Source: an uncultured Lachnospiraceae bacterium
GTDB lineage: Bacteria > Bacillota > Clostridia > Lachnospirales > Lachnospiraceae
Length of the DNA: 55,223 nucleotides
Reading direction: 5' to 3'
Assembly (NCBI GenBank): GCA_902760755.1
Contig: CACWHK010000012.1
Span: 1-55,223 of the forward strand
Below are positions 1-55,223 of the stretch, one piece after another (the stretch's first letter is position 1; every line of letters begins with the position of its first letter). The notes under the pieces were generated by a model. The model was given only the letters and a program-made list of their open reading frames with translations, had not been told where the DNA came from and made no database searches. The translations under genes and the position numbers were made by a program.

Positions 1-270
1 GGTCTTCACCGGAGACCAGCCCGGATTCCAGATCTCGCCCTCATCGTTGATGTAGAAGTAACGTCCTCCCACATCCACCGGAACGTTGTTGTAACGATAA
101 CGGGTAATACGACGCATACGTGCGTCCTTGTAGAAATGATAGCCGCCCGCTGTGTTGGAGATCAGCGAGAAGAAGCTCTCTGTTCCCAGATAGTTGATCC
201 ACGGATACGGAGTCTTCGGGGATGTGATGACATATTCCTTTGCTGCATCATCAAAGTAACCAAATTTCAT
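1..270 (-). CDS. Cellobiose phosphorylase (GH94), N-terminal part only
   Basis: The 90 visible residues begin [20 protein letters not shown] and continue through [28 protein letters not shown] and TRYRYNNVP, the typical N-terminus of GH94 cellobiose/cellodextrin phosphorylases, which split cellobiose with phosphate into glucose 1-phosphate and glucose in the cytoplasm. The gene is cut by the window edge; the family is about 800 residues, so the catalytic (alpha/alpha)6 barrel lies outside. The ATG at 270 follows a GA-rich ribosome site (AAGGGAAGG). A good minus-strand promoter lies at 345-373. The neighbouring aldose epimerase on the same strand fits sugar use. Exact substrate (cellobiose or a longer cellodextrin) is inferred from similarity of this short segment. 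Confidence 0.88.
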
Positions 271-344
271 TGAGTTGACCTTCCCTTCTTTAGTATTTTA
301 GGTCTTCCGCGGGGGATGTAAAAACCACCGCAGAGTTAATAACA

Positions 345-373
345 ATTATAAAGGATTCATGCTTAAAAAACAA
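345..373 (-). promoter_or_regulatory. Sigma-A type promoter for the GH94 gene
   Basis: On the minus strand, -35 TTGTTT (368-373), 17-bp spacer, perfect -10 TATAAT (345-350). It lies between the stop of the epimerase gene and the GH94 start, so the GH94 gene can be expressed separately. Confidence 0.6.
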
Positions 374-384
374 GAATTATTCCT

Positions 385-1401
385 TTACTTTCCCTGACGC
401 ACATAGATCCGCTCCACGACGGTCTTGGACTGGCCCGGAGCCAGCTCCAGATACCCGGATTCCTCTGCCGGGATCGGAAGGTTCGGAGCGTTGATGATCC
501 AGGTGCAGGGCTCCGGACAGAAGTAATCCTTCCGACCCCACTCGTTCCAGAGGATCCAGAACTTGAAATCATCGCTGATCTCATAGACGATCTCCACCTT
601 GGAGGTGAGATCCGTTACCACGGCACCCCGGAACTCCCGTCCGTCCAGATCACCGATGGCAGTGGTATAAACGTCGTTATCGATCACGTGCTTTACCGGA
701 ATCTGTGATCCCGTAAGATACTGACGGTCATGATTGCCGTGGGGCAGCATGTCCAGTGTGGGGCAGAAATCCTTGCCCAGCTCCCATTTCTCTCCGATGG
801 GAACGTAGAGACGGGAATCCATACCGTCGGAACCCTTGATGAAAGGATCCTGGATGGCGGTGTGGTTGCACATGCCGAAGGGCAGCTGACGGTCCTCGGA
901 GAGGTTCGTCATGGTGAACTCATAGCGAAGGCCTGCCTCATCCAGCGTAAATGTAAAGTCCGCGCGGAAGCTGACCGGGAAGGTTGTAAACATGGGATCC
1001 TTCTCGTCATAGGTGTAGCTGGTCTTTGCGATGGCTGCGGTGGCTGTGGTCTCTGCGGATACGATCTCATGCTCCCGAAGGTGCAGGAAGCCATGGATAT
1101 AATTTCCGTAATCCGGCTCATTGAGCGGGAACCGGTAGGTATAGTCACTGCACTTTAAGACACCGCCGGAGAGACGGTTCGGAAGATACAACGTGGGAAG
1201 ACCCCAGGTAACCCGGTCCGCCTCGATCTCCTCTATCGTACGGCTGTCATCATTTCGGAAGATATCCGCGCCGGTGGTCTCCTCCTGCATGCGGATCACA
1301 TTGCTTCCGAGGAAGGGTGCAACGGTGGCCGTATAGGTCCCGGCAGCCAGAGAGATGACATCCTTTCCTTTCCACTTTGTAACTTCAGCTTTTATGCTCA
1401 T
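385..1401 (-). CDS. Aldose 1-epimerase family protein
   Basis: A 338-residue protein of the galactose mutarotase fold (aldose 1-epimerase, PF01263), which interconverts alpha and beta anomers of sugars in the cytoplasm. Visible marks are the early LGSNVIRM strand, HGFLHLREHE (first active-site His region), the FGMCNHTAIQDPF segment with the second His, and a C-terminal WNEWGRKDYFCPEPCTW stretch resembling the family's C-terminal acidic region. The reading frame runs open upstream to 2490, but the ATG at 1401 has a strong AGGAGGG site eight bases before it and the conserved protein starts there. It is transcribed from one arm of a symmetric promoter at 1436-1465. A role in handling sugars released by the adjacent phosphorylase is inferred. 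Confidence 0.85.
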   Translation of the reverse strand: MSIKAEVTKWKGKDVISLAAGTYTATVAPFLGSNVIRMQEETTGADIFRNDDSRTIEEIEADRVTWGLPTLYLPNRLSGGVLKCSDYTYRFPLNEPDYGNYIHGFLHLREHEIVSAETTATAAIAKTSYTYDEKDPMFTTFPVSFRADFTFTLDEAGLRYEFTMTNLSEDRQLPFGMCNHTAIQDPFIKGSDGMDSRLYVPIGEKWELGKDFCPTLDMLPHGNHDRQYLTGSQIPVKHVIDNDVYTTAIGDLDGREFRGAVVTDLTSKVEIVYEISDDFKFWILWNEWGRKDYFCPEPCTWIINAPNLPIPAEESGYLELAPGQSKTVVERIYVRQGK

Positions 1402-1435
1402 AGAATAACCCTCCTTTGCATCAAAGGTACAGATT

Positions 1436-1465
1436 ATTGTATCATACTTAAGTCTGTGATACAAT
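1436..1465. promoter_or_regulatory. Perfectly symmetric bidirectional promoter
   Basis: The inverted repeat ATTGTATCA / TGATACAAT (1436-1444, 1457-1465, 12-bp centre) reads as -35 TTGTAT, 17 bp, -10 TACAAT on both strands. The plus copy (1437-1465) points to the membrane protein at 1543, the minus copy (1464-1436) to the epimerase at 1401. Start sites are not known; the symmetry is directly visible. Confidence 0.6.
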
Positions 1466-1542
1466 ACGCGAAGAGGAACTTCTGTCGCTTCGGGGTCTCT
1501 CCGGACCGACATTTTTGACGAGGAACGAATGGAGGATATACC

Positions 1543-2580
1543 ATGCAAATGTGGATGGTATGGATGATCTGGATCGTATTTATTCAGGTCATCTTCGGAC
1601 TGCTGGCGGACGCACTCTCGGAGTGCAAGGGCTACGCCAGGTCCTGGTTCTATATAGGACTGCTTCTGGGACCGGTTGCGATCCTGATCCTGCTTACCCG
1701 GCCGGATCCGGAAGGACAGGTGGAGTATATCGATGTCCGAAATCCGGTGGAGCAGGGCCCCATGCTGATGCGGGATCCAAGGACCGGAGCCATGATCCCT
1801 TCCATGGTCTCGAATTCGGACCGGAAGATCACCTATCGGAACGGCTATAAAAGAAATGTAACAAAGATCATGCAGATCGGAGCCGAGCTGGCCGGGATCG
1901 CCATCCTGCTCCGGATCCTTACCCTGATCCTCTCCATCTTCACCTCGGAGGTGGAAGGAGAAGCCATGCATCTTGTATTCAGCTTCTCGGCACTGATCAT
2001 CCTGTTCATCGCAGGCCTGAAATGCGTGGAAAGTAATAAGGCTCTGGCCCTTGGAATGATCCCCCTGCTGCTGGTTCTGGTCAGCCACATGATCGACCTC
2101 GGACATATGGCAGAACGGGGCGGAAAGTACACCGGCTTCAGCTACGCATGGGAATGCTACGGAGGCTACATCGTCACCGAAGGGCTCTGCCTTATCGCCT
2201 TCTTCATCATGCTCATGCAGTCCCAGAAAGCCCTGCCGAAGCAGGTACACCTCCGCGGGTACGTGATTCTCGGAGCCCTTTCCATCATCATGTGCGTCAT
2301 CCGCCTCATCCAGGGTGCGGACGAGATCAAAGAATATACGGAAATGCAGTACGCCCGTACCGGCCTTACCATCACCATCCAGATCGCAAGCACCCTGATC
2401 AGCTGCTGCTTCTTCCTTTCCTACTTCTGCTTCGCCCTCCGCGAAGGCATGGCCGAGCGGGAAGAAGAGAAAAACGAAGAAACTCCCCAACAGCCGACGG
2501 AGCCCACTCCGTCACCACAGGCTCCGGAAGTATCCCGGCCACATCAACCAACGAAATCAAATAATCCTTTTGACCAATAA
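1543..2580 (+). CDS. Multi-pass membrane protein of unknown function
   Basis: A 345-residue protein that I do not recognise. It starts with a hydrophobic segment (MQMWMVWMIWIVFIQVIFGL), then a second membrane span, a cytoplasmic or loop region of about 60 residues with DPRTGAMIP, and roughly five further spans between residues 105 and 300. The C-terminal 45 residues are hydrophilic and rich in Glu, Pro and Gln (an intrinsically disordered tail). ATG at 1543 has a GGAGG site seven bases upstream. The gene is divergent from the epimerase and followed by the exporter operon; no functional link is evident. The protein could be a sensor or an envelope accessory protein, but nothing in the sequence proves either. 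Confidence 0.7.
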   Translation: MQMWMVWMIWIVFIQVIFGLLADALSECKGYARSWFYIGLLLGPVAILILLTRPDPEGQVEYIDVRNPVEQGPMLMRDPRTGAMIPSMVSNSDRKITYRNGYKRNVTKIMQIGAELAGIAILLRILTLILSIFTSEVEGEAMHLVFSFSALIILFIAGLKCVESNKALALGMIPLLLVLVSHMIDLGHMAERGGKYTGFSYAWECYGGYIVTEGLCLIAFFIMLMQSQKALPKQVHLRGYVILGALSIIMCVIRLIQGADEIKEYTEMQYARTGLTITIQIASTLISCCFFLSYFCFALREGMAEREEEKNEETPQQPTEPTPSPQAPEVSRPHQPTKSNNPFDQ

Positions 2581-2600
2581 TATGACAAATGTCATATGAT
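2570..2600 (+). promoter_or_regulatory. Candidate promoter with palindrome in a 19-bp spacer
   Basis: -35 TTGACC (2570-2575), 19-bp spacer, -10 TATGAT (2595-2600). A perfect palindrome ATATGACA-AA-TGTCATAT (2580-2597) fills the spacer and overlaps the -10. MerR-family regulators act on dyads in 19-20 bp spacers, so this arrangement suggests, but does not prove, that type of control over the exporter operon at 2811. Confidence 0.45.
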
Positions 2601-2607
2601 TATTACT

Positions 2608-2651
2608 ACACCCGATGACATACCTCACTTACGTGACATGTCACCGGGTGT
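2608..2651 (+). promoter_or_regulatory. Leader stem-loop with repeated TGACAT motifs
   Basis: Arms ACACCCGATGACA (2608-2620) and TGTCACCGGGTGT (2639-2651) pair over 13 positions with one mismatch. The 3' side contains the 10-bp palindrome TGACATGTCA (2634-2643). There is no clean T-tract, so this is more likely a leader structure or operator than an efficient terminator. Confidence 0.45.
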
Positions 2652-2705
2652 TATATTATATCCAGAACGTCAATGACAGCTGCACGCGTGCCGGATGCGA
2701 ATGAG

Positions 2706-2751
2706 TTTCCTTCCGCGAAACCGGAGTGCGAACGGCTGTCGCGGAAGGGAA
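2706..2751 (+). other. Second leader hairpin before the exporter operon
   Basis: Arm TTCCTTCCGCGA (2707-2718) pairs with TCGCGGAAGGGAA (2739-2751), leaving one bulged G; the loop is about 20 nt. It sits 60 nt upstream of the ATPase start. Function unknown. Confidence 0.4.
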
Positions 2752-2810
2752 CTGCATGAGCGTCCAAACAGTGCAGCGTCACTTTGGTAGAAGAACGAAA
2801 GGAACGAATC

Positions 2811-3758
2811 ATGAGCGAGACAGTAGTAAAGGTTACGAATTTAGTAAAGAGGTACAAAGAGTTGATAGCTCTGGACAACTTCAGCCTGGAGATCGAAAAG
2901 GGCGAAGTCTTCGGTCTGCTGGGTCCGAATGGTTCGGGCAAGTCCACTACGATCAACTGCATCCTCTCCCTCCTGACCTACGACAAAGGCGAGGTCCGCA
3001 TCTTCGGTGAGAAGATGACCGCCAACCGCCGCGATCTGAAGCGACGTATCGGCCTGGTCAGTCAGAACGTGGCAGTCTTCGATGAACTGACCGTCTACGA
3101 GAACGTGGACCTCTTCTGCGGTCTCTACGTACAGGATAAGGAAGAGCGAAGAAAGCTGGTGGAAGAAGCCATCGCCTTCGTGGATATCGGCGACTTCCGG
3201 AAGTTCTATCCGAAGAAGCTGTCCGGCGGTCTGCTCCGGAGACTGAACATCGCCTGCGGCATCGCACATAAGCCCGAGCTCATCATTTTCGACGAACCCA
3301 CCGTAGCTGTGGATCCCCAGTCCCGAAACAAGATCCTGGAGGGCATCACCGAGCTGAACAGGCAGGGAGCCACCATCATTTACACCTCCCATTACATGGA
3401 AGAGGTTGAGCAGATCTGCTCCCGGATCCTCATCATGGATAAGGGTAAGGAAGTGGCTTCCGGCACCTCCGAAGAGCTGAAGAGGAAGATCAAGAACACC
3501 GAAAGCGTGATCGTGGACATTAAGAAGATCTCCCAGGAGGATATCGACGGCATCCGCGCCCTGAACCATGTATACGAAGTAACTTACGTGGATCAGCGCC
3601 TTACCATTAAATGCAGCGGAGGACGTCACAACATCTCCCATGTGGTTGAATATATGGCAGAGCACGAGCTTAGCTACGACCGGATCTTCTCCGAGATGCC
3701 GACCCTGAACGACGTCTTCCTGGAGATCACCGGTAAGGAACTGAGAGATAAGGACTGA
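2811..3758 (+). CDS. ABC transporter ATP-binding protein (ABC-2 exporter 1)
   Basis: A 315-residue cytoplasmic ATPase of the CcmA/DrrA type that powers an ABC-2 exporter. It shows Walker A GLLGPNGSGKST, Q-loop LVSQNVAVF, signature LSGGLLRRLNIA, Walker B LIIFDEPTVAVDP and switch His in YTSHYMEE. The last 80 residues are the usual C-terminal extension of drug/antibiotic exporter ATPases. The frame is open further upstream, but ATG 2811 has the site AAAGGAA and matches the family start. It heads an operon with two permease genes (3780 and 4969), which suggests a heterodimeric membrane part. Regulation may come from the palindromic promoter at 2570-2600 and leader hairpins. The exported substrate cannot be read from the sequence. 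Confidence 0.92.
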   Translation: MSETVVKVTNLVKRYKELIALDNFSLEIEKGEVFGLLGPNGSGKSTTINCILSLLTYDKGEVRIFGEKMTANRRDLKRRIGLVSQNVAVFDELTVYENVDLFCGLYVQDKEERRKLVEEAIAFVDIGDFRKFYPKKLSGGLLRRLNIACGIAHKPELIIFDEPTVAVDPQSRNKILEGITELNRQGATIIYTSHYMEEVEQICSRILIMDKGKEVASGTSEELKRKIKNTESVIVDIKKISQEDIDGIRALNHVYEVTYVDQRLTIKCSGGRHNISHVVEYMAEHELSYDRIFSEMPTLNDVFLEITGKELRDKD

Positions 3759-3779
3759 TCGGATTCAAGGAGAATAAAA

Positions 3780-4982
3780 ATGCTTAGAATCTACACCTAT
3801 TATTTGAAAAAGATCTTCCGGACGAAGACCGTGGTCTTCTGGGGGCTGGCATTTCCGCTGATCCTGGGAAGCCTCTTTTACTTCGCCTTCGGATCCATCT
3901 ACGGACAGCAGTCCTCCAAGGCCATGAAGATCGCCATTGTGGGAGAGGCTGCAGAGTCCCACCCCTTCGTAAAGGTTCTCGAAGAGCTTACTTACGAGAA
4001 CGGAAGCAAAATGATGGACATCACATTTGCAACGAAGGAAGAAGCCGATGTGATGCTGAAGAAGAGTGCAAATGACGATAAGCAGGCGAAGGCCATCCTG
4101 GGTCAGACGCCGGATAAGGACGGCGAAACGAAGAAGGTGATCGGGATCATTAAGCTCGAAGCTGACGGAAATGTAACCCTCACCATCGCCGAGAATGATA
4201 TGTATCAGAGTATCCTGGCGGGCATTGTCAGCTCCTACCGGGCAAAGGCAGACCTTCTGGCAGATAGCGCCAAAAGAGGAGAGGAAGCCTACGCAAAGGC
4301 AGCGGAGTCCGTTGCAAAGGATATGGAATATGTGGTAAGCCAGGGAGCCCAGGGGGAGAACAAGGACCCGTATGTTCCCTACTTCTACAACCTGATCGCC
4401 ATGATGTGCATGCTGGCCTCCACCACCGTGCTGGACGCGGTGGTCAGCCTGCAGCCCAACTGCTCAAGCACCGGACTCCGGGTGGGAGCCTCCGGCGTCA
4501 GCAAGCTGAAGTATGAAGTCGGTGTGATCCTGGCGGTACTTACCTTCCAGCTGATCTGCATGGCTACGGCCCTGATCTACCTGCTGGGAATCCTGAGGAT
4601 CAACTTCGGCGGAGAGATCCCCATGATCTGTCTTACCGCAGTGCTGGGCGTTCTGATGGGCTGCGGCCTGGGATATCTGGTATCTCATATCGGACGCTTC
4701 ACCTACGGCGTGAAGAATACGATCCTGACCCTGATCACCATGGGAGGCGGAGCCATCTCCGGTCTGTACGCCGTACAGCTGAAGGCAGTGGTGGAAGAAG
4801 CCGCGCCCATCGTAAACCGGATCAACCCCATGTCCGTCATTACGGATGCATTTTACTCACTGAATATGTTCGGCGTCGGAGAGAGATACTTCCGCGCCAT
4901 CATCACGATGCTGGCACTGACTGCAGGGCTGTTCCTGCTGGGAGCGGTCCTTTCAAGGAGGAATCAGTATGAGTCTTTATAA
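3780..4982 (+). CDS. ABC-2 type permease (exporter 1, subunit A)
   Basis: A 400-residue membrane subunit. One N-terminal span (about residues 18-38, within TVVFWGLAFPLILGSLFYFA) is followed by an extracytoplasmic domain of about 160 residues and then about five spans from residue 203 to the end, the topology of ABC-2 permeases with a large outer loop (YhgE/Pip or NatB-like). AAGGAG lies nine bases before the ATG. It follows the ATPase by 21 bp and overlaps the second permease by 14 bp, so the three are co-translated. It should form the channel with the 4969 product. Substrate unknown; a lipid, peptide or drug is equally possible. Confidence 0.85.
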   Translation: MLRIYTYYLKKIFRTKTVVFWGLAFPLILGSLFYFAFGSIYGQQSSKAMKIAIVGEAAESHPFVKVLEELTYENGSKMMDITFATKEEADVMLKKSANDDKQAKAILGQTPDKDGETKKVIGIIKLEADGNVTLTIAENDMYQSILAGIVSSYRAKADLLADSAKRGEEAYAKAAESVAKDMEYVVSQGAQGENKDPYVPYFYNLIAMMCMLASTTVLDAVVSLQPNCSSTGLRVGASGVSKLKYEVGVILAVLTFQLICMATALIYLLGILRINFGGEIPMICLTAVLGVLMGCGLGYLVSHIGRFTYGVKNTILTLITMGGGAISGLYAVQLKAVVEEAAPIVNRINPMSVITDAFYSLNMFGVGERYFRAIITMLALTAGLFLLGAVLSRRNQYESL

Positions 4983-6174
4983 GGCATTTTTCAAGATCAT
5001 AAAGAAAAACCTCTTCAGCGTCCTTCTCTACTTAGGAATCGCCGTCGGCGTGGTGATGCTCCTGAACGGGATCTATGCCGACAACGAAAGCAAGAAGGCA
5101 AAGCTGGATAAGTACAATATCTATGTGGAGAATCAGGATGATTCCGAATATGCCACCGCAGTGGCTGAATATCTGAAGAAGGCCCACAACGTTAAGGATA
5201 AGGAGCTGACGGAGGATCAGGTGAAGGACCTGCTTTACTACGAGCAGATCGTAGCCTATATCCGGATCCCTAAGGGCTTCGGCGAGACATTTGCGGCAAC
5301 CGGCGAGAATAAGATCGTGAACATGTATGACGATTCCATGCCGGTGGGAATCTATATCTCCCTGCAGCTGGATAACTATCTGAATGCGCTTCGGGGATAC
5401 GTGGAGCAGGGGCTCAGCGTATCGGAAGCCTCCGCGAAGACGGAAGAATCCCTGGATATCACAAAGTATGTATCCATAGAAGCAGAGGAAAAGCAGGCAA
5501 ACGGAACCCTGAAGGGCAACTTCAACTACCTGCCCTACGGAATCCTGACCGTCCTGATCATGGGCGTGTTCCCGGCGGTTGTGGCCTTCAACAAGGGTGA
5601 AAAGAAGAACCGCCTGCAGGTATCCTCCATGAGCTCCGGCAAGCGGAGCGGCTGGATCCTGGCGGCTGCAGCAACCTTCTCCCTGGTGGTCCTTGTGATC
5701 CTGGTTACGGTTGCAAGCGTCATGGGCGGCAGCGGTGGAAGCGTTCCCGGAAATGTGGACGGGGAAGTTACATCCACAGCAGCTAAGTCCATCCTCTTCA
5801 CGGAAACCTGGTGGCTGGCCGTTGCAAATGCAGCAGTCTTCACCCTGGTGGTAGCCATGATGATCTCCATGCTGGCAAATGTCCCCTTCTTTGCAAATGC
5901 ACCGGCAGCGGCATTTTCCAACATCATCGGCCTTGGCTTCTGCTTCCTGGGCGGAACCTTCGTCCCCTTAAGCATTCTCGGGGACGGTGTGAAGAAGGTG
6001 GGACAGTTCCTTCCGAACTACTGGTACTCCACGGCGGTAACCCGCATCTTTGACGGAGGAACCTTCGCGGACGTGTGGGACTGCTTCGCCATCCAGCTGG
6101 GATTCGGACTTGCGTGCCTCTTTATCGGACTTGCCGTGGCAAGAGTTACTGCAGACCAAAAGCAGCTGGCGTAA
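4969..6174 (+). CDS. ABC-2 type permease (exporter 1, subunit B)
   Basis: A 401-residue permease with the same plan as its upstream partner: an N-terminal span (LFSVLLYLGIAVGVVMLLNG), an outer domain to about residue 180, then about five spans, the last before the C-terminal VARVTADQKQLA. The start lies inside the 3' end of the previous gene, with AAGGAGG nine bases before it. The equal length and similar topology suggest that the two permeases arose by duplication and work as a heterodimer with the 2811 ATPase. A short inverted repeat (AACCGT/ACGGTT, 6174-6190) follows the stop but has no T-tract. Confidence 0.85.
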   Translation: MSLYKAFFKIIKKNLFSVLLYLGIAVGVVMLLNGIYADNESKKAKLDKYNIYVENQDDSEYATAVAEYLKKAHNVKDKELTEDQVKDLLYYEQIVAYIRIPKGFGETFAATGENKIVNMYDDSMPVGIYISLQLDNYLNALRGYVEQGLSVSEASAKTEESLDITKYVSIEAEEKQANGTLKGNFNYLPYGILTVLIMGVFPAVVAFNKGEKKNRLQVSSMSSGKRSGWILAAAATFSLVVLVILVTVASVMGGSGGSVPGNVDGEVTSTAAKSILFTETWWLAVANAAVFTLVVAMMISMLANVPFFANAPAAAFSNIIGLGFCFLGGTFVPLSILGDGVKKVGQFLPNYWYSTAVTRIFDGGTFADVWDCFAIQLGFGLACLFIGLAVARVTADQKQLA

Positions 6175-6224
6175 ACCGTTCATTGACGGTTTTCGACCGT
6201 TCGTGTCAAAACTATATACACGGG

Positions 6225-6283
6225 AACCTCCCTTTGGTAGACTCGCATCAACAAGTGAGTGAGTCACCGAAGGGAGGTTTTTT
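6225..6283 (+). terminator. Terminator-like hairpin holding the next gene's ribosome site
   Basis: Arms 6225-6244 and 6261-6279 form about 19 pairs (AACCTCCCTTTGGT / ACCGAAGGGAGGTT plus GACTC/GAGTC, one G-T wobble, one bulged A) followed by six T (6278-6283). The ATG of the next gene is at 6284, directly after the T-tract, and its ribosome site GGGAGG is inside the 3' arm. The hairpin may therefore both end transcription of exporter 1 and hide the start of exporter 2. Confidence 0.75.
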
Positions 6284-7018
6284 ATGAAGAATATCGCAGC
6301 GATCCGGGTTACGGATCTTACAAAAATGTACGGAGAAAAAACAGCCGTCGACCATCTGAATCTGGAAGTACGGGAAGGAGAAATGTTCTCTCTGCTGGGT
6401 GTGAACGGAGCCGGAAAGACCACCACCATTCGCATGCTTAGTTGTCTTTCCACACCCACCTCCGGAGTGGCCGAAATCTTCGGATACGACGTGGTAAAGG
6501 ATTCGGATGTCGTAAAGAACATGGTGGGAATCTCCACCCAGGATACGGCCGTGGCCGAGAAGCTGACCGTGGAAGAAAACCTTCGCTTCATGGCTGAGAT
6601 CTACGGAAAGAATAAAGACGATGCAGACCGGGTCATCACCACATTTGGCCTGGAAGAAGTAAGAAAGAAGAAAGCAAAGACCCTCTCCGGAGGGTGGAAG
6701 AGAAAACTCTCCATAGCCATGGCAGTGATCGGCAATCCGAAGGTCCTCTTCCTGGATGAGCCCACCCTGGGGCTGGACGTCCTGGCAAGAAGAGAACTCT
6801 GGAAGATCATCGAGAAACTGAAGGAACACACAACCATTATTCTAACGACCCATTACATGGAAGAAGCAGAGGCCCTGTCCGACCGCATCGGCATCATGAT
6901 CAGCGGTCGACTGGTCCATCTCGGAACCCTGGAAGAACTGGAAACCCTGACCGGCAAAAAAGGTTTGGAAGAAGTCTTCGTCCATGTGGCTGAAAAGGAA
7001 GGTGCATATCATGAATAA
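6284..7018 (+). CDS. ABC transporter ATP-binding protein (ABC-2 exporter 2)
   Basis: A 244-residue ATPase of the DrrA/NatA type, shorter than the exporter 1 ATPase. Walker A SLLGVNGAGKTTT, Q-loop GISTQDTAVAEKL, signature LSGGWKRKLSIA, Walker B VLFLDEPTLGLD and switch His TTHYMEEAEAL are complete. The start codon directly follows the T-tract of a strong hairpin (6225-6283) that also contains the ribosome site, so expression may be controlled at that structure. The 3' end overlaps the permease gene by 8 bp. With the 7011 product it makes a compact two-gene exporter separate from exporter 1. Substrate unknown. Confidence 0.92.
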   Translation: MKNIAAIRVTDLTKMYGEKTAVDHLNLEVREGEMFSLLGVNGAGKTTTIRMLSCLSTPTSGVAEIFGYDVVKDSDVVKNMVGISTQDTAVAEKLTVEENLRFMAEIYGKNKDDADRVITTFGLEEVRKKKAKTLSGGWKRKLSIAMAVIGNPKVLFLDEPTLGLDVLARRELWKIIEKLKEHTTIILTTHYMEEAEALSDRIGIMISGRLVHLGTLEELETLTGKKGLEEVFVHVAEKEGAYHE

Positions 7019-7778
7019 GACAATAACATTTGCAAAAAGAAACTTTCTGGAAATGAGCCGCGATCCCCTAAGCTACATCTTCTGTGTGGCATTTCCGCTG
7101 GTGATGCTGGTGATCATGACCCTGGTAAATGAAAGCGTACCAAAGGAAAGCGTGACCATCTTCCGGATCGACAACCTGGCAGGCGGCGTAGTGGTCTTCG
7201 GACAGACCTTTGTGATGCTGTTCACGGCCCTGAATGTAGCCACCGATCGCGGAGGCTCCTTCCTGACCCGCCTCTTCGCATCCCCGATGAAGAGCAGCAA
7301 CTTTACCAACGGCTATATCCTGCCCATGCTGCTGGTCGCAGAAGTACAGATCGTAAGCACCATGATCGCAGCCCTGGTGATCTCCATCATCGTAGGAAAC
7401 ACCCTAAGTGTACCCGGAATGCTGCTCATGATCGTAACCTGCCTTCCGTCAGCCGTGATGTTCACCGCCATCGGATTCATCTTCGGAACCCTGTTCAACG
7501 AGAAGTCCGCACCCGGCATCTGCTCCGTGATCATCTCCCTCGGCTCCTTCATCGGAGGCATCTGGTTCGACGCAGAACACGTCGGCGGCGCCCTCGGAAC
7601 CATCTGCAAATGCACCCCGTTCCTCTACTGCACCAAAGTAGCCCGCGCCACCCTGACCCTCGACTTCACCTGGGACGCGTTCTTCCTGCCCCTGATCATC
7701 GTTGTTCCCTCGGCAGCACTTATGATGATTTTAGCCGTAACCCTATTTAAAAGAAAAATGAAAGCCGATCTTTCATAA
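7011..7778 (+). CDS. ABC-2 type permease (exporter 2)
   Basis: A 255-residue permease of the ABC-2 family with about six spans and no large outer domain: FCVAFPLVMLVIMTLV, VVVFGQTFVMLFTAL, the pair around YILPMLLVAEVQIVST, a span after SVPGML, the family-typical segment near SAPGICSVIISLGSFIGGIW, and a C-terminal span. The frame is open upstream, but the ATG at 7011 has GGAAGG eight bases before it and overlaps the ATPase stop. It resembles DrrB/YadH-type drug or polymer export permeases. It is followed by a LytTR regulator gene, a context common for such exporters in Firmicutes. Confidence 0.88.
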   Translation: MNKTITFAKRNFLEMSRDPLSYIFCVAFPLVMLVIMTLVNESVPKESVTIFRIDNLAGGVVVFGQTFVMLFTALNVATDRGGSFLTRLFASPMKSSNFTNGYILPMLLVAEVQIVSTMIAALVISIIVGNTLSVPGMLLMIVTCLPSAVMFTAIGFIFGTLFNEKSAPGICSVIISLGSFIGGIWFDAEHVGGALGTICKCTPFLYCTKVARATLTLDFTWDAFFLPLIIVVPSAALMMILAVTLFKRKMKADLS

Positions 7779-7825
7779 ATTGTTGAAAACTGTATGTGAA
7801 ACTCCTATACTGTAGTGAGATATTG

Positions 7826-7860
7826 GATTCTTCAACCACTTCGTGGTTTCAGAATGACAT
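7826..7860 (-). repeat. Dispersed palindromic repeat (family 1), inverted copy
   Basis: GATTCTTC...TCAGAATGACA with an inner 6-bp stem AACCAC-TTC-GTGGTT. It belongs to the family at 21415, 25920, 30542, 42470, 43069, 44145 and 53422, and lies in the leader of the LytTR gene, 20 bp before its ATG. Confidence 0.7.
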
Positions 7861-7880
7861 GTGACAAGGGGTTTCACACT

Positions 7881-8339
7881 ATGCTGATCAAAACGAACAT
7901 TAACGAACGTTATACAGAAACGGAACTGCATGTTTGTAAGGACACTCTCGACGACGAGGTCCGCCGGATCGTAGGCGAGCTTCACGCCATGTACGACCCA
8001 TCCCTTGCAGGCACCGACGACCTCGGCAACCACTGCATGATCCAGCCCGCGGACATCATCACCTTCTACGCGGAAAACCAGAAAGTCTTCGCCAGGGACA
8101 CCGCGAAGACCTATACCATCCCCCGCACCCTGTCCGATCTGGAGAAAGACCTGGAAACCTACGGCTTTGTCCGCATCTCCAAATCCGAGATCGTAAACCT
8201 GCGGAAGATCAAAAGCCTGGACATGAGCTTCACCGGAACCATCCGCGTGATCATGAAAAACGGCTACGAAACCTATACATCCAGACGAAACGTAGCCAAG
8301 CTGAAAGAACTGCTGAGGAAAGGAGGAGAGAAGAAGTGA
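7881..8339 (+). CDS. LytTR-domain DNA-binding regulator
   Basis: A 152-residue protein whose C-terminal half (about residues 55-148) is a LytTR DNA-binding domain: DIITFYAENQKVFARDTAK, then FVRISKSEIVNLRKIKSL and NGYETYTSRRNVAKLKELL, the usual order of the beta-fold domain. The N-terminal part lacks a receiver domain, so it is the stand-alone type often paired with a DUF3021 membrane protein and proposed to control nearby transporters. ATG 7881 has AAGGGG nine bases upstream; the longer open frame includes repeat sequence and is not used. It overlaps the next gene by 4 bp. It probably controls the adjacent exporters and itself; the pairing is known, the targets here are inferred. Confidence 0.85.
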   Translation: MLIKTNINERYTETELHVCKDTLDDEVRRIVGELHAMYDPSLAGTDDLGNHCMIQPADIITFYAENQKVFARDTAKTYTIPRTLSDLEKDLETYGFVRISKSEIVNLRKIKSLDMSFTGTIRVIMKNGYETYTSRRNVAKLKELLRKGGEKK

Positions 8340-8821
8340 AAGACACCACCAAAGAACTGCTGAAAACCACTCTGAAACGCGGAGCCATCAGCTTCTCCAT
8401 CTCCGCCATCATCGGCCTTCTGATCAATCTGATCGTCGACATCTGCGTAAATGCAGCAGGAAACGACGGCTTCGTGTCCATGTCCCCGGAAGCAAGAGCC
8501 CTGTTCCCGACTCCCGTCATCGCAGCCTACGTAAACGTCCTGCTGTATGGCGCCATCGGAGCCACATTTGCCATGATGACCTTCCTCTTCGAGATCGACC
8601 GTCTCGGCTTTGTAATCCAGAGCATCCTCTACTTCCTTCTCACCAGCATCGTTCTGGTGGGGATCACCATCCTGCTCTGGCAGCTGCATAAGCATCCCCA
8701 GGCCCTGGTTCCCACCATCGCAGGCTACGCCGTGACCTACTTCATCATGTTTACCGTGGAGTATAAGGAACTGAAAAAGAACATCCGGGAGATCAACGAA
8801 GAGCTGGAGGCAGAGGCTTAA
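8336..8821 (+). CDS. DUF3021 family membrane protein
   Basis: A 161-residue protein with four predicted spans (around residues 17-36, 60-85, 95-118 and 125-145) separated by short loops, the layout of DUF3021 proteins that accompany LytTR regulators. The start is GTG within the GTGA overlap with the LytTR gene, preceded by AGGAGGAG, so the pair is translationally coupled. DUF3021 partners are thought to restrain or sense for the LytTR protein at the membrane; this is family-level knowledge. The last 15 residues (NIREINEELEAEA) are charged and cytoplasmic. Confidence 0.8.
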   Translation: MKDTTKELLKTTLKRGAISFSISAIIGLLINLIVDICVNAAGNDGFVSMSPEARALFPTPVIAAYVNVLLYGAIGATFAMMTFLFEIDRLGFVIQSILYFLLTSIVLVGITILLWQLHKHPQALVPTIAGYAVTYFIMFTVEYKELKKNIREINEELEAEA

Positions 8822-8937
8822 GAGTCACGCAATGTGACACATTTTCGCTGAAAAAAAGTGAAGTAGTCATTTTCCTGTCACTTTGGGATGCTATAACTGC
8901 ATGCGGATAAGACAGAGTGAAATGAGGGAGAAGACTA

Positions 8938-9174
8938 TTGAGAAAGAACAAAAAGAAACTGACCGCTGCCGGCCTGCTGCTTGGAGCTCTGCTCCTGGTG
9001 GGATGCGGAAATAGCGGCAGCATGAAAATGTCGGACGAACGGTCCGCATCCAGGGTGGACCTCAGCGAGCCCGCCACGCAAGGCTATTACCCGGTGGCCC
9101 TGGAGAATGAGGAAGCCACCACAGTTAAAAGAGATACAGATTACCTGACCCTGGAGGAGTACCTGGGACAGTAA
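8938..9174 (+). CDS. Small lipoprotein, unknown function
   Basis: A 78-residue protein with a lysine-rich N-terminus (RKNKKK), hydrophobic stretch LLLGALLLVG and lipobox LVGC, so it should be lipid-anchored on the outer face of the membrane with about 54 mature residues. I recognise no domain. The start is TTG at 8938 with GGGAG eight bases before. A weak promoter (TATAAC at 8892-8897) and an inverted repeat GTCAC/GTGAC (8824-8838) lie upstream. It ends 15 bp before the radical SAM gene and may be co-transcribed with it. Confidence 0.65.
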   Translation: MRKNKKKLTAAGLLLGALLLVGCGNSGSMKMSDERSASRVDLSEPATQGYYPVALENEEATTVKRDTDYLTLEEYLGQ

Positions 9175-9189
9175 TCCGGAAAGGCAGTT

Positions 9190-10149
9190 ATGGAACAAAG
9201 CTATGAGGCATGCCGCTTATGCCCGAGGGACTGCGGCATCAACCGAACAAAGCAAAGAGGAGCCTGCAACGTAGGAAGTACGCTGCAGGCTTCTCGTGCT
9301 GCACTGCATTTTTGGGAGGAACCCTGTATCTCAGGAAATCGCGGATCCGGCACAGTGTTCTTCGCCGGGTGTAACCTGGGGTGCGTTTACTGCCAGAATC
9401 AGGCCATCAGTCGTGGAAGGGCAGGGAAGGAGATCCCGCCGGAACGCCTGACTGAGATCTACTTCGAGCTGGAGGAACAGGGTGCCAATAACATCAATCT
9501 GGTGACGGGAGACCATTTCCTGCCCACCATCGCTACGACCATTGAAGCCGCGAAGAAGCAGGGACTACGGATTCCCTTCCTGCTTAACACCTCCTCCTAT
9601 CTGAAGGCGGATACCTTAAAACGGATGGAGGGGCTGATCGACATCTACCTTCCGGATCTGAAATATATCCGGGACGAGGATGCCATCCGCTATAGCCATG
9701 CCCCGGGATACCCGGAAGCAGCGAAGGCCGCTATCGCGGAAATGGTACGCCAGCAGCCGGAGTGCGCCTTCGTAACGGAGAAGGACCGAAGGGAAGTGCC
9801 CGCAGATTCCTTCGGTGATGAGGCGGGCAAAGAGACACGCATCCTTTCCAGAGGCGTGGTGGTGCGACACCTGCTGCTCCCCGGTATGCTGATCCAGGGG
9901 AAGCTGATCGTCCGGTACCTCTACGAAACCTACGGGGACCGGATCTTCATCAGCCTTCTTAACCAGTATACGCCGGACCCGGAGGTTCTGAAGGAAAGCT
10001 ACCCAAAGATCAACCGGAAGGTGACGGAGCGGGAGTATCGGAGTCTCATCGACTACGCAGCAAAGCTGGGAGTGACAAGAGGCTTCATGCAGGAGGGAGA
10101 GGCAGCAAACGAAAGCTTTATCCCCGAATTCGACCTTAGAGGCATATAA
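9190..10149 (+). CDS. Radical SAM protein, PflX-like (COG1313)
   Basis: A 319-residue cytoplasmic radical SAM enzyme. The motif GCNLGCVYCQNQ supplies the CxxxCxxC cysteines for the [4Fe-4S] cluster. An N-terminal cluster CRLCPRDCGINRTKQRGAC is typical of the PflX/putative pyruvate formate-lyase activating enzyme homologues, which are related to true PFL activases but of unproven substrate. DIYLPDLKYIRDEDAIRYS and HLLLPGML are further conserved blocks. It begins after a GGAAAGG ribosome site and ends before two hairpins (10155-10233). No glycyl radical enzyme is next to it, so its partner cannot be named. Confidence 0.82.
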   Translation: MEQSYEACRLCPRDCGINRTKQRGACNVGSTLQASRAALHFWEEPCISGNRGSGTVFFAGCNLGCVYCQNQAISRGRAGKEIPPERLTEIYFELEEQGANNINLVTGDHFLPTIATTIEAAKKQGLRIPFLLNTSSYLKADTLKRMEGLIDIYLPDLKYIRDEDAIRYSHAPGYPEAAKAAIAEMVRQQPECAFVTEKDRREVPADSFGDEAGKETRILSRGVVVRHLLLPGMLIQGKLIVRYLYETYGDRIFISLLNQYTPDPEVLKESYPKINRKVTEREYRSLIDYAAKLGVTRGFMQEGEAANESFIPEFDLRGI

Positions 10150-10154
10150 AGTGA

Positions 10155-10191
10155 AAGGACGGTTCCGTCACGGGACCGTCCTTATCGTTTT
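10155..10191 (+). terminator. Rho-independent terminator after the radical SAM gene
   Basis: AAGGACGGTTCC / GGGACCGTCCTT, 12 pairs with one G-T, loop of five, then ATCGTTTT. Confidence 0.8.
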
Positions 10192-10213
10192 GCAGGCTTC
10201 TTAACTTTTTTTC

Positions 10214-10233
10214 ACGGCATTTCTGCCGTTTTT
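10214..10233 (+). terminator. Second short terminator hairpin
   Basis: ACGGCA-TTTC-TGCCGT followed by TTTT; a backup terminator 30 bp after the first, just before the next promoter. Confidence 0.6.
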
Positions 10234-10234
10234 C

Positions 10235-10263
10235 TTTCCATCCCCCGTGGTTTTTGGTACAAT
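10235..10263 (+). promoter_or_regulatory. Promoter of the two-component operon
   Basis: -35 TTTCCA (10235-10240), 17-bp spacer, -10 TACAAT (10258-10263). The leader carries ATGTGACAT (10290-10298), a motif also seen before the genes at 2811, 7881 and 8938. Confidence 0.5.
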
Positions 10264-10311
10264 AATCCTATCTTTGGCTGTACGAAAATGTGACATACGG
10301 GAGACGGATGG

Positions 10312-10938
10312 ATGAGACTTGTGATCGTGGATGATGACAGCCTGGTGGCTGTATCGCTGAAAACCATAATCGAGGCAGGAGAGGACGCTACGGTGCTGGC
10401 CACCGGGAAGAACGGGGCAGAGGCCGTGGAGCTCTACCGGGAGCACCATCCGGACATTCTGCTGATGGATATCCGGATGGAAGGAATGACCGGCCTGGAA
10501 GCAGGGAAGAAGATCCTGGAGGAGGATCCCCAGGCAAGGATCCTGTTCCTTACCACATTTAATGATGATGAATATATTCGAACCGCCCTGGCCATCGGAG
10601 CCAAGGGCTATATCATAAAGCAGGATTTCGACGGGATCCTGCCGGCACTTCGTGCGGTTTACGAGGGACAGACCGTGTTCGGAGATCAGGTGATGGACCG
10701 GCTTCCGGACATGCTGTCACCGAAGAAGCAGGCCTTCTCCCATGAGGACTACGGACTTACGGATCAGGAGGCGGAGATCGTCACCTGCGTGGCTGACGGC
10801 CTCTCCAACAAGGAGATCGCGGAGAAGCTGTACCTCTCGGAGGGAACCGTCCGGAACTATATCAGCACCATCCTCAGCAAGCTGGACCTTCGGGACCGGA
10901 CGAATCTTGCCATATTCTACTATCGAAGCATGAAATAG
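10312..10938 (+). CDS. NarL/LuxR-type response regulator
   Basis: A 208-residue transcription regulator. The receiver domain (residues 1-118) has the acidic pair D7-D8, phosphoacceptor D53 in LLMDIRM, the switch Thr in FLTTFNDD and the conserved Lys in KGYIIKQD. The C-terminal domain (about 148-205) is a LuxR-type helix-turn-helix: LTDQEAEIVTCVADGLSNKE, then YLSEGTVRNYISTILSKL. ATG 10312 follows GGGAG by about eight bases. The partner kinase starts 9 bp downstream. Targets are not evident; it may regulate its own operon. Confidence 0.93.
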   Translation: MRLVIVDDDSLVAVSLKTIIEAGEDATVLATGKNGAEAVELYREHHPDILLMDIRMEGMTGLEAGKKILEEDPQARILFLTTFNDDEYIRTALAIGAKGYIIKQDFDGILPALRAVYEGQTVFGDQVMDRLPDMLSPKKQAFSHEDYGLTDQEAEIVTCVADGLSNKEIAEKLYLSEGTVRNYISTILSKLDLRDRTNLAIFYYRSMK

Positions 10939-10947
10939 GACAGCGCC

Positions 10948-12099
10948 ATGGAACGAGCCATAGACAAATTCATACTGTTCGGCTTCGTGGCCTATGCATT
11001 CAGTCTGTATCTTGAGGGAACGGACATCCTGCTGCCCCTCTACATCTCCGTGGCCATCGCCGCGGCAGAGCTCTGGCTGATCCCGGGCTGGAAGACCAAC
11101 CGGTCGGAGCGGGAGATGAAGATCCGGAAGATCATCGTCCTGGTGCTTCTGGATGCGGTGGCAGCAACCGCCATCTTTTTCCCCTGGATGATCGGCGCAT
11201 TTCCGCTTCTGGTCTATGATCTGCTTTACTCAAAGCACTGGCCCGGCCTTGCGGTTTCGGCCATCGCCTATCTGAATGCCCTGAACCGCATGGCAGCAAA
11301 GGATGTGCTTCCGGTGTGGATGTTCGCGGTGGTAACCGCGGGGATCCTGCTGGCCCTCTGGCTCTGCAGGAAGACCGTCCGGATCCTGCAGGATGAAAAG
11401 AAGATCAAGAAGCTCCGGGATGACGACGAGGAGCAGCGGCAGACCCTGTCCCTGCAGAACTCCCAGCTGATCGAGGCAAAGGATGCGGAGGTCATCACCG
11501 CCCAGCTGGCAGAGCGAAACCGGATCGCAAGAGAGATCCATGACAATGTGGGACACACCCTGTCCCGGGCCCTGCTTCAGGTGGGTGCGCTGCTGGCCAT
11601 CCATAAGGAGGAGCCGGTACACAGCGAGCTGGCGGGGGTCCGTGAGACTCTGGACAATGCCATGAACAGTATCCGGGCCAGCGTCCATGATCTCCATGAT
11701 TCCTCCATAGACCTGGCGGGAACTGTCCGCCAAATGGCAGAGCCCCTGCAGGAAAGCTTTCACGTCACCCTGGAGGTGGATGCATCGGCAGATATGCCGA
11801 GAGAAGTAAAGTACGGACTGATCGGAATCCTTCGGGAAGCCATCTCGAATATCCTCCGGCACAGCCGGAATGATACGGTGCTGATCAGTATCCTGGAGCA
11901 CCCCGGCTTCTATCAGATGGTGGTCCATGACTACCTGGCGGAGGAAGCGGACAGGAAGAAGCAGCCCGTTACCGGGCGGGACTCCGGAACCCCGGGCATC
12001 GGCCTTACGAATATCGAAAACCGCGTCCGCGCCATGGGCGGAACCGTAAGCATCTCGGAGGAAAGCGGCTTCCGGATCTTCGTAAGCGTGCCGAAATAA
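10948..12099 (+). CDS. Sensor histidine kinase (HisKA_3 type)
   Basis: A 383-residue membrane kinase, partner of the upstream regulator. The first 145 residues carry about five spans with no outer domain of note, so it probably senses something within or at the membrane. A linker helix (146-185) leads to the dimerisation/phosphoacceptor helix AERNRIAREIHDNVGHTLS with H198, then the ATPase domain with the N-box EAISNILRHS and G-box GIGLTNIENRVRAMGG. This layout matches the DesK/LiaS/NarL-type kinases. No signal can be assigned. Confidence 0.92.
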   Translation: MERAIDKFILFGFVAYAFSLYLEGTDILLPLYISVAIAAAELWLIPGWKTNRSEREMKIRKIIVLVLLDAVAATAIFFPWMIGAFPLLVYDLLYSKHWPGLAVSAIAYLNALNRMAAKDVLPVWMFAVVTAGILLALWLCRKTVRILQDEKKIKKLRDDDEEQRQTLSLQNSQLIEAKDAEVITAQLAERNRIAREIHDNVGHTLSRALLQVGALLAIHKEEPVHSELAGVRETLDNAMNSIRASVHDLHDSSIDLAGTVRQMAEPLQESFHVTLEVDASADMPREVKYGLIGILREAISNILRHSRNDTVLISILEHPGFYQMVVHDYLAEEADRKKQPVTGRDSGTPGIGLTNIENRVRAMGGTVSISEESGFRIFVSVPK

Positions 12100-12133
12100 A
12101 GAGAAGGTATGGGAATAAACAGGAGGTGGAGCA

Positions 12134-13645
12134 GTGAAGCTACACGAGCTACTTGGCTATAATGATATCGTGATCCAGTGCCATGACAATCCGGACGCGG
12201 ATGCCCTGGCATCCGGGTACGCACTCTGGTGGTACTTTAAGCAGAACGGAAAGATGGCGAACTTCATCTTCCGGGGCAGAAATGATGTACGAAAGAGCAA
12301 CCTGAAGATCATGATCGACCGGCTGAACGTACCGGTTTCCTACGAGCCGGATTACATGATGGTGCCGGAGCTTCTGGTCATGGTGGACTGTCAGTACGGC
12401 CAGAAAAATGCAACGCGTACCGAGGCGGAAACCGTTGCGGTGATCGATCACCATCAGGTGACGGGAGAGCTCCCGGCCCTTTCCGAGGTGCGAAGCGGCA
12501 TGGGAAGCTGCGCCACCATCCTCTGGGATATGCTCCGGGAGGAGGGCTTTTCCGTGGATGAGGAGAAGAGCCTTTCCACCGCCCTTTACTATGGCCTCTT
12601 TACGGATACCAACCGGCTTTCCGAAGTGTCCCATCCCCTGGACCGGGATATGCGGGACAGCCTCCTGGTGAACCGAAGCGTGATCACCGAGATGAGCAAC
12701 TCCAACATTTCCCTGGAGGAGCTGACCATCACGGGGCATGCCATTACGGGCTATGAATACCATGAGGATAACCGCTACGTGGTTCTTCGGACGGAGCCCT
12801 GCGACCCCAACATCCTGGGGGTCATCAGTGATTTCGTCATGGAGACCGAGGGGATCGATGCCAGCCTTGCCTACTATATCAGCCCCTTTGAGGTAAAGCT
12901 TTCCGTACGTAGCTGCGTGAAGGAGATCCATGCGGATGAACTGGCAGCCTTTCTGACCGACGGCATCGGAGGAGGCGGAGGCCATATCCTGAAGGCAGGC
13001 GGAACCATCCGGCCGGAACGGCTGGAGGAATATGCCCTGCCGGGAGAGGATCCCTACACCCTGGCTGACCGGATCCTGCTGGAGCGGATGGAGCAGTACT
13101 TCTCCCTCTACGAGGTTCTTTACGCCAAGGATACCACCCTTTCACCGGAGGGTCTTAAGCTTTACGAGAAGCAGTCCCAGGAGCTGGGCTGTGCGAAGAT
13201 GACGGATCTCTTCCCCGCAGGAACCCGGGTGGCAGTCCGGACCCTGGAGGGAGATGTGGACGTGATCGTAAAGGAAGGGCTTTATTTGATGATCGGACTC
13301 GAGGGAGAGGTCTATCCCATCACGGAGGAGAAGCTAAGTAGGAGCTATACCCGGACGGGAAAGCCCTACAGTCGTGTCTTTGACTATGACCCGAGTCTTA
13401 CGGATACCGTGACCGGGGACCGGAAGAATGTGATGGAGGTTGCCATGGGCGTCATCAGCTCCGGCGGCTCCAGAATTCTGGCGAAGCCCCTGAACCGCTA
13501 TGTAAAGCTCTTTACCGCCTGGGACGAGGAGAAGTACTATTCCGGAAATCCCGGAGACTTTATCGCCTGCCGGGAGGATGATCCCCATGATATCTACATC
13601 ATCCGGAACCGCCTCTTCGACCAGCTCTATAAAGAAGTAAAGTAA
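12134..13645 (+). CDS. DHH/DHHA1 phosphoesterase with C-terminal extension
   Basis: A 503-residue cytoplasmic protein. The DHH domain has HDNPDADA (residues 17-24), VDCQYG and DHH (105-107), all metal ligands of the manganese-dependent phosphoesterase superfamily; the DHHA1 domain has the substrate motif GGGGGH (279-284). Relatives hydrolyse nanoRNA, pAp or cyclic dinucleotide products, but which applies here cannot be told. Residues from about 300 to 503 form an extension that I do not recognise, beyond the usual length of about 320. The start is GTG at 12134, five bases after AGGAGGTGG. It lies 34 bp after the kinase gene and may belong to the same transcript. A nested hairpin terminates it. 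Confidence 0.8.
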   Translation: MKLHELLGYNDIVIQCHDNPDADALASGYALWWYFKQNGKMANFIFRGRNDVRKSNLKIMIDRLNVPVSYEPDYMMVPELLVMVDCQYGQKNATRTEAETVAVIDHHQVTGELPALSEVRSGMGSCATILWDMLREEGFSVDEEKSLSTALYYGLFTDTNRLSEVSHPLDRDMRDSLLVNRSVITEMSNSNISLEELTITGHAITGYEYHEDNRYVVLRTEPCDPNILGVISDFVMETEGIDASLAYYISPFEVKLSVRSCVKEIHADELAAFLTDGIGGGGGHILKAGGTIRPERLEEYALPGEDPYTLADRILLERMEQYFSLYEVLYAKDTTLSPEGLKLYEKQSQELGCAKMTDLFPAGTRVAVRTLEGDVDVIVKEGLYLMIGLEGEVYPITEEKLSRSYTRTGKPYSRVFDYDPSLTDTVTGDRKNVMEVAMGVISSGGSRILAKPLNRYVKLFTAWDEEKYYSGNPGDFIACREDDPHDIYIIRNRLFDQLYKEVK

Positions 13646-13650
13646 AATAG

Positions 13651-13744
13651 TTCAATAAGACATTTTTAAAAGACCGGAGCTGCGCAGCAGTGCATTTGAA
13701 ATGTACCGCCGCGCAGCCCCGGTCTTATTTGATATCTTATTGAA
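13651..13744. terminator. Nested bidirectional terminator between converging genes
   Basis: The core stem AAGACCGG..GCTGCGC / GCGCAGC..CCGGTCTT (13670-13726) has 16 positions with one mismatch and an inner 8-bp hairpin GTGCATTT/AAATGTAC. It is enclosed by a perfect 10-bp outer repeat TTCAATAAGA (13651-13660) / TCTTATTGAA (13735-13744). T-rich tracts lie on both sides. Confidence 0.8.
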
Positions 13745-13751
13745 TCCTGAC

Positions 13752-16700
13752 CTACGGCTCCAGTCCGTATTCGGCCCGCTCATCCTCGGACATCTCCGCG
13801 CCCTGCAGATGCTTCCTGGCCTTCTCGACCAGATCTTCTACCGTGTAACGCTTGAAGTATCCGATCGCAAATTCGGAGTCCTCCGTGTTGGTGACAGAAT
13901 AGAAGCGGTCGGAGATGCGGTTATAGCCGAGACCGCGGTCAAGCTCCGCGATGGGATACCAGCTGTCAGTTTCGTAGACAGTCATGGACTGATCCAGCGT
14001 CAGGAACAGAAGGTTTTTCTCGGGCTCGAAGTGGAAATCCACAAGGAAATCCACGCCTCTGTTCGGCGCAAGGAGATTGGATTTACTGAGAAGCGTTCCG
14101 TCCTCTGAATTGTAACGGAACAGCTCACCGTTGTTGTAGGCAACCAGAAGGTAGGTCGGCTCCCCCTTCTTCCCGGTGGAATAGAAGGACATTCCGTAAG
14201 GGGTTGCCGGGCAGTGGATCATTACGGGATCGTCTTCGCCCGGGGAGAGGATCCGGATGTTGTTATTGTCCGAAAGTGCATACCGTCCGTGGGCCGGATC
14301 TGCGGCAAAGACAGAGGTTTCCCATCCCTCCGGCACTGTCAGATATTCGGCACCCGATCCGTCCAGATGAACGAGAACGGACTCCTGTACCTTGTCATGC
14401 TCAAAGGTGAGGAAGGCCACCTGCTGCAGCGGGATGATGATCGGTGAATTTTTTACGTAGATATAATCGTCAGAATCCGTGATTTTGAAGGATTCGGTTG
14501 TCTTGCTGTCGATATCATAGGCATAGAGCTGATTCCTGGAGTCACCGTTGTTGTTGTAATAATAGAATTTTCCGTCTGCCAGCGCGCAGCACCTTCTGGA
14601 GGCAAACCCGTCCTGAATAAGATTGATATAGGTCTGTTCTCCGGTGTCCAGATCCACATCCATCACCCGATAGCCCTGGTTGCCGACCGTATAGCCAAGA
14701 TAAAGGTGCTGATACCGGGTCCCGAGGAACTCTATGGAGCTGGCATACAGGATTTCCTCTTCCCGGATGGGCATCTGAAAGCGGAGTTCTCCGGCGGATG
14801 AATCGATGATGGTCAGGATCATCAGCTTCTCTTCGCCGGCTTCGGCCAGTTCGGGGAATTTCTCTGCAGACTCCTGGGTGATGATCGCCAGTACGCTCGA
14901 ATCAAAATACATGTTATCCGGCAGGGTGCCGAGATCCTTGCCTGCCCCGAGCTCATGAAAGTCTTCGTCCCGCTGGTAGAGGCCGTACTGCAGGACCTCG
15001 GATGATCCCGTCGTCAGGGAGAAGAATCCGATGTTCGGACTGTAGAGCATGTTGGAAAGGTGGTCCTCAAAGAAGTAGTAGGCCCCCAGGCTTTCGGTGG
15101 TTTTCGGAAATGCCAGACCGCCTCCGGATGTGATGTAGAAGGGCCAACCGTCTCCGTCCGGATCGATCGCATAAACGATGGATTCGTTCGTGTTGTGTGT
15201 TGCAAGGATATTTCCGTCATCAACACGGAAGATCTGGGCGATATTTCCGTGATAGAACAGCACGGCGTTGTTCTTCGGGAGCAGAAGGAAATTGCTCTCG
15301 ATCATGACATTTGTGCTTGTGAAGTCCCGGTTCCAGCGCTCGGTTAGCTGATTCGTCTCAAAGCACTGAATGGTTACATGATCCGTCTGAACGTAGGAAT
15401 AGTAGCCGAAGGATGTACTGGAGGCGTACGGATTCGCCGGAGACGCTGTAACGATATGGGTGTCATCTGTCCAGAGGAACCTGGAGACGAAGCCGATGTC
15501 CGCCTTATGCTGAATCTGTCCGGTGGAGATGTTATAGATGGAAAGGACACTACTTGTGGCATCCAGAGTGGAGATTCCCGCGATCCTCGTTTCATCCGGG
15601 GAAAGCTGCAGCCTGGAGTAGGACAGGGACGTATCCTCATACGAAACCGGCAGCTGATAGGTAGCAACCAGAGTTCCGTCCGACGAAGCCATACGGAGGA
15701 TCTCCCCTTTGCCGGTCAAAACAAGGAAGGAGCCGTCCGCGAAGACAGGGCAGTTGGTATTGGAAGTGGGGAAGGAGGTTTCGCCGGAGTCCCGATCCCA
15801 TACGAGGCTGCCGTTGTCCGTGTTGTAAACATAGATCTTCTTATTGGATACGACGAGCAGCTTTGTATCCGAAAGGAAAACGGCACTGCAGAGATTCTCT
15901 ACGGTGATGGACAGAAGCTGGTTATGGGAGACAGTGTCCCACAGCGAGAGGTTCCCCATCATATCCCAGACTACCAGATTGTGGCCGGAAGGGGACAGGG
16001 CATATCCGTCATCCCGGATCTTGTCACGCATCCGGTAGTTGCAGACATCTTCGATGTTGTAGCCCGAGCGCGTGGTGTAGGAGAGCGTCGAATCCGTGAT
16101 GGCACGGATTGCCTCCGGTGTGACAGGACGATCATCCTCCGCGTCCTTGGGGAGTGCTTCCAGTGCCAGCTGCATGCTCAGGATCCGGTGTTCATCCTCC
16201 AGGGCATGGAGGGCTTCATTTGCAAGATATATGGATTGATTCCGTTTGGAATTCTGCAGATTCTGATGGATCTCGTTGCGGCTGTAAAGAAGATAGGCGC
16301 CGAAGCCGATGGCTAGGGCCATGATCACGGCAAAGATCGCCGTGAGCCTGCGGATCTTGTAGGCACGGCGGCGGTTCATCAGCTCATCATAGGAGCAGGA
16401 GAGCAGCTTGGATGCAAGACGCGGAAGCTCCGTCTTCTTTGCCTGCCGACGGGGCAGACGGTAATCGCAGGAGAGGGGCTCCAGAGGAACGCGGACCGTG
16501 TAGGACATTCCGTTTTCGTTCACGAAGGTGCGGTCTTCATACTTCAGGATGTCCGGGATCACGTCCTCGGGCTCTCCGTCCACAAGCACCGTGGTGATCT
16601 GACGACGGGTGTGATTCCGCAGGAAATACTCGATCTCCCGGGGAACCCAGCGGGACTCCCTGGTGGCGGTGGAGCAGATCACGATCAGGTGATCCGCATG

Positions 16701-16913
16701 CTCCAGAGCAAAGGAGATCTCCGACGAAAGGTCGCTGGCAGCCCCCAGCTCGTCCTTATCCAGGAAGATCCGGTTGATCCTCTTCGTCCCTGTTTCCTTC
16801 CGTATCTTGGCAGGAATATGAAAATGCTCCAGGTCGTGCTGCACAGCCTTTGCGACCTGAATATCCTTCTCTGCATGACGATAGGATATAAATGCATTAT
16901 AATGATCGATCAT
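13752..16913 (-). CDS. TIR domain - transmembrane - beta-propeller protein
   Basis: A 1053-residue protein. Residues 1-140 form a TIR domain: YNAFISYRHAEKD, RIFLDKDELGAASDLSSEI, HADHLIVICSTATRESRW and PREIEYF, with E93 where NAD-cleaving TIR proteins carry their catalytic Glu (SRW..xE). One membrane span lies at about 190-210 after a basic stretch (RRRAYKIRR). A short coiled segment (EALHALEDEHRILSMQLALEAL) precedes about 800 residues of irregular WD40/PQQ-like blades (for example NLVVWDMMGNLSLWDT, KIYVYNTDNGSLVWDRDSG, AQIFRVDDGNILATH). The TIR should be cytoplasmic and the propeller outside. ATG 16913 has GGGGG eight bases upstream; a GTG nine bases earlier has no room for one. The role (NADase-type defence, signalling or scaffold) is inferred. 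Confidence 0.85.
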   Translation of the reverse strand: MIDHYNAFISYRHAEKDIQVAKAVQHDLEHFHIPAKIRKETGTKRINRIFLDKDELGAASDLSSEISFALEHADHLIVICSTATRESRWVPREIEYFLRNHTRRQITTVLVDGEPEDVIPDILKYEDRTFVNENGMSYTVRVPLEPLSCDYRLPRRQAKKTELPRLASKLLSCSYDELMNRRRAYKIRRLTAIFAVIMALAIGFGAYLLYSRNEIHQNLQNSKRNQSIYLANEALHALEDEHRILSMQLALEALPKDAEDDRPVTPEAIRAITDSTLSYTTRSGYNIEDVCNYRMRDKIRDDGYALSPSGHNLVVWDMMGNLSLWDTVSHNQLLSITVENLCSAVFLSDTKLLVVSNKKIYVYNTDNGSLVWDRDSGETSFPTSNTNCPVFADGSFLVLTGKGEILRMASSDGTLVATYQLPVSYEDTSLSYSRLQLSPDETRIAGISTLDATSSVLSIYNISTGQIQHKADIGFVSRFLWTDDTHIVTASPANPYASSTSFGYYSYVQTDHVTIQCFETNQLTERWNRDFTSTNVMIESNFLLLPKNNAVLFYHGNIAQIFRVDDGNILATHNTNESIVYAIDPDGDGWPFYITSGGGLAFPKTTESLGAYYFFEDHLSNMLYSPNIGFFSLTTGSSEVLQYGLYQRDEDFHELGAGKDLGTLPDNMYFDSSVLAIITQESAEKFPELAEAGEEKLMILTIIDSSAGELRFQMPIREEEILYASSIEFLGTRYQHLYLGYTVGNQGYRVMDVDLDTGEQTYINLIQDGFASRRCCALADGKFYYYNNNGDSRNQLYAYDIDSKTTESFKITDSDDYIYVKNSPIIIPLQQVAFLTFEHDKVQESVLVHLDGSGAEYLTVPEGWETSVFAADPAHGRYALSDNNNIRILSPGEDDPVMIHCPATPYGMSFYSTGKKGEPTYLLVAYNNGELFRYNSEDGTLLSKSNLLAPNRGVDFLVDFHFEPEKNLLFLTLDQSMTVYETDSWYPIAELDRGLGYNRISDRFYSVTNTEDSEFAIGYFKRYTVEDLVEKARKHLQGAEMSEDERAEYGLEP

Positions 16914-16953
16914 CGAAAGCACCCCCTACTGGTATTCCTTCTCATTCTTTCTC

Positions 16954-16982
16954 ATTCTAATAGAAAACACGCGTTTTGTAAA
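16954..16982 (-). promoter_or_regulatory. Promoter of the TIR-propeller gene
   Basis: Minus strand: -35 TTTACA (16977-16982), 17-bp spacer, -10 TAGAAT (16954-16959). The leader contains the direct repeat TTCTCATTCT twice (16939-16958). Confidence 0.6.
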
Positions 16983-17101
16983 CTCACGGATTCGCCCAAA
17001 ACAGATTGAAAAGAAACTATTTGTGTTTAGGAACGTTTTGTGATAAACTCACTCTGAATGTTTTCAGAAACGTAGCATAATAATAGTGAAGGAATAGAGA
17101 G

Positions 17102-18130
17102 TTGGATTTTAAGAAAAAGGCGTTCTGGTCGGTGCTGTCACTGGCTCTCGCCGTATTTACAATCTGGTTTGTGATCTACCGGAGCGGTATGTCTCTCTCG
17201 GATTTCTGGAACTCGCTGACACATGCGGACTTCAGCTGGATACTGACTTCCTTTATCGCCATGTTCAGCTTTATCTTCTTTGAAGGCGTTGCCCTGCTGC
17301 AGATCATCCGCACCTGCGGACATCCGCGGCATATGGGACGCGGGTTCCTTTATTCGGCAACAGACATTTATCTCGCAGCCATCACACCCTCCGGAAGCGG
17401 CGGACAGCCGGGAATCATCTTCTTCATGATGAAGGACGGGATTCCGGGAGCGGTGATCACGGCTGCACTGGTGATCAACTTCGTGGCATTTAACGTGGGA
17501 CTGCTGTCCTGGGCTGCCTTCGGACTGATCGTCTCCCCGGGTGTGTTCGCCTCGTACTCCACCGTATGCAAGGTGTTCATCCTGGTGGGCTTCGGCGTCT
17601 TCATCCTGGGCTTTGTCCTCGGCATCCTGATGCTCCGGAAGCGGGAAATGATCTTCCGGGTAGCCATGAAGCTGGTGTCCTTCCTCCATAAGATCAAGCT
17701 CATCAAGAATCCGGAGCGTCTGCACCGGAGACTGGAGAAGGTCATGGAGGAGTATAAGACCACCGTGGATGTGGTGGGAGGACATAAGGGCATGTGGTTC
17801 AGCGCCTGCCTCATGAATGTCCTGCAGCGTTTCGTACAGATCGCAGTTACGGTGTTCTCGTTCCGCGCACTCGGCGGAGAGGGTCCGGTGTTGGATTTAT
17901 TCTCGACTCAGGCCCTGGCCACCATCGGAGCTACCTGTGTTCCGATCCCGGGAGCCATGGGCATCTCAGATTATCTGATGCTCGAGGGCTACACGAACCT
18001 GATGCCGAAGGATTTTGCCTTCCAGGTGCAGATGCTGAGCCGGGGCATATCCTTCTATGCTTGCGTTATATTCAGCGGAATCACGCTTGTGATCGGATTA
18101 TTACTGTTGGGGAGAAATAAGAAGAAATGA
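17102..18130 (+). CDS. Lysylphosphatidylglycerol synthase TM-domain (flippase-like) protein
   Basis: A 342-residue membrane protein with about eight spans of the UPF0104/LPG_synthase_TM family (PF03706), related to the MprF flippase domain and AglD. Signature blocks are ITPSGSGGQP (about residue 97) and PIPGAMGISD (about 283). The soluble aminoacyl-transferase domain of MprF is absent, so lipid flipping or membrane glycolipid handling is more likely than lysyl transfer. The start is a TTG with GAAGGAA ten bases before; no ATG precedes the first span. It shares a 4-bp overlap with pssA, making it the head of a phospholipid operon and suggesting a role in moving lipids made by this operon. Confidence 0.85.
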   Translation: MDFKKKAFWSVLSLALAVFTIWFVIYRSGMSLSDFWNSLTHADFSWILTSFIAMFSFIFFEGVALLQIIRTCGHPRHMGRGFLYSATDIYLAAITPSGSGGQPGIIFFMMKDGIPGAVITAALVINFVAFNVGLLSWAAFGLIVSPGVFASYSTVCKVFILVGFGVFILGFVLGILMLRKREMIFRVAMKLVSFLHKIKLIKNPERLHRRLEKVMEEYKTTVDVVGGHKGMWFSACLMNVLQRFVQIAVTVFSFRALGGEGPVLDLFSTQALATIGATCVPIPGAMGISDYLMLEGYTNLMPKDFAFQVQMLSRGISFYACVIFSGITLVIGLLLLGRNKKK

Positions 18131-18843
18131 TTGGAGTATTTGACTACACGGTCATCCTGACCTACCTATCGGCAGCCTGCGGCGTTATGGGCATCATCGT
18201 ATCCCTGTACGGAAGCGGACATCCCTACATGGGAGCCTTCTTCCTGCTTGTCTGCGGACTTTGCGATGCCTTCGACGGCAAGGTGGCACGGAAGAAGAAA
18301 AATCGTACGGATTTTGAGAAGAGCTTCGGTATCCAGATCGATTCCCTGGCGGACCTGATCTCCTTTGGTGTACTTCCGGGCTGTATCGGCTTCGGGTTGG
18401 TGCGTGCCAGCGATAAGTATGCGGATCTTCCGAACTTCCATCCCACCGACAGTGACCGCGCGATCCTCTATCCGGTGCTCTTTATCGTGATCATTGTGGT
18501 CTATGCCATCGCGGCACTGGTCCGTCTTGCGTACTTTAATGTGACCGAGGAGGAGCGTTCCCGCTCCGAGGGCGGAGTTCGAAAGACCTACGTGGGTCTG
18601 CCCGTAACCTCCTCGTCTCTGATCTTCCCGACGGTGCTGCTGATCCGTTTCATCACAAATGCGGACTTTACCCCGATCTACTTTGCGGTTATGGTCATCA
18701 CCGCCTTCCTGTTCGTATCCAGGATCCGGATCGCGAAGGCCGGAACCCGGGGCATCATAATCATGATCGCGATCGGTGTGATCGAGTTTGGTATCATGCT
18801 GTACTTTATTCTGACCAGAGGGGCCATTCCCATCCAGCCGTAG
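18127..18843 (+). CDS. pssA: CDP-diacylglycerol-serine O-phosphatidyltransferase
   Basis: A 238-residue integral membrane enzyme of the CDP-alcohol phosphatidyltransferase family. The hallmark D-x2-DG-x2-AR-x8+-G-x3-D-x3-D motif is complete: DAFDGKVAR followed by GIQIDSLAD. About six spans. It makes phosphatidylserine from CDP-diacylglycerol and serine. The serine specificity is supported by the psd gene 41 bp downstream, which decarboxylates the product to phosphatidylethanolamine. The start ATG overlaps the stop of the flippase-like gene by 4 bp. Confidence 0.9.
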   Translation: MIGVFDYTVILTYLSAACGVMGIIVSLYGSGHPYMGAFFLLVCGLCDAFDGKVARKKKNRTDFEKSFGIQIDSLADLISFGVLPGCIGFGLVRASDKYADLPNFHPTDSDRAILYPVLFIVIIVVYAIAALVRLAYFNVTEEERSRSEGGVRKTYVGLPVTSSSLIFPTVLLIRFITNADFTPIYFAVMVITAFLFVSRIRIAKAGTRGIIIMIAIGVIEFGIMLYFILTRGAIPIQP

Positions 18844-18884
18844 CTGCAGGGGCAGGCGGTAAGAAGAACCTAAGAGGTAAAACC

Positions 18885-19697
18885 ATGGAAATGCTTGATT
18901 TCTTGTATCATACAGCGCCCGGAAGGGCGCTGCTAAAACCGCTCAGCAGTCGGACTCTGTCCAAAATCTGCGGGGCGTTTTTAGATTCCGGACTGTCGAA
19001 ATTCCTGATCAAAGGCTTCATAAAGAAGGCGAAGATCGATCCCGAGGAGTACGTGATGGAGGGCTTCACCTGCTTCAATGACTGCTTCTCACGGGAGATC
19101 CGGGAGGGACGTCGTCCGGTGGAGCAGGACCCTGCGAAGATGATCGCACCCTGCGACGGACTGCTGTCTGTCTGGGCCATCGGCGAGGATACGGTGCTTC
19201 CGGTGAAGCAGAGCGAGTATTCCGTCAGCCGGCTGCTCCGGGATAGGAAGCTGGCAGCCCGGTATGAAGGGGGCCTTGCCCTGGTGTACCGGCTTTGCGT
19301 AACCCATTATCACCGATACGGCTATGTGGAGAGCGGTCTTAAATCCGTGAACCGCTTTATCCCCGGGGTGCTGCACACGGTTCGTCCGGTGGCACTGGAA
19401 GCAAGACCGGTATTTACGGAAAACTGCAGAGATTATACCTGCATCAAAACAAAACAGTTCGGCGTTCTGACCCAGATGGAGGTGGGAGCCATGCTGGTAG
19501 GAAAGATCTCCAACCATATCCGGGAGCGTGCAGACGTGGTCCGGGGCATGGAGAAGGGAACCTTCCTCTACGGCGGATCCACCATCATTGTTCTGGTTGA
19601 ACCCGGACGGGTGAAGATCAGCGAGGAGATCCTGGACGCATCCAGACGCGGTGAGGAGTTCCCCGTACAATACGGACAAGTAGTAGGAAGTAGATAG
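18885..19697 (+). CDS. psd: Phosphatidylserine decarboxylase proenzyme
   Basis: A 270-residue enzyme that converts phosphatidylserine to phosphatidylethanolamine. The self-cleavage motif appears as GGST (in FLYGGSTIIVLV), whose Ser becomes the pyruvoyl group; many Psd have LGST, and the Gly variant is common in clostridial type II enzymes. The conserved APCDGLLS block and VTHYHRYGYVESG with the general-base His region are present, as is VGKISNH. It sits between pssA and an LtaS-like gene, with one base to the latter, giving a compact envelope operon. Confidence 0.92.
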   Translation: MEMLDFLYHTAPGRALLKPLSSRTLSKICGAFLDSGLSKFLIKGFIKKAKIDPEEYVMEGFTCFNDCFSREIREGRRPVEQDPAKMIAPCDGLLSVWAIGEDTVLPVKQSEYSVSRLLRDRKLAARYEGGLALVYRLCVTHYHRYGYVESGLKSVNRFIPGVLHTVRPVALEARPVFTENCRDYTCIKTKQFGVLTQMEVGAMLVGKISNHIRERADVVRGMEKGTFLYGGSTIIVLVEPGRVKISEEILDASRRGEEFPVQYGQVVGSR

Positions 19698-19698
19698 T

Positions 19699-21411
19699 AT
19701 GTCAGACGAGAAGGAAATCGTAACGACGGAAGTCGAAGACGAGAGTATGACCGGGGAGACAACTGAAGAGCGTAAACAGGAGAACGCGGAACCGGAAGAG
19801 GAACCGGTGGAAGCAGCAGAGGAGTCAGAAGAACCGGACGAGGAAGCCACGGACGGGAAGAAGGAGAAGAAGAAGGAGAAGAAGAAGGAAAAGCGGAACC
19901 GCAAGGTTCCCGTCTGGAAGATCGTGGTAGTGCTGGTGCTGCTCTTTACCTTCACCTTCCTTACCGCAGGTGTGATCTGGGCCCTGGCGTCCTGGAGTGT
20001 CATCACCACGGATGAGCTGCTCTGGCACCTGAAGATGTCCCTGAAGGGGGCAAATACCGACATGGTATGGGAGTTCGTGCTGTGGACCGTGGGAAGCGGA
20101 ATCGTGATAACGGGCCTGGCCTGCTTCTTCATCCTCTGGACGCGGAAGCGTCGCAGCAAAAGGATCGCAAGAAGAACCTACCGGATCGTGCAGTGCGTTA
20201 CGGTATTCGTGCTGATCGTAGGCCTGGTATCCGCCTGGTTCGGCTTCGGTATCGGAACCTTCCTGAAGAATTACATGCATGTATCTGCATTTATCGATGA
20301 AGAATACGTGGATCCGGGTGCCGTTTCGGTAACCTTCCCGGAGAAGAAGCGGAATCTCATCTTCATCTATCTGGAATCCATGGAGGTTACCTTCATGGAT
20401 GAGGCAAATGGCGGTGCATTTCCCCAAAATGTGATCCCCGAGCTTACGAATCTGGCAAAGGAGGGGGAGGACTTCTCCGGTACGGACAGCTATGTGAACG
20501 GCGGGATCGCCCTTCCGGGTGCGGTCTGGACCATGGGCGCGGTCTTCGGAACCACCTCGGGTTTGCCACTGAAGACGCCTCTCGGACAGAACGGAATGTC
20601 CGCCAATGACGACTTCTTCCCGGGGCTGATCACCATGGGAGATCTCTTAAAGAATGAAGGCTATCAGAACCGTCTCATTATCGGCTCGGACGCAACCTTC
20701 GGAGGCTGCAGGCTCTACTATGAGACCCACGGGGACTTCACCATCCATGACTATGTCTACGCCAAGGACGTGGGACGGATCCCCGAGGACTATAAGGTCT
20801 GGTGGGGCTACGAGGATGAGAAGGTCTTCGATTACGCAAAGGAGGAGCTGACGGAGATGGCTGCCAGCGGACAGCCCTTCCAGCTGGCGCTTCAGACCAT
20901 GGACACCCATTTCGAGGACGGACACACCTGCCGTCTGTGCAGGAACACCTTCCTGGGGGATAAGTACGCGAACGTCATGAACTGTTCCTCCCGCATGGTG
21001 GATGGGTTCGTGAACTGGGTGAAGAATCAGGATTTCTACGAGAATACCACCATCATCATCGCAGGGGATCATCCCACCATGGATAAGAATTTCTGCGAAA
21101 ATGTATCGGATGGCTATACACGGAAGACCTACTTCACCATCATCAATCCGGCGGTTTCCGTGGAGGAGGGCGCGGAGCGGAGAAACTATTCCACCTTCGA
21201 TATCTTCCCCACCACCCTGGCAGCTCTTGGAGCGACCATCGAGGGAGACCGGCTGGGACTGGGAACCAATCTCTTCGGAAAGCGGGAGACCCTGCTGGAG
21301 CAGTACGGTCTGGTGAAGCTGCAGACGGAGCTGGAGTGCCGCTCCAAGCTGATGGACCGGATGTACGGCGGAAGCTATATAAGCCCTGCGCTGCAAAAAG
21401 ACGAAGAGTAG
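19699..21411 (+). CDS. LTA synthase/OpgB-like phosphoglycerol transferase
   Basis: A 570-residue membrane-anchored sulfatase-fold enzyme. Residues 1-68 are a charged cytoplasmic tail, acidic then strongly basic (KKEKKKEKKKEKRNRK). Three spans (about 73-97, 125-147, 163-188) lead to the outer catalytic domain: EEYVDP, metal-binding E226 in IFIYLESME, likely Thr nucleophile in AVWTMGAVFGTTSG, DTHF, and AGDHPTMD. Such enzymes move phosphoglycerol from phosphatidylglycerol to a glycolipid or glucan. The EYVDP block and three (not five) spans are closer to OpgB-type than to LtaS of Bacilli. It follows psd by one base. A dispersed repeat starts 4 bp after the stop. Confidence 0.85.
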   Translation: MSDEKEIVTTEVEDESMTGETTEERKQENAEPEEEPVEAAEESEEPDEEATDGKKEKKKEKKKEKRNRKVPVWKIVVVLVLLFTFTFLTAGVIWALASWSVITTDELLWHLKMSLKGANTDMVWEFVLWTVGSGIVITGLACFFILWTRKRRSKRIARRTYRIVQCVTVFVLIVGLVSAWFGFGIGTFLKNYMHVSAFIDEEYVDPGAVSVTFPEKKRNLIFIYLESMEVTFMDEANGGAFPQNVIPELTNLAKEGEDFSGTDSYVNGGIALPGAVWTMGAVFGTTSGLPLKTPLGQNGMSANDDFFPGLITMGDLLKNEGYQNRLIIGSDATFGGCRLYYETHGDFTIHDYVYAKDVGRIPEDYKVWWGYEDEKVFDYAKEELTEMAASGQPFQLALQTMDTHFEDGHTCRLCRNTFLGDKYANVMNCSSRMVDGFVNWVKNQDFYENTTIIIAGDHPTMDKNFCENVSDGYTRKTYFTIINPAVSVEEGAERRNYSTFDIFPTTLAALGATIEGDRLGLGTNLFGKRETLLEQYGLVKLQTELECRSKLMDRMYGGSYISPALQKDEE

Positions 21412-21414
21412 CCC

Positions 21415-21442
21415 TGTCATTCTGAACGCAGCGAAGAATCTG
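21415..21442 (+). repeat. Dispersed palindromic repeat (family 1)
   Basis: TGTCATTCTGAACG / CAGCGAAGAATCTG, imperfectly palindromic (ATTCT / AGAAT arms), in the gap between the LtaS-like and purO genes. Confidence 0.75.
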
Positions 21443-21478
21443 AAAAGATACAATAATCTATATACCAGGAGGCATCAC

Positions 21479-22228
21479 ATGGAAAAGAAGAATCTTACGG
21501 CAGAACTTGGCGCAACCACCTACCCGGGACGGGGGATCGTCATCGGACGGACACCGGACGGGAAGAAGGCAGTGTGTGCTTACTTTATCATGGGCCGGTC
21601 CGAGAACAGCCGGAACCGTGTCTTTGTAACGGAGGGAGAGGGCATCCGGACGGAAGCCTTTGATCCTGCCAAGCTGGAGGATCCGAGCCTGATCATTTAC
21701 GCACCGGTACGGGTTCTGGACGGAAATATCATCGTAACCAACGGTGACCAGACGGATACTATCTACGACGGACTTGCAGCAGGGAAGACCTTCGAGGAAT
21801 CCCTTCGCACCCGGGAGTTTGAGCCGGACGGACCGAATTACACACCGCGGATCTCCGGATGGATGAAGTTCGGTCAGGCTGCAGCAGGTGTCTCCGCAAC
21901 CGGAGAAGCATCCGCCTACAGCTATGATATGTCCATCCTGAAGTCCAACAACGGGGATCCCTCCCAGTGCAACCGCTACACCTTCAGCTATGACAATCCG
22001 AAGGCGGGAGAGGGACATTTCATCCACACCTACATGGGTGACGGAAATCCGCTTCCCAGCTATGAGGGTGAGCCCACACCGGTGGAGATTCCGGAGGCTG
22101 ATATCGCCGCCTTCACGGAGCTGGTATGGAATGCCATCGATCCGGACAACAAGGTGTCGCTTTTCACACGCTTCGTGGATATCGAAAGCGGAGCAGTGGA
22201 GACACGGATCGTCAACAAGAATCAGTAA
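21479..22228 (+). CDS. purO: IMP cyclohydrolase, PurO type
   Basis: A 249-residue cytoplasmic enzyme that closes FAICAR to IMP, the last step of purine synthesis. The sequence YPGRGIVIGRTPDGKKAV, FIMGRSENSRNRVF and VTNGDQTDTIYDGL are characteristic of the PurO family first described in archaea (PF07826), not of the N-terminal MGS-like domain of bacterial PurH. It is followed 21 bp later by an AICAR transformylase without a cyclohydrolase domain, so the two genes replace the usual bifunctional PurH. AGGAGG lies eight bases before ATG 21479. Confidence 0.88.
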   Translation: MEKKNLTAELGATTYPGRGIVIGRTPDGKKAVCAYFIMGRSENSRNRVFVTEGEGIRTEAFDPAKLEDPSLIIYAPVRVLDGNIIVTNGDQTDTIYDGLAAGKTFEESLRTREFEPDGPNYTPRISGWMKFGQAAAGVSATGEASAYSYDMSILKSNNGDPSQCNRYTFSYDNPKAGEGHFIHTYMGDGNPLPSYEGEPTPVEIPEADIAAFTELVWNAIDPDNKVSLFTRFVDIESGAVETRIVNKNQ

Positions 22229-22249
22229 GACAGGAAAGTGAGGAACAAA

Positions 22250-23428
22250 ATGAACGAATTCGAATTGAAATACGGCTGTAACCCGAATCAGAAGCCGTCC
22301 CGCGTATTTATGAAGGACGGAAGTGACCTGCCCATCACCGTCGTGAACGGACGCCCCGGCTATATCAACCTGCTGGATGCCCTGAACGGCTGGCAGCTGG
22401 TAAAGGAACTGAAGAAGGCAACCGGGCTTCCGGCAGCCACCAGCTTCAAGCATGTATCTCCGGCCGGTGCAGCGGTAGGACTTCCGCTTACCGAGATCGA
22501 GAAGAAGATCTACTGGGTAGAGGATCTGGGAGACCTGTCTCCTCTGGCATCCGCTTACGCACGTGCCCGCGGTGCAGACCGCATGTCCTCCTTCGGTGAC
22601 TTTATCGCCCTTTCCGATGTCTGCGACAAGGATACGGCACGGCTTATCAAGCGTGAGGTCAGCGACGGTGTGGTAGCTCCCGGATATACCGACGAAGCCA
22701 TGGAGCTGCTCCGTCAGAAGAAGAACGGCAACTACTGCGTGATTCAGATCGATCCGGATTACGTACCGGCACCCATCGAGACCAAGGATGTGTACGGTGT
22801 TACATTTGAGCAGGGAAGAAATGAGCTGAAGATCGACGATGAGCTCTTTGCAAATGTAGTGACCGATGCGAAGGAATTCCCGGAGCAGGCGAAGATCGAC
22901 CTGGCCATCGCCATGATCACCCTGAAGTATACCCAGTCCAACTCCGTATGCTACGTAAAGGGCGGAGCTGCCATCGGTATCGGAGCAGGACAGCAGTCCC
23001 GCATCCACTGCACCAGACTGGCAGGGGATAAGGCAGACAAGTGGTTCCTGCGTCAGTCTCCCCAGGTTCTGAACCTGCCCTTCAAGGCAGATATCCGTCG
23101 TGCGGACCGCGACAATACCATCGATGTTTACATTAGCGATGACTATGAGGATGTGATCGGAGACGGTGAGTGGCAGAAGTACTTCACCGAGCAGCCGGCA
23201 GTCTTCACCCGCGAGGAGCGGAAGGAGTGGCTGAAGAAGAATACGGATGTTGCCCTCGGCTCAGATGCATTCTTCCCCTTCGGAGACAATGTTGAGCGTG
23301 CGAACCGCAGCGGTGTCCGCTATATCGCACAGCCGGGCGGATCCATCCGTGACGACAATGTGATCGAAACCTGCAACAAGTACGGAATCGCCATGTGCTT
23401 CACAGGCATCCGTCTGTTCCATCACTAA
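22250..23428 (+). CDS. purH: AICAR transformylase (PurH domain without cyclohydrolase)
   Basis: A 392-residue enzyme that formylates AICAR with 10-formyl-THF. It begins with LKYGCNPNQKPSRVF, matching the start of the transformylase domain in PurH, and contains the catalytic region TSFKHVSPAGAAVG (Lys-His) and CYVKGGAAIGIGAGQQSRIHCTRLAGDKA. The N-terminal cyclohydrolase domain of standard PurH is absent. The ATG at 22250 follows GAGGA by six bases; an upstream GTG at 22238 is disfavoured. It forms an operon with purO and ends at a strong terminator. Confidence 0.92.
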   Translation: MNEFELKYGCNPNQKPSRVFMKDGSDLPITVVNGRPGYINLLDALNGWQLVKELKKATGLPAATSFKHVSPAGAAVGLPLTEIEKKIYWVEDLGDLSPLASAYARARGADRMSSFGDFIALSDVCDKDTARLIKREVSDGVVAPGYTDEAMELLRQKKNGNYCVIQIDPDYVPAPIETKDVYGVTFEQGRNELKIDDELFANVVTDAKEFPEQAKIDLAIAMITLKYTQSNSVCYVKGGAAIGIGAGQQSRIHCTRLAGDKADKWFLRQSPQVLNLPFKADIRRADRDNTIDVYISDDYEDVIGDGEWQKYFTEQPAVFTREERKEWLKKNTDVALGSDAFFPFGDNVERANRSGVRYIAQPGGSIRDDNVIETCNKYGIAMCFTGIRLFHH

Positions 23429-23446
23429 TCTATATTTCAGGCAACA

Positions 23447-23481
23447 AAAAATCAGCCGGATACGAAATCCGGCTGATTTTT
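23447..23481. terminator. Bidirectional terminator purH / Bax-inhibitor gene
   Basis: Perfect stem AAAAATCAGCCGGAT / ATCCGGCTGATTTTT (15 pairs), A-tract before and T-tract after, between converging genes. Confidence 0.9.
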
Positions 23482-23496
23482 ATGTTGGATGGGAGT

Positions 23497-24357
23497 TTAG
23501 CTTTTTGCCCTACCCATAAGACGGAGCAGGTACAGGAACAGGTTGATGAAATCAAGGTAAAGCTCCATTGCACCGTACAGTCCGAGAACCATCGGGGAAT
23601 AGCCGACATTTGTTGCAGCCAGCTTCTTGATCTTCTGAACATCATAAGCGGTAAGACCTGTGAAGATCACAACACCGATGATGCTGATCACATAATCCAT
23701 ACCGGAGGACTTCAGGAACAGGTTCACTACGGAAGCGATGATGATTCCGAAGAGTCCGATGATGCAGATCATACCCAGATTGGTAAGATCTTTCTTTGTG
23801 GTTGCACCGATCAGTGCCATAGCACCGAAGATTGCTGCTGCTACGAAGAATACCTGCACGATCGAACCAAGCTCGTAAGCAAGGAAGATGATGGACAGGG
23901 TCACGCCGTTCAGGATCGAATAAGCGCCGAACAGAACTGCGGAAAGCGGCAGGTTGTTCTTCTTCATGGCAACATTTGCACCGATCACGCACGCAATCTC
24001 AAGGATTGCGAAAATAATCAGCGGAGCCGGATTCACAACAACACTGAGCCAGAAGGTGCTTCTTGCAACAATCAGGGATGTGATGCCGGTTACGAGCAGT
24101 GCCAGGAACATGAACAGGAAGGACTTTGTCAGGACGTCATTTACGTCTGCTGCAACAGCCCCGCCGTATGCCTGCTGCTGGCCGGGTGCAAACTGGAAAG
24201 CACCGCGGTTCATCGACTGCTGGTACATTTGCTGCTGATACATCTGCTGTGGATCGTACTGTCCCTGCGGATTCGACTGATACTGCGGGTACTGCGGATA
24301 CTGCGAATTCTGCTGGTTGTAGGATCCGTTGTTATTGGGATCAAAATAATCTGCCAT
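23497..24357 (-). CDS. Bax inhibitor-1/YccA family membrane protein
   Basis: A 286-residue protein. The first 60 residues are rich in Gln, Tyr, Asn and Pro (YPQYPQYQSNPQGQYD, MYQQQMYQQSMN), likely disordered. Seven spans follow in the BI-1/YccA (TMBIM) pattern, with the C-terminal FTGLTAYDVQKIKKL and ALELYLDFINLFLYLLR-like block (here GAMELYLDFINLFLYLLRLM), whose acidic residues are part of the family's calcium/pH-sensing site. In bacteria these proteins are linked to ion leak and to FtsH. ATG 24357 has AGGATGG before it; the TTG six bases upstream is less likely. Its promoter overlaps a palindrome (24417-24445). Confidence 0.9.
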   Translation of the reverse strand: MADYFDPNNNGSYNQQNSQYPQYPQYQSNPQGQYDPQQMYQQQMYQQSMNRGAFQFAPGQQQAYGGAVAADVNDVLTKSFLFMFLALLVTGITSLIVARSTFWLSVVVNPAPLIIFAILEIACVIGANVAMKKNNLPLSAVLFGAYSILNGVTLSIIFLAYELGSIVQVFFVAAAIFGAMALIGATTKKDLTNLGMICIIGLFGIIIASVVNLFLKSSGMDYVISIIGVVIFTGLTAYDVQKIKKLAATNVGYSPMVLGLYGAMELYLDFINLFLYLLRLMGRAKS

Positions 24358-24416
24358 AATCAACCATCCTTTCTTTTTTCTATGGCTTTGACACTCCCCG
24401 TCGGAGTGCCGCTTGC

Positions 24417-24445
24417 CTGGTTTATAGTCATAAACCAGTATAACA
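24417..24445 (-). promoter_or_regulatory. Extended -10 promoter with overlapping palindrome
   Basis: Minus-strand extended -10 TGTTATACT (24437-24445). The perfect inverted repeat CTGGTTTAT-AGTC-ATAAACCAG (24417-24438) covers the expected start site, a typical place for a repressor operator. Confidence 0.5.
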
Positions 24446-24507
24446 GTACTAAATTAACATAAAAAGCGAAAAAAAACAATGCTTTTCCCAAAAGTTCACA
24501 TCTTTCG

Positions 24508-24536
24508 TTTACAATCTGCGCGTTTTACAGTAGAAT
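24508..24536 (+). promoter_or_regulatory. Promoter of the YkgJ-like gene
   Basis: -35 TTTACA (24508-24513), 17-bp spacer, -10 TAGAAT (24531-24536), about 70 bp before the start codon. Confidence 0.6.
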
Positions 24537-24604
24537 ATAAGCGGGGTAGTCCGTCCTTTTGGCCGGTTTGCCATGCAGAAGAATAAGAAGGGAAGGGGCA
24601 GCAT

Positions 24605-25273
24605 ATGCTTCGGGAAGGCACACTGTCGGAGATTTCCGACGGAAGGCTGTATGACTTAAATGATATGGTGCGCGCAGACTGCGCGGGGTGTGCCGGCTGC
24701 AGCAAATGCTGTAAGAGCGATATGGGGACCTCCATCACGCTGGACCCCTATGACGTGTGGATGCTCTGTAAGGGCACGGGACGAAGCTTTCAGGACATGG
24801 TGGAAAGGGAGATCCGTCTTTCCATGCTGGACGGGCTGATCCTGCCGCATATGAACATGGACCACGGGTGCCTCTTTCTGGATGCCGACGGACGCTGCAG
24901 CATCCATCCCTACCGGCCCTCTATCTGCAGGCTGTTTCCGCTGGGACGGTACTATGAAAATGGGGATTTTAAGTATTTCCTTCAGGTGAATGAGTGCACG
25001 AAACAGAATCGGAGCAAGGTTAAAGTTCAAAAATGGATCGATATCGAGCCCATCGAGGAACATACGGCCTTTGTCCGGAAATGGCATAACTACCTGCTTC
25101 TTGCCCGGAGAAAGGTCCGGGAAGCAGAGGATCCGCACCAGATCCGGAACTTCATGCTGTTTTTGCTGGAACTCTTCTACGTGACGGAGTACGATCCCGA
25201 GGAGGATTTCTTCGAACAGTTTCACCGCCGGATGAAAACGGCAGTGCGGGAGATGAAGAAGATACTAAGGTAA
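24605..25273 (+). CDS. YkgJ family cysteine-cluster protein
   Basis: A 222-residue protein with the cysteine-rich pattern of the YkgJ/CxxCxxCC family (PF03692): CAGCAGCSKCC near residue 26, then CLFLDADGRCSIHPYRPSICRLFPLG. These cysteines are thought to bind zinc or an Fe-S cluster; the biochemical role is not known. The C-terminal half is helical and charged. AAGGGG precedes ATG 24605. It lies 16 bp before a flavin reductase-rubredoxin gene, so a redox role for the pair is a reasonable guess. Confidence 0.85.
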   Translation: MLREGTLSEISDGRLYDLNDMVRADCAGCAGCSKCCKSDMGTSITLDPYDVWMLCKGTGRSFQDMVEREIRLSMLDGLILPHMNMDHGCLFLDADGRCSIHPYRPSICRLFPLGRYYENGDFKYFLQVNECTKQNRSKVKVQKWIDIEPIEEHTAFVRKWHNYLLLARRKVREAEDPHQIRNFMLFLLELFYVTEYDPEEDFFEQFHRRMKTAVREMKKILR

Positions 25274-25289
25274 ACAAGGGGGTAGCAGG

Positions 25290-25901
25290 ATGAATAAGGA
25301 AGCTATGTACAAGCTGGGGTACGGACTCTATGTCCTTACGGCAAAATCTAAGGAAGGAAAGGACAACGGCTGCATCATCAATACAGCCATGCAGGTAACA
25401 ACCTCGCCGAACCGCATCAGCATTTGCGTGAATAAGGCGAATTACACCCACGATCTGGTGATGGAGACAGGAGAGTTCACCGTATCCGTCATCTCCGAGA
25501 AGGCAAGCTTTGATCTCTTCAAGCATTTCGGCTTCCAGTCCGGACGGGACGTGGATAAGTTTGCGGACTTTGCGGACGTGACACGGGGAGACAACGGCCT
25601 TATGGTGATCACACAGGGCGTAAATGCCTATATCTCCGGGAAGGTGGTTCAGTCCGTGGATCTGGGCACCCATACCATGTTCATCGCAGATGTGACCGGC
25701 GGCGAAGTGTTGACGCAGGATGAATCCGCAACCTACAGCTATTATCAGGCGAACATCAAGCCGAAGCCGGAGAAGAAGGCAGTAAAGGGCTGGCGCTGCA
25801 AGATCTGCGGCTACATCTACGAGGGCGAGGAGCTCCCGGAGGATTTCATCTGCCCGCTCTGCAAGCACGGAGCCATCGACTTCGAGAAAATCGAAGGGTA
25901 G
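25290..25901 (+). CDS. Flavin reductase-rubredoxin fusion (high-molecular-weight rubredoxin)
   Basis: A 203-residue protein. Residues 1-155 are an FMN-binding split-barrel of the flavin reductase family (GLYVLTAKSKEGKDNGCIIN, TSPNRISICVNKANYTHDL, FTVSVISEK). Residues 165-203 are a rubredoxin domain with iron ligands CKICGYIYEGEEL and CPLCKHG. Such fusions (Hrb) pass electrons from a flavin to rubredoxin partners and usually serve oxygen or peroxide reduction in anaerobes. The rubredoxin part is short. GGGGGTAGCAGG precedes the start. It is co-directional with the YkgJ-like gene. Confidence 0.88.
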   Translation: MNKEAMYKLGYGLYVLTAKSKEGKDNGCIINTAMQVTTSPNRISICVNKANYTHDLVMETGEFTVSVISEKASFDLFKHFGFQSGRDVDKFADFADVTRGDNGLMVITQGVNAYISGKVVQSVDLGTHTMFIADVTGGEVLTQDESATYSYYQANIKPKPEKKAVKGWRCKICGYIYEGEELPEDFICPLCKHGAIDFEKIEG

Positions 25902-25919
25902 TAAATAAACATATTTTTT

Positions 25920-25979
25920 AGATTCTTCGCTTCGCTCAGAATGACATTTCACTGGCATTCGGAGCGAAGCGTAGAATCT
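25920..25979. repeat. Head-to-head pair of family 1 repeats
   Basis: AGATTCTTCGCTTCGCTCAG (25920-25939) and, after a short centre, GGAGCGAAGCGTAGAATCT (25961-25979) form a long imperfect inverted repeat between the rubredoxin gene and proC; its end is 20 bp from the proC start. Confidence 0.75.
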
Positions 25980-25999
25980 GATAAAGGAGGATATAACAA

Positions 26000-26785
26000 A
26001 TGAAACGCATCGGATTTATCGGGATCGGAAACATGGGCGAAGCCTTATTTTCGGGCTTCGTTGCAGCAGGAAAGCTGACGCCGGAGCTGGCTTACGCCTA
26101 TACGCCCAACAGGGAAGAGCTGGCAGCGAAGGTAGAGAAGCTGAAGCTAAGTGGGTGTGACACCCTGGAAGCCATGCTGCAGCAGGCAGAAATGATCGTC
26201 ATCGCCTGCAAGCCCGGACAGGTTCTGGAGAATGCAAAGGTGATCCTGGAGAAGACACCGAAGATGCCCGTCATCTGTATCGCTGCAGGCTTCTCCTTAA
26301 AGAAGTTTCAGGAGAACGGCCTGGGAGATCTGGCCGTACAGTGCATCATGCCGAATACACCGGCCCGGATCCGCGACGGCGTAACCCTCTTCGAGCAGGA
26401 AAACAACATGACAGAGGAAGACAACGCCTATGCGAAGGACCTGCTTTCCGCTGTTGGTGCCGTAGAGGTACTTCCCTCGAATCTGATGAAGATCGGCATG
26501 TCCATCACCGGCTGCGGCCCTGCATTTGTGGACCTCTTTATTGAGGCTTATGCAGATGCGGCAGTAAAGTACGGAATCCCCCGTGCTACAGCATACCGCC
26601 TGGTAAGCGGCATGGTTCACGGCTCCTCCGGTCTGCAGATCGCGACCGGCGAGCATCCGGGCGTCCTGAAGGATCAGGTTTGCTCCCCCGGAGGGACAAC
26701 CATCCGCGGCGTAGCAGCCCTTGAGGCATGTGGCTTCCGAAGTGCATGCATAGAGTCAGTGGATGAAATCATGTGCGCGCAGTGA
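26000..26785 (+). CDS. proC: Pyrroline-5-carboxylate reductase
   Basis: A 261-residue cytoplasmic enzyme that reduces pyrroline-5-carboxylate to proline with NAD(P)H. The Rossmann fingerprint IGFIGIGNMGEALFSG is at the N-terminus, followed by VIACKPGQV and the C-terminal dimerisation/catalytic block SPGGTTIRGVAALE. The family length is 260-275, so it is complete. AAAGGAGG lies nine bases before the ATG, right next to a repeat pair. A hairpin follows the stop. Confidence 0.94.
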   Translation: MKRIGFIGIGNMGEALFSGFVAAGKLTPELAYAYTPNREELAAKVEKLKLSGCDTLEAMLQQAEMIVIACKPGQVLENAKVILEKTPKMPVICIAAGFSLKKFQENGLGDLAVQCIMPNTPARIRDGVTLFEQENNMTEEDNAYAKDLLSAVGAVEVLPSNLMKIGMSITGCGPAFVDLFIEAYADAAVKYGIPRATAYRLVSGMVHGSSGLQIATGEHPGVLKDQVCSPGGTTIRGVAALEACGFRSACIESVDEIMCAQ

Positions 26786-26788
26786 TGA

Positions 26789-26842
26789 GCCACGCACATG
26801 CGCGACATCGACGGGCGCAAAGCGCCCGGAGAGGCGCGTGGC
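26789..26842 (+). other. Two-level hairpin between proC and cls
   Basis: Outer arms GCCACGC / GCGTGGC (26789-26795, 26836-26842) enclose the inner hairpin CGGGCGC-AAA-GCGCCCG (26812-26828). No T-tract; it may be an mRNA-stability or leader structure for cls. Confidence 0.45.
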
Positions 26843-26862
26843 ATATATGTAGAAAGATTACC

Positions 26863-28563
26863 ATGAGCGAGAAAAAAAGACCTACAACTAAACGATATAA
26901 GAACCTTCTGTTCGGCCGGGCTCTCCCGGCCGGGCTTTTGATTGGCCTGCAGGTGTTCTGGATCGTTGCGGCGGTTACCCAGTTCGTTATCTACTTCCCG
27001 GTGCTCAACGAGATCATGCGAGCCCTTTCCGTGGTATTCGTGGTGATCCTGCTGAACGACCGCGGCGAGCAGACTGAGTATAAGCTGATCTGGATCATCG
27101 TGGTCCTGCTGTTCCCCATCTTCGGAGCCCCCTTCTACTACCTCTTCGGAAACCGGAAGCCCGGTCGGAACTTCAAGCGCCGGCTGGATGCCTCGGACGT
27201 AAAGTACCACCTGTCCTACTTCCAGGACCGCCGGACCCAGGAGGCCTTTCTGCAGAAGGATGTGCGCGGAGCAGGAACTGCGGATTACATCTTCAATGCC
27301 CAGTTCTTCCCGGTGCATCAGAACACGAAGCTCACCTACTACAGCAGCGGCGAGACCCTGTTGGAAAGCATGATGGAGGCCATCCGGTCCGCGGAGCATT
27401 TTATCTTCCTTGAGTACTTCACCATCGAGGTGGGAGACGTGTGGGAGCCCATGCTGAACCTGCTGATCGAGAAGGCAGAGCAGGGGGTGGAGGTAAACCT
27501 CCTCTACGACGACTTCGGCTGCTCCCAGTACCTGCCGCGGAACTATCATAAGGAGCTGAACAAGATCAGCCCCAACTTCAAATGTCTTAAGTACAACCGC
27601 ATGGTTCCCGTGTTCTCGGTGTTCATGAATAACCGGGATCACCGGAAGATGCTGGTCGTGGACGGATATATCGGCTTCACCGGCGGTATGAACCTGTCAG
27701 ACCGGTACGTGAACATTAACTGCCCCTACGGACGCTGGAAGGACGCGGGTCTTCGCATGGTGGGAGATGCCGTCTGGAATCTTACCCTCATGTTCCTGGA
27801 AATGTGGGAGGCCGTGGATGTGGAGGCCTACCGTCGGAATCAGAAGCGTGCCAAGCTGCTGAAGCGACTGGACCGGAAGGTGGAGCATAACCGGAACACT
27901 GCCCGGACGGAGGAGAAGCTGGCGGAGATGGACGAGACGGAGCAGGAAGCCTTCATGGGCATGATCAACGAGCTGAAGGATTACATGCCCCACCGTTACC
28001 ACGAGATCGTGGAGGGCGAAGCCTTCGTGCAGCCCTACGGCGACGAACCCTTTGACGACGTCCTCCTTTCGGAGAATGTATATATCGAGCTGATCAACCA
28101 GGCAAAGCGGCGGCTTTATATCTTCACACCATATCTCATCATGAGTGATGAGCTGACCCGGGCCCTCTGTATCGCAGCCAAGCGCGGCGTGGATGTGCGG
28201 GTCGTGGTGCCGGGCATCCCGGATAAGAAGATGGTGTACCGTCTGACCAAAGCCTCCTTCCCGCATCTGAAGGAGCACGGCATCCGGATCTACACCTACA
28301 CCCCGGGCTTCCTGCACTCCAAGTGCATGCTCTGCGACGCGGATAAGGGCGTGGTCGGAACCGTCAACCTGGATTACCGGAGCCTGTTCCTCCACTTCGA
28401 GGATGCAGTCTTCTTCTCGGATGCACACGCAGCCAGCGCGCTGTACCGCGACTTTAAATCCACATTTCCGCTGTGTCACGAAGTGACCGCGGAGGATATG
28501 AAGAAGGGGCTCGGAGGACAGATCCTGGATTCCCTGCTTCGGGTCATCGCGCCCCTCCTTTAA
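26863..28563 (+). CDS. cls: Cardiolipin synthase
   Basis: A 566-residue membrane enzyme of the phospholipase D superfamily that joins two phosphatidylglycerol molecules. Two N-terminal spans (ALPAGLLIGLQVFWIVAAV; LIWIIVVLLFPIFGAPFYYLF) precede two HKD motifs: HRKMLVVDGYIGFTGGMNLSD and HSKCMLCDADKGVVGTVNLDYRS. Residues around 340-395 contain a charged insert between the two halves. The frame is open to 26773 over the end of proC, but the segment encoded there is not Cls-like; the ATG at 26863 has only a weak site (AGAAAG), so the start is less certain than the identity. Confidence 0.9.
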   Translation: MSEKKRPTTKRYKNLLFGRALPAGLLIGLQVFWIVAAVTQFVIYFPVLNEIMRALSVVFVVILLNDRGEQTEYKLIWIIVVLLFPIFGAPFYYLFGNRKPGRNFKRRLDASDVKYHLSYFQDRRTQEAFLQKDVRGAGTADYIFNAQFFPVHQNTKLTYYSSGETLLESMMEAIRSAEHFIFLEYFTIEVGDVWEPMLNLLIEKAEQGVEVNLLYDDFGCSQYLPRNYHKELNKISPNFKCLKYNRMVPVFSVFMNNRDHRKMLVVDGYIGFTGGMNLSDRYVNINCPYGRWKDAGLRMVGDAVWNLTLMFLEMWEAVDVEAYRRNQKRAKLLKRLDRKVEHNRNTARTEEKLAEMDETEQEAFMGMINELKDYMPHRYHEIVEGEAFVQPYGDEPFDDVLLSENVYIELINQAKRRLYIFTPYLIMSDELTRALCIAAKRGVDVRVVVPGIPDKKMVYRLTKASFPHLKEHGIRIYTYTPGFLHSKCMLCDADKGVVGTVNLDYRSLFLHFEDAVFFSDAHAASALYRDFKSTFPLCHEVTAEDMKKGLGGQILDSLLRVIAPLL

Positions 28564-28605
28564 TCCGGGCTTTCGTTAAATATAATTGATAATCGCTGCA
28601 ATCCC

Positions 28606-28634
28606 TTGCAAGGGGGAGGTGGGTGTGGTACCAT
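28606..28634 (+). promoter_or_regulatory. ftsH promoter
   Basis: -35 TTGCAA (28606-28611), 17-bp spacer, -10 TACCAT (28629-28634). The expected start site falls at about 28641, inside the CIRCE element. Confidence 0.5.
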
Positions 28635-28639
28635 CTCGA

Positions 28640-28666
28640 TTAGCACTTTAAGGGTTAGAGTGCTAA
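28640..28666 (+). promoter_or_regulatory. CIRCE element (HrcA operator)
   Basis: TTAGCACTT-N9-GAGTGCTAA, differing from the CIRCE consensus (TTAGCACTC-N9-GAGTGCTAA) at one position. It covers the expected ftsH start site, so HrcA should repress ftsH until heat stress. Confidence 0.92.
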
Positions 28667-28689
28667 TACTGGCAGCAGGAGGCATAAAC

Positions 28690-30541
<1,852 letters not shown>

Positions 30542-30543
<2 letters not shown>

Positions 30544-30582
30544 CATGCCATCCTGAACCACCGCAGGTGGTGAAGGATCCCA
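30542..30582 (+). repeat. Family 1 repeat after ftsH
   Basis: CCATCCTGAACCACC-GCA-GGTGGTGAAGGATCC: outer ATCCT/AGGAT and inner ACCACC/GGTGGT arms. It begins within the ftsH stop codon and lies before gltA. Confidence 0.7.
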
Positions 30583-30615
30583 TCACTCGAATAGAGCTAT
30601 ACAGGGGGAAGTAAC

Positions 30616-31977
30616 ATGAATGTGAAGGAATTTTCGAAGCTGTATGAGCCCGTCTGCTATGCGGCAGATGAGGTGGACGAGAATCTCTATGAGCAGTACG
30701 GCGTGAAGCGGGGGCTTCGCGACAAGAACGGCAAGGGCGTGCTCACCGGAGTGACGAACATCTCCAAGATCGTCTCCTCCCGCATGGAGGGAGACCGGGA
30801 GGTGCAGTGCGACGGCCAGCTCTGGTATCGCGGCTACAACGTGATCGACATGGTGAACGACTTCGGCTTCAAGCGCTTCGGCTTTGAGGAGGTGGCATAC
30901 CTGCTGCTGTTCGGAGAGCTTCCGACGGATGACGAGCTGATCGACTTTAAGCAGGTGCTGGGCTCCCTTCGGACCCTGCCCACCAACTTCACCAGAGATG
31001 TCATCATGAAGGCTCCCAGCCATGACATCATGAATTCCATGACGAAATCGGTCCTGACGCTGTCCGCCTATGACGACAACGTTTCGGACCTGTCCATACC
31101 CAACGTGCTGGAGCAGTGCCTCAGGCTGATCAGCGAGTTCCCCATGCTGGCGGTGTATGGATACAACGCATACAATCACTATGAGCGGGATGAGAGTATG
31201 TTCATCCATTTCCCGGATCCCAACATTTCCACCGCAGAGAATATCCTGCGACTGCTGCGTCCCAATAAGGAGTATACGCAGCTGGAGGCCCAGGTGCTGG
31301 ATGCGGCACTGGTGCTGCATGCGGAGCACGGCGGAGGCAACAACTCCACCTTCACCACCCGCGTGGTTTCCTCGGCGGGATCGGACACCTACTCGGTTAT
31401 GGCAGCGGCGCTTTCCTCCCTGAAGGGACCGAAGCACGGCGGGGCCAACCTGAAGGTGATGCAGATGATGGAGGATATCCGGGCGCACGTGCCGGATTAC
31501 AACGATAAGGACCGTCTCAGGGACTACCTGGCGAAGATCGTGGACCGTCAGGCCTTCGACCGCGCGGGTCTGATCTACGGTATGGGCCACGCCATCTATT
31601 CCGTATCGGATCCCCGGGCCAGAGTCTTCCGCGGCTTCGTGGAGAAGCTGGCTGCGGAGAAGCATCTGGAGAAGGAATTCGGACTCTATGCGGCCATCGA
31701 AACCATGGCACCGGAGATCATCGCCGAAAAGCGAAAAATCTACAAAGGTGTCAGCGCAAATGTGGACTTTTTCAGCGGTTTCGTGTATAGTATGCTTGGA
31801 ATCCCGATCGAGCTTTACACCCCGATCTTTGCGATCGCGCGTATCGTAGGCTGGTCGGCACATAGAATCGAGGAACTCATCAATGTGGACAAGATTATAC
31901 GACCTGCTTATCGGTCCGTCATGGCAGAGAGAGAATATGCCCCCTACGCGTTACGCAGCCCCCATACCGCCGACTGA
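30616..31977 (+). CDS. gltA: Citrate synthase
   Basis: A 453-residue enzyme that condenses acetyl-CoA and oxaloacetate to citrate. Catalytic and binding blocks: HAEHGGGNNSTFTTR (H235, H238), SLKGPKHGGANLKVM (H274), YGMGHAIYSVSDPRA, and the catalytic Asp in SANVDFFSGFVY. The C-terminus EELINVDKIIRPAYR fits the family. GGGGGAAG lies seven bases before the ATG. Its last 95 bp overlap the proposed start of the AAA+ gene in another frame. With the aconitase-family gene at 40090 it could supply 2-oxoglutarate for glutamate synthesis. Confidence 0.94.
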   Translation: MNVKEFSKLYEPVCYAADEVDENLYEQYGVKRGLRDKNGKGVLTGVTNISKIVSSRMEGDREVQCDGQLWYRGYNVIDMVNDFGFKRFGFEEVAYLLLFGELPTDDELIDFKQVLGSLRTLPTNFTRDVIMKAPSHDIMNSMTKSVLTLSAYDDNVSDLSIPNVLEQCLRLISEFPMLAVYGYNAYNHYERDESMFIHFPDPNISTAENILRLLRPNKEYTQLEAQVLDAALVLHAEHGGGNNSTFTTRVVSSAGSDTYSVMAAALSSLKGPKHGGANLKVMQMMEDIRAHVPDYNDKDRLRDYLAKIVDRQAFDRAGLIYGMGHAIYSVSDPRARVFRGFVEKLAAEKHLEKEFGLYAAIETMAPEIIAEKRKIYKGVSANVDFFSGFVYSMLGIPIELYTPIFAIARIVGWSAHRIEELINVDKIIRPAYRSVMAEREYAPYALRSPHTAD

Positions 31978-33547
31978 TTTCGGCCCGGGGTACATGATCA
32001 GCTGCTGTTTTTCGTATGCCGATGAGATCGCTCATAAAAAGAACGGAACCTATCCCGAGGATGCGGCCATCACACTTCGCGAGCTGCTGAAGTATGATAT
32101 GCTTGTCTTTCTCGGGTATCTCTATGATGAGAAAAGTGCGGAGCCGGTACGGCAGGTGGCATTTATCAACGAGATCCTGCAGCTTCGCCTGACGCCGGAG
32201 CAGTTTCTGCAGTTCCGGAAGGAGAACAGTCTGGACCCGGCGCTGTTGTCGAAGGTGCCGGATTCTCTGAAATATTTTGTAAAGGATGATCTGATGCCCT
32301 CCTCCCGTCGCTCGGACACGGGGGTCTCCATCTCCAGATTCATCGTGAACAGTTACCGGGATCTGGGACTGGCATTCATTGCATTTGCGGGAGTAAGCGA
32401 AGAGGAGTCGCGGAAGATCACCACCTATATCAACGTACTGAACGACTATCTGAAGGCCTACGCCCTCTACGATACCAAGGATCCGCTCCGCATGGGGCTG
32501 AAGGGCCAGGCGGATTACGGCATGCCGAAGCGGTTCACGCCTCCGAAGCCGAGGCCGGACGCAAATGTGGATATGACCGTTGCAGCCTCCTACTTCACGG
32601 ATGATCCCGTTCCGAAGAAGGCTGACCCGCGGCAAAGCTACGGCGGGGTGCAGGCGGAGGAGAGGACCTCGAAGAAGGCCATCGCCGAACAAAGGCGTGT
32701 TGAGAAGACCGAAGAGGAAGCGCCGGAGCCGGTACAGACCTCCGTGGAGCAGCTTCTGGAGGAGCTGGATGAGCTGATCGGTCTGGAAGGCGTAAAGAAG
32801 AGCCTGAACAACCTGATCAACGTGATCCGCGTCCGGAAGATGCGGGAGAAGATGGGCTTGAAGCAGCCGGATATGTCGCTGCACCTTGTATTCTCGGGGA
32901 ATCCCGGAACCGGTAAGACCACCGTGGCGCGACTTCTGGCCAAGATCTACAAGTCTCTCGGTGTTGTGAGCAAGGGACAGCTGATCGAGGTGGACCGTGC
33001 AGGTCTGGTGGAAGGATATGTTGGTCAGACTGCGCAGAAGACCAACGAAGTGATCGACAGTGCTCTGGGCGGAGTGCTCTTTATCGATGAGGCCTACACC
33101 CTCACCAACAAGAAGGAGTCCGGGGATTTCGGACAGGAGGCGGTGGATACCCTCCTGAAGCGGATGGAGGATGACCGGAAGGACTTTATCGTCATCGTTG
33201 CAGGCTATACCGAGCCCATGGAGGAATTCCTCCAGTCGAACCCGGGGCTTCGTTCCCGTTTCAACAAGTTTATCGACTTCGCGGACTACTCGTCCGAGGA
33301 GCTCTATGATATCTTCATCTCCATGTGCCACCGGCAGGATTTCCACCTGACGGAGGATGCAGACGCCTACGTGAAGGAGTACTTCTCCAAGCTGGTGTGC
33401 GAGAAGGAGGAGCACTTCGCCAATGCGCGTGAGGTCCGCAACTTCTTCGAACGCTGCATCGAGCGCCAGGCCAACCGCCTCGTAACCGCAGGAGATATCG
33501 ATATGAAGCTGATCACCACATTTACGAAGGAAGATCTGACCGAATAA
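31883..33547 (+). CDS. AAA+ ATPase, SpoVK/CbbX type
   Basis: A 554-residue protein. The C-terminal AAA+ module (from about residue 290) has GLEGVKKSLNNLINVI, Walker A FSGNPGTGKTTVARLL, the pore-loop region GYVGQTAQKT, Walker B VLFIDEAYTL and sensor/arginine-finger block SNPGLRSRFNKFIDF, as in SpoVK and the Rubisco-activase-like CbbX. The N-terminal 270 residues are not recognised and end in a charged linker. The start at 31883 has GAGGAA seven bases upstream but overlaps gltA by 95 bp; ATG at 31937 or 31995 are alternatives without good sites. Substrate unknown; SpoVK relatives act in sporulation. Confidence 0.82.
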   Translation: MWTRLYDLLIGPSWQRENMPPTRYAAPIPPTDFGPGYMISCCFSYADEIAHKKNGTYPEDAAITLRELLKYDMLVFLGYLYDEKSAEPVRQVAFINEILQLRLTPEQFLQFRKENSLDPALLSKVPDSLKYFVKDDLMPSSRRSDTGVSISRFIVNSYRDLGLAFIAFAGVSEEESRKITTYINVLNDYLKAYALYDTKDPLRMGLKGQADYGMPKRFTPPKPRPDANVDMTVAASYFTDDPVPKKADPRQSYGGVQAEERTSKKAIAEQRRVEKTEEEAPEPVQTSVEQLLEELDELIGLEGVKKSLNNLINVIRVRKMREKMGLKQPDMSLHLVFSGNPGTGKTTVARLLAKIYKSLGVVSKGQLIEVDRAGLVEGYVGQTAQKTNEVIDSALGGVLFIDEAYTLTNKKESGDFGQEAVDTLLKRMEDDRKDFIVIVAGYTEPMEEFLQSNPGLRSRFNKFIDFADYSSEELYDIFISMCHRQDFHLTEDADAYVKEYFSKLVCEKEEHFANAREVRNFFERCIERQANRLVTAGDIDMKLITTFTKEDLTE

Positions 33548-33601
33548 AACACATGCCGTATGGTGTGCCAGTGAAATGTCACGCCATACGGCATGTGTTT
33601 T
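33546..33601 (+). terminator. Strong terminator after the AAA+ gene
   Basis: Near-perfect 22-bp stem (AAAACACATGCCGTATGG...CCATACGGCATGTGTTTT) starting in the stop codon region, with flanking A and T tracts. Confidence 0.9.
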
Positions 33602-33848
33602 TACTTTTGTCTTGCACGCAGAATGGAATTGATATATATTCGTCTTGCGAGCAGAACAGAAATGGTAGCAAATCGTTTTGTATGATGACTTTCGTGTAAG
33701 TGCCATTCCTGCATGGAAGTGGTTGCTGCAAAAAAAATGAACCTTTTCCCGGCTCATGAAAAAAAATAAGTGAATGAACCGCTCACCGGCTGAACGGAGA
33801 GAATCAGCTAATCAATAGCAGAAAAGTCCGGATTTATTAGCCGTTTGA
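33602..33848. other. Non-coding gap, no gene found
   Basis: About 250 bp without a convincing reading frame or RNA gene. It is AT-richer than its surroundings, with A-runs at 33731-33739 and 33763-33770. I see nothing assignable. The GC-rich repeats at 33849 follow. Confidence 0.5.
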
Positions 33849-33953
33849 CGCTCGGCGTCGTGCGCTACGCGCACACGCGATTCGTCTGTCGCGGTTGCGC
33901 GCCACCTCTCGCTCGGCGTCGTGCGCTTCGCGCACACGCGATTCGTCTGTCGC
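33849..33953. repeat. Two 44-bp GC-rich direct repeats
   Basis: Copies at 33849-33892 and 33910-33953 differ at one base. Each holds the palindrome GTGCGC-NN-CGCGCAC and GACG/CGTC-like arms; the second also forms CGATTCG...CGAATCG with the bases that follow. The period is 61 bp. Confidence 0.8.
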
Positions 33954-33966
33954 CGAATCGCTTCCG

Positions 33967-34022
33967 AATAATAAAAGGGTATGACGTTTCATGCAAGCAT
34001 GACGTCATACCCTTTTATTATT
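33967..34022. terminator. Terminator of the por operon
   Basis: Perfect 21-bp stem (33967-33987 with 34002-34022; core AAAAGGGTATGACGT) with an inner CATG/CATG hairpin. It follows porB on the minus strand and is symmetric. Confidence 0.9.
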
Positions 34023-34048
34023 CTACGCCGATCTGGCTCGTCACTCGA

Positions 34049-34981
34049 TCACATCGCGGTCATATACAGCAGGTCTTCCCAGCGTTTGTCGACTTCAGCC
34101 TGGAACTGCTCGATCAGGTGCTCGTTGCCGGGCTTGAACAGGTGCTTGAACCGTCCCTGTGCACGCAGGAAGTCCTCGATCGGAAGCTTCTTCTTCGGCT
34201 CGTAGTTTAAGATCCACTTACCCTCGACCACTTCGAAGAGCGGCCAGTAGCAGGTGTCGATGGCCAGCTTGCAGATCTCTGCGATGTCCGCTGCGTCATA
34301 GCGCCAGCCACGGGGGCACGGAGCCATCACGTTCAGGAATGCAGCACCCGGCGTGTAGATGGCCTTCTCCGCCTTCTCATACAGGTCCTTCATCATGGGA
34401 GTGAAGGTGGACTGAGCCACATAAGGCACGTTGTGGGCTGCGATAATCTTCGCCAGATCCTTCCGGCTCTGCAGCTTTCCGTCGGAAGCACTGCCCACCG
34501 GAGTTGTGGTGGTATCTGCATACATGGGTGTTGCGGAGGAACGCTGGATACCCGTGTTCATGTAAGCTCCGTTGTCGTAGCAGACATAGACCATATCGTG
34601 GCCACGCTCCATGGCACCGGAGAGGGACTGGATACCGATATCATAAGTGCCGCCGTCACCACCGAAGGTGATGAACTTGTAGGTATCATCGATGCGTCCC
34701 CGCTTCTTTAAGGCATTATAGGCTGTTTCCACGCCGGAAAGAGTAGCGCCGGCGCAGGCAAATGCATTGTGGATGTAACTGTCCTCATAGGATGTATAGG
34801 GATACATGAAGGAGGAAACCTCCAGACATCCCGTGGCATTTCCGATCACGGCATGATCCTCGGGCTTTAAGGCACGGAGTACGGTACGAACCGCAATTCC
34901 TGCGCCGCAGCCGGCACAGAGCCGGTGGCCGGGAGCAAGACGCTCGGGCTTATTCATAACTTCTTTAAACTTGAATGGCAT
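34049..34981 (-). CDS. porB: 2-oxoacid:ferredoxin oxidoreductase, beta subunit
   Basis: A 310-residue thiamine-diphosphate subunit. The TPP motif is GGDGGTYDIGIQSLSGAMERG ending in CYDN, and the cluster cysteines start with LCAGCGAG. APCPRGW is a conserved block of pyruvate enzymes. It is the last gene of the four-gene operon porC-porD-porA-porB, whose products oxidise a 2-oxoacid to acyl-CoA and CO2 and pass electrons to ferredoxin. Pyruvate is the most likely substrate from the subunit layout, but 2-oxoisovalerate cannot be excluded. GGAGGAG precedes the ATG. Confidence 0.88.
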   Translation of the reverse strand: MPFKFKEVMNKPERLAPGHRLCAGCGAGIAVRTVLRALKPEDHAVIGNATGCLEVSSFMYPYTSYEDSYIHNAFACAGATLSGVETAYNALKKRGRIDDTYKFITFGGDGGTYDIGIQSLSGAMERGHDMVYVCYDNGAYMNTGIQRSSATPMYADTTTTPVGSASDGKLQSRKDLAKIIAAHNVPYVAQSTFTPMMKDLYEKAEKAIYTPGAAFLNVMAPCPRGWRYDAADIAEICKLAIDTCYWPLFEVVEGKWILNYEPKKKLPIEDFLRAQGRFKHLFKPGNEHLIEQFQAEVDKRWEDLLYMTAM

Positions 34982-34996
34982 GGCGTTTCTCCTCCC

Positions 34997-36181
34997 TTAC
35001 TTTCTGAGTCCGATATACTGGAACTGCTCTACGGACTTGCCGTCCTTCACGATACCAAGCAGATCCTCGTAGACGTCGATGGCTGACTGGTCGGTAAAGT
35101 CCCGGCCTGCCAGACCGTAGAAGTAGTTGATTGCAGGGATGGTAACACCGGCATCCAGCATGGCAGCCTTCAGCTCGGAGCCAAGAGGCCCGCCGCAGCC
35201 GCTGAAGCTCTCGGCACGGTCCAGGATCGCAACGGCAGAGCACTTGGAAAGTGCAGCAGCCAGCTCCTCTCCCGGGAACGGACGGAAGACACGAACCTTG
35301 ATCATACCGGCCTTCACACCCTTCTCACGCAGGATATCCACGGCATTCTTGGTATTTCCGGAAGCGGAACCCATGATGACGATGGCTACCTCCGCATCCT
35401 CCATGCGATACTCCTCGAAGAGGCCGTACTTCCGGCCGGAGATCTTCTCGAAGCGCTCGCACACCTCCAGGATCACTTCCTTCGCCTTCTTCATGGCGAG
35501 ACGCTGGTTCATTTTCGTCTCCATATAGAAGGGAGAATTTGCATAAGGACCGATGGCCATGGGCATGTCAGCGTTGAGAAGGAAGTTCTCCGGCTCGTAA
35601 ATGCCGACAAAATCCCGGACCGTCTCGGTATCCATGGTTTCGATATTCATAACCGCGTGACTTGTGATAAAGCCGTCCTGGCACACCATCATCGGAAGCA
35701 TGACATCCGGATGCTCGGTGACGGGATAAGCCATGATGAAGTTATCATAGGCCTCCTGGTTGGTCTCGGCGTAGATCTGGATCCATCCGGAATCCCGGGC
35801 ACCCATGGTGTCGGAGTGGTCGCAGTTGATGTTGATGGGGCCCGTCAGCGCACGGTTTACCGCGCAGAGCACCAGAGGCAGCCGGTCAGAGGCTGCGATG
35901 TAAAGCTCCTCCCACATGAAGGCCAGACCGCAGGACGAGGTAGCCGTCAGGGCTCTTGCACCTGCTGCGGATGCACCGATGGCAGCGGACATGGAGCTAT
36001 GCTCCGACTCCACCGGAATAAACTCGGTATCGATCTCACCGTTGGCGATGAAGGTAGACACCATCTGCGGGATCTCCGTGGACGGTGTGATCGGAAATGC
36101 AGGCATAACGTCCGGATTTACCTGCTTGATCGCGAGGGCAACGGCTTCATTTCCGGACATACGGTCTCTTTTGCCAGCCAT
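34997..36181 (-). CDS. porA: 2-oxoacid:ferredoxin oxidoreductase, alpha subunit
   Basis: A 394-residue subunit that binds TPP pyrimidine and the oxoacid. The N-terminal block AFPITPSTEIPQ and VESEHSSMSAAIGASAAGARALTATSS are hallmarks of PorA. TGPININCDHSD and the later IVIMGSASGNTKNAVDILRE / VFRPFPGEEL define the remaining domains. It lies 15 bp before porB and one base after porD, and the GGAGGG ribosome site overlaps the 3' end of porD. Confidence 0.9.
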   Translation of the reverse strand: MAGKRDRMSGNEAVALAIKQVNPDVMPAFPITPSTEIPQMVSTFIANGEIDTEFIPVESEHSSMSAAIGASAAGARALTATSSCGLAFMWEELYIAASDRLPLVLCAVNRALTGPININCDHSDTMGARDSGWIQIYAETNQEAYDNFIMAYPVTEHPDVMLPMMVCQDGFITSHAVMNIETMDTETVRDFVGIYEPENFLLNADMPMAIGPYANSPFYMETKMNQRLAMKKAKEVILEVCERFEKISGRKYGLFEEYRMEDAEVAIVIMGSASGNTKNAVDILREKGVKAGMIKVRVFRPFPGEELAAALSKCSAVAILDRAESFSGCGGPLGSELKAAMLDAGVTIPAINYFYGLAGRDFTDQSAIDVYEDLLGIVKDGKSVEQFQYIGLRK

Positions 36182-36182
36182 A

Positions 36183-36497
36183 TTACAGTCCCTCCTTCAT
36201 ATTGATCGCCTTGAAGCTGCAGATCTTTGCGCAGATACCGCAGCCCTTGCAGTGGTCATAGTCAAAATCCTGACGCTTCCCGTCCACCACTGGAATACAG
36301 CTGTCCGGGCACATGGGAGCGCAGAGAAGACACTGGGCACATTTCTCCCAGTTCATCACCGGCGTCTGGGTTCTCCACTCACCGGTCTTAAACTCCTTGG
36401 ATCCGCCACCGCCGTAGATCTGGTTGCCCAGAGTCATGTCGGTATAGGGAGCGGTCTCATTTACCTTACTGATATCGGTTCTTTCCTTGTTCGCCAT
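36183..36497 (-). CDS. porD: 2-oxoacid:ferredoxin oxidoreductase, delta (ferredoxin) subunit
   Basis: A 104-residue subunit with two [4Fe-4S] sites: CAQCLLCAPMCP and CKGCGICAKIC. It carries electrons from the TPP/cluster core to external ferredoxin. The N-terminal 45 residues (TDMTLGNQIYGGGGSKEFKTGEWR) match PorD of four-subunit enzymes. Its start codon shares a base with the porC stop (TAATG), so the two are coupled in translation. Confidence 0.92.
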   Translation of the reverse strand: MANKERTDISKVNETAPYTDMTLGNQIYGGGGSKEFKTGEWRTQTPVMNWEKCAQCLLCAPMCPDSCIPVVDGKRQDFDYDHCKGCGICAKICSFKAINMKEGL

Positions 36498-37066
36498 TAC
36501 TGCACCTCCGTGAAGCCGCGCTCCAGAGCGCGCATATTTCCTTCGATCACCTCCGGCTTCTTCGCAAACTTATGCTCATAGGAAGCCTGCATCTGAGAGA
36601 GGAACTCTTCCTTATCCATAATGCCTGCCACCTTCACGACAGCAGCCAGCATGGGAGAGTTGGGGAAGTACTTACCGAGACAGTCTACGGAAATGGTCCG
36701 CGCGTCGATGGTATATACCGGCCCGGTGTATCCATTTAATAAGGAAACGATCTCTTCCTTGGACTTGGAGGTGTTGATAATGATCCCGCCCTCGGTGGAA
36801 AGGCCCTTGGTCACATCCACGGTGTGGAGCAGTGTCTCGTCCACAACCACCACGTAATCGGGCTCATAGATATTGGAATGTGCGCGGATCTCGGTCTCGC
36901 CCAGCCGGTTGTAAGCGGTGATGGGCGCACCCATCCGCTCCGGTCCGTACTCCGGGAAGCCCTGCACATACAGTCCCTTGTTAAATGCCACATCTGCCAG
37001 CAGCAGCGCAGCGGTCTTGGCACCCTGGCCGCCACGGCCGTGCCATCTGATCTCGATATGCTTCAT
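36497..37066 (-). CDS. porC: 2-oxoacid:ferredoxin oxidoreductase, gamma subunit
   Basis: A 189-residue subunit beginning MKHIEIRWHGRGGQGAKTAA, the standard PorC start, with FPEYGPERMGAPITAYNR and PDYVVVVDETLL as further family blocks. It is the first gene of the operon. The frame is open for 18 codons upstream, but ATG 37066 has AGGGTG before it and fits the family. The operon promoter is at 37132-37160. Confidence 0.92.
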   Translation of the reverse strand: MKHIEIRWHGRGGQGAKTAALLLADVAFNKGLYVQGFPEYGPERMGAPITAYNRLGETEIRAHSNIYEPDYVVVVDETLLHTVDVTKGLSTEGGIIINTSKSKEEIVSLLNGYTGPVYTIDARTISVDCLGKYFPNSPMLAAVVKVAGIMDKEEFLSQMQASYEHKFAKKPEVIEGNMRALERGFTEVQ

Positions 37067-37131
37067 TTCGATCACCCTTTTTCTATGGTTTTTCCTGCCC
37101 GGAACCCCGTCCCGGGACAACAGTATCTCAT

Positions 37132-37160
37132 ACTATATCACTATGGTGGACAAATGTAAA
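37132..37160 (-). promoter_or_regulatory. por operon promoter
   Basis: Minus strand: -35 TTTACA (37155-37160), 17-bp spacer, -10 TATAGT (37132-37137). The leader is about 60 nt and includes a CCCGG/CCGGG inverted repeat. Confidence 0.65.
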
Positions 37161-37254
37161 CTATATTTTTGGCGAATCTTGCTTCTGCGGAAAACTTTTC
37201 CCCGGATGGGGGTTCGGACGTAAAAATTTCGCCTGCGCCGAAGGGCGGATGTAC

Positions 37255-37295
37255 TTGAATATTAAAAAGGTATCATGTATACTTGAAACGATACC
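37255..37295 (+). promoter_or_regulatory. Promoter with inverted repeat before the repeat-rich surface protein
   Basis: -35 TTGAAT (37255-37260), 17-bp spacer, -10 TATACT (37278-37283). The arms GGTATC (37269-37274) and GATACC (37290-37295) flank the -10 and could be an operator. Confidence 0.55.
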
Positions 37296-37325
37296 AGATT
37301 ACCATAAAACAGATTGGAGAAGACT

Positions 37326-38423
37326 ATGGGTGATCAAGAGAAAATCGAAGGAACTCCGGAGAATGATATCCTTCAGTCAGAGACCGTGACGGGAACGTCA
37401 GAGAGTCTTTCGCTTTCGGATGTTATGCAGGAAGCACCGGATGTGATGGCGTCGGAAGCAGCCACCACCGTGTTGACGGACGGCATGTCCGGACCGCTGG
37501 CGGGGGTTGGGGCACCGACAGCTGATGATGGTTTTAAGACCGTAGATAGCAAGTCTGAGGCGAAGGCAGAGGCACCGAAGGCACCGCAGGGCACACCGCA
37601 AGCAGCGCCGGCAGGTGCTACGCAGGGCACACCGCAAGCAGCGCCGGCAGGTGCTACGCAGGGCACACCGCAAGCAGCGCCGGCAGGTGCTGCGCAGGGG
37701 ATGCCCCAGGGATTTATGCCTCAGGGCAAGCCGGGACAGATGCCGCAGGGATTTGTACCTCCGCAGGGAATGCCACAGGCACCGACAGGCGCACCCCAGG
37801 GATTCGCACCGCAGGGTCAGACCGGGCAGATGCCGAAGATGCCCCAGCCGGGACAGATGCCTCAGGGATTCGCACCGCAGGGTCAGACCGGGCAGATGCC
37901 GAAGATGCCCCAGCCGGGACAGATGCCTCAAGGATTTATGCCTCAGGGCATGAATCAGCAGGGACAGCCCCAGCAGCGTCCCATGGGCCAGCAGGGCTTT
38001 ATGCCTCAGCAGAGTATGCCGCAGCAGGGTATGCCTCAGCAGGGTATGCCGCAGCGCCCCATGAATCAGGGTATGCAGCCGGGACAGCAGATGGCACCTA
38101 TGTTTGGCCAGAATCCGGCCATGCAGCCGCCTATCGGACCGGACGGACGTCCGATCATGGCACCGGGAGCAGCACCGCGTCCGCCGAAGGATCCGGCAAA
38201 GACAGAGAAGACCGCGAAAACATTTGGCCTTATCACCCTGATCGTAGGACTGGTGGCACTCATAACCGTGGTGCTTCTTTACGTATTCCTTGTAATCCTT
38301 CCGAAGGGAGAATACAAGGGTGCAGCCGAGAAGGGCTTTGAAACAGCAGGCAGTGTTACACCGGGCGGTGATGACCAGAACTCTTCGGAACAGTTGACCG
38401 AGGAAGAGAAGACGGAGGAATAA
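37326..38423 (+). CDS. Pro/Gln/Met-rich repeat membrane protein
   Basis: A 365-residue protein with no recognised domain. Residues 1-85 are acidic and Ser/Thr-rich. Residues 88-280 are low-complexity repeats: three copies of a 12-residue unit (QGTPQAAPAGAT), then many PQGF/MPQ units including two copies of a 22-residue unit (GFAPQGQTGQMPKMPQPGQM...). A single span (TFGLITLIVGLVALITVVLL) is at about 297-322, with a 43-residue acidic tail. There is no signal peptide, so the long disordered part may be cytoplasmic with the tail outside. ATG 37326 has GGAGAAG upstream. It is 3 bp before the next gene, with which it probably works. Confidence 0.7.
   Translation: MGDQEKIEGTPENDILQSETVTGTSESLSLSDVMQEAPDVMASEAATTVLTDGMSGPLAGVGAPTADDGFKTVDSKSEAKAEAPKAPQGTPQAAPAGATQGTPQAAPAGATQGTPQAAPAGAAQGMPQGFMPQGKPGQMPQGFVPPQGMPQAPTGAPQGFAPQGQTGQMPKMPQPGQMPQGFAPQGQTGQMPKMPQPGQMPQGFMPQGMNQQGQPQQRPMGQQGFMPQQSMPQQGMPQQGMPQRPMNQGMQPGQQMAPMFGQNPAMQPPIGPDGRPIMAPGAAPRPPKDPAKTEKTAKTFGLITLIVGLVALITVVLLYVFLVILPKGEYKGAAEKGFETAGSVTPGGDDQNSSEQLTEEEKTEE
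37587..37694 (+). repeat. Three 36-bp coding tandem repeats
   Basis: Units at 37587, 37623 and 37659 (CAGGGCACACCGCAAGCAGC...) are near-identical at DNA level, so copy number could change by slippage while keeping frame. Confidence 0.9.
37800..37931 (+). repeat. Two 66-bp coding tandem repeats
   Basis: Units 37800-37865 and 37866-37931 (GGATTCGCACCGCAGGGTCA...) differ only in the last base; 22 codons each. Confidence 0.9.
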
Positions 38424-38426
38424 GCC

Positions 38427-39980
38427 ATGAAGACTAAAAAATGGATCACGATCGGCCTTATCTCTCTGGCGGTTCTTATCGCATCGGTTGTACTTCTCTT
38501 CGTGCTGGTGCTTCCGGGCATCAACCGTGTGAACGGCATGAAGGCACTGGAGGAAGGCAATAAGGCAGAGGCTTCCAAGTACTTCGGTGAGATGGAGCGG
38601 GAGAAGCAGGAAGATTTTAAGGATGACGTAAAGGACCTGGTGGTTTACAAGGCCAACCAGTGCCTGAAGGGTGAGATCAGCTACGACGAGTTCTTCAAGG
38701 TTATGGACACCATCGAGGATGTCCGTGGCTTCCGCGGAATGACGGAGGCAGCCTTCGTAGCGGTAAACGGCCCGCGGATGAAGAACCTCTATCAGGAGGC
38801 AGTGGAAGAGTATAAGAAGAACGGCAGCAGCTCTGCATTTACCGCAAAGCGCGACGAGTTCCGGCTTCTTCGGGATGCAGAGTGGAACGGATATTCAGCC
38901 CTCCTTTACAACTGGGATGACTATGATGACTTCCGTGACAAGCTGCAGGATCCGCTGGAGGCAGATCTGAAGGCCCAGTATTCCAGCTACCAGGCAGGAA
39001 CCGTGGACTATGACACCATGGCAGCCTATATCGAAGTGGCAGAGAACTTCTGGTACTCCGAGGATGCTTACACCATGAGCTCCGAGATGTACTACGACAA
39101 GGTGCTGAAGCAGGAGCTGGAGGAGGCTAAGGAGTATTACGATAAGGAAGACTACTGGTCAGCACTCCGGATCATCGACAATGCAAAGGAATGGTACGGT
39201 GAGGAAGCTGCCTACTCCAAGTGGGCATCCCGCTTTGACACCATGAAGGAAGAGGCTGAGACCAAGGCCAAGACCTACTATGTGGATAAGGCCATCGAGG
39301 CAGCCAAGGAAGGCGATACCTATGAGGTTGAGTCCATCATTTCCCAGCTGAAGGATCGCTTCGGAGAGGACTTTGACGTATCCGCCATCGAGCAGAACCT
39401 GCACACGGAGTGGCAGAAGGCCTACGTTGAGTACTTCGCAGGTGACTGGAAGTCCGACATCCAGACCGAGATCGACTATATCGATCCGGAGGACGATTTC
39501 TACGGACTGAAGCACATGGATATGGACAAGGATCTTCCGACGAAAATGTTCATGTACGACTTTGACAACGACAAGGTTCCCGAGATCCTGCTTGCGAACT
39601 CCACGTACATGTTCATTTACGCATACTACAACGGTTCCGTACGCCTTGCCGGAGGACTTCAGTGGAGAGGTCTCGGCGATAAGCCGTACATCGTTTCCTC
39701 CGCAGTGGTACAGGCGGAAGTGGCAGATATCAACGTCACCCTGCTTGTGAAGTATGAGAAGGGCGAGCTGGCACCGGAGAAGATGACAGCCTACGCAACC
39801 TCCGACGGACAGGAAGTATATGCCGTTGCAACCACCGGCGATAACCTGGAGCAGGTAGAGAAGGATGCCTACAACGCAGCCACGGAAGAGATCCTTGCAC
39901 AGGTTAAGACCACATCCCTCTCCGGAGGAGCGAATGTCTCCGACTACGAGAAGTACATCTACTCCTGGAAGGAAGACTAG
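38427..39980 (+). CDS. Membrane-anchored extracytoplasmic protein, unknown
   Basis: A 517-residue protein with an N-terminal signal anchor (KKWITIGLISLAVLIASVVLLFVLVLPG). Residues 40-350 are mostly helical and rich in Glu, Lys, Tyr and Asp (for example EEAKEYYDKEDYWSALRIIDNAKEWYG), resembling TPR-like repeats. The C-terminal part (from about 370) has DFDNDKVPEILLANSTYMFIYAY, a pattern like the calcium-binding Asp loops of secreted Lachnospiraceae proteins. Function unknown. It starts 3 bp after the repeat-rich protein, with GAGGAA before the ATG, so the two are one transcript ended by a strong terminator. Confidence 0.72.
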   Translation: MKTKKWITIGLISLAVLIASVVLLFVLVLPGINRVNGMKALEEGNKAEASKYFGEMEREKQEDFKDDVKDLVVYKANQCLKGEISYDEFFKVMDTIEDVRGFRGMTEAAFVAVNGPRMKNLYQEAVEEYKKNGSSSAFTAKRDEFRLLRDAEWNGYSALLYNWDDYDDFRDKLQDPLEADLKAQYSSYQAGTVDYDTMAAYIEVAENFWYSEDAYTMSSEMYYDKVLKQELEEAKEYYDKEDYWSALRIIDNAKEWYGEEAAYSKWASRFDTMKEEAETKAKTYYVDKAIEAAKEGDTYEVESIISQLKDRFGEDFDVSAIEQNLHTEWQKAYVEYFAGDWKSDIQTEIDYIDPEDDFYGLKHMDMDKDLPTKMFMYDFDNDKVPEILLANSTYMFIYAYYNGSVRLAGGLQWRGLGDKPYIVSSAVVQAEVADINVTLLVKYEKGELAPEKMTAYATSDGQEVYAVATTGDNLEQVEKDAYNAATEEILAQVKTTSLSGGANVSDYEKYIYSWKED

Positions 39981-39993
39981 AGGTTTATTACAT

Positions 39994-40033
39994 CAATAAG
40001 AAAAGCGGATGTGCGCATCCGCTTTTCTTATTG
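39994..40033 (+). terminator. Terminator after the surface-protein pair
   Basis: Perfect 18-bp stem CAATAAGAAAAGCGGATG / CATCCGCTTTTCTTATTG, loop TGCG. Confidence 0.92.
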
Positions 40034-40058
40034 TAGAGGCGCGTATTATATGATAAAA
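40031..40058 (+). promoter_or_regulatory. Possible promoter of the aconitase-family gene
   Basis: -35 TTGTAG (40031-40036), 16 bp, -10 TAAAAT (40053-40058); also TATGAT at 40048. It overlaps the end of the terminator. The assignment is weak. Confidence 0.35.
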
Positions 40059-40089
40059 TAACTGATATCTTTTTTAGGAGGACTACAGT

Positions 40090-42354
40090 ATGGTGAAGTT
40101 ATATGAATCAGGTGCTTACCTGGTGGACGGCGCGAAGCTCATCCCCGCAGCAGAGGCTGCAGCGGCAGGCATCACGACGGCTCCGGAGGAGGCTGCAAAG
40201 GCAACCATGGCCTACGGCATCCTGGAGAAGCACAACACGGCAGCGGATATGGAGAATCTGAAGGTCAAGTTCGACAAGCTGACCTCCCATGATATAACCT
40301 TCGTGGGGATCATTCAGACCGCGCGGGCATCGGGCCTGAAGGAGTTCCCGATCCCCTATGTACTCACCAACTGTCACAATTCGCTTTGCGCTGTAGGTGG
40401 TACCATCAACGAGGATGACCACATGTTTGGCCTTTCCTGCGCAAAGAAATACGGCGGCATCTATGTTCCGCCTCATCAGGCAGTCATCCACCAGTTTGCC
40501 CGCGAGGAGCTGGCAGAGTGTGGTGCCATGATCCTCGGCTCCGACAGCCACACCCGTTACGGTGCCCTCGGAACCATGGCCATCGGCGAGGGTGGCGGAG
40601 AGCTGGCGAAGCAGCTGCTGGGCAAGACCTATGACGTGAAGCGCCCCGGCGTGGTTGCCATCTATCTGGACGGCGAGCCGGCAAAGGGCGTAGGCCCGCA
40701 GGACGTGGCTCTGGCCCTGATCGGTGCCACATTTGCAAATGGATACGTTAAGAATAAGGTTATGGAGTTCGTTGGACCGGGCGTAGCCAAGCTCTCCAGC
40801 GACTACAGGATCGGTATCGACGTAATGACCACCGAGACCACCTGCCTTAGCTCCATCTGGCAGACCGACGAGGAGACCCGTCGCTGGTACGAGGTACATT
40901 ACCGTCCCGAGGCATATAAGGAGTTAAAGCCCGGTGCAGTGGCTTACTATGACGGCGTGGTTTACGTGGACCTCTCCAAGATCCGCCCCATGATCGCCAT
41001 GCCCTTCCATCCGAGCAACGTTTATACCATTGAAGAGCTGAACGCGAACCTGACCGACATCCTGCACGACGTGGAGGAGAAGGGCAAGAAGCAGCTCACC
41101 GGAAATGTAGAGTTCAAGCTTTCGGATAAGGTCCGCAACGGACGGCTCTATGTGGATCAGGGAATCATCGCAGGCTGTGCCGGCGGCGGATATGAGAATA
41201 TCTGCGACGCAACCGACATCCTGCGGGGACATTTCATCGGAAGCGACGAGTTCACGCTCTCCGTATATCCGGCAAGTACCCCGATCTTCATGCAGCTGGC
41301 AAAGAACGGCATGGTGGCAGACCTGCTGGAGACCGGAACCATCGTGAAGACCGCATTCTGCGGACCGTGCTTCGGTGCGGGCGATACACCGGCCAACAAC
41401 GCATTCTCCATCCGCCACTCTACGAGAAACTTCCCGAACCGCGAGGGTTCCAAGATCCAGAGCGGACAGATCTCTTCCGTAGCGCTGATGGACGCGCGCT
41501 CCATCGCAGCAACCGCAGTAAACCAGGGTTACCTTACTCCGGCCACCGATCTGGACGTGGAGTTCACGGGACCGGCTTACTTCTTCGATAAGAAGATCTA
41601 CGACAACCGCGTTTACAACGGCTGGGGCAAGCCGCAGCCGGAGGAGGAGATCAAGTTCGGTCCGAACATCAAGGACTGGCCGGAAATGGTGGCCCTGACG
41701 GACAATCTGCTCCTGAAGGTGGCTTCCGTGATCATGGATCCGGTGACCACCACCGACGAGCTGATCCCGTCCGGAGAGACCTCATCCTACCGTTCCAACC
41801 CCATCGGACTGGCAGAGTTCACCCTGTCCCGGAAGGATCCGGAGTACGTGGGACGTGCAAAGGCAGTGCAGGCCATCGAGCGGAAGCGTGAGGAGATCGG
41901 ATGCCTCTGCAAGGCAGACGAGGCCTTAAAGCCCGTGATGGAGACCATTAAGGATAAGTTCCCGGAGGTAAACGGAAGCAATACGGGCTTCGGCAGCACC
42001 ATTTACGCCATCAAGCCGGGTGACGGCTCTGCCCGTGAGCAGGCAGCTTCCTGCCAGAAGGTACTGGGTGGCTGGGCAAACATCGCCAAAGAGTACGCAA
42101 CCAAGCGGTACCGCTCCAACCTCATCAACTGGGGTATGCTTCCCTTCGTACTGGCAGAGGATTTCGCCTTCGACAACGATGACTATATCTTCGTTCCGGA
42201 TGTGCTGCAGGCCATCCGCGAGAAGCGGGATGAGATCAAGGCTTACGTGGTAAATAAGGGCATGCAGGAGCTGACCCTGACCCTGGGAGATCTCACTGAC
42301 GACGAGCGGGATATTATCGAAAAGGGATGCCTCATCAATTACTATCGTGCATAG
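40090..42354 (+). CDS. Aconitase-family hydratase
   Basis: A 754-residue enzyme of the aconitase superfamily. The blocks [51 protein letters not shown] and [12 protein letters not shown] include the three cysteines expected to bind the [4Fe-4S] cluster, and [16 protein letters not shown] is the substrate-binding loop. The C-terminal swivel domain follows. It matches the long hydratase type annotated in many Lachnospiraceae rather than classic AcnA or AcnB, so aconitate hydratase activity is probable but not certain. AGGAGG is nine bases before the start. A citrate synthase gene is 8 kb upstream. Confidence 0.85.
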
Positions 42355-42411
42355 ATTGATACAATAGATTGTGGCCCGGGTGATACGATAGGGATAACCA
42401 CAATGTGTCAT

Positions 42412-42464
42412 GGGGACGGTTCTCGTGCCGCATTTCATAGGGAATGTGCGTGGGACCCGTCCCC
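42412..42464 (+). repeat. Family 2 palindromic repeat
   Basis: GGGGACGG...CCGTCCCC arms with inner GCATT/AATGTGC. It shares GGGGACGGTTCTC with elements at 44039 and 53603. The 57 bp before it hold only a 7-bp repeat ATTGTGG/CCACAAT. Confidence 0.7.
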
Positions 42465-42469
42465 TGCTT

Positions 42470-42553
42470 GTCATCCGGAGCAAAGCGGATGTCATCCGGA
42501 GCAAAGCGGATGTCATCCCGAGCAAAGCGGATGTCATCCTGAGCAAAGCGAAG
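42470..42553 (+). repeat. Four tandem 21-bp family 1 units
   Basis: Units at 42470, 42491, 42512 and 42533 (GTCATCCGGAGCAAAGCGGA and variants). The last unit has CTGAGC and GCGAAG, like the dispersed family. No unique spacers, so not CRISPR. Confidence 0.9.
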
Positions 42554-42583
42554 GATCTTGAAACATGCAAGGAGGTGAAGGAC

Positions 42584-43066
42584 ATGATAGATCCTACAGT
42601 GGTTACAGAGGCTGTAGAGGAGTCCTCCGGACTCAGCAACGCAGCAACAGCGGGCCTGATCTGGCTTGGCATCTTTGCTTTTATGATCGTGGCAGAGATC
42701 GCATCCGTGGGGCTCACTGCCATCTGGTTTGCAGGCGGAGCCGTGGTGGCATCCGTCGCAGGCTTTCTCGGAGCGGATGTGGTATGGCAGATCATCATTT
42801 TCATGGTGGTTTCGCTGGTGCTTCTTATCGTACTCCGACCGCTGGCAAAGAAGAAAATGCTGAAATCCGTCACACCCACCAACGCGGAAAGCCTGATCGG
42901 TCAGGTGTATCCGGTTCTCTCGAAGATCGGACCGGGACATGAGGCCGGACAGATCCGCATCGGAGATGTGGAGTGGAGAGCGGTATCCGAGGACGGACGC
43001 GAGATCCCGGCGGGATCGGAGGTTGTGATCCGTCGGATCGAAGGAACCAAGCTGATTGTTTACTAG
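42584..43066 (+). CDS. NfeD family membrane protein
   Basis: A 160-residue protein with three to four spans (residues 22-85: LIWLGIFAFMIVAEIASVGL, FAGGAVVASVAGFLG, IIIFMVVSLVLLIVLRPLA) and a C-terminal OB-fold domain (LIGQVYPVLSKIGPGHEAGQIRIGDVEW...GTKLIVY), the short NfeD form. NfeD proteins pair with SPFH/stomatin proteins and are thought to organise membrane microdomains. ATG 42584 has AAGGAGGTGAAGG before it; the longer open frame is repeat sequence. The SPFH partner downstream is damaged at its 5' end. Confidence 0.88.
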   Translation: MIDPTVVTEAVEESSGLSNAATAGLIWLGIFAFMIVAEIASVGLTAIWFAGGAVVASVAGFLGADVVWQIIIFMVVSLVLLIVLRPLAKKKMLKSVTPTNAESLIGQVYPVLSKIGPGHEAGQIRIGDVEWRAVSEDGREIPAGSEVVIRRIEGTKLIVY

Positions 43067-43068
43067 CA

Positions 43069-43151
43069 TGTTATTCTGAGCGGGCGCAGCAGCACGGTGT
43101 GCTACGTCATGCGCTGAATCGACCAAGTGGCAACACGAAGCGAAGAATCCC
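43069..43151 (+). repeat. Enlarged family 1 element between nfeD and the SPFH gene
   Basis: It begins with TGTTATTCTGAGCGGGCG and ends with ACGAAGCGAAGAATCCC, with GAATCGACCAAG in the middle, a string also present at 53630-53641. The SPFH-homologous frame resumes immediately after it. Confidence 0.65.
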
Positions 43152-43205
43152 CAGGCAACCGCCTGCGTCATCGAGCGCTTCGGAACCTATCAGACCACCT
43201 GGTCC

Positions 43206-44039
43206 GTGGGCTTCCATATGAAATGGCCCGTCATCGACAAGATCGCACGTCAGGTGTCCCTGAAGGAGCAGGTAGCAGACTTCCCGCCCCAGCCGGTGAT
43301 CACCAAGGATAATGTAACGATGCGGATCGACACGGTCCTGTTCTTCCAGATCACGGACCCGAAGCTCTACTGCTACGGCGTGGAGAATCCCATCGCAGCC
43401 ATCGAGAATCTGACGGCTACCACCCTTCGTAACATCATCGGTGACCTGGAGCTGGACCAGACACTGACCTCCCGTGAGACCATCAACGTCAAAATGCGTG
43501 CAACCCTGGACGAGGCAACGGATCCCTGGGGCATCAAGGTCAATCGTGTGGAGTTAAAGAACATCATTCCTCCGGCAGCCATTCAGGAAGCCATGGAGAA
43601 GCAGATGAAGGCAGAGCGTGAGCGCCGTGAGCAGATCCTTCGTGCAGAGGGTGAGAAGCGGTCCGCAGTCCTGATTTCCGAAGGTGAGAAGGAAGCGAAG
43701 ATCCTGAAGGCAGAGGCAGAGAAGCAGTCTGCGATCCTTGCTGCAGAGGCAGAGAAGCAGGCGCAGATCCTTCGGGCTGAGGCAGACCGTGAGGCTCGTA
43801 TCAAGAGGGCCGAGGGTGATGCGGAAGCCATCCTGAAGGTACAGCAGGCAGAGGCAGACGGTATCCGGATGCTGAACGAATCCGCACCCAGCAAGGAGGT
43901 TCTTACCATCCGCAGTCTGGAGGCCTTCAAGAAGGCAGCGGACGGCAAGGCAACCAAGCTGATCATCCCGACGGAGCTTGCGGGTGTCACCGGACTTGCC
44001 AGTGCCATCACCGAGACCGTGAAAACATCGAAAGAATAA
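43206..44039 (+). CDS. SPFH/stomatin-like protein, N-terminus lost
   Basis: The frame encodes the SPFH core (KEQVADFPPQPVITKDNVTM, IDTVLFFQITDPKLYCYGVE, LTATTLRNIIGDLELDQTLT) and a long Ala/Glu/Lys coiled coil (AEGEKRSAVLISEGEKEAKI...) to residue 277. Normal relatives start about 45 residues earlier with a membrane anchor. Homology here extends upstream to 43152 (QATACVIERFGTYQTTW), where it stops abruptly at a repeat element. No start codon or ribosome site serves the missing part; the first possible start is GTG 43206 without a site. The protein, if made, would lack its anchor. It is probably a decaying or newly broken partner of NfeD. Confidence 0.7.
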   Translation: MGFHMKWPVIDKIARQVSLKEQVADFPPQPVITKDNVTMRIDTVLFFQITDPKLYCYGVENPIAAIENLTATTLRNIIGDLELDQTLTSRETINVKMRATLDEATDPWGIKVNRVELKNIIPPAAIQEAMEKQMKAERERREQILRAEGEKRSAVLISEGEKEAKILKAEAEKQSAILAAEAEKQAQILRAEADREARIKRAEGDAEAILKVQQAEADGIRMLNESAPSKEVLTIRSLEAFKKAADGKATKLIIPTELAGVTGLASAITETVKTSKE

Positions 44040-44067
44040 GGAGACAGGGGACGGTTCTCTGTCTCCT
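44039..44067 (+). repeat. Family 2 palindromic repeat
   Basis: Perfect arms AGGAGACAG / CTGTCTCCT around GGGACGGTTCT, starting in the SPFH stop codon. Confidence 0.75.
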
Positions 44068-44073
44068 CGGATA

Positions 44074-44140
44074 AAACCCCGGGGAATCACCGGCGGGAAC
44101 ATGGAAATGTTCCACCGATCGATTCCCCGGGGTTTATTGT
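44074..44140 (+). terminator. Terminator after the SPFH gene
   Basis: Perfect 15-bp stem AAACCCCGGGGAATC / GATTCCCCGGGGTTT with an inner hairpin GGAACAT-GGAA-ATGTTCC, then TTTATTGTT. Confidence 0.85.
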
Positions 44141-44144
44141 TGCC

Positions 44145-44170
44145 TGTCATCCTGAGCAAAGCGAAGGATC
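44145..44170 (+). repeat. Family 1 repeat
   Basis: TGTCATCCTGAGCAAAG / CGAAGGATC; single copy downstream of the SPFH terminator. Confidence 0.8.
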
Positions 44171-44489
44171 CCTCTGGCTGAGTGATGGGAGTCTCTTCCA
44201 TCTTTGGGCATATTGTACGGAATCCACGGGCGAATCCCCGCCTGACGACACATTTATCGGCAGATTGCACATAATATACTCCATGTTTTGGACAGATTTC
44301 CGCGCCGCATTTTCATGAACAGGGCTTCTTGCATGAAAACTGCATAACTGGATTTCGTTTTCCCATACCGTTTTGGGTATAGTGCCGAAAAAACAGTTTT
44401 ATTTTTGTAAATAGCATGGTATAATGAGAGAGGTGTTTTTGTCGGCTGTGCCGACAGAGATGGATAAACTTGCGAAAAGGGGTGACTTT
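44171..44489 (+). promoter_or_regulatory. glgC upstream region: promoter and hairpins
   Basis: No gene seen. It holds a perfect 8-bp inverted repeat TTTTCATG/CATGAAAA (44310-44339), the near-repeat ATACC/GGGTAT (about 44365-44380), an extended -10 promoter TGGTATAAT (44417-44425), and a leader hairpin TGTCGGC-TGT-GCCGACA (44440-44456) just before the glgC ribosome site. Confidence 0.55.
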
Positions 44490-45758
44490 ATGGTTAAGAA
44501 GGAAATGATAGCAATGCTTCTTGCAGGGGGCCAGGGCAGTCGTCTCGGTGTCCTTACTTCAAAGCTTGCGAAGCCTGCAGTTGCTTTCGGCGGAAAGTAC
44601 AAGATCATCGATTTCCCGCTCAGTAACTGTATCAATTCCGGAGTCGACACCGTCGGCGTTCTGACCCAGTACCGGCCGCTTCGGCTGAATCAGCATATCG
44701 GGATCGGTATGCCGTGGGATCTGGATCGTAACTTCGGTGGTGTAACGGTCCTTCCGCCGTATGAAAAGAGCGGAAGCAGCCAGTGGTATACCGGAACAGC
44801 GAATGCGATCTTCCAGAATCTGGAATATATGGAATATTATAATCCGGACTATGTTCTGATCCTGTCCGGAGATCATATCTACAAGATGGATTATGAGGTC
44901 ATGCTTGACTATCATAAATCTTCGCATGCGGATGCAACCATCGCGACCTATCAGGTTCCGATGGAGGAAGCAAGCCGCTTCGGCGTCGTGATCACGGATG
45001 ATCAGGGCGTGATCCATGAATTCGAGGAGAAGCCCGCGAAGCCCAGAAGCAACAAGGCTTCCATGGGTATTTACATTTTCAGCTGGCCCGTGCTGCGTGA
45101 CGCGCTGATCGAGATGAAGGACGTACCGTCCTGCGACTTCGGTAAGCACATCATCCCGCACATCCATGAGCAGGGCAAGAAGATCTGTGCTTATGATTTC
45201 AAGGGCTACTGGAAGGACGTCGGAACCCTCGGTTCTTACTGGGAGGCAAATATGGAGCTTGTGGACATCATCCCCGAGTTCAACCTCTATGAAGAGTTCT
45301 GGCGCATTTATACCAAGAGCGACAATCTTCCGCCGCAGTACGTTGCGGACGGCAGCAAGGTGGTTAAGAGTATCATCGGTGAGGGTACGGAGATCCACGG
45401 TGACGTGGAGAATTCCGTCATCGGTTCCGGCGTTGTGATCGGCAAGGGAACCATCGTAAAGAACTCCATCATCATGAACAGCGTAACCATCGGGGAGAAC
45501 TGCGTCCTGGACAAGGCCATCCTGGCTGAGGGCGTGGAAGTCGGCACGGACGTTAAGATCGGTGTCGGCGAAGAGGCTCCGAATGACTTCGCACCGCACA
45601 TCTATGCATTCGGACTTGCAACCATCGGTGAGAAATCCGTGATTCCGGACGGTGTTACCATCGGAAAGAATACCGCGATCATCGGAGCAACCACAAAGGA
45701 CGAGTATCCGGACGGAATCCTCGCCAGTGGATCCAGTATCATAAAGGCAGGTGAGTAG
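44490..45758 (+). CDS. glgC: Glucose-1-phosphate adenylyltransferase
   Basis: A 422-residue enzyme that makes ADP-glucose, the donor for glycogen. The nucleotide-binding N-terminus [33 protein letters not shown], and sugar-phosphate region are followed by a C-terminal left-handed beta-helix with hexapeptides ([20 protein letters not shown]). ATG 44490 has AGGGGTGA six bases before; the open frame upstream is leader. It is followed by glgD with a gap of one base. No glycogen synthase gene is in the window. Likely driven by the promoter at 44417-44425. Confidence 0.95.
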
Positions 45759-45759
45759 T

Positions 45760-46884
45760 ATGAGAGCAATAGGAATCATTTTAGCAGGCGGTAACAGCAG
45801 CAGGATGGAAGAGCTTTCTGCAAAGCGTGCGGTTGCGGCCATGCCGGTGGCAGGCTGCTACAGAGCGATCGACTTTGCACTGTCTAATATGTCCAACTCC
45901 CATATACAGCGGGTTGCCGTATATACACAGTATAATTCCAGATCTCTGAACGAGCATCTGAACTCCTCCAAATGGTGGGATTTCGGCCGTAAGCAGGGAG
46001 GTCTGTATATCTTCACACCGACCATCACCACGACCAACAGCTATTGGTATAAGGGTACCGCAGATGCGCTGTATCAGAATATCAATTTCCTGAAGGATGC
46101 GCATGAGCCCTACGTAGTGATCGCATCCGGTGACGGTATCTACAAGCTGGATTACAACAAGGTTCTGGAGGACCATATCGCAAAGGGTGCGGATATCACC
46201 ATCGTGACCAAGGACATTTCCCCGGAGGACGACGATATCAGCCGCTTCGGTGTGGTGCGTCTGGGTGACAACAACCGGGTGGAGGACTTCGAGGAGAAGC
46301 CACTGGTGGCTGAGACCCACACCGCTTCCATCGGTGTCTATGTGATCCGCAGACGTCAGCTGATCGAGCTTCTGGAAGCCTGCGCAGCTGAGGGACGGAC
46401 CGACTTCGTAAAGGATATCCTGGTTCGTTACAAGAACATCAAGAAGATCAACGCATATCGTCTTGAGAGCTACTGGAGAAATGTAGGCTCCGTGGATTCC
46501 TACTATCGGACGAATATGGACTTCCTGAAGCAGGACGTGCGTGATTATTTCTTCCGTCAGCAGCCGGGTGTTTATACCAAGGTAGAGGATCTGCCTCCGG
46601 CAAAGTACAACGGCGAAGCAGTGGCAAGCAACAGCCTGATTGCTTCCGGTTGTATCATCAACGGTACCGTGGAGAACTCCGTTCTCTTCAAGAAGGTTTA
46701 TGTCGGCAACAACTGCGTGATCAAGAATTCGATCATCCTGAACGACGTTCACATCGGAGACAACTGCTATCTGGAGAACTGCATCATCGAGTCCAGAGAC
46801 ACGATCCGTGCGAACACCGTGCATACGGGAGAGGCAGGCAAGCCGAAGATCATCGTGGAGAAGAGCTTCCGTTATACGATTTAG
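45760..46884 (+). CDS. glgD: Glucose-1-phosphate adenylyltransferase regulatory subunit GlgD
   Basis: A 374-residue paralogue of GlgC. The pyrophosphorylase signature is altered (IILAGGNSSRMEELSAKRAV in place of GGQGSRL...KP), as expected for GlgD, which does not catalyse well alone but raises GlgC activity in the Firmicute GlgC-GlgD complex. The beta-helix (NGTVENSVLFKKVYVGNNCV) is present. The true start is ATG 45760 with AGGTGA upstream; a GTG at 45751 is in frame but overlaps glgC. Confidence 0.95.
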   Translation: MRAIGIILAGGNSSRMEELSAKRAVAAMPVAGCYRAIDFALSNMSNSHIQRVAVYTQYNSRSLNEHLNSSKWWDFGRKQGGLYIFTPTITTTNSYWYKGTADALYQNINFLKDAHEPYVVIASGDGIYKLDYNKVLEDHIAKGADITIVTKDISPEDDDISRFGVVRLGDNNRVEDFEEKPLVAETHTASIGVYVIRRRQLIELLEACAAEGRTDFVKDILVRYKNIKKINAYRLESYWRNVGSVDSYYRTNMDFLKQDVRDYFFRQQPGVYTKVEDLPPAKYNGEAVASNSLIASGCIINGTVENSVLFKKVYVGNNCVIKNSIILNDVHIGDNCYLENCIIESRDTIRANTVHTGEAGKPKIIVEKSFRYTI

Positions 46885-46934
46885 TAAGGCATCTTCAGAT
46901 AACGAAAATAGCTTTCGGTACACAATTAGGGGTT

Positions 46935-46963
46935 TTGTAAGGCAGAAAAACTGACATTACAAT
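46935..46963 (+). promoter_or_regulatory. spoVG promoter
   Basis: -35 TTGTAA (46935-46940), 17-bp spacer, -10 TACAAT (46958-46963), 29 bp before the spoVG start. In Bacillus spoVG is sigma-H dependent; this one reads as a vegetative promoter. Confidence 0.55.
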
Positions 46964-46992
46964 CGGCATAAGTTTTAGGGAGGTTACACAAT

Positions 46993-47268
46993 ATGCAGAT
47001 TACGGATGTAAGAGTGAGAAAGGTAGCAAAAGAGGGGAAGATGCGCGCGGTTGTTTCGATCACCATCGACAACGAGTTCGTGATCCATGACATCAAGGTG
47101 ATCGAGGGCGAGAAGGGCCTCTTCATCGCGATGCCCAGTCGGAAGTCCTCCGACGGAGAGTATCGGGATATCGCACATCCGATCAATTCCGGAACCAGAG
47201 AGATGATCCAGTCTCTGATCCTCGAGAAATACGAGCAGACATCCTTTGAGGAGCCGGATGAGGTATAA
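46993..47268 (+). CDS. spoVG: SpoVG, site-specific RNA/DNA-binding regulator
   Basis: A 91-residue protein. [31 protein letters not shown] and [24 protein letters not shown] are near the family consensus. SpoVG binds nucleic acids and affects septation, virulence or metabolism in many Firmicutes, including non-sporulators. AGGGAGG lies before the ATG. In clostridia it usually lies next to glmU; here a lipoprotein gene intervenes. Confidence 0.96.
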
Positions 47269-47301
47269 TCCAGAGTCCATATATATGTACTTTGAGTAGA
47301 G

Positions 47302-47335
47302 AAAGGTGTATATGCTGTCGGCATATACACCTTTT
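47302..47335 (+). terminator. spoVG terminator
   Basis: AAAGGTGTATATGC-TGTCG-GCATATACACCTTT, 14 pairs, then TT. Its 3' arm (CACCTT) is also complementary to the ribosome site AAGGTG of the next gene. Confidence 0.85.
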
Positions 47336-47345
47336 AAGGTGAAGT

Positions 47346-48680
47346 ATGAAGAATCGAGCAAGAAGAATACTGCTGTCAGGCGTGGTGTTCGCCCTGGTTA
47401 TCTCGCTAACCGGGTGTGAACATGAATCGGATATACAGGTTGAGTATTCCGTAAAAGAGAATTCACCGACGGAGGATGGGACTCTGCCGGCGGGAGATAT
47501 AACGAATTATCCGGCGGTTCAGTACGATGGTGAAACATTTCTGGAAGAATCTTTCTCTATAGATCAAACCCTGGTCAGTCTAAAGCTTAATTCGATTGTA
47601 TATGACGACGATCATATGAGTCTTATCTATGCAAATGAGATAGATGAAAATAGAATCCATGAGGAAGAAGTGCTCAGGAATACATTCGGTACTACAGGAA
47701 AAGAAGTGAAGCATCTTCCAAAATTGAACGGGGAAAGACTATACGGGGAAGGTCTCTCTGAAGAGGTGATTGTGTATTGTGATTCCTGGATGAGGCAATA
47801 CACAAATGAGGCAGTTGATCGGGATGTGTGCTGCACATGGTTCGATGAGGCGTCCGGTTATCTGCATACATATGAAGGGACATATCAGGGGATTGACTAT
47901 TATCTTACCATCAGTTATTCAAAGGACGAGAACAATAAGCAGATCCTTCTTTATCCGAAGAATATCACTGATCTGACGGGGGAGACAGGCTATAATGCAT
48001 GGTTCCCATTTCACTCGGACACGGAGATAATGAACGAACTTACAATCCATGAAGTGGCAGGCGATACCTCGAAGAACCAAACGGTTACAAATGAAAACGA
48101 TTTGGTCAGTAAGGTGTCTTATTTCTGTGAGAATACGCTCTGTGTGTCGGTGCCATATGGTGCTTATAAAAGAGATAATGCATTTTCCGGGTATGATAAA
48201 AGCCAGATTCTATACTATCTTTGTGATATGGATGGAACTGCCGAGCAGGGAGAGGGCCTGATCGACGGATACGGATTTGAAATGTGCTGGACGCATGACT
48301 GGATATCTTCGTGGGGAGAAAAACCGGATAATCGTGGGGTTGTATACGTGAATGACAAGGGAATCGTAGCGGCAAGGTTATCGCTTTGTTATGAATTGGT
48401 TGAAGAAAAGGAAACAACCGTTCCTGCATTTGAACAATTGATGAAAGCATTTGAAAAACATTTTCAGAACGAATTTGATACTTCGCGTGTGAATGGGAAT
48501 AAGGTTTCTATAACATCAATGAGGTTGCTGTATATGCCCATTAAGTCCGAAGAAGGGGAAGCGGGTACGGTATTTGCTCCGGTTTGGGAGATGCCCGTGT
48601 GGTATGAAAAAGGCGGCGTAGCAGTTGTATATATAAATGCAGTGAATGGAGAAATAGAACGGATCGAGTATGGGAATTGA
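47346..48680 (+). CDS. Lipoprotein of unknown function
   Basis: A 444-residue protein with a signal peptide (RRILLSGVVFALVISL) and lipobox LTGC, so it is a lipid-anchored extracytoplasmic protein. The mature part has no recognised domain; notable are many acidic residues, several cysteines and a C-terminal segment (APVWEMPVWYEKGGVAVVYINAVNGEIERIEYG) resembling repeats of secreted Firmicute proteins with a PepSY-like end. Its DNA is more AT-rich, with different codon choice from its neighbours, and it interrupts the usual spoVG-glmU order; recent gain is likely. Ribosome site AAGGTG is partly in the spoVG terminator. Confidence 0.72.
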   Translation: MKNRARRILLSGVVFALVISLTGCEHESDIQVEYSVKENSPTEDGTLPAGDITNYPAVQYDGETFLEESFSIDQTLVSLKLNSIVYDDDHMSLIYANEIDENRIHEEEVLRNTFGTTGKEVKHLPKLNGERLYGEGLSEEVIVYCDSWMRQYTNEAVDRDVCCTWFDEASGYLHTYEGTYQGIDYYLTISYSKDENNKQILLYPKNITDLTGETGYNAWFPFHSDTEIMNELTIHEVAGDTSKNQTVTNENDLVSKVSYFCENTLCVSVPYGAYKRDNAFSGYDKSQILYYLCDMDGTAEQGEGLIDGYGFEMCWTHDWISSWGEKPDNRGVVYVNDKGIVAARLSLCYELVEEKETTVPAFEQLMKAFEKHFQNEFDTSRVNGNKVSITSMRLLYMPIKSEEGEAGTVFAPVWEMPVWYEKGGVAVVYINAVNGEIERIEYGN

Positions 48681-48690
48681 TGGGTCAGCC

Positions 48691-48718
48691 TTGACTTTCC
48701 TTTGGAAACGTGTAAACT
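48691..48718 (+). promoter_or_regulatory. Candidate promoter before the glmU-pth fusion
   Basis: -35 TTGACT (48691-48696), 16 bp, -10 TAAACT (48713-48718), 59 bp before the start. Confidence 0.45.
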
Positions 48719-48776
48719 ACATGAGTGATAATTCGTTCGTGGAACAATCGAGGAAAATAGAAAAGGAGACAGATAA

Positions 48777-49886
48777 ATGAGTCAGTTGACCGCACTGATC
48801 CTTGCTGCGGGCAAGGGAACAAGAATGGAGTCAGAGCTGCCGAAGGTGCTGCACACCTGCTGCGGAAAGCCTATGGTGAGCCATGTGATCGAAGCGGCCC
48901 GCGGGGCCGGAGCTGATCGGGTGGTGGTGATCGCCGGATATAAGAGTGAGATGGTCCATGCAGAGCTGCAGGATACCGTGCTTTATGCAGAGCAGACCGA
49001 GCAGCTGGGAACCGGACATGCCGTGATGTGTGCAGCGGATCAGCTGGGGAACGAGGGCGAGACCCTGATCCTCTGCGGAGATACGCCGCTGGTAACCGCT
49101 GATACCCTGAAGACACTTTGCGAGATGCACCGTAACGCGGGCAACGGCGTAACCGTGCTTTCCGCAATCCTGGAGGATCCGACAGGCTACGGCAGGATCA
49201 TCCGTGACGCAGACGGAGCCTTTGTGAAGATCACGGAGCATAAGGACTGCACCGAAGAGGAGCGTGCCACGAAGGAGATCAACGCGGGCATGTATATCTT
49301 CGATACTGCCATGCTGCAGGAGAGCCTCGGAAAGCTGACAAATGACAACGCACAGGGCGAGTATTACCTGACGGATACCATCGAGCTGATCAAGGCCGCC
49401 GCGTTGACGCAGCTGGCGGACCGCTACAACATAGCACTGAACAAGAAGGAAGCGAAGAGCATCACCGGTCACGGCGTGATCGAGGGAGAGAAGGTGGTCC
49501 TGGCCATGCCACAGACCTACATGAACCTCTCGGGCGAGGCGGTGCAGCCATTGCTTGCCTTCTATAAGTGTACCCCGGAGGATCTCATCGTCCTCTATGA
49601 CGACGTGGATCTGGACGTGGGACGACTCCGTATCCGGGGGCAGGGAAGTGCCGGCGGACATAACGGAATGAAGAGCATCATCGAGCATATCGGAACGGAG
49701 GAGTTCGCCCGCGTGCGCGTGGGCGTCGGAAAGAAGCCCGAGGGCTGGGACCTGGCGGATCACGTCCTCTCCCGCATCCCGAAGGAGGAATTCCCCGTCT
49801 TCCGCGAAGCCTGCGAGAACGCAGCCGACGCCGTACGCATCATAATAACCAGTGGCGTTCAAGCAGCTCAGAATCAATATAACTAG
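48777..49886 (+). CDS. GlmU uridylyltransferase domain fused to truncated Pth
   Basis: A 369-residue frame made of two unrelated genes. Residues 1 to about 205 are the GlmU uridylyltransferase: LILAAGKGTRMESELPKVLH, EQLGTGHAV, LILCGDTPLV, NAQGEYYLTDTIEL. From about 213 it is peptidyl-tRNA hydrolase: LADRYNI, MPQTYMNLSGEAV, LYDDVDLDVG, GSAGGHNGMKSI. Missing are the GlmU acetyltransferase beta-helix and the Pth N-terminus with its conserved Asn and catalytic His (N10/H20 in E. coli), so the Pth half should be inactive. The usual glmU-prs-pth-mfd order implies a deletion that removed prs. AAAGGAG precedes the ATG. A real fusion or an assembly chimera are both possible. Confidence 0.85.
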   Translation: MSQLTALILAAGKGTRMESELPKVLHTCCGKPMVSHVIEAARGAGADRVVVIAGYKSEMVHAELQDTVLYAEQTEQLGTGHAVMCAADQLGNEGETLILCGDTPLVTADTLKTLCEMHRNAGNGVTVLSAILEDPTGYGRIIRDADGAFVKITEHKDCTEEERATKEINAGMYIFDTAMLQESLGKLTNDNAQGEYYLTDTIELIKAAALTQLADRYNIALNKKEAKSITGHGVIEGEKVVLAMPQTYMNLSGEAVQPLLAFYKCTPEDLIVLYDDVDLDVGRLRIRGQGSAGGHNGMKSIIEHIGTEEFARVRVGVGKKPEGWDLADHVLSRIPKEEFPVFREACENAADAVRIIITSGVQAAQNQYN

Positions 49887-49898
49887 AAAGGAAACCTG

Positions 49899-52800
49899 AT
49901 GGACGCGATTCGTGTGCCGGTTTCCAATACAACATGCATAGAGAAGGCAACCCGCCTCCTGACGAAGGCCCAAACCCCCTTCACGATCTGGGGCGCCTCG
50001 CGGAACGTCCGCCCTCTGGTGATGGAAGCCCTCCGCGGCGACGCGGAGCAGGTGCTCCTGGTCACCTACGACGAAGCCCGGGCGGATCAGCTGTATCAGG
50101 ACTACCGCTTCTACGACCGGAACGTCTACATTTACCCGGCCAAGGACGTCCTCTTCTACTATGCAGACGTACACGGAAACCTGGCAGCCAGGAAAAGACT
50201 GGAGATCATCAAACGCATACAGGACAAGGAACGATCCGTGATCATCCTGACCGTCGAAGGTCTGATGGACCGGATCCCCGCGCCGGAAGCCGTGCGAAAC
50301 AGCTCCCTCACCCTGAAGAAGGGCGAAGAGATACAGCTTGGCGCCATGCAGCGCCTCCTCACGGAAATGGGCTACGAGTCGGTACCCCTTGTCGAGATCG
50401 CAGGGCAGTTTTCTGTTCGGGGCGGGATTCTTGATATCTTCCCCCTCACAGAAGAGTGCCCCGTCCGTGTTGAGCTCTGGGGGGATGAGATCGAGTCCAT
50501 CCGCGCCTTTGACGCCTCCACCCAGCGCTCCATAGAGGAGCTTCCGGAGGTGGAGATCCTCCCCGCTACCGAATTCGTTCTCGAGCCCGAGCGCATGGCC
50601 CGGGGCATGAAGAAGATCGAAGAGGAGCATGAGAAAGCAGCAAAGGCCTTCAAGGAAAGCTTCCACACGGAGCAGTACGCCCGCCTGAACAAGGCGGTGC
50701 GCGACCTGAAGGAAGGCATTCAGAACTTCGCCGGAGCCTCCAAGATCGACACCCTGGTATCCTACTTCTTCCCGGATTCCGTCTCCTTCCTGGACTATCT
50801 TCCGAAATCCACCCGGATCTTCGTGGACGACCCCATGCGGGTATCCGAACAGGCCCGCGTCTACTTCGAAGAGTTCCGCATGGCCATGGAATCCCGGCTT
50901 GCAGGAGGGTATATCCTCCCCGGACAGGCAGACGTCCTCTTCAGCGACGCGGAGATCGTAAACCGCCTGGCGGACACGGCTACGGTGCTCTTCACGGACT
51001 TTCAGGAGCAGCAACGGGTGATGCCTCCGAAGGACCAGCTGGAATTTACGGCAAAACGCATGACACCCTACGGCGGACGTCTCGACGAGATGGCCGCAGA
51101 GCTTATAAAATACAGGGAGGACGGCTACAGCATCCTCCTCATCTCCATGTCCAAAACCAGGGCCGGACGCTTCGCGGATGCCCTGCAGGAACGGGAGATC
51201 CCTGCATTTTTCTCAACAAGTAAGACCAGAGTCCTGCAGCCGCGGGAAGTCATGGTCACCACAGGCTCCCTGGAAAGCGGCTTCCTCCTTCCGGAGGCGA
51301 AGCTTGTTGTCCTCACGGAGTCGGAAATGCTCCGCAAGGATAAGGAGAAGACCCGCCGGCAGCGGTCCCGCTACTCCGGCGAGCAGATCTCGGACCTTCG
51401 GGACCTGCACGTGGGAGACTACGTGGTGCATGAACGCCACGGCATCGGCATCTACCGGGGTATCGAGCAGGTGGAGACCGACGGGCGCATGCGGGACTAT
51501 ATCAATATCGACTACGCAGACGGCGGGAAGCTCTTTATCCCCGTGGACCGTCTGTCCGTCATCGGAAAATACGCGGACCAGAACGCGGCCAAGCCGAAGC
51601 TGAACAAGCTTGGAGGCGCGGAGTGGGAGAAGACCCGCAGGCGCGTTCGCACCCACGTGGACCACATGGCGGAGGAGCTGATCAGCCTCTACGCGGACCG
51701 GCAGACCAAGCAGGGCCATGTGTACCCGCCGGATACGGTGTGGCAGAAGGAGTTTGAGGAGACATTTCCCTACGAGGAAACCGAGGATCAGCTGCAGGCC
51801 ATCGCGGATACCAAGCGGGACATGGAGTCCGGCAAGATCATGGACCGGCTCATTTGCGGCGACGTGGGTTTTGGCAAAACGGAGGTGGCCATCCGTGCTG
51901 CCTTCAAATGTGTGCAGGACAACCGTCAGGTGGCGTACCTCGTGCCCACCACGATCCTGGCGCAGCAGCATTTTGATACCTTCATCAAACGACTGGCAGC
52001 CTACCCGGTGAATATCCGCATGCTGTCCCGGTTCTGCACCCCGAAGGAGACCAGGGAAACCCTGGAGGGCCTGAAGAACGGCACCGTGGATATCGTGATC
52101 GGTACCCACCGCCTGCTGTCCCAGGACGTGGGCTTTGCGAAGCTGGGGCTTCTGGTGATCGACGAGGAGCAGCGCTTCGGCGTGCGTCATAAGGAGAAGA
52201 TCAAGCAGCTCCGGAAGACCGTGGACGTGCTGACGCTTACCGCAACGCCTATCCCCCGGACCCTGCATATGAGCATGGTGGGCATCCGGGACATGAGCCT
52301 GCTGCAGGAACCGCCGGTGGACCGCCGGCCCATCCAGACCTACGTCATGGAGTACGACCGGGAGCTGGTGAAGGAAGCCTGCAGGCGGGAGCTGGCCCGG
52401 AAGGGGCAGGTCTACTACGTCTACAACCGGGTGGATGATATCGCCCGGGTGGCCTCGGAGCTTATGGAAATGCTCCCCTCCGCGGAGATCGCCTTCGCCC
52501 ACGGGAAGATGACCTCCCGGGAGCTGGAGAGTCTCATGCGGGATTTCGTGGAGCAAAAGATCGACATTTTAGTCACCACCACCATCATCGAGACGGGGCT
52601 GGACATCCCCAACGTGAACACCATCATCATCCACAACGCGGACCGCTTCGGTCTCGCCCAGCTCTATCAGCTGCGGGGGCGCGTGGGACGGTCGGGCCGC
52701 AATGCATTTGCGTTCCTCATGTATCAGCAGAACAAGCTGATCAAGGAGGAGGCGGAGAAGCGACTTTCTGCAATTCGGGAGTTTACAGAACTGGGTTCCG

Positions 52801-53432
52801 GATATAAAATATCTCTGAAGGACCTGGAGATTCGCGGTGCCGGAAATGTACTTGGCAGCGATCAGTCGGGCCACATGGAGGAGGTCGGGTACGACCTCTA
52901 CGTGAAGATGCTTTCCTCAGCCATCCGCAGGAAGCGGGGGGAGGAGGAAGAGGAGGATTTCGATACGGTGATCGAGCTTCCGATCGACGCGTACATTCCG
53001 GATGCGTATGTCCGGAGCGAGTATCTGAAGCTGGATATGTATAAGAGGATCTATCGGATCCGGAACTCCGAGGACGCGGATGCGATCCGGATGGAGATGA
53101 CGGACCGGTTCGGAGAGCTGCCGAAGCAGGTGGAACGGCTTCTCAGGGTAGCTGAGATGAAGAATCTGGCCCATGCCTGCAGCATGACCGAGGTGAAGTA
53201 TCAGGATGGGGAGGTGTTCTACCTCATCAAGAACGGGACCAGAGTGGAAGCGGAGCAGATCCCGGCCTTCCTGAAGAAGCGGAAGGGTATGCGGCTGGTA
53301 GTCGCAAAGAAATCCGGCTTCGCCATCCGACGCTCCAAGCTGATCCAGGAGGAGCTCTTAGACGCCGTCACCGAGGATATCCGAACGATCCATGAGATGC
53401 TGATCCCCAAGAAAGAAACGATGTCATCCTGA
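49899..53432 (+). CDS. mfd: Transcription-repair coupling factor
   Basis: A 1177-residue DNA translocase that removes stalled RNA polymerase and recruits UvrA. Order: UvrB-like N-terminal modules ([13 protein letters not shown]), RNA polymerase-interacting CarD-like domain ([18 protein letters not shown], about 510), superfamily 2 helicase motor with Walker [16 protein letters not shown] box in [31 protein letters not shown] and QLRGRVGRS, then the TRCF C-terminal domain. The length is normal. The start is 12 bp after the fusion gene, with AAAGG before it. The last codons Met-Ser-Ser-stop are part of a dispersed repeat that begins at 53422. Confidence 0.96.
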
Positions 53433-53595
53433 GAGAGCGGAGCGAACGAAGGATCCCATCACTGAGTCAGGGGATTCTTCGCCCTTCAAGGGCTCAGAAT
53501 GACATGCGGATGTCATCCTGAGAGAGCGGAGCGAACGAAGGATCCCTCACTCGAACCAAGAGATTCTTCGTCGCACTAGGCTCCTCAGAATGACA
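53422..53595. repeat. Cluster of four family 1 repeats
   Basis: Two direct copies of a 36-bp form (53422-53457 and 53511-53546, starting TGTCATCCTGAGAGAGCGG) alternate with two inverted forms GATTCTTC...TCAGAATGACA (53473-53504, 53562-53595). The first copy overlaps the end of mfd. Confidence 0.88.
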
Positions 53596-53602
53596 GGCTC
53601 AA

Positions 53603-53629
53603 GGAGATAGAGAACCGTCCCCTGTCTCC
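53603..53629 (-). repeat. Family 2 repeat, inverted
   Basis: GGAGATAG / CTGTCTCC arms around AGAACCGTCCC, followed by GAATCGACCAAG (53630-53641), also seen inside the element at 43069. Confidence 0.7.
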
Positions 53630-53679
53630 GAATCGACCAAGCGGGAAGGATCTCATACAATATAAACTGGTAGGTGATT

Positions 53680-54732
53680 ATGATAGGAACGATAAAAAAA
53701 CGATTACGCATATTCGCCCTTCTGCTGGCTCTGGTATTCGTGCTCACAGCGTGTGGGGACCGGAAGACCGAGACCACAACGGAAGAGGAATCCGTGCCCG
53801 CGGTGTTCCATTTTCAGGGCAAGGCCATCACTCTCGGGGAGGTGTACCTCTACGCAAATCCCGTGATCGAGGACTACGATAAGAAGTATGGTGCAACCAT
53901 CTGGGCCATGGAGGTGTCTGCAGGAGAAGAGAAGAAGAACATGCAGACCGTCACCCGGAAGGACATCATCGAGAACATCGTGAAGGTGAAGGTGCTTCTC
54001 ACCAAGGCGGAGGACTACCACGTGTCCCTCAGCGAACTGGAGAAGGAGCGGGCAGAGGATGACACCGAGGCCTTTTGGAAGAACCTGACGGACGAGCAGA
54101 TCAAGAATATGGAGCTGACCCGGGATATGGTCCGCACCTGCATGGAGGAGAACCTGCTGGCAGACAAGGTCTACGACGCCATGATGGCGGAAGCGGGCAT
54201 CGAGGTGTCCGATGAAAGGGCGAGAGAGACCACATTTTTCGATATGTACTTCCCGAGTTATAAGGAGAACGTCAACGGCGTGGCGGACCCCATGGACGAG
54301 AAGGAGAAGAAGGAGCAGTACGACAAGGCGGTGCAGGCCTACAACACCATGATCTCTCCGCTGGACGACAGCACCGACCGGGATCCGGCCCTGGTGGCTA
54401 CCTACTACGGTCTGAAGGATGCGAAGTACTACACCATGACTCCGGAGGAGATCGTTGCCACCTATGGTAAGGAGATCACGGACATGCTCTACACCCTGGA
54501 GGACGGCTCCTGCAGCCTGGTGACCGAGACGGAGTATGGGTATCACATCTTCTACATGAAGGCCCAGACGGACCGGGAAGCCACGGACAAGCGGAAGGCG
54601 AAGATCGAGCGGGAAGAGAAAAACGCCTTCTTCACAACCCACTTCACCGAGTGGCTGAAGCAGGTGGACCCCAACTACCACTACGAGGATTCCGTGGATT
54701 TCGACCTCTACAGTCGCATTATCTTCCAATAA
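53680..54732 (+). CDS. PrsA/SurA-like peptidyl-prolyl isomerase lipoprotein
   Basis: A 350-residue lipoprotein with signal IFALLLALVFVL and lipobox LTAC. The N-terminal SurA-like region (FHFQGKAITLGEVYLYANP, ENIVKVKVLLTKAEDYHVSL) is followed by a parvulin-like section with GLKDAKYYTM and LEDGSCSLVTETEYGYHIFYM, the typical end of a parvulin domain. It helps secreted proteins fold at the outer membrane face. Such genes follow mfd in clostridia, which supports the call. ATG 53680 has TAGGTG close upstream; a GTG six bases earlier is an alternative. The gene is directly preceded by repeats and followed by the 73-bp array. Confidence 0.82.
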   Translation: MIGTIKKRLRIFALLLALVFVLTACGDRKTETTTEEESVPAVFHFQGKAITLGEVYLYANPVIEDYDKKYGATIWAMEVSAGEEKKNMQTVTRKDIIENIVKVKVLLTKAEDYHVSLSELEKERAEDDTEAFWKNLTDEQIKNMELTRDMVRTCMEENLLADKVYDAMMAEAGIEVSDERARETTFFDMYFPSYKENVNGVADPMDEKEKKEQYDKAVQAYNTMISPLDDSTDRDPALVATYYGLKDAKYYTMTPEEIVATYGKEITDMLYTLEDGSCSLVTETEYGYHIFYMKAQTDREATDKRKAKIEREEKNAFFTTHFTEWLKQVDPNYHYEDSVDFDLYSRIIFQ

Positions 54733-54755
54733 TCCTGACGCAACCGAAATAACAT

Positions 54756-55223
54756 ATTAGCCAATCCTGTCTGACTTGGGGATGAGAAGGGCATCAGCGG
54801 CTAATAGTTTGGAGATTTTCATGATATTATTAGTCAATTGCGCCCGAATAGGCGATGACAAGAGCAAGCGCAGCTAATGAATCAAAGATTGCCAATGAAT
54901 TATTAGCCAATCCTGTCTGACTTGGGGATGAGAAGGGTGTCAGCGAGAATATCAAGATATTATTAGTCAATTGTGCCTGAATAGGCGATGACAAGAGCAA
55001 GCGCAGCTAATGAATCAAAGATTGCCAATGAATTATTAGCCAATCCTGCCTGATCAGGGGATGAGAAGGGTGTCAGTGGCTAATAGATTGGAGGTTTTCA
55101 AGATAGTATTAGTCAATTGTGCCTGAATAGGCGATGACAAGAGCAAGCGCAGCTAATGAATCAAAGATTGCCAATGAATTATTAGCCAATCCTGTCTGAC
55201 TTGGGGATGAGAAGGGTGTCAGC
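54756..55223. repeat. Tandem array of 73-bp monomers, two alternating types
   Basis: ATTAG monomer starts: A 54756, B 54829, A 54902, B 54962, A 55035, B 55108, A 55181 (cut by the window end). Spacing is 73 bp every time except the second A (60 bp, 13 bp deleted). Type A: ATTAGCC...CTGAC...GTCAGCGGCTAAT; type B: ATTAGTC...GCCTGAATAGGC...AGCTAAT. Both carry GGNGATGANAAGRG in the centre. The B linker (GAATCAAAGATTGCC...) is invariant; the A linker varies. No long frame crosses it (73 is not a multiple of 3). Not CRISPR, tRNA or any class I know. Confidence 0.9.

Follow-up and report, generated by a model that had tools for sequence, protein, structure and literature searches.

An in-frame glmU-pth join in a Lachnospiraceae draft genome, probably an assembly error or a non-viable deletion in a lineage-typical gene pair

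Introduction

Bifunctional GlmU (TIGR01173, PRK14354) combines a uridylyltransferase domain with a C-terminal left-handed-helix acetyltransferase domain; an archaeal-type GlmU (TIGR03992; PDB 2ggo and 5z09) is also described, as is Pth (PF01195, TIGR00447). According to PMC7725333, bacteria without GlmU exist, and one Chlorobaculum GlmU has no acetyltransferase domain. Among the papers listed in literature searches, judged by the starts of their abstracts, none dealt with a Lachnospiraceae GlmU that is split or with a GlmU-Pth fusion.

The window analyzed here, a 55,223-nucleotide stretch from an uncultured Lachnospiraceae bacterium, is contig C12 of a draft genome of 2,582,608 bases in 78 contigs that is 87.96% complete. 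It contains a frame that resembles the uridylyltransferase domain of GlmU over its first 206 residues and, in the remainder, retains positions 22 to 183 of the Pth profile. Unlike bifunctional GlmU, this frame has no acetyltransferase domain, as is the case in all 19 loci that we read from its genus; it differs further from GlmU in that the uridylyltransferase domain also lacks its end, and from Pth in that it lacks the N-terminal segment that holds the RHN motif in relatives.

Results

The frame runs from ATG to stop at positions 48777 to 49886 on the plus strand, encodes 369 aa, and is present as sequence. GlmU residues 1 to approximately 208 are joined in frame to Pth from approximately residue 24, and Pfam placed NTP_transferase at residues 6 to 206 and Pept_tRNA_hydro at residues 208 to 369. 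The pth remnant scored 150.3 bits with TIGR00447, against a cut-off of 100. Relatives align as far as approximately 49395 to 49401 on the glmU side and from approximately 49397 on the pth side, and the short overlap of the two sides at the junction (Table 1) is deduced from the codons of these relatives. The in-frame join reported by the first-pass annotation was found; the earlier estimate of approximately GlmU residue 205 and Pth residue 30, at 49389 to 49415, becomes approximately residues 208 and 24, at approximately 49391 to 49399.

Table 1. Positions of the features discussed, in the window unless another contig is named
Feature	Position	Strand	Match or basis
spoVG, upstream neighbor	46993..47268	+	NCBIfam PRK13259, 148.6 bits (cut-off 108)
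Remaining part of glmU (uridylyltransferase domain up to ~residue 208; C-terminal end missing)	48777..49399	+	TIGR01173 positions 2-206
Junction, inferred 4- to 5-bp overlap of glmU and pth sides	49391..49399	+	Alignment with eight relatives; split of matches
pth remnant from ~residue 24, N-terminal segment missing	49397..49886	+	PF01195 positions 22-183 of 183; TIGR00447
mfd, downstream neighbor, full length against the relatives compared	49899..53432	+	TIGR00580, 1129.6 bits
L064, 231-aa left-handed-helix protein behind a topoisomerase-like frame	G000, contig C30: 10239-10931	-	TIGR03992, C-terminal half, 139 bits (cut-off 292.1)

The extent of the loss was taken from a 481-base query from relative G017 that reaches from the last part of glmU across the spacer into the first part of pth. 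The window matches this query at bases 1 to 39 and 426 to 481, and the 386 bp between them (bases 40 to 425) are missing; they hold approximately 34 GlmU codons, the stop codon, the spacer, and approximately 23 Pth codons, a coding loss of about 175 bases plus the spacer. The GlmU segment with EILGVN, which we take to include the metal-binding Asn, and the Pth N-terminal segment with GLGNPG...RHN, which presumably includes the catalytic His, are present in relatives and gone from the window. The uridylyltransferase domain is thus incomplete, its match ending at model position 206, and the Pth profile match begins only at position 22 of 183, so that the earlier statement that the N-terminal segment of Pth is lost holds. 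With both of these parts missing, the hybrid product should carry out neither reaction, and both activities are predicted to be lost.

In the genus, all 19 loci read (L003 to L021) have a short glmU of 237 to 248 aa that encodes the uridylyltransferase domain only, and pth follows it with no prs between them. A separate pth open reading frame was read in 15 of the 19 loci and also in L007 and L017; in L018 and L020, pth is known from the Pth match alone. The glmU-pth spacer, measured in 15 loci, is 0 to 376 bp, which is too short for prs. Single frames of 430 to 556 aa had hinted at widespread glmU-pth fusions among the genus relatives, but when the open reading frames were read, the two genes proved to be separate in the loci covered. 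Among the matches listed for the 52 other genus genomes that matched a 501-base junction query (60 tried, with the best 10 candidates or fewer for each), none crosses the join, so no relative in that set shows the join that a fixed natural gene fusion would leave.

Outside the genus, nine of ten stretches were read: six have a long glmU frame of 455 to 488 aa (L053, L054, L055, L057, L058, and L062), two have a short one (L060 and L061; 250 and 255 aa), and no glmU frame was listed for L059. The GlmU cut-off was exceeded in 125 of the 196 genomes of the order sample. Among the rows listed for family f1, three genomes (G000, the source genome, with G088 and G100) have a GlmU match below the cut-off, and 20 are without a match at an E value of ≤1e-30; beyond the rows listed, 19 more are without a match. 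Nine titled records (L073 to L081) were examined from at least 80 loci. Five of them (L073 to L077; three titled Lachnospiraceae, one Clostridium, and one Clostridiales) have a short glmU of 241 to 253 aa with a full-length pth match close behind, and the other four (L078 to L081) have a long GlmU of 452 to 457 aa and then a prs match. The records of Lachnospiraceae bacterium NC2004 and C6A11, which are cultured relatives, carry the short glmU.

These layouts bear on the first-pass annotation, which proposed that the join had deleted three essential functions, a proposal that is mostly wrong. Because the genus loci read, like five of the nine titled records, show a short glmU with pth behind it, neither the acetyltransferase domain nor prs was lost through this event; in those genus loci, both are normally absent from this position, and in the source genome, prs lies on contig C4 (399 aa; PRK06827, 582.6 bits; cut-off, 327). 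Additional intact glmU or pth genes, which the first-pass annotation had named as one expectation, did not turn up among the assembled contigs. There is no second Pth in the 88%-complete assembly (one of one candidate scored) and no second strong GlmU uridylyltransferase: of the 12 matches to GlmU models, the next best reached 43.6 bits, whereas this locus scored 260 (all 16 candidates scored), and two weaker N-terminal matches that were read look IspD-like by inspection. No PTH2 was found in the same genome in a search whose control matched in four archaea, and a search of the 88%-complete assembly for UDPGP genes gave no match. The G017 query gave no listed match to the missing coding parts elsewhere in the genome (40 of 76 candidates scored).

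What remains of both genes appears constrained. For comparisons between the window and eight of the 19 relatives, dN/dS was 0.041 to 0.120 for the glmU remnant and 0.035 to 0.115 for the pth remnant, whereas among those eight relatives, it was 0.031 to 0.136 for glmU (28 pairs) and 0.028 to 0.169 for pth (27 of 28 pairs with a value). The test is weak for old divergence because dS exceeded 1 in many pairs (five of the eight window pairs for glmU and all eight for pth). Values inside the range of the relatives give no sign of an old dead allele and are compatible with either a recent loss or no true loss at all.

The spacer that is missing from the window contains a dispersed repeat in the relative. 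The G017 query had 44 matches in the source genome; 41 lie within query bases 170 to 295, in the spacer, which is what identifies the repeat there, two are the locus itself, and the remaining one covers 21 bases (query bases 8 to 28). In the source genome, 29 + 22 copies of the repeat core were counted at ≤1 mismatch, against 1 + 1 for a reversed control, and in the window there were seven at ≤2 mismatches, against 0.02 expected. Within the window, dispersed repeats of the TGTCATCCTGAGC type were observed at 42469-42550, 44145-44161, 21415-21431, and 25930-25946, one site being a 21-bp tandem of 3.9 copies.

In the window, the other conserved frames that were compared look near full length. 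Downstream, with mfd, lies a frame with a weak peptidylprolyl isomerase match (50.9 bits against a cut-off of 303; SurA_N_3). Between spoVG and glmU there is a 444-aa frame (47346-48680) that gave no family match in Pfam or NCBIfam; of the five relatives compared, G019 alone encodes a related frame, at 55% identity.

Discussion

In this study, we have examined a frame that starts as glmU and continues as the later part of pth, and we consider that it is most probably an assembly or consensus error, or else a non-viable deletion allele or molecule that was caught in sequencing, on a glmU-pth pair typical of the lineage. The first-pass annotation had voiced the suspicion of a false join, and we retain it within the most likely reading: working parts of both enzymes are lost, the join is in no matching relative, and much of what was taken for deleted is simply not found here in the normal layout of the group. 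The single Pth and the lack of PTH2 and UDPGP matches in the source genome also count for an error or a dead allele, and the join would then not be the state of living cells. It can be envisioned that the starting locus was a short glmU, encoding the uridylyltransferase only, and pth, followed by mfd; that the error, or the non-viable deletion, arose where relatives carry the dispersed repeat in the spacer; and that, with approximately 175 coding bases and the spacer missing from the draft, what is left of the two genes would be read as one frame. Several observations count against an error: both break points lie inside genes and not in the spacer, repeats of the same kind were assembled elsewhere in the genome, the reading frame is kept at the join (a one-in-three chance), and the apparently near-full-length state of the other frames indicates that the contig is not generally poor. 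If the join is false, it carries a warning, since a spurious junction that keeps the frame can go unnoticed by a gene caller and can even, as with TIGR00447 here, exceed the cut-off of the Pth model.

The nearest compared relative changes at the junction, from G019 for spoVG and glmU to G017 for pth and mfd, and the window could therefore be a false join of two related genomes, one like G019 that supplied the sequence through glmU and one like G017 that supplied it from pth onward; we regard this as unlikely. Identity to G019 is 96% for spoVG and 89% for glmU and then 75% for pth and 65 to 74% for mfd, positions 48261 to 49401 match G019 at 90.8%, and the 444-aa frame before glmU has its relative in G019 alone among the five compared. 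However, a diverged pth-mfd-prsA block is common to G019 and G036, so that the drop in identity to G019 is expected even without a chimera. Identity to G017 (spoVG, 94%; glmU, 84%; pth, 83%; mfd, 79 to 84%) is 84 to 94% before the junction and 79 to 84% after it, and base composition is similar on either side.

It is quite improbable that the sampled population carries a real deletion and tolerates it through intact glmU and pth genes located in the approximately 12% of the genome that is unassembled. The incompleteness of the genome and its division into 78 contigs leave room for such copies, but the assembled part has neither a second Pth nor a second strong GlmU uridylyltransferase match, and among the matches listed, no congener has a second intact pair. 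That the frame is a real, still working fusion protein is very doubtful: although the reading frame continues through the join and the two remnants look constrained, each enzyme has lost conserved segments, the join is in no matching congener, and the constraint is equally expected under a recent or false loss. Equally hard to credit is a real join fixed in a living lineage, in which the only recognized Pth and UDP-GlcNAc pyrophosphorylase would be broken and both reactions would be covered by unrecognized enzymes.

On the preferred reading, an assembly error or dead allele, the main interest beyond the fusion is that the genus loci that were read have no bifunctional GlmU, in what is apparently a split GlmU pathway. 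The left-handed-helix protein encoded on contig C30 (Table 1) is a candidate glucosamine-1-phosphate acetyltransferase on the basis of its sequence. Its best family match, to archaeal-type GlmU, covers the C-terminal half of that family and, at 139 bits, falls short of the 292.1-bit cut-off; the protein aligns with PDB 2ggo and 5z09 at 3e-22; in contrast to archaeal-type GlmU, it has no nucleotidylyltransferase domain. A protein of this type is encoded in all 37 genus genomes tried (the source genome and 36 others) and, at an E value of ≤1e-15, in four of 24 genomes of other orders (G038, G039, G048, and G049). The pairing of this protein with a short GlmU is not strict, because in G049 it occurs together with a long GlmU. 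Should the C30-type protein catalyze the acetyltransferase step, the UDP-GlcNAc route in this group would be split over two unlinked genes.

Elsewhere in the family, UDPGP was found in nine of 13 genomes of other genera, against none of eight genus genomes, and the matches in the other genera served as the positive control of the search. A GlmU match at an E value of ≤1e-30 is absent from 11 of these 13 f1 genomes, eight of which have UDPGP. G147, G161, and G208 have neither UDPGP nor such a GlmU match, so that the picture for the family is incomplete.

The pth-mfd-prsA block of G019 and G036 (L023 and L032), which is diverged from that of the other relatives compared, starts immediately after glmU, as though recombination had taken place at the spacer. 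At the far end of the window, the contig ends inside a tandem array (54755-55223; rows with periods of 73, 133, and 146), and this array is the probable reason why the assembly stopped there.
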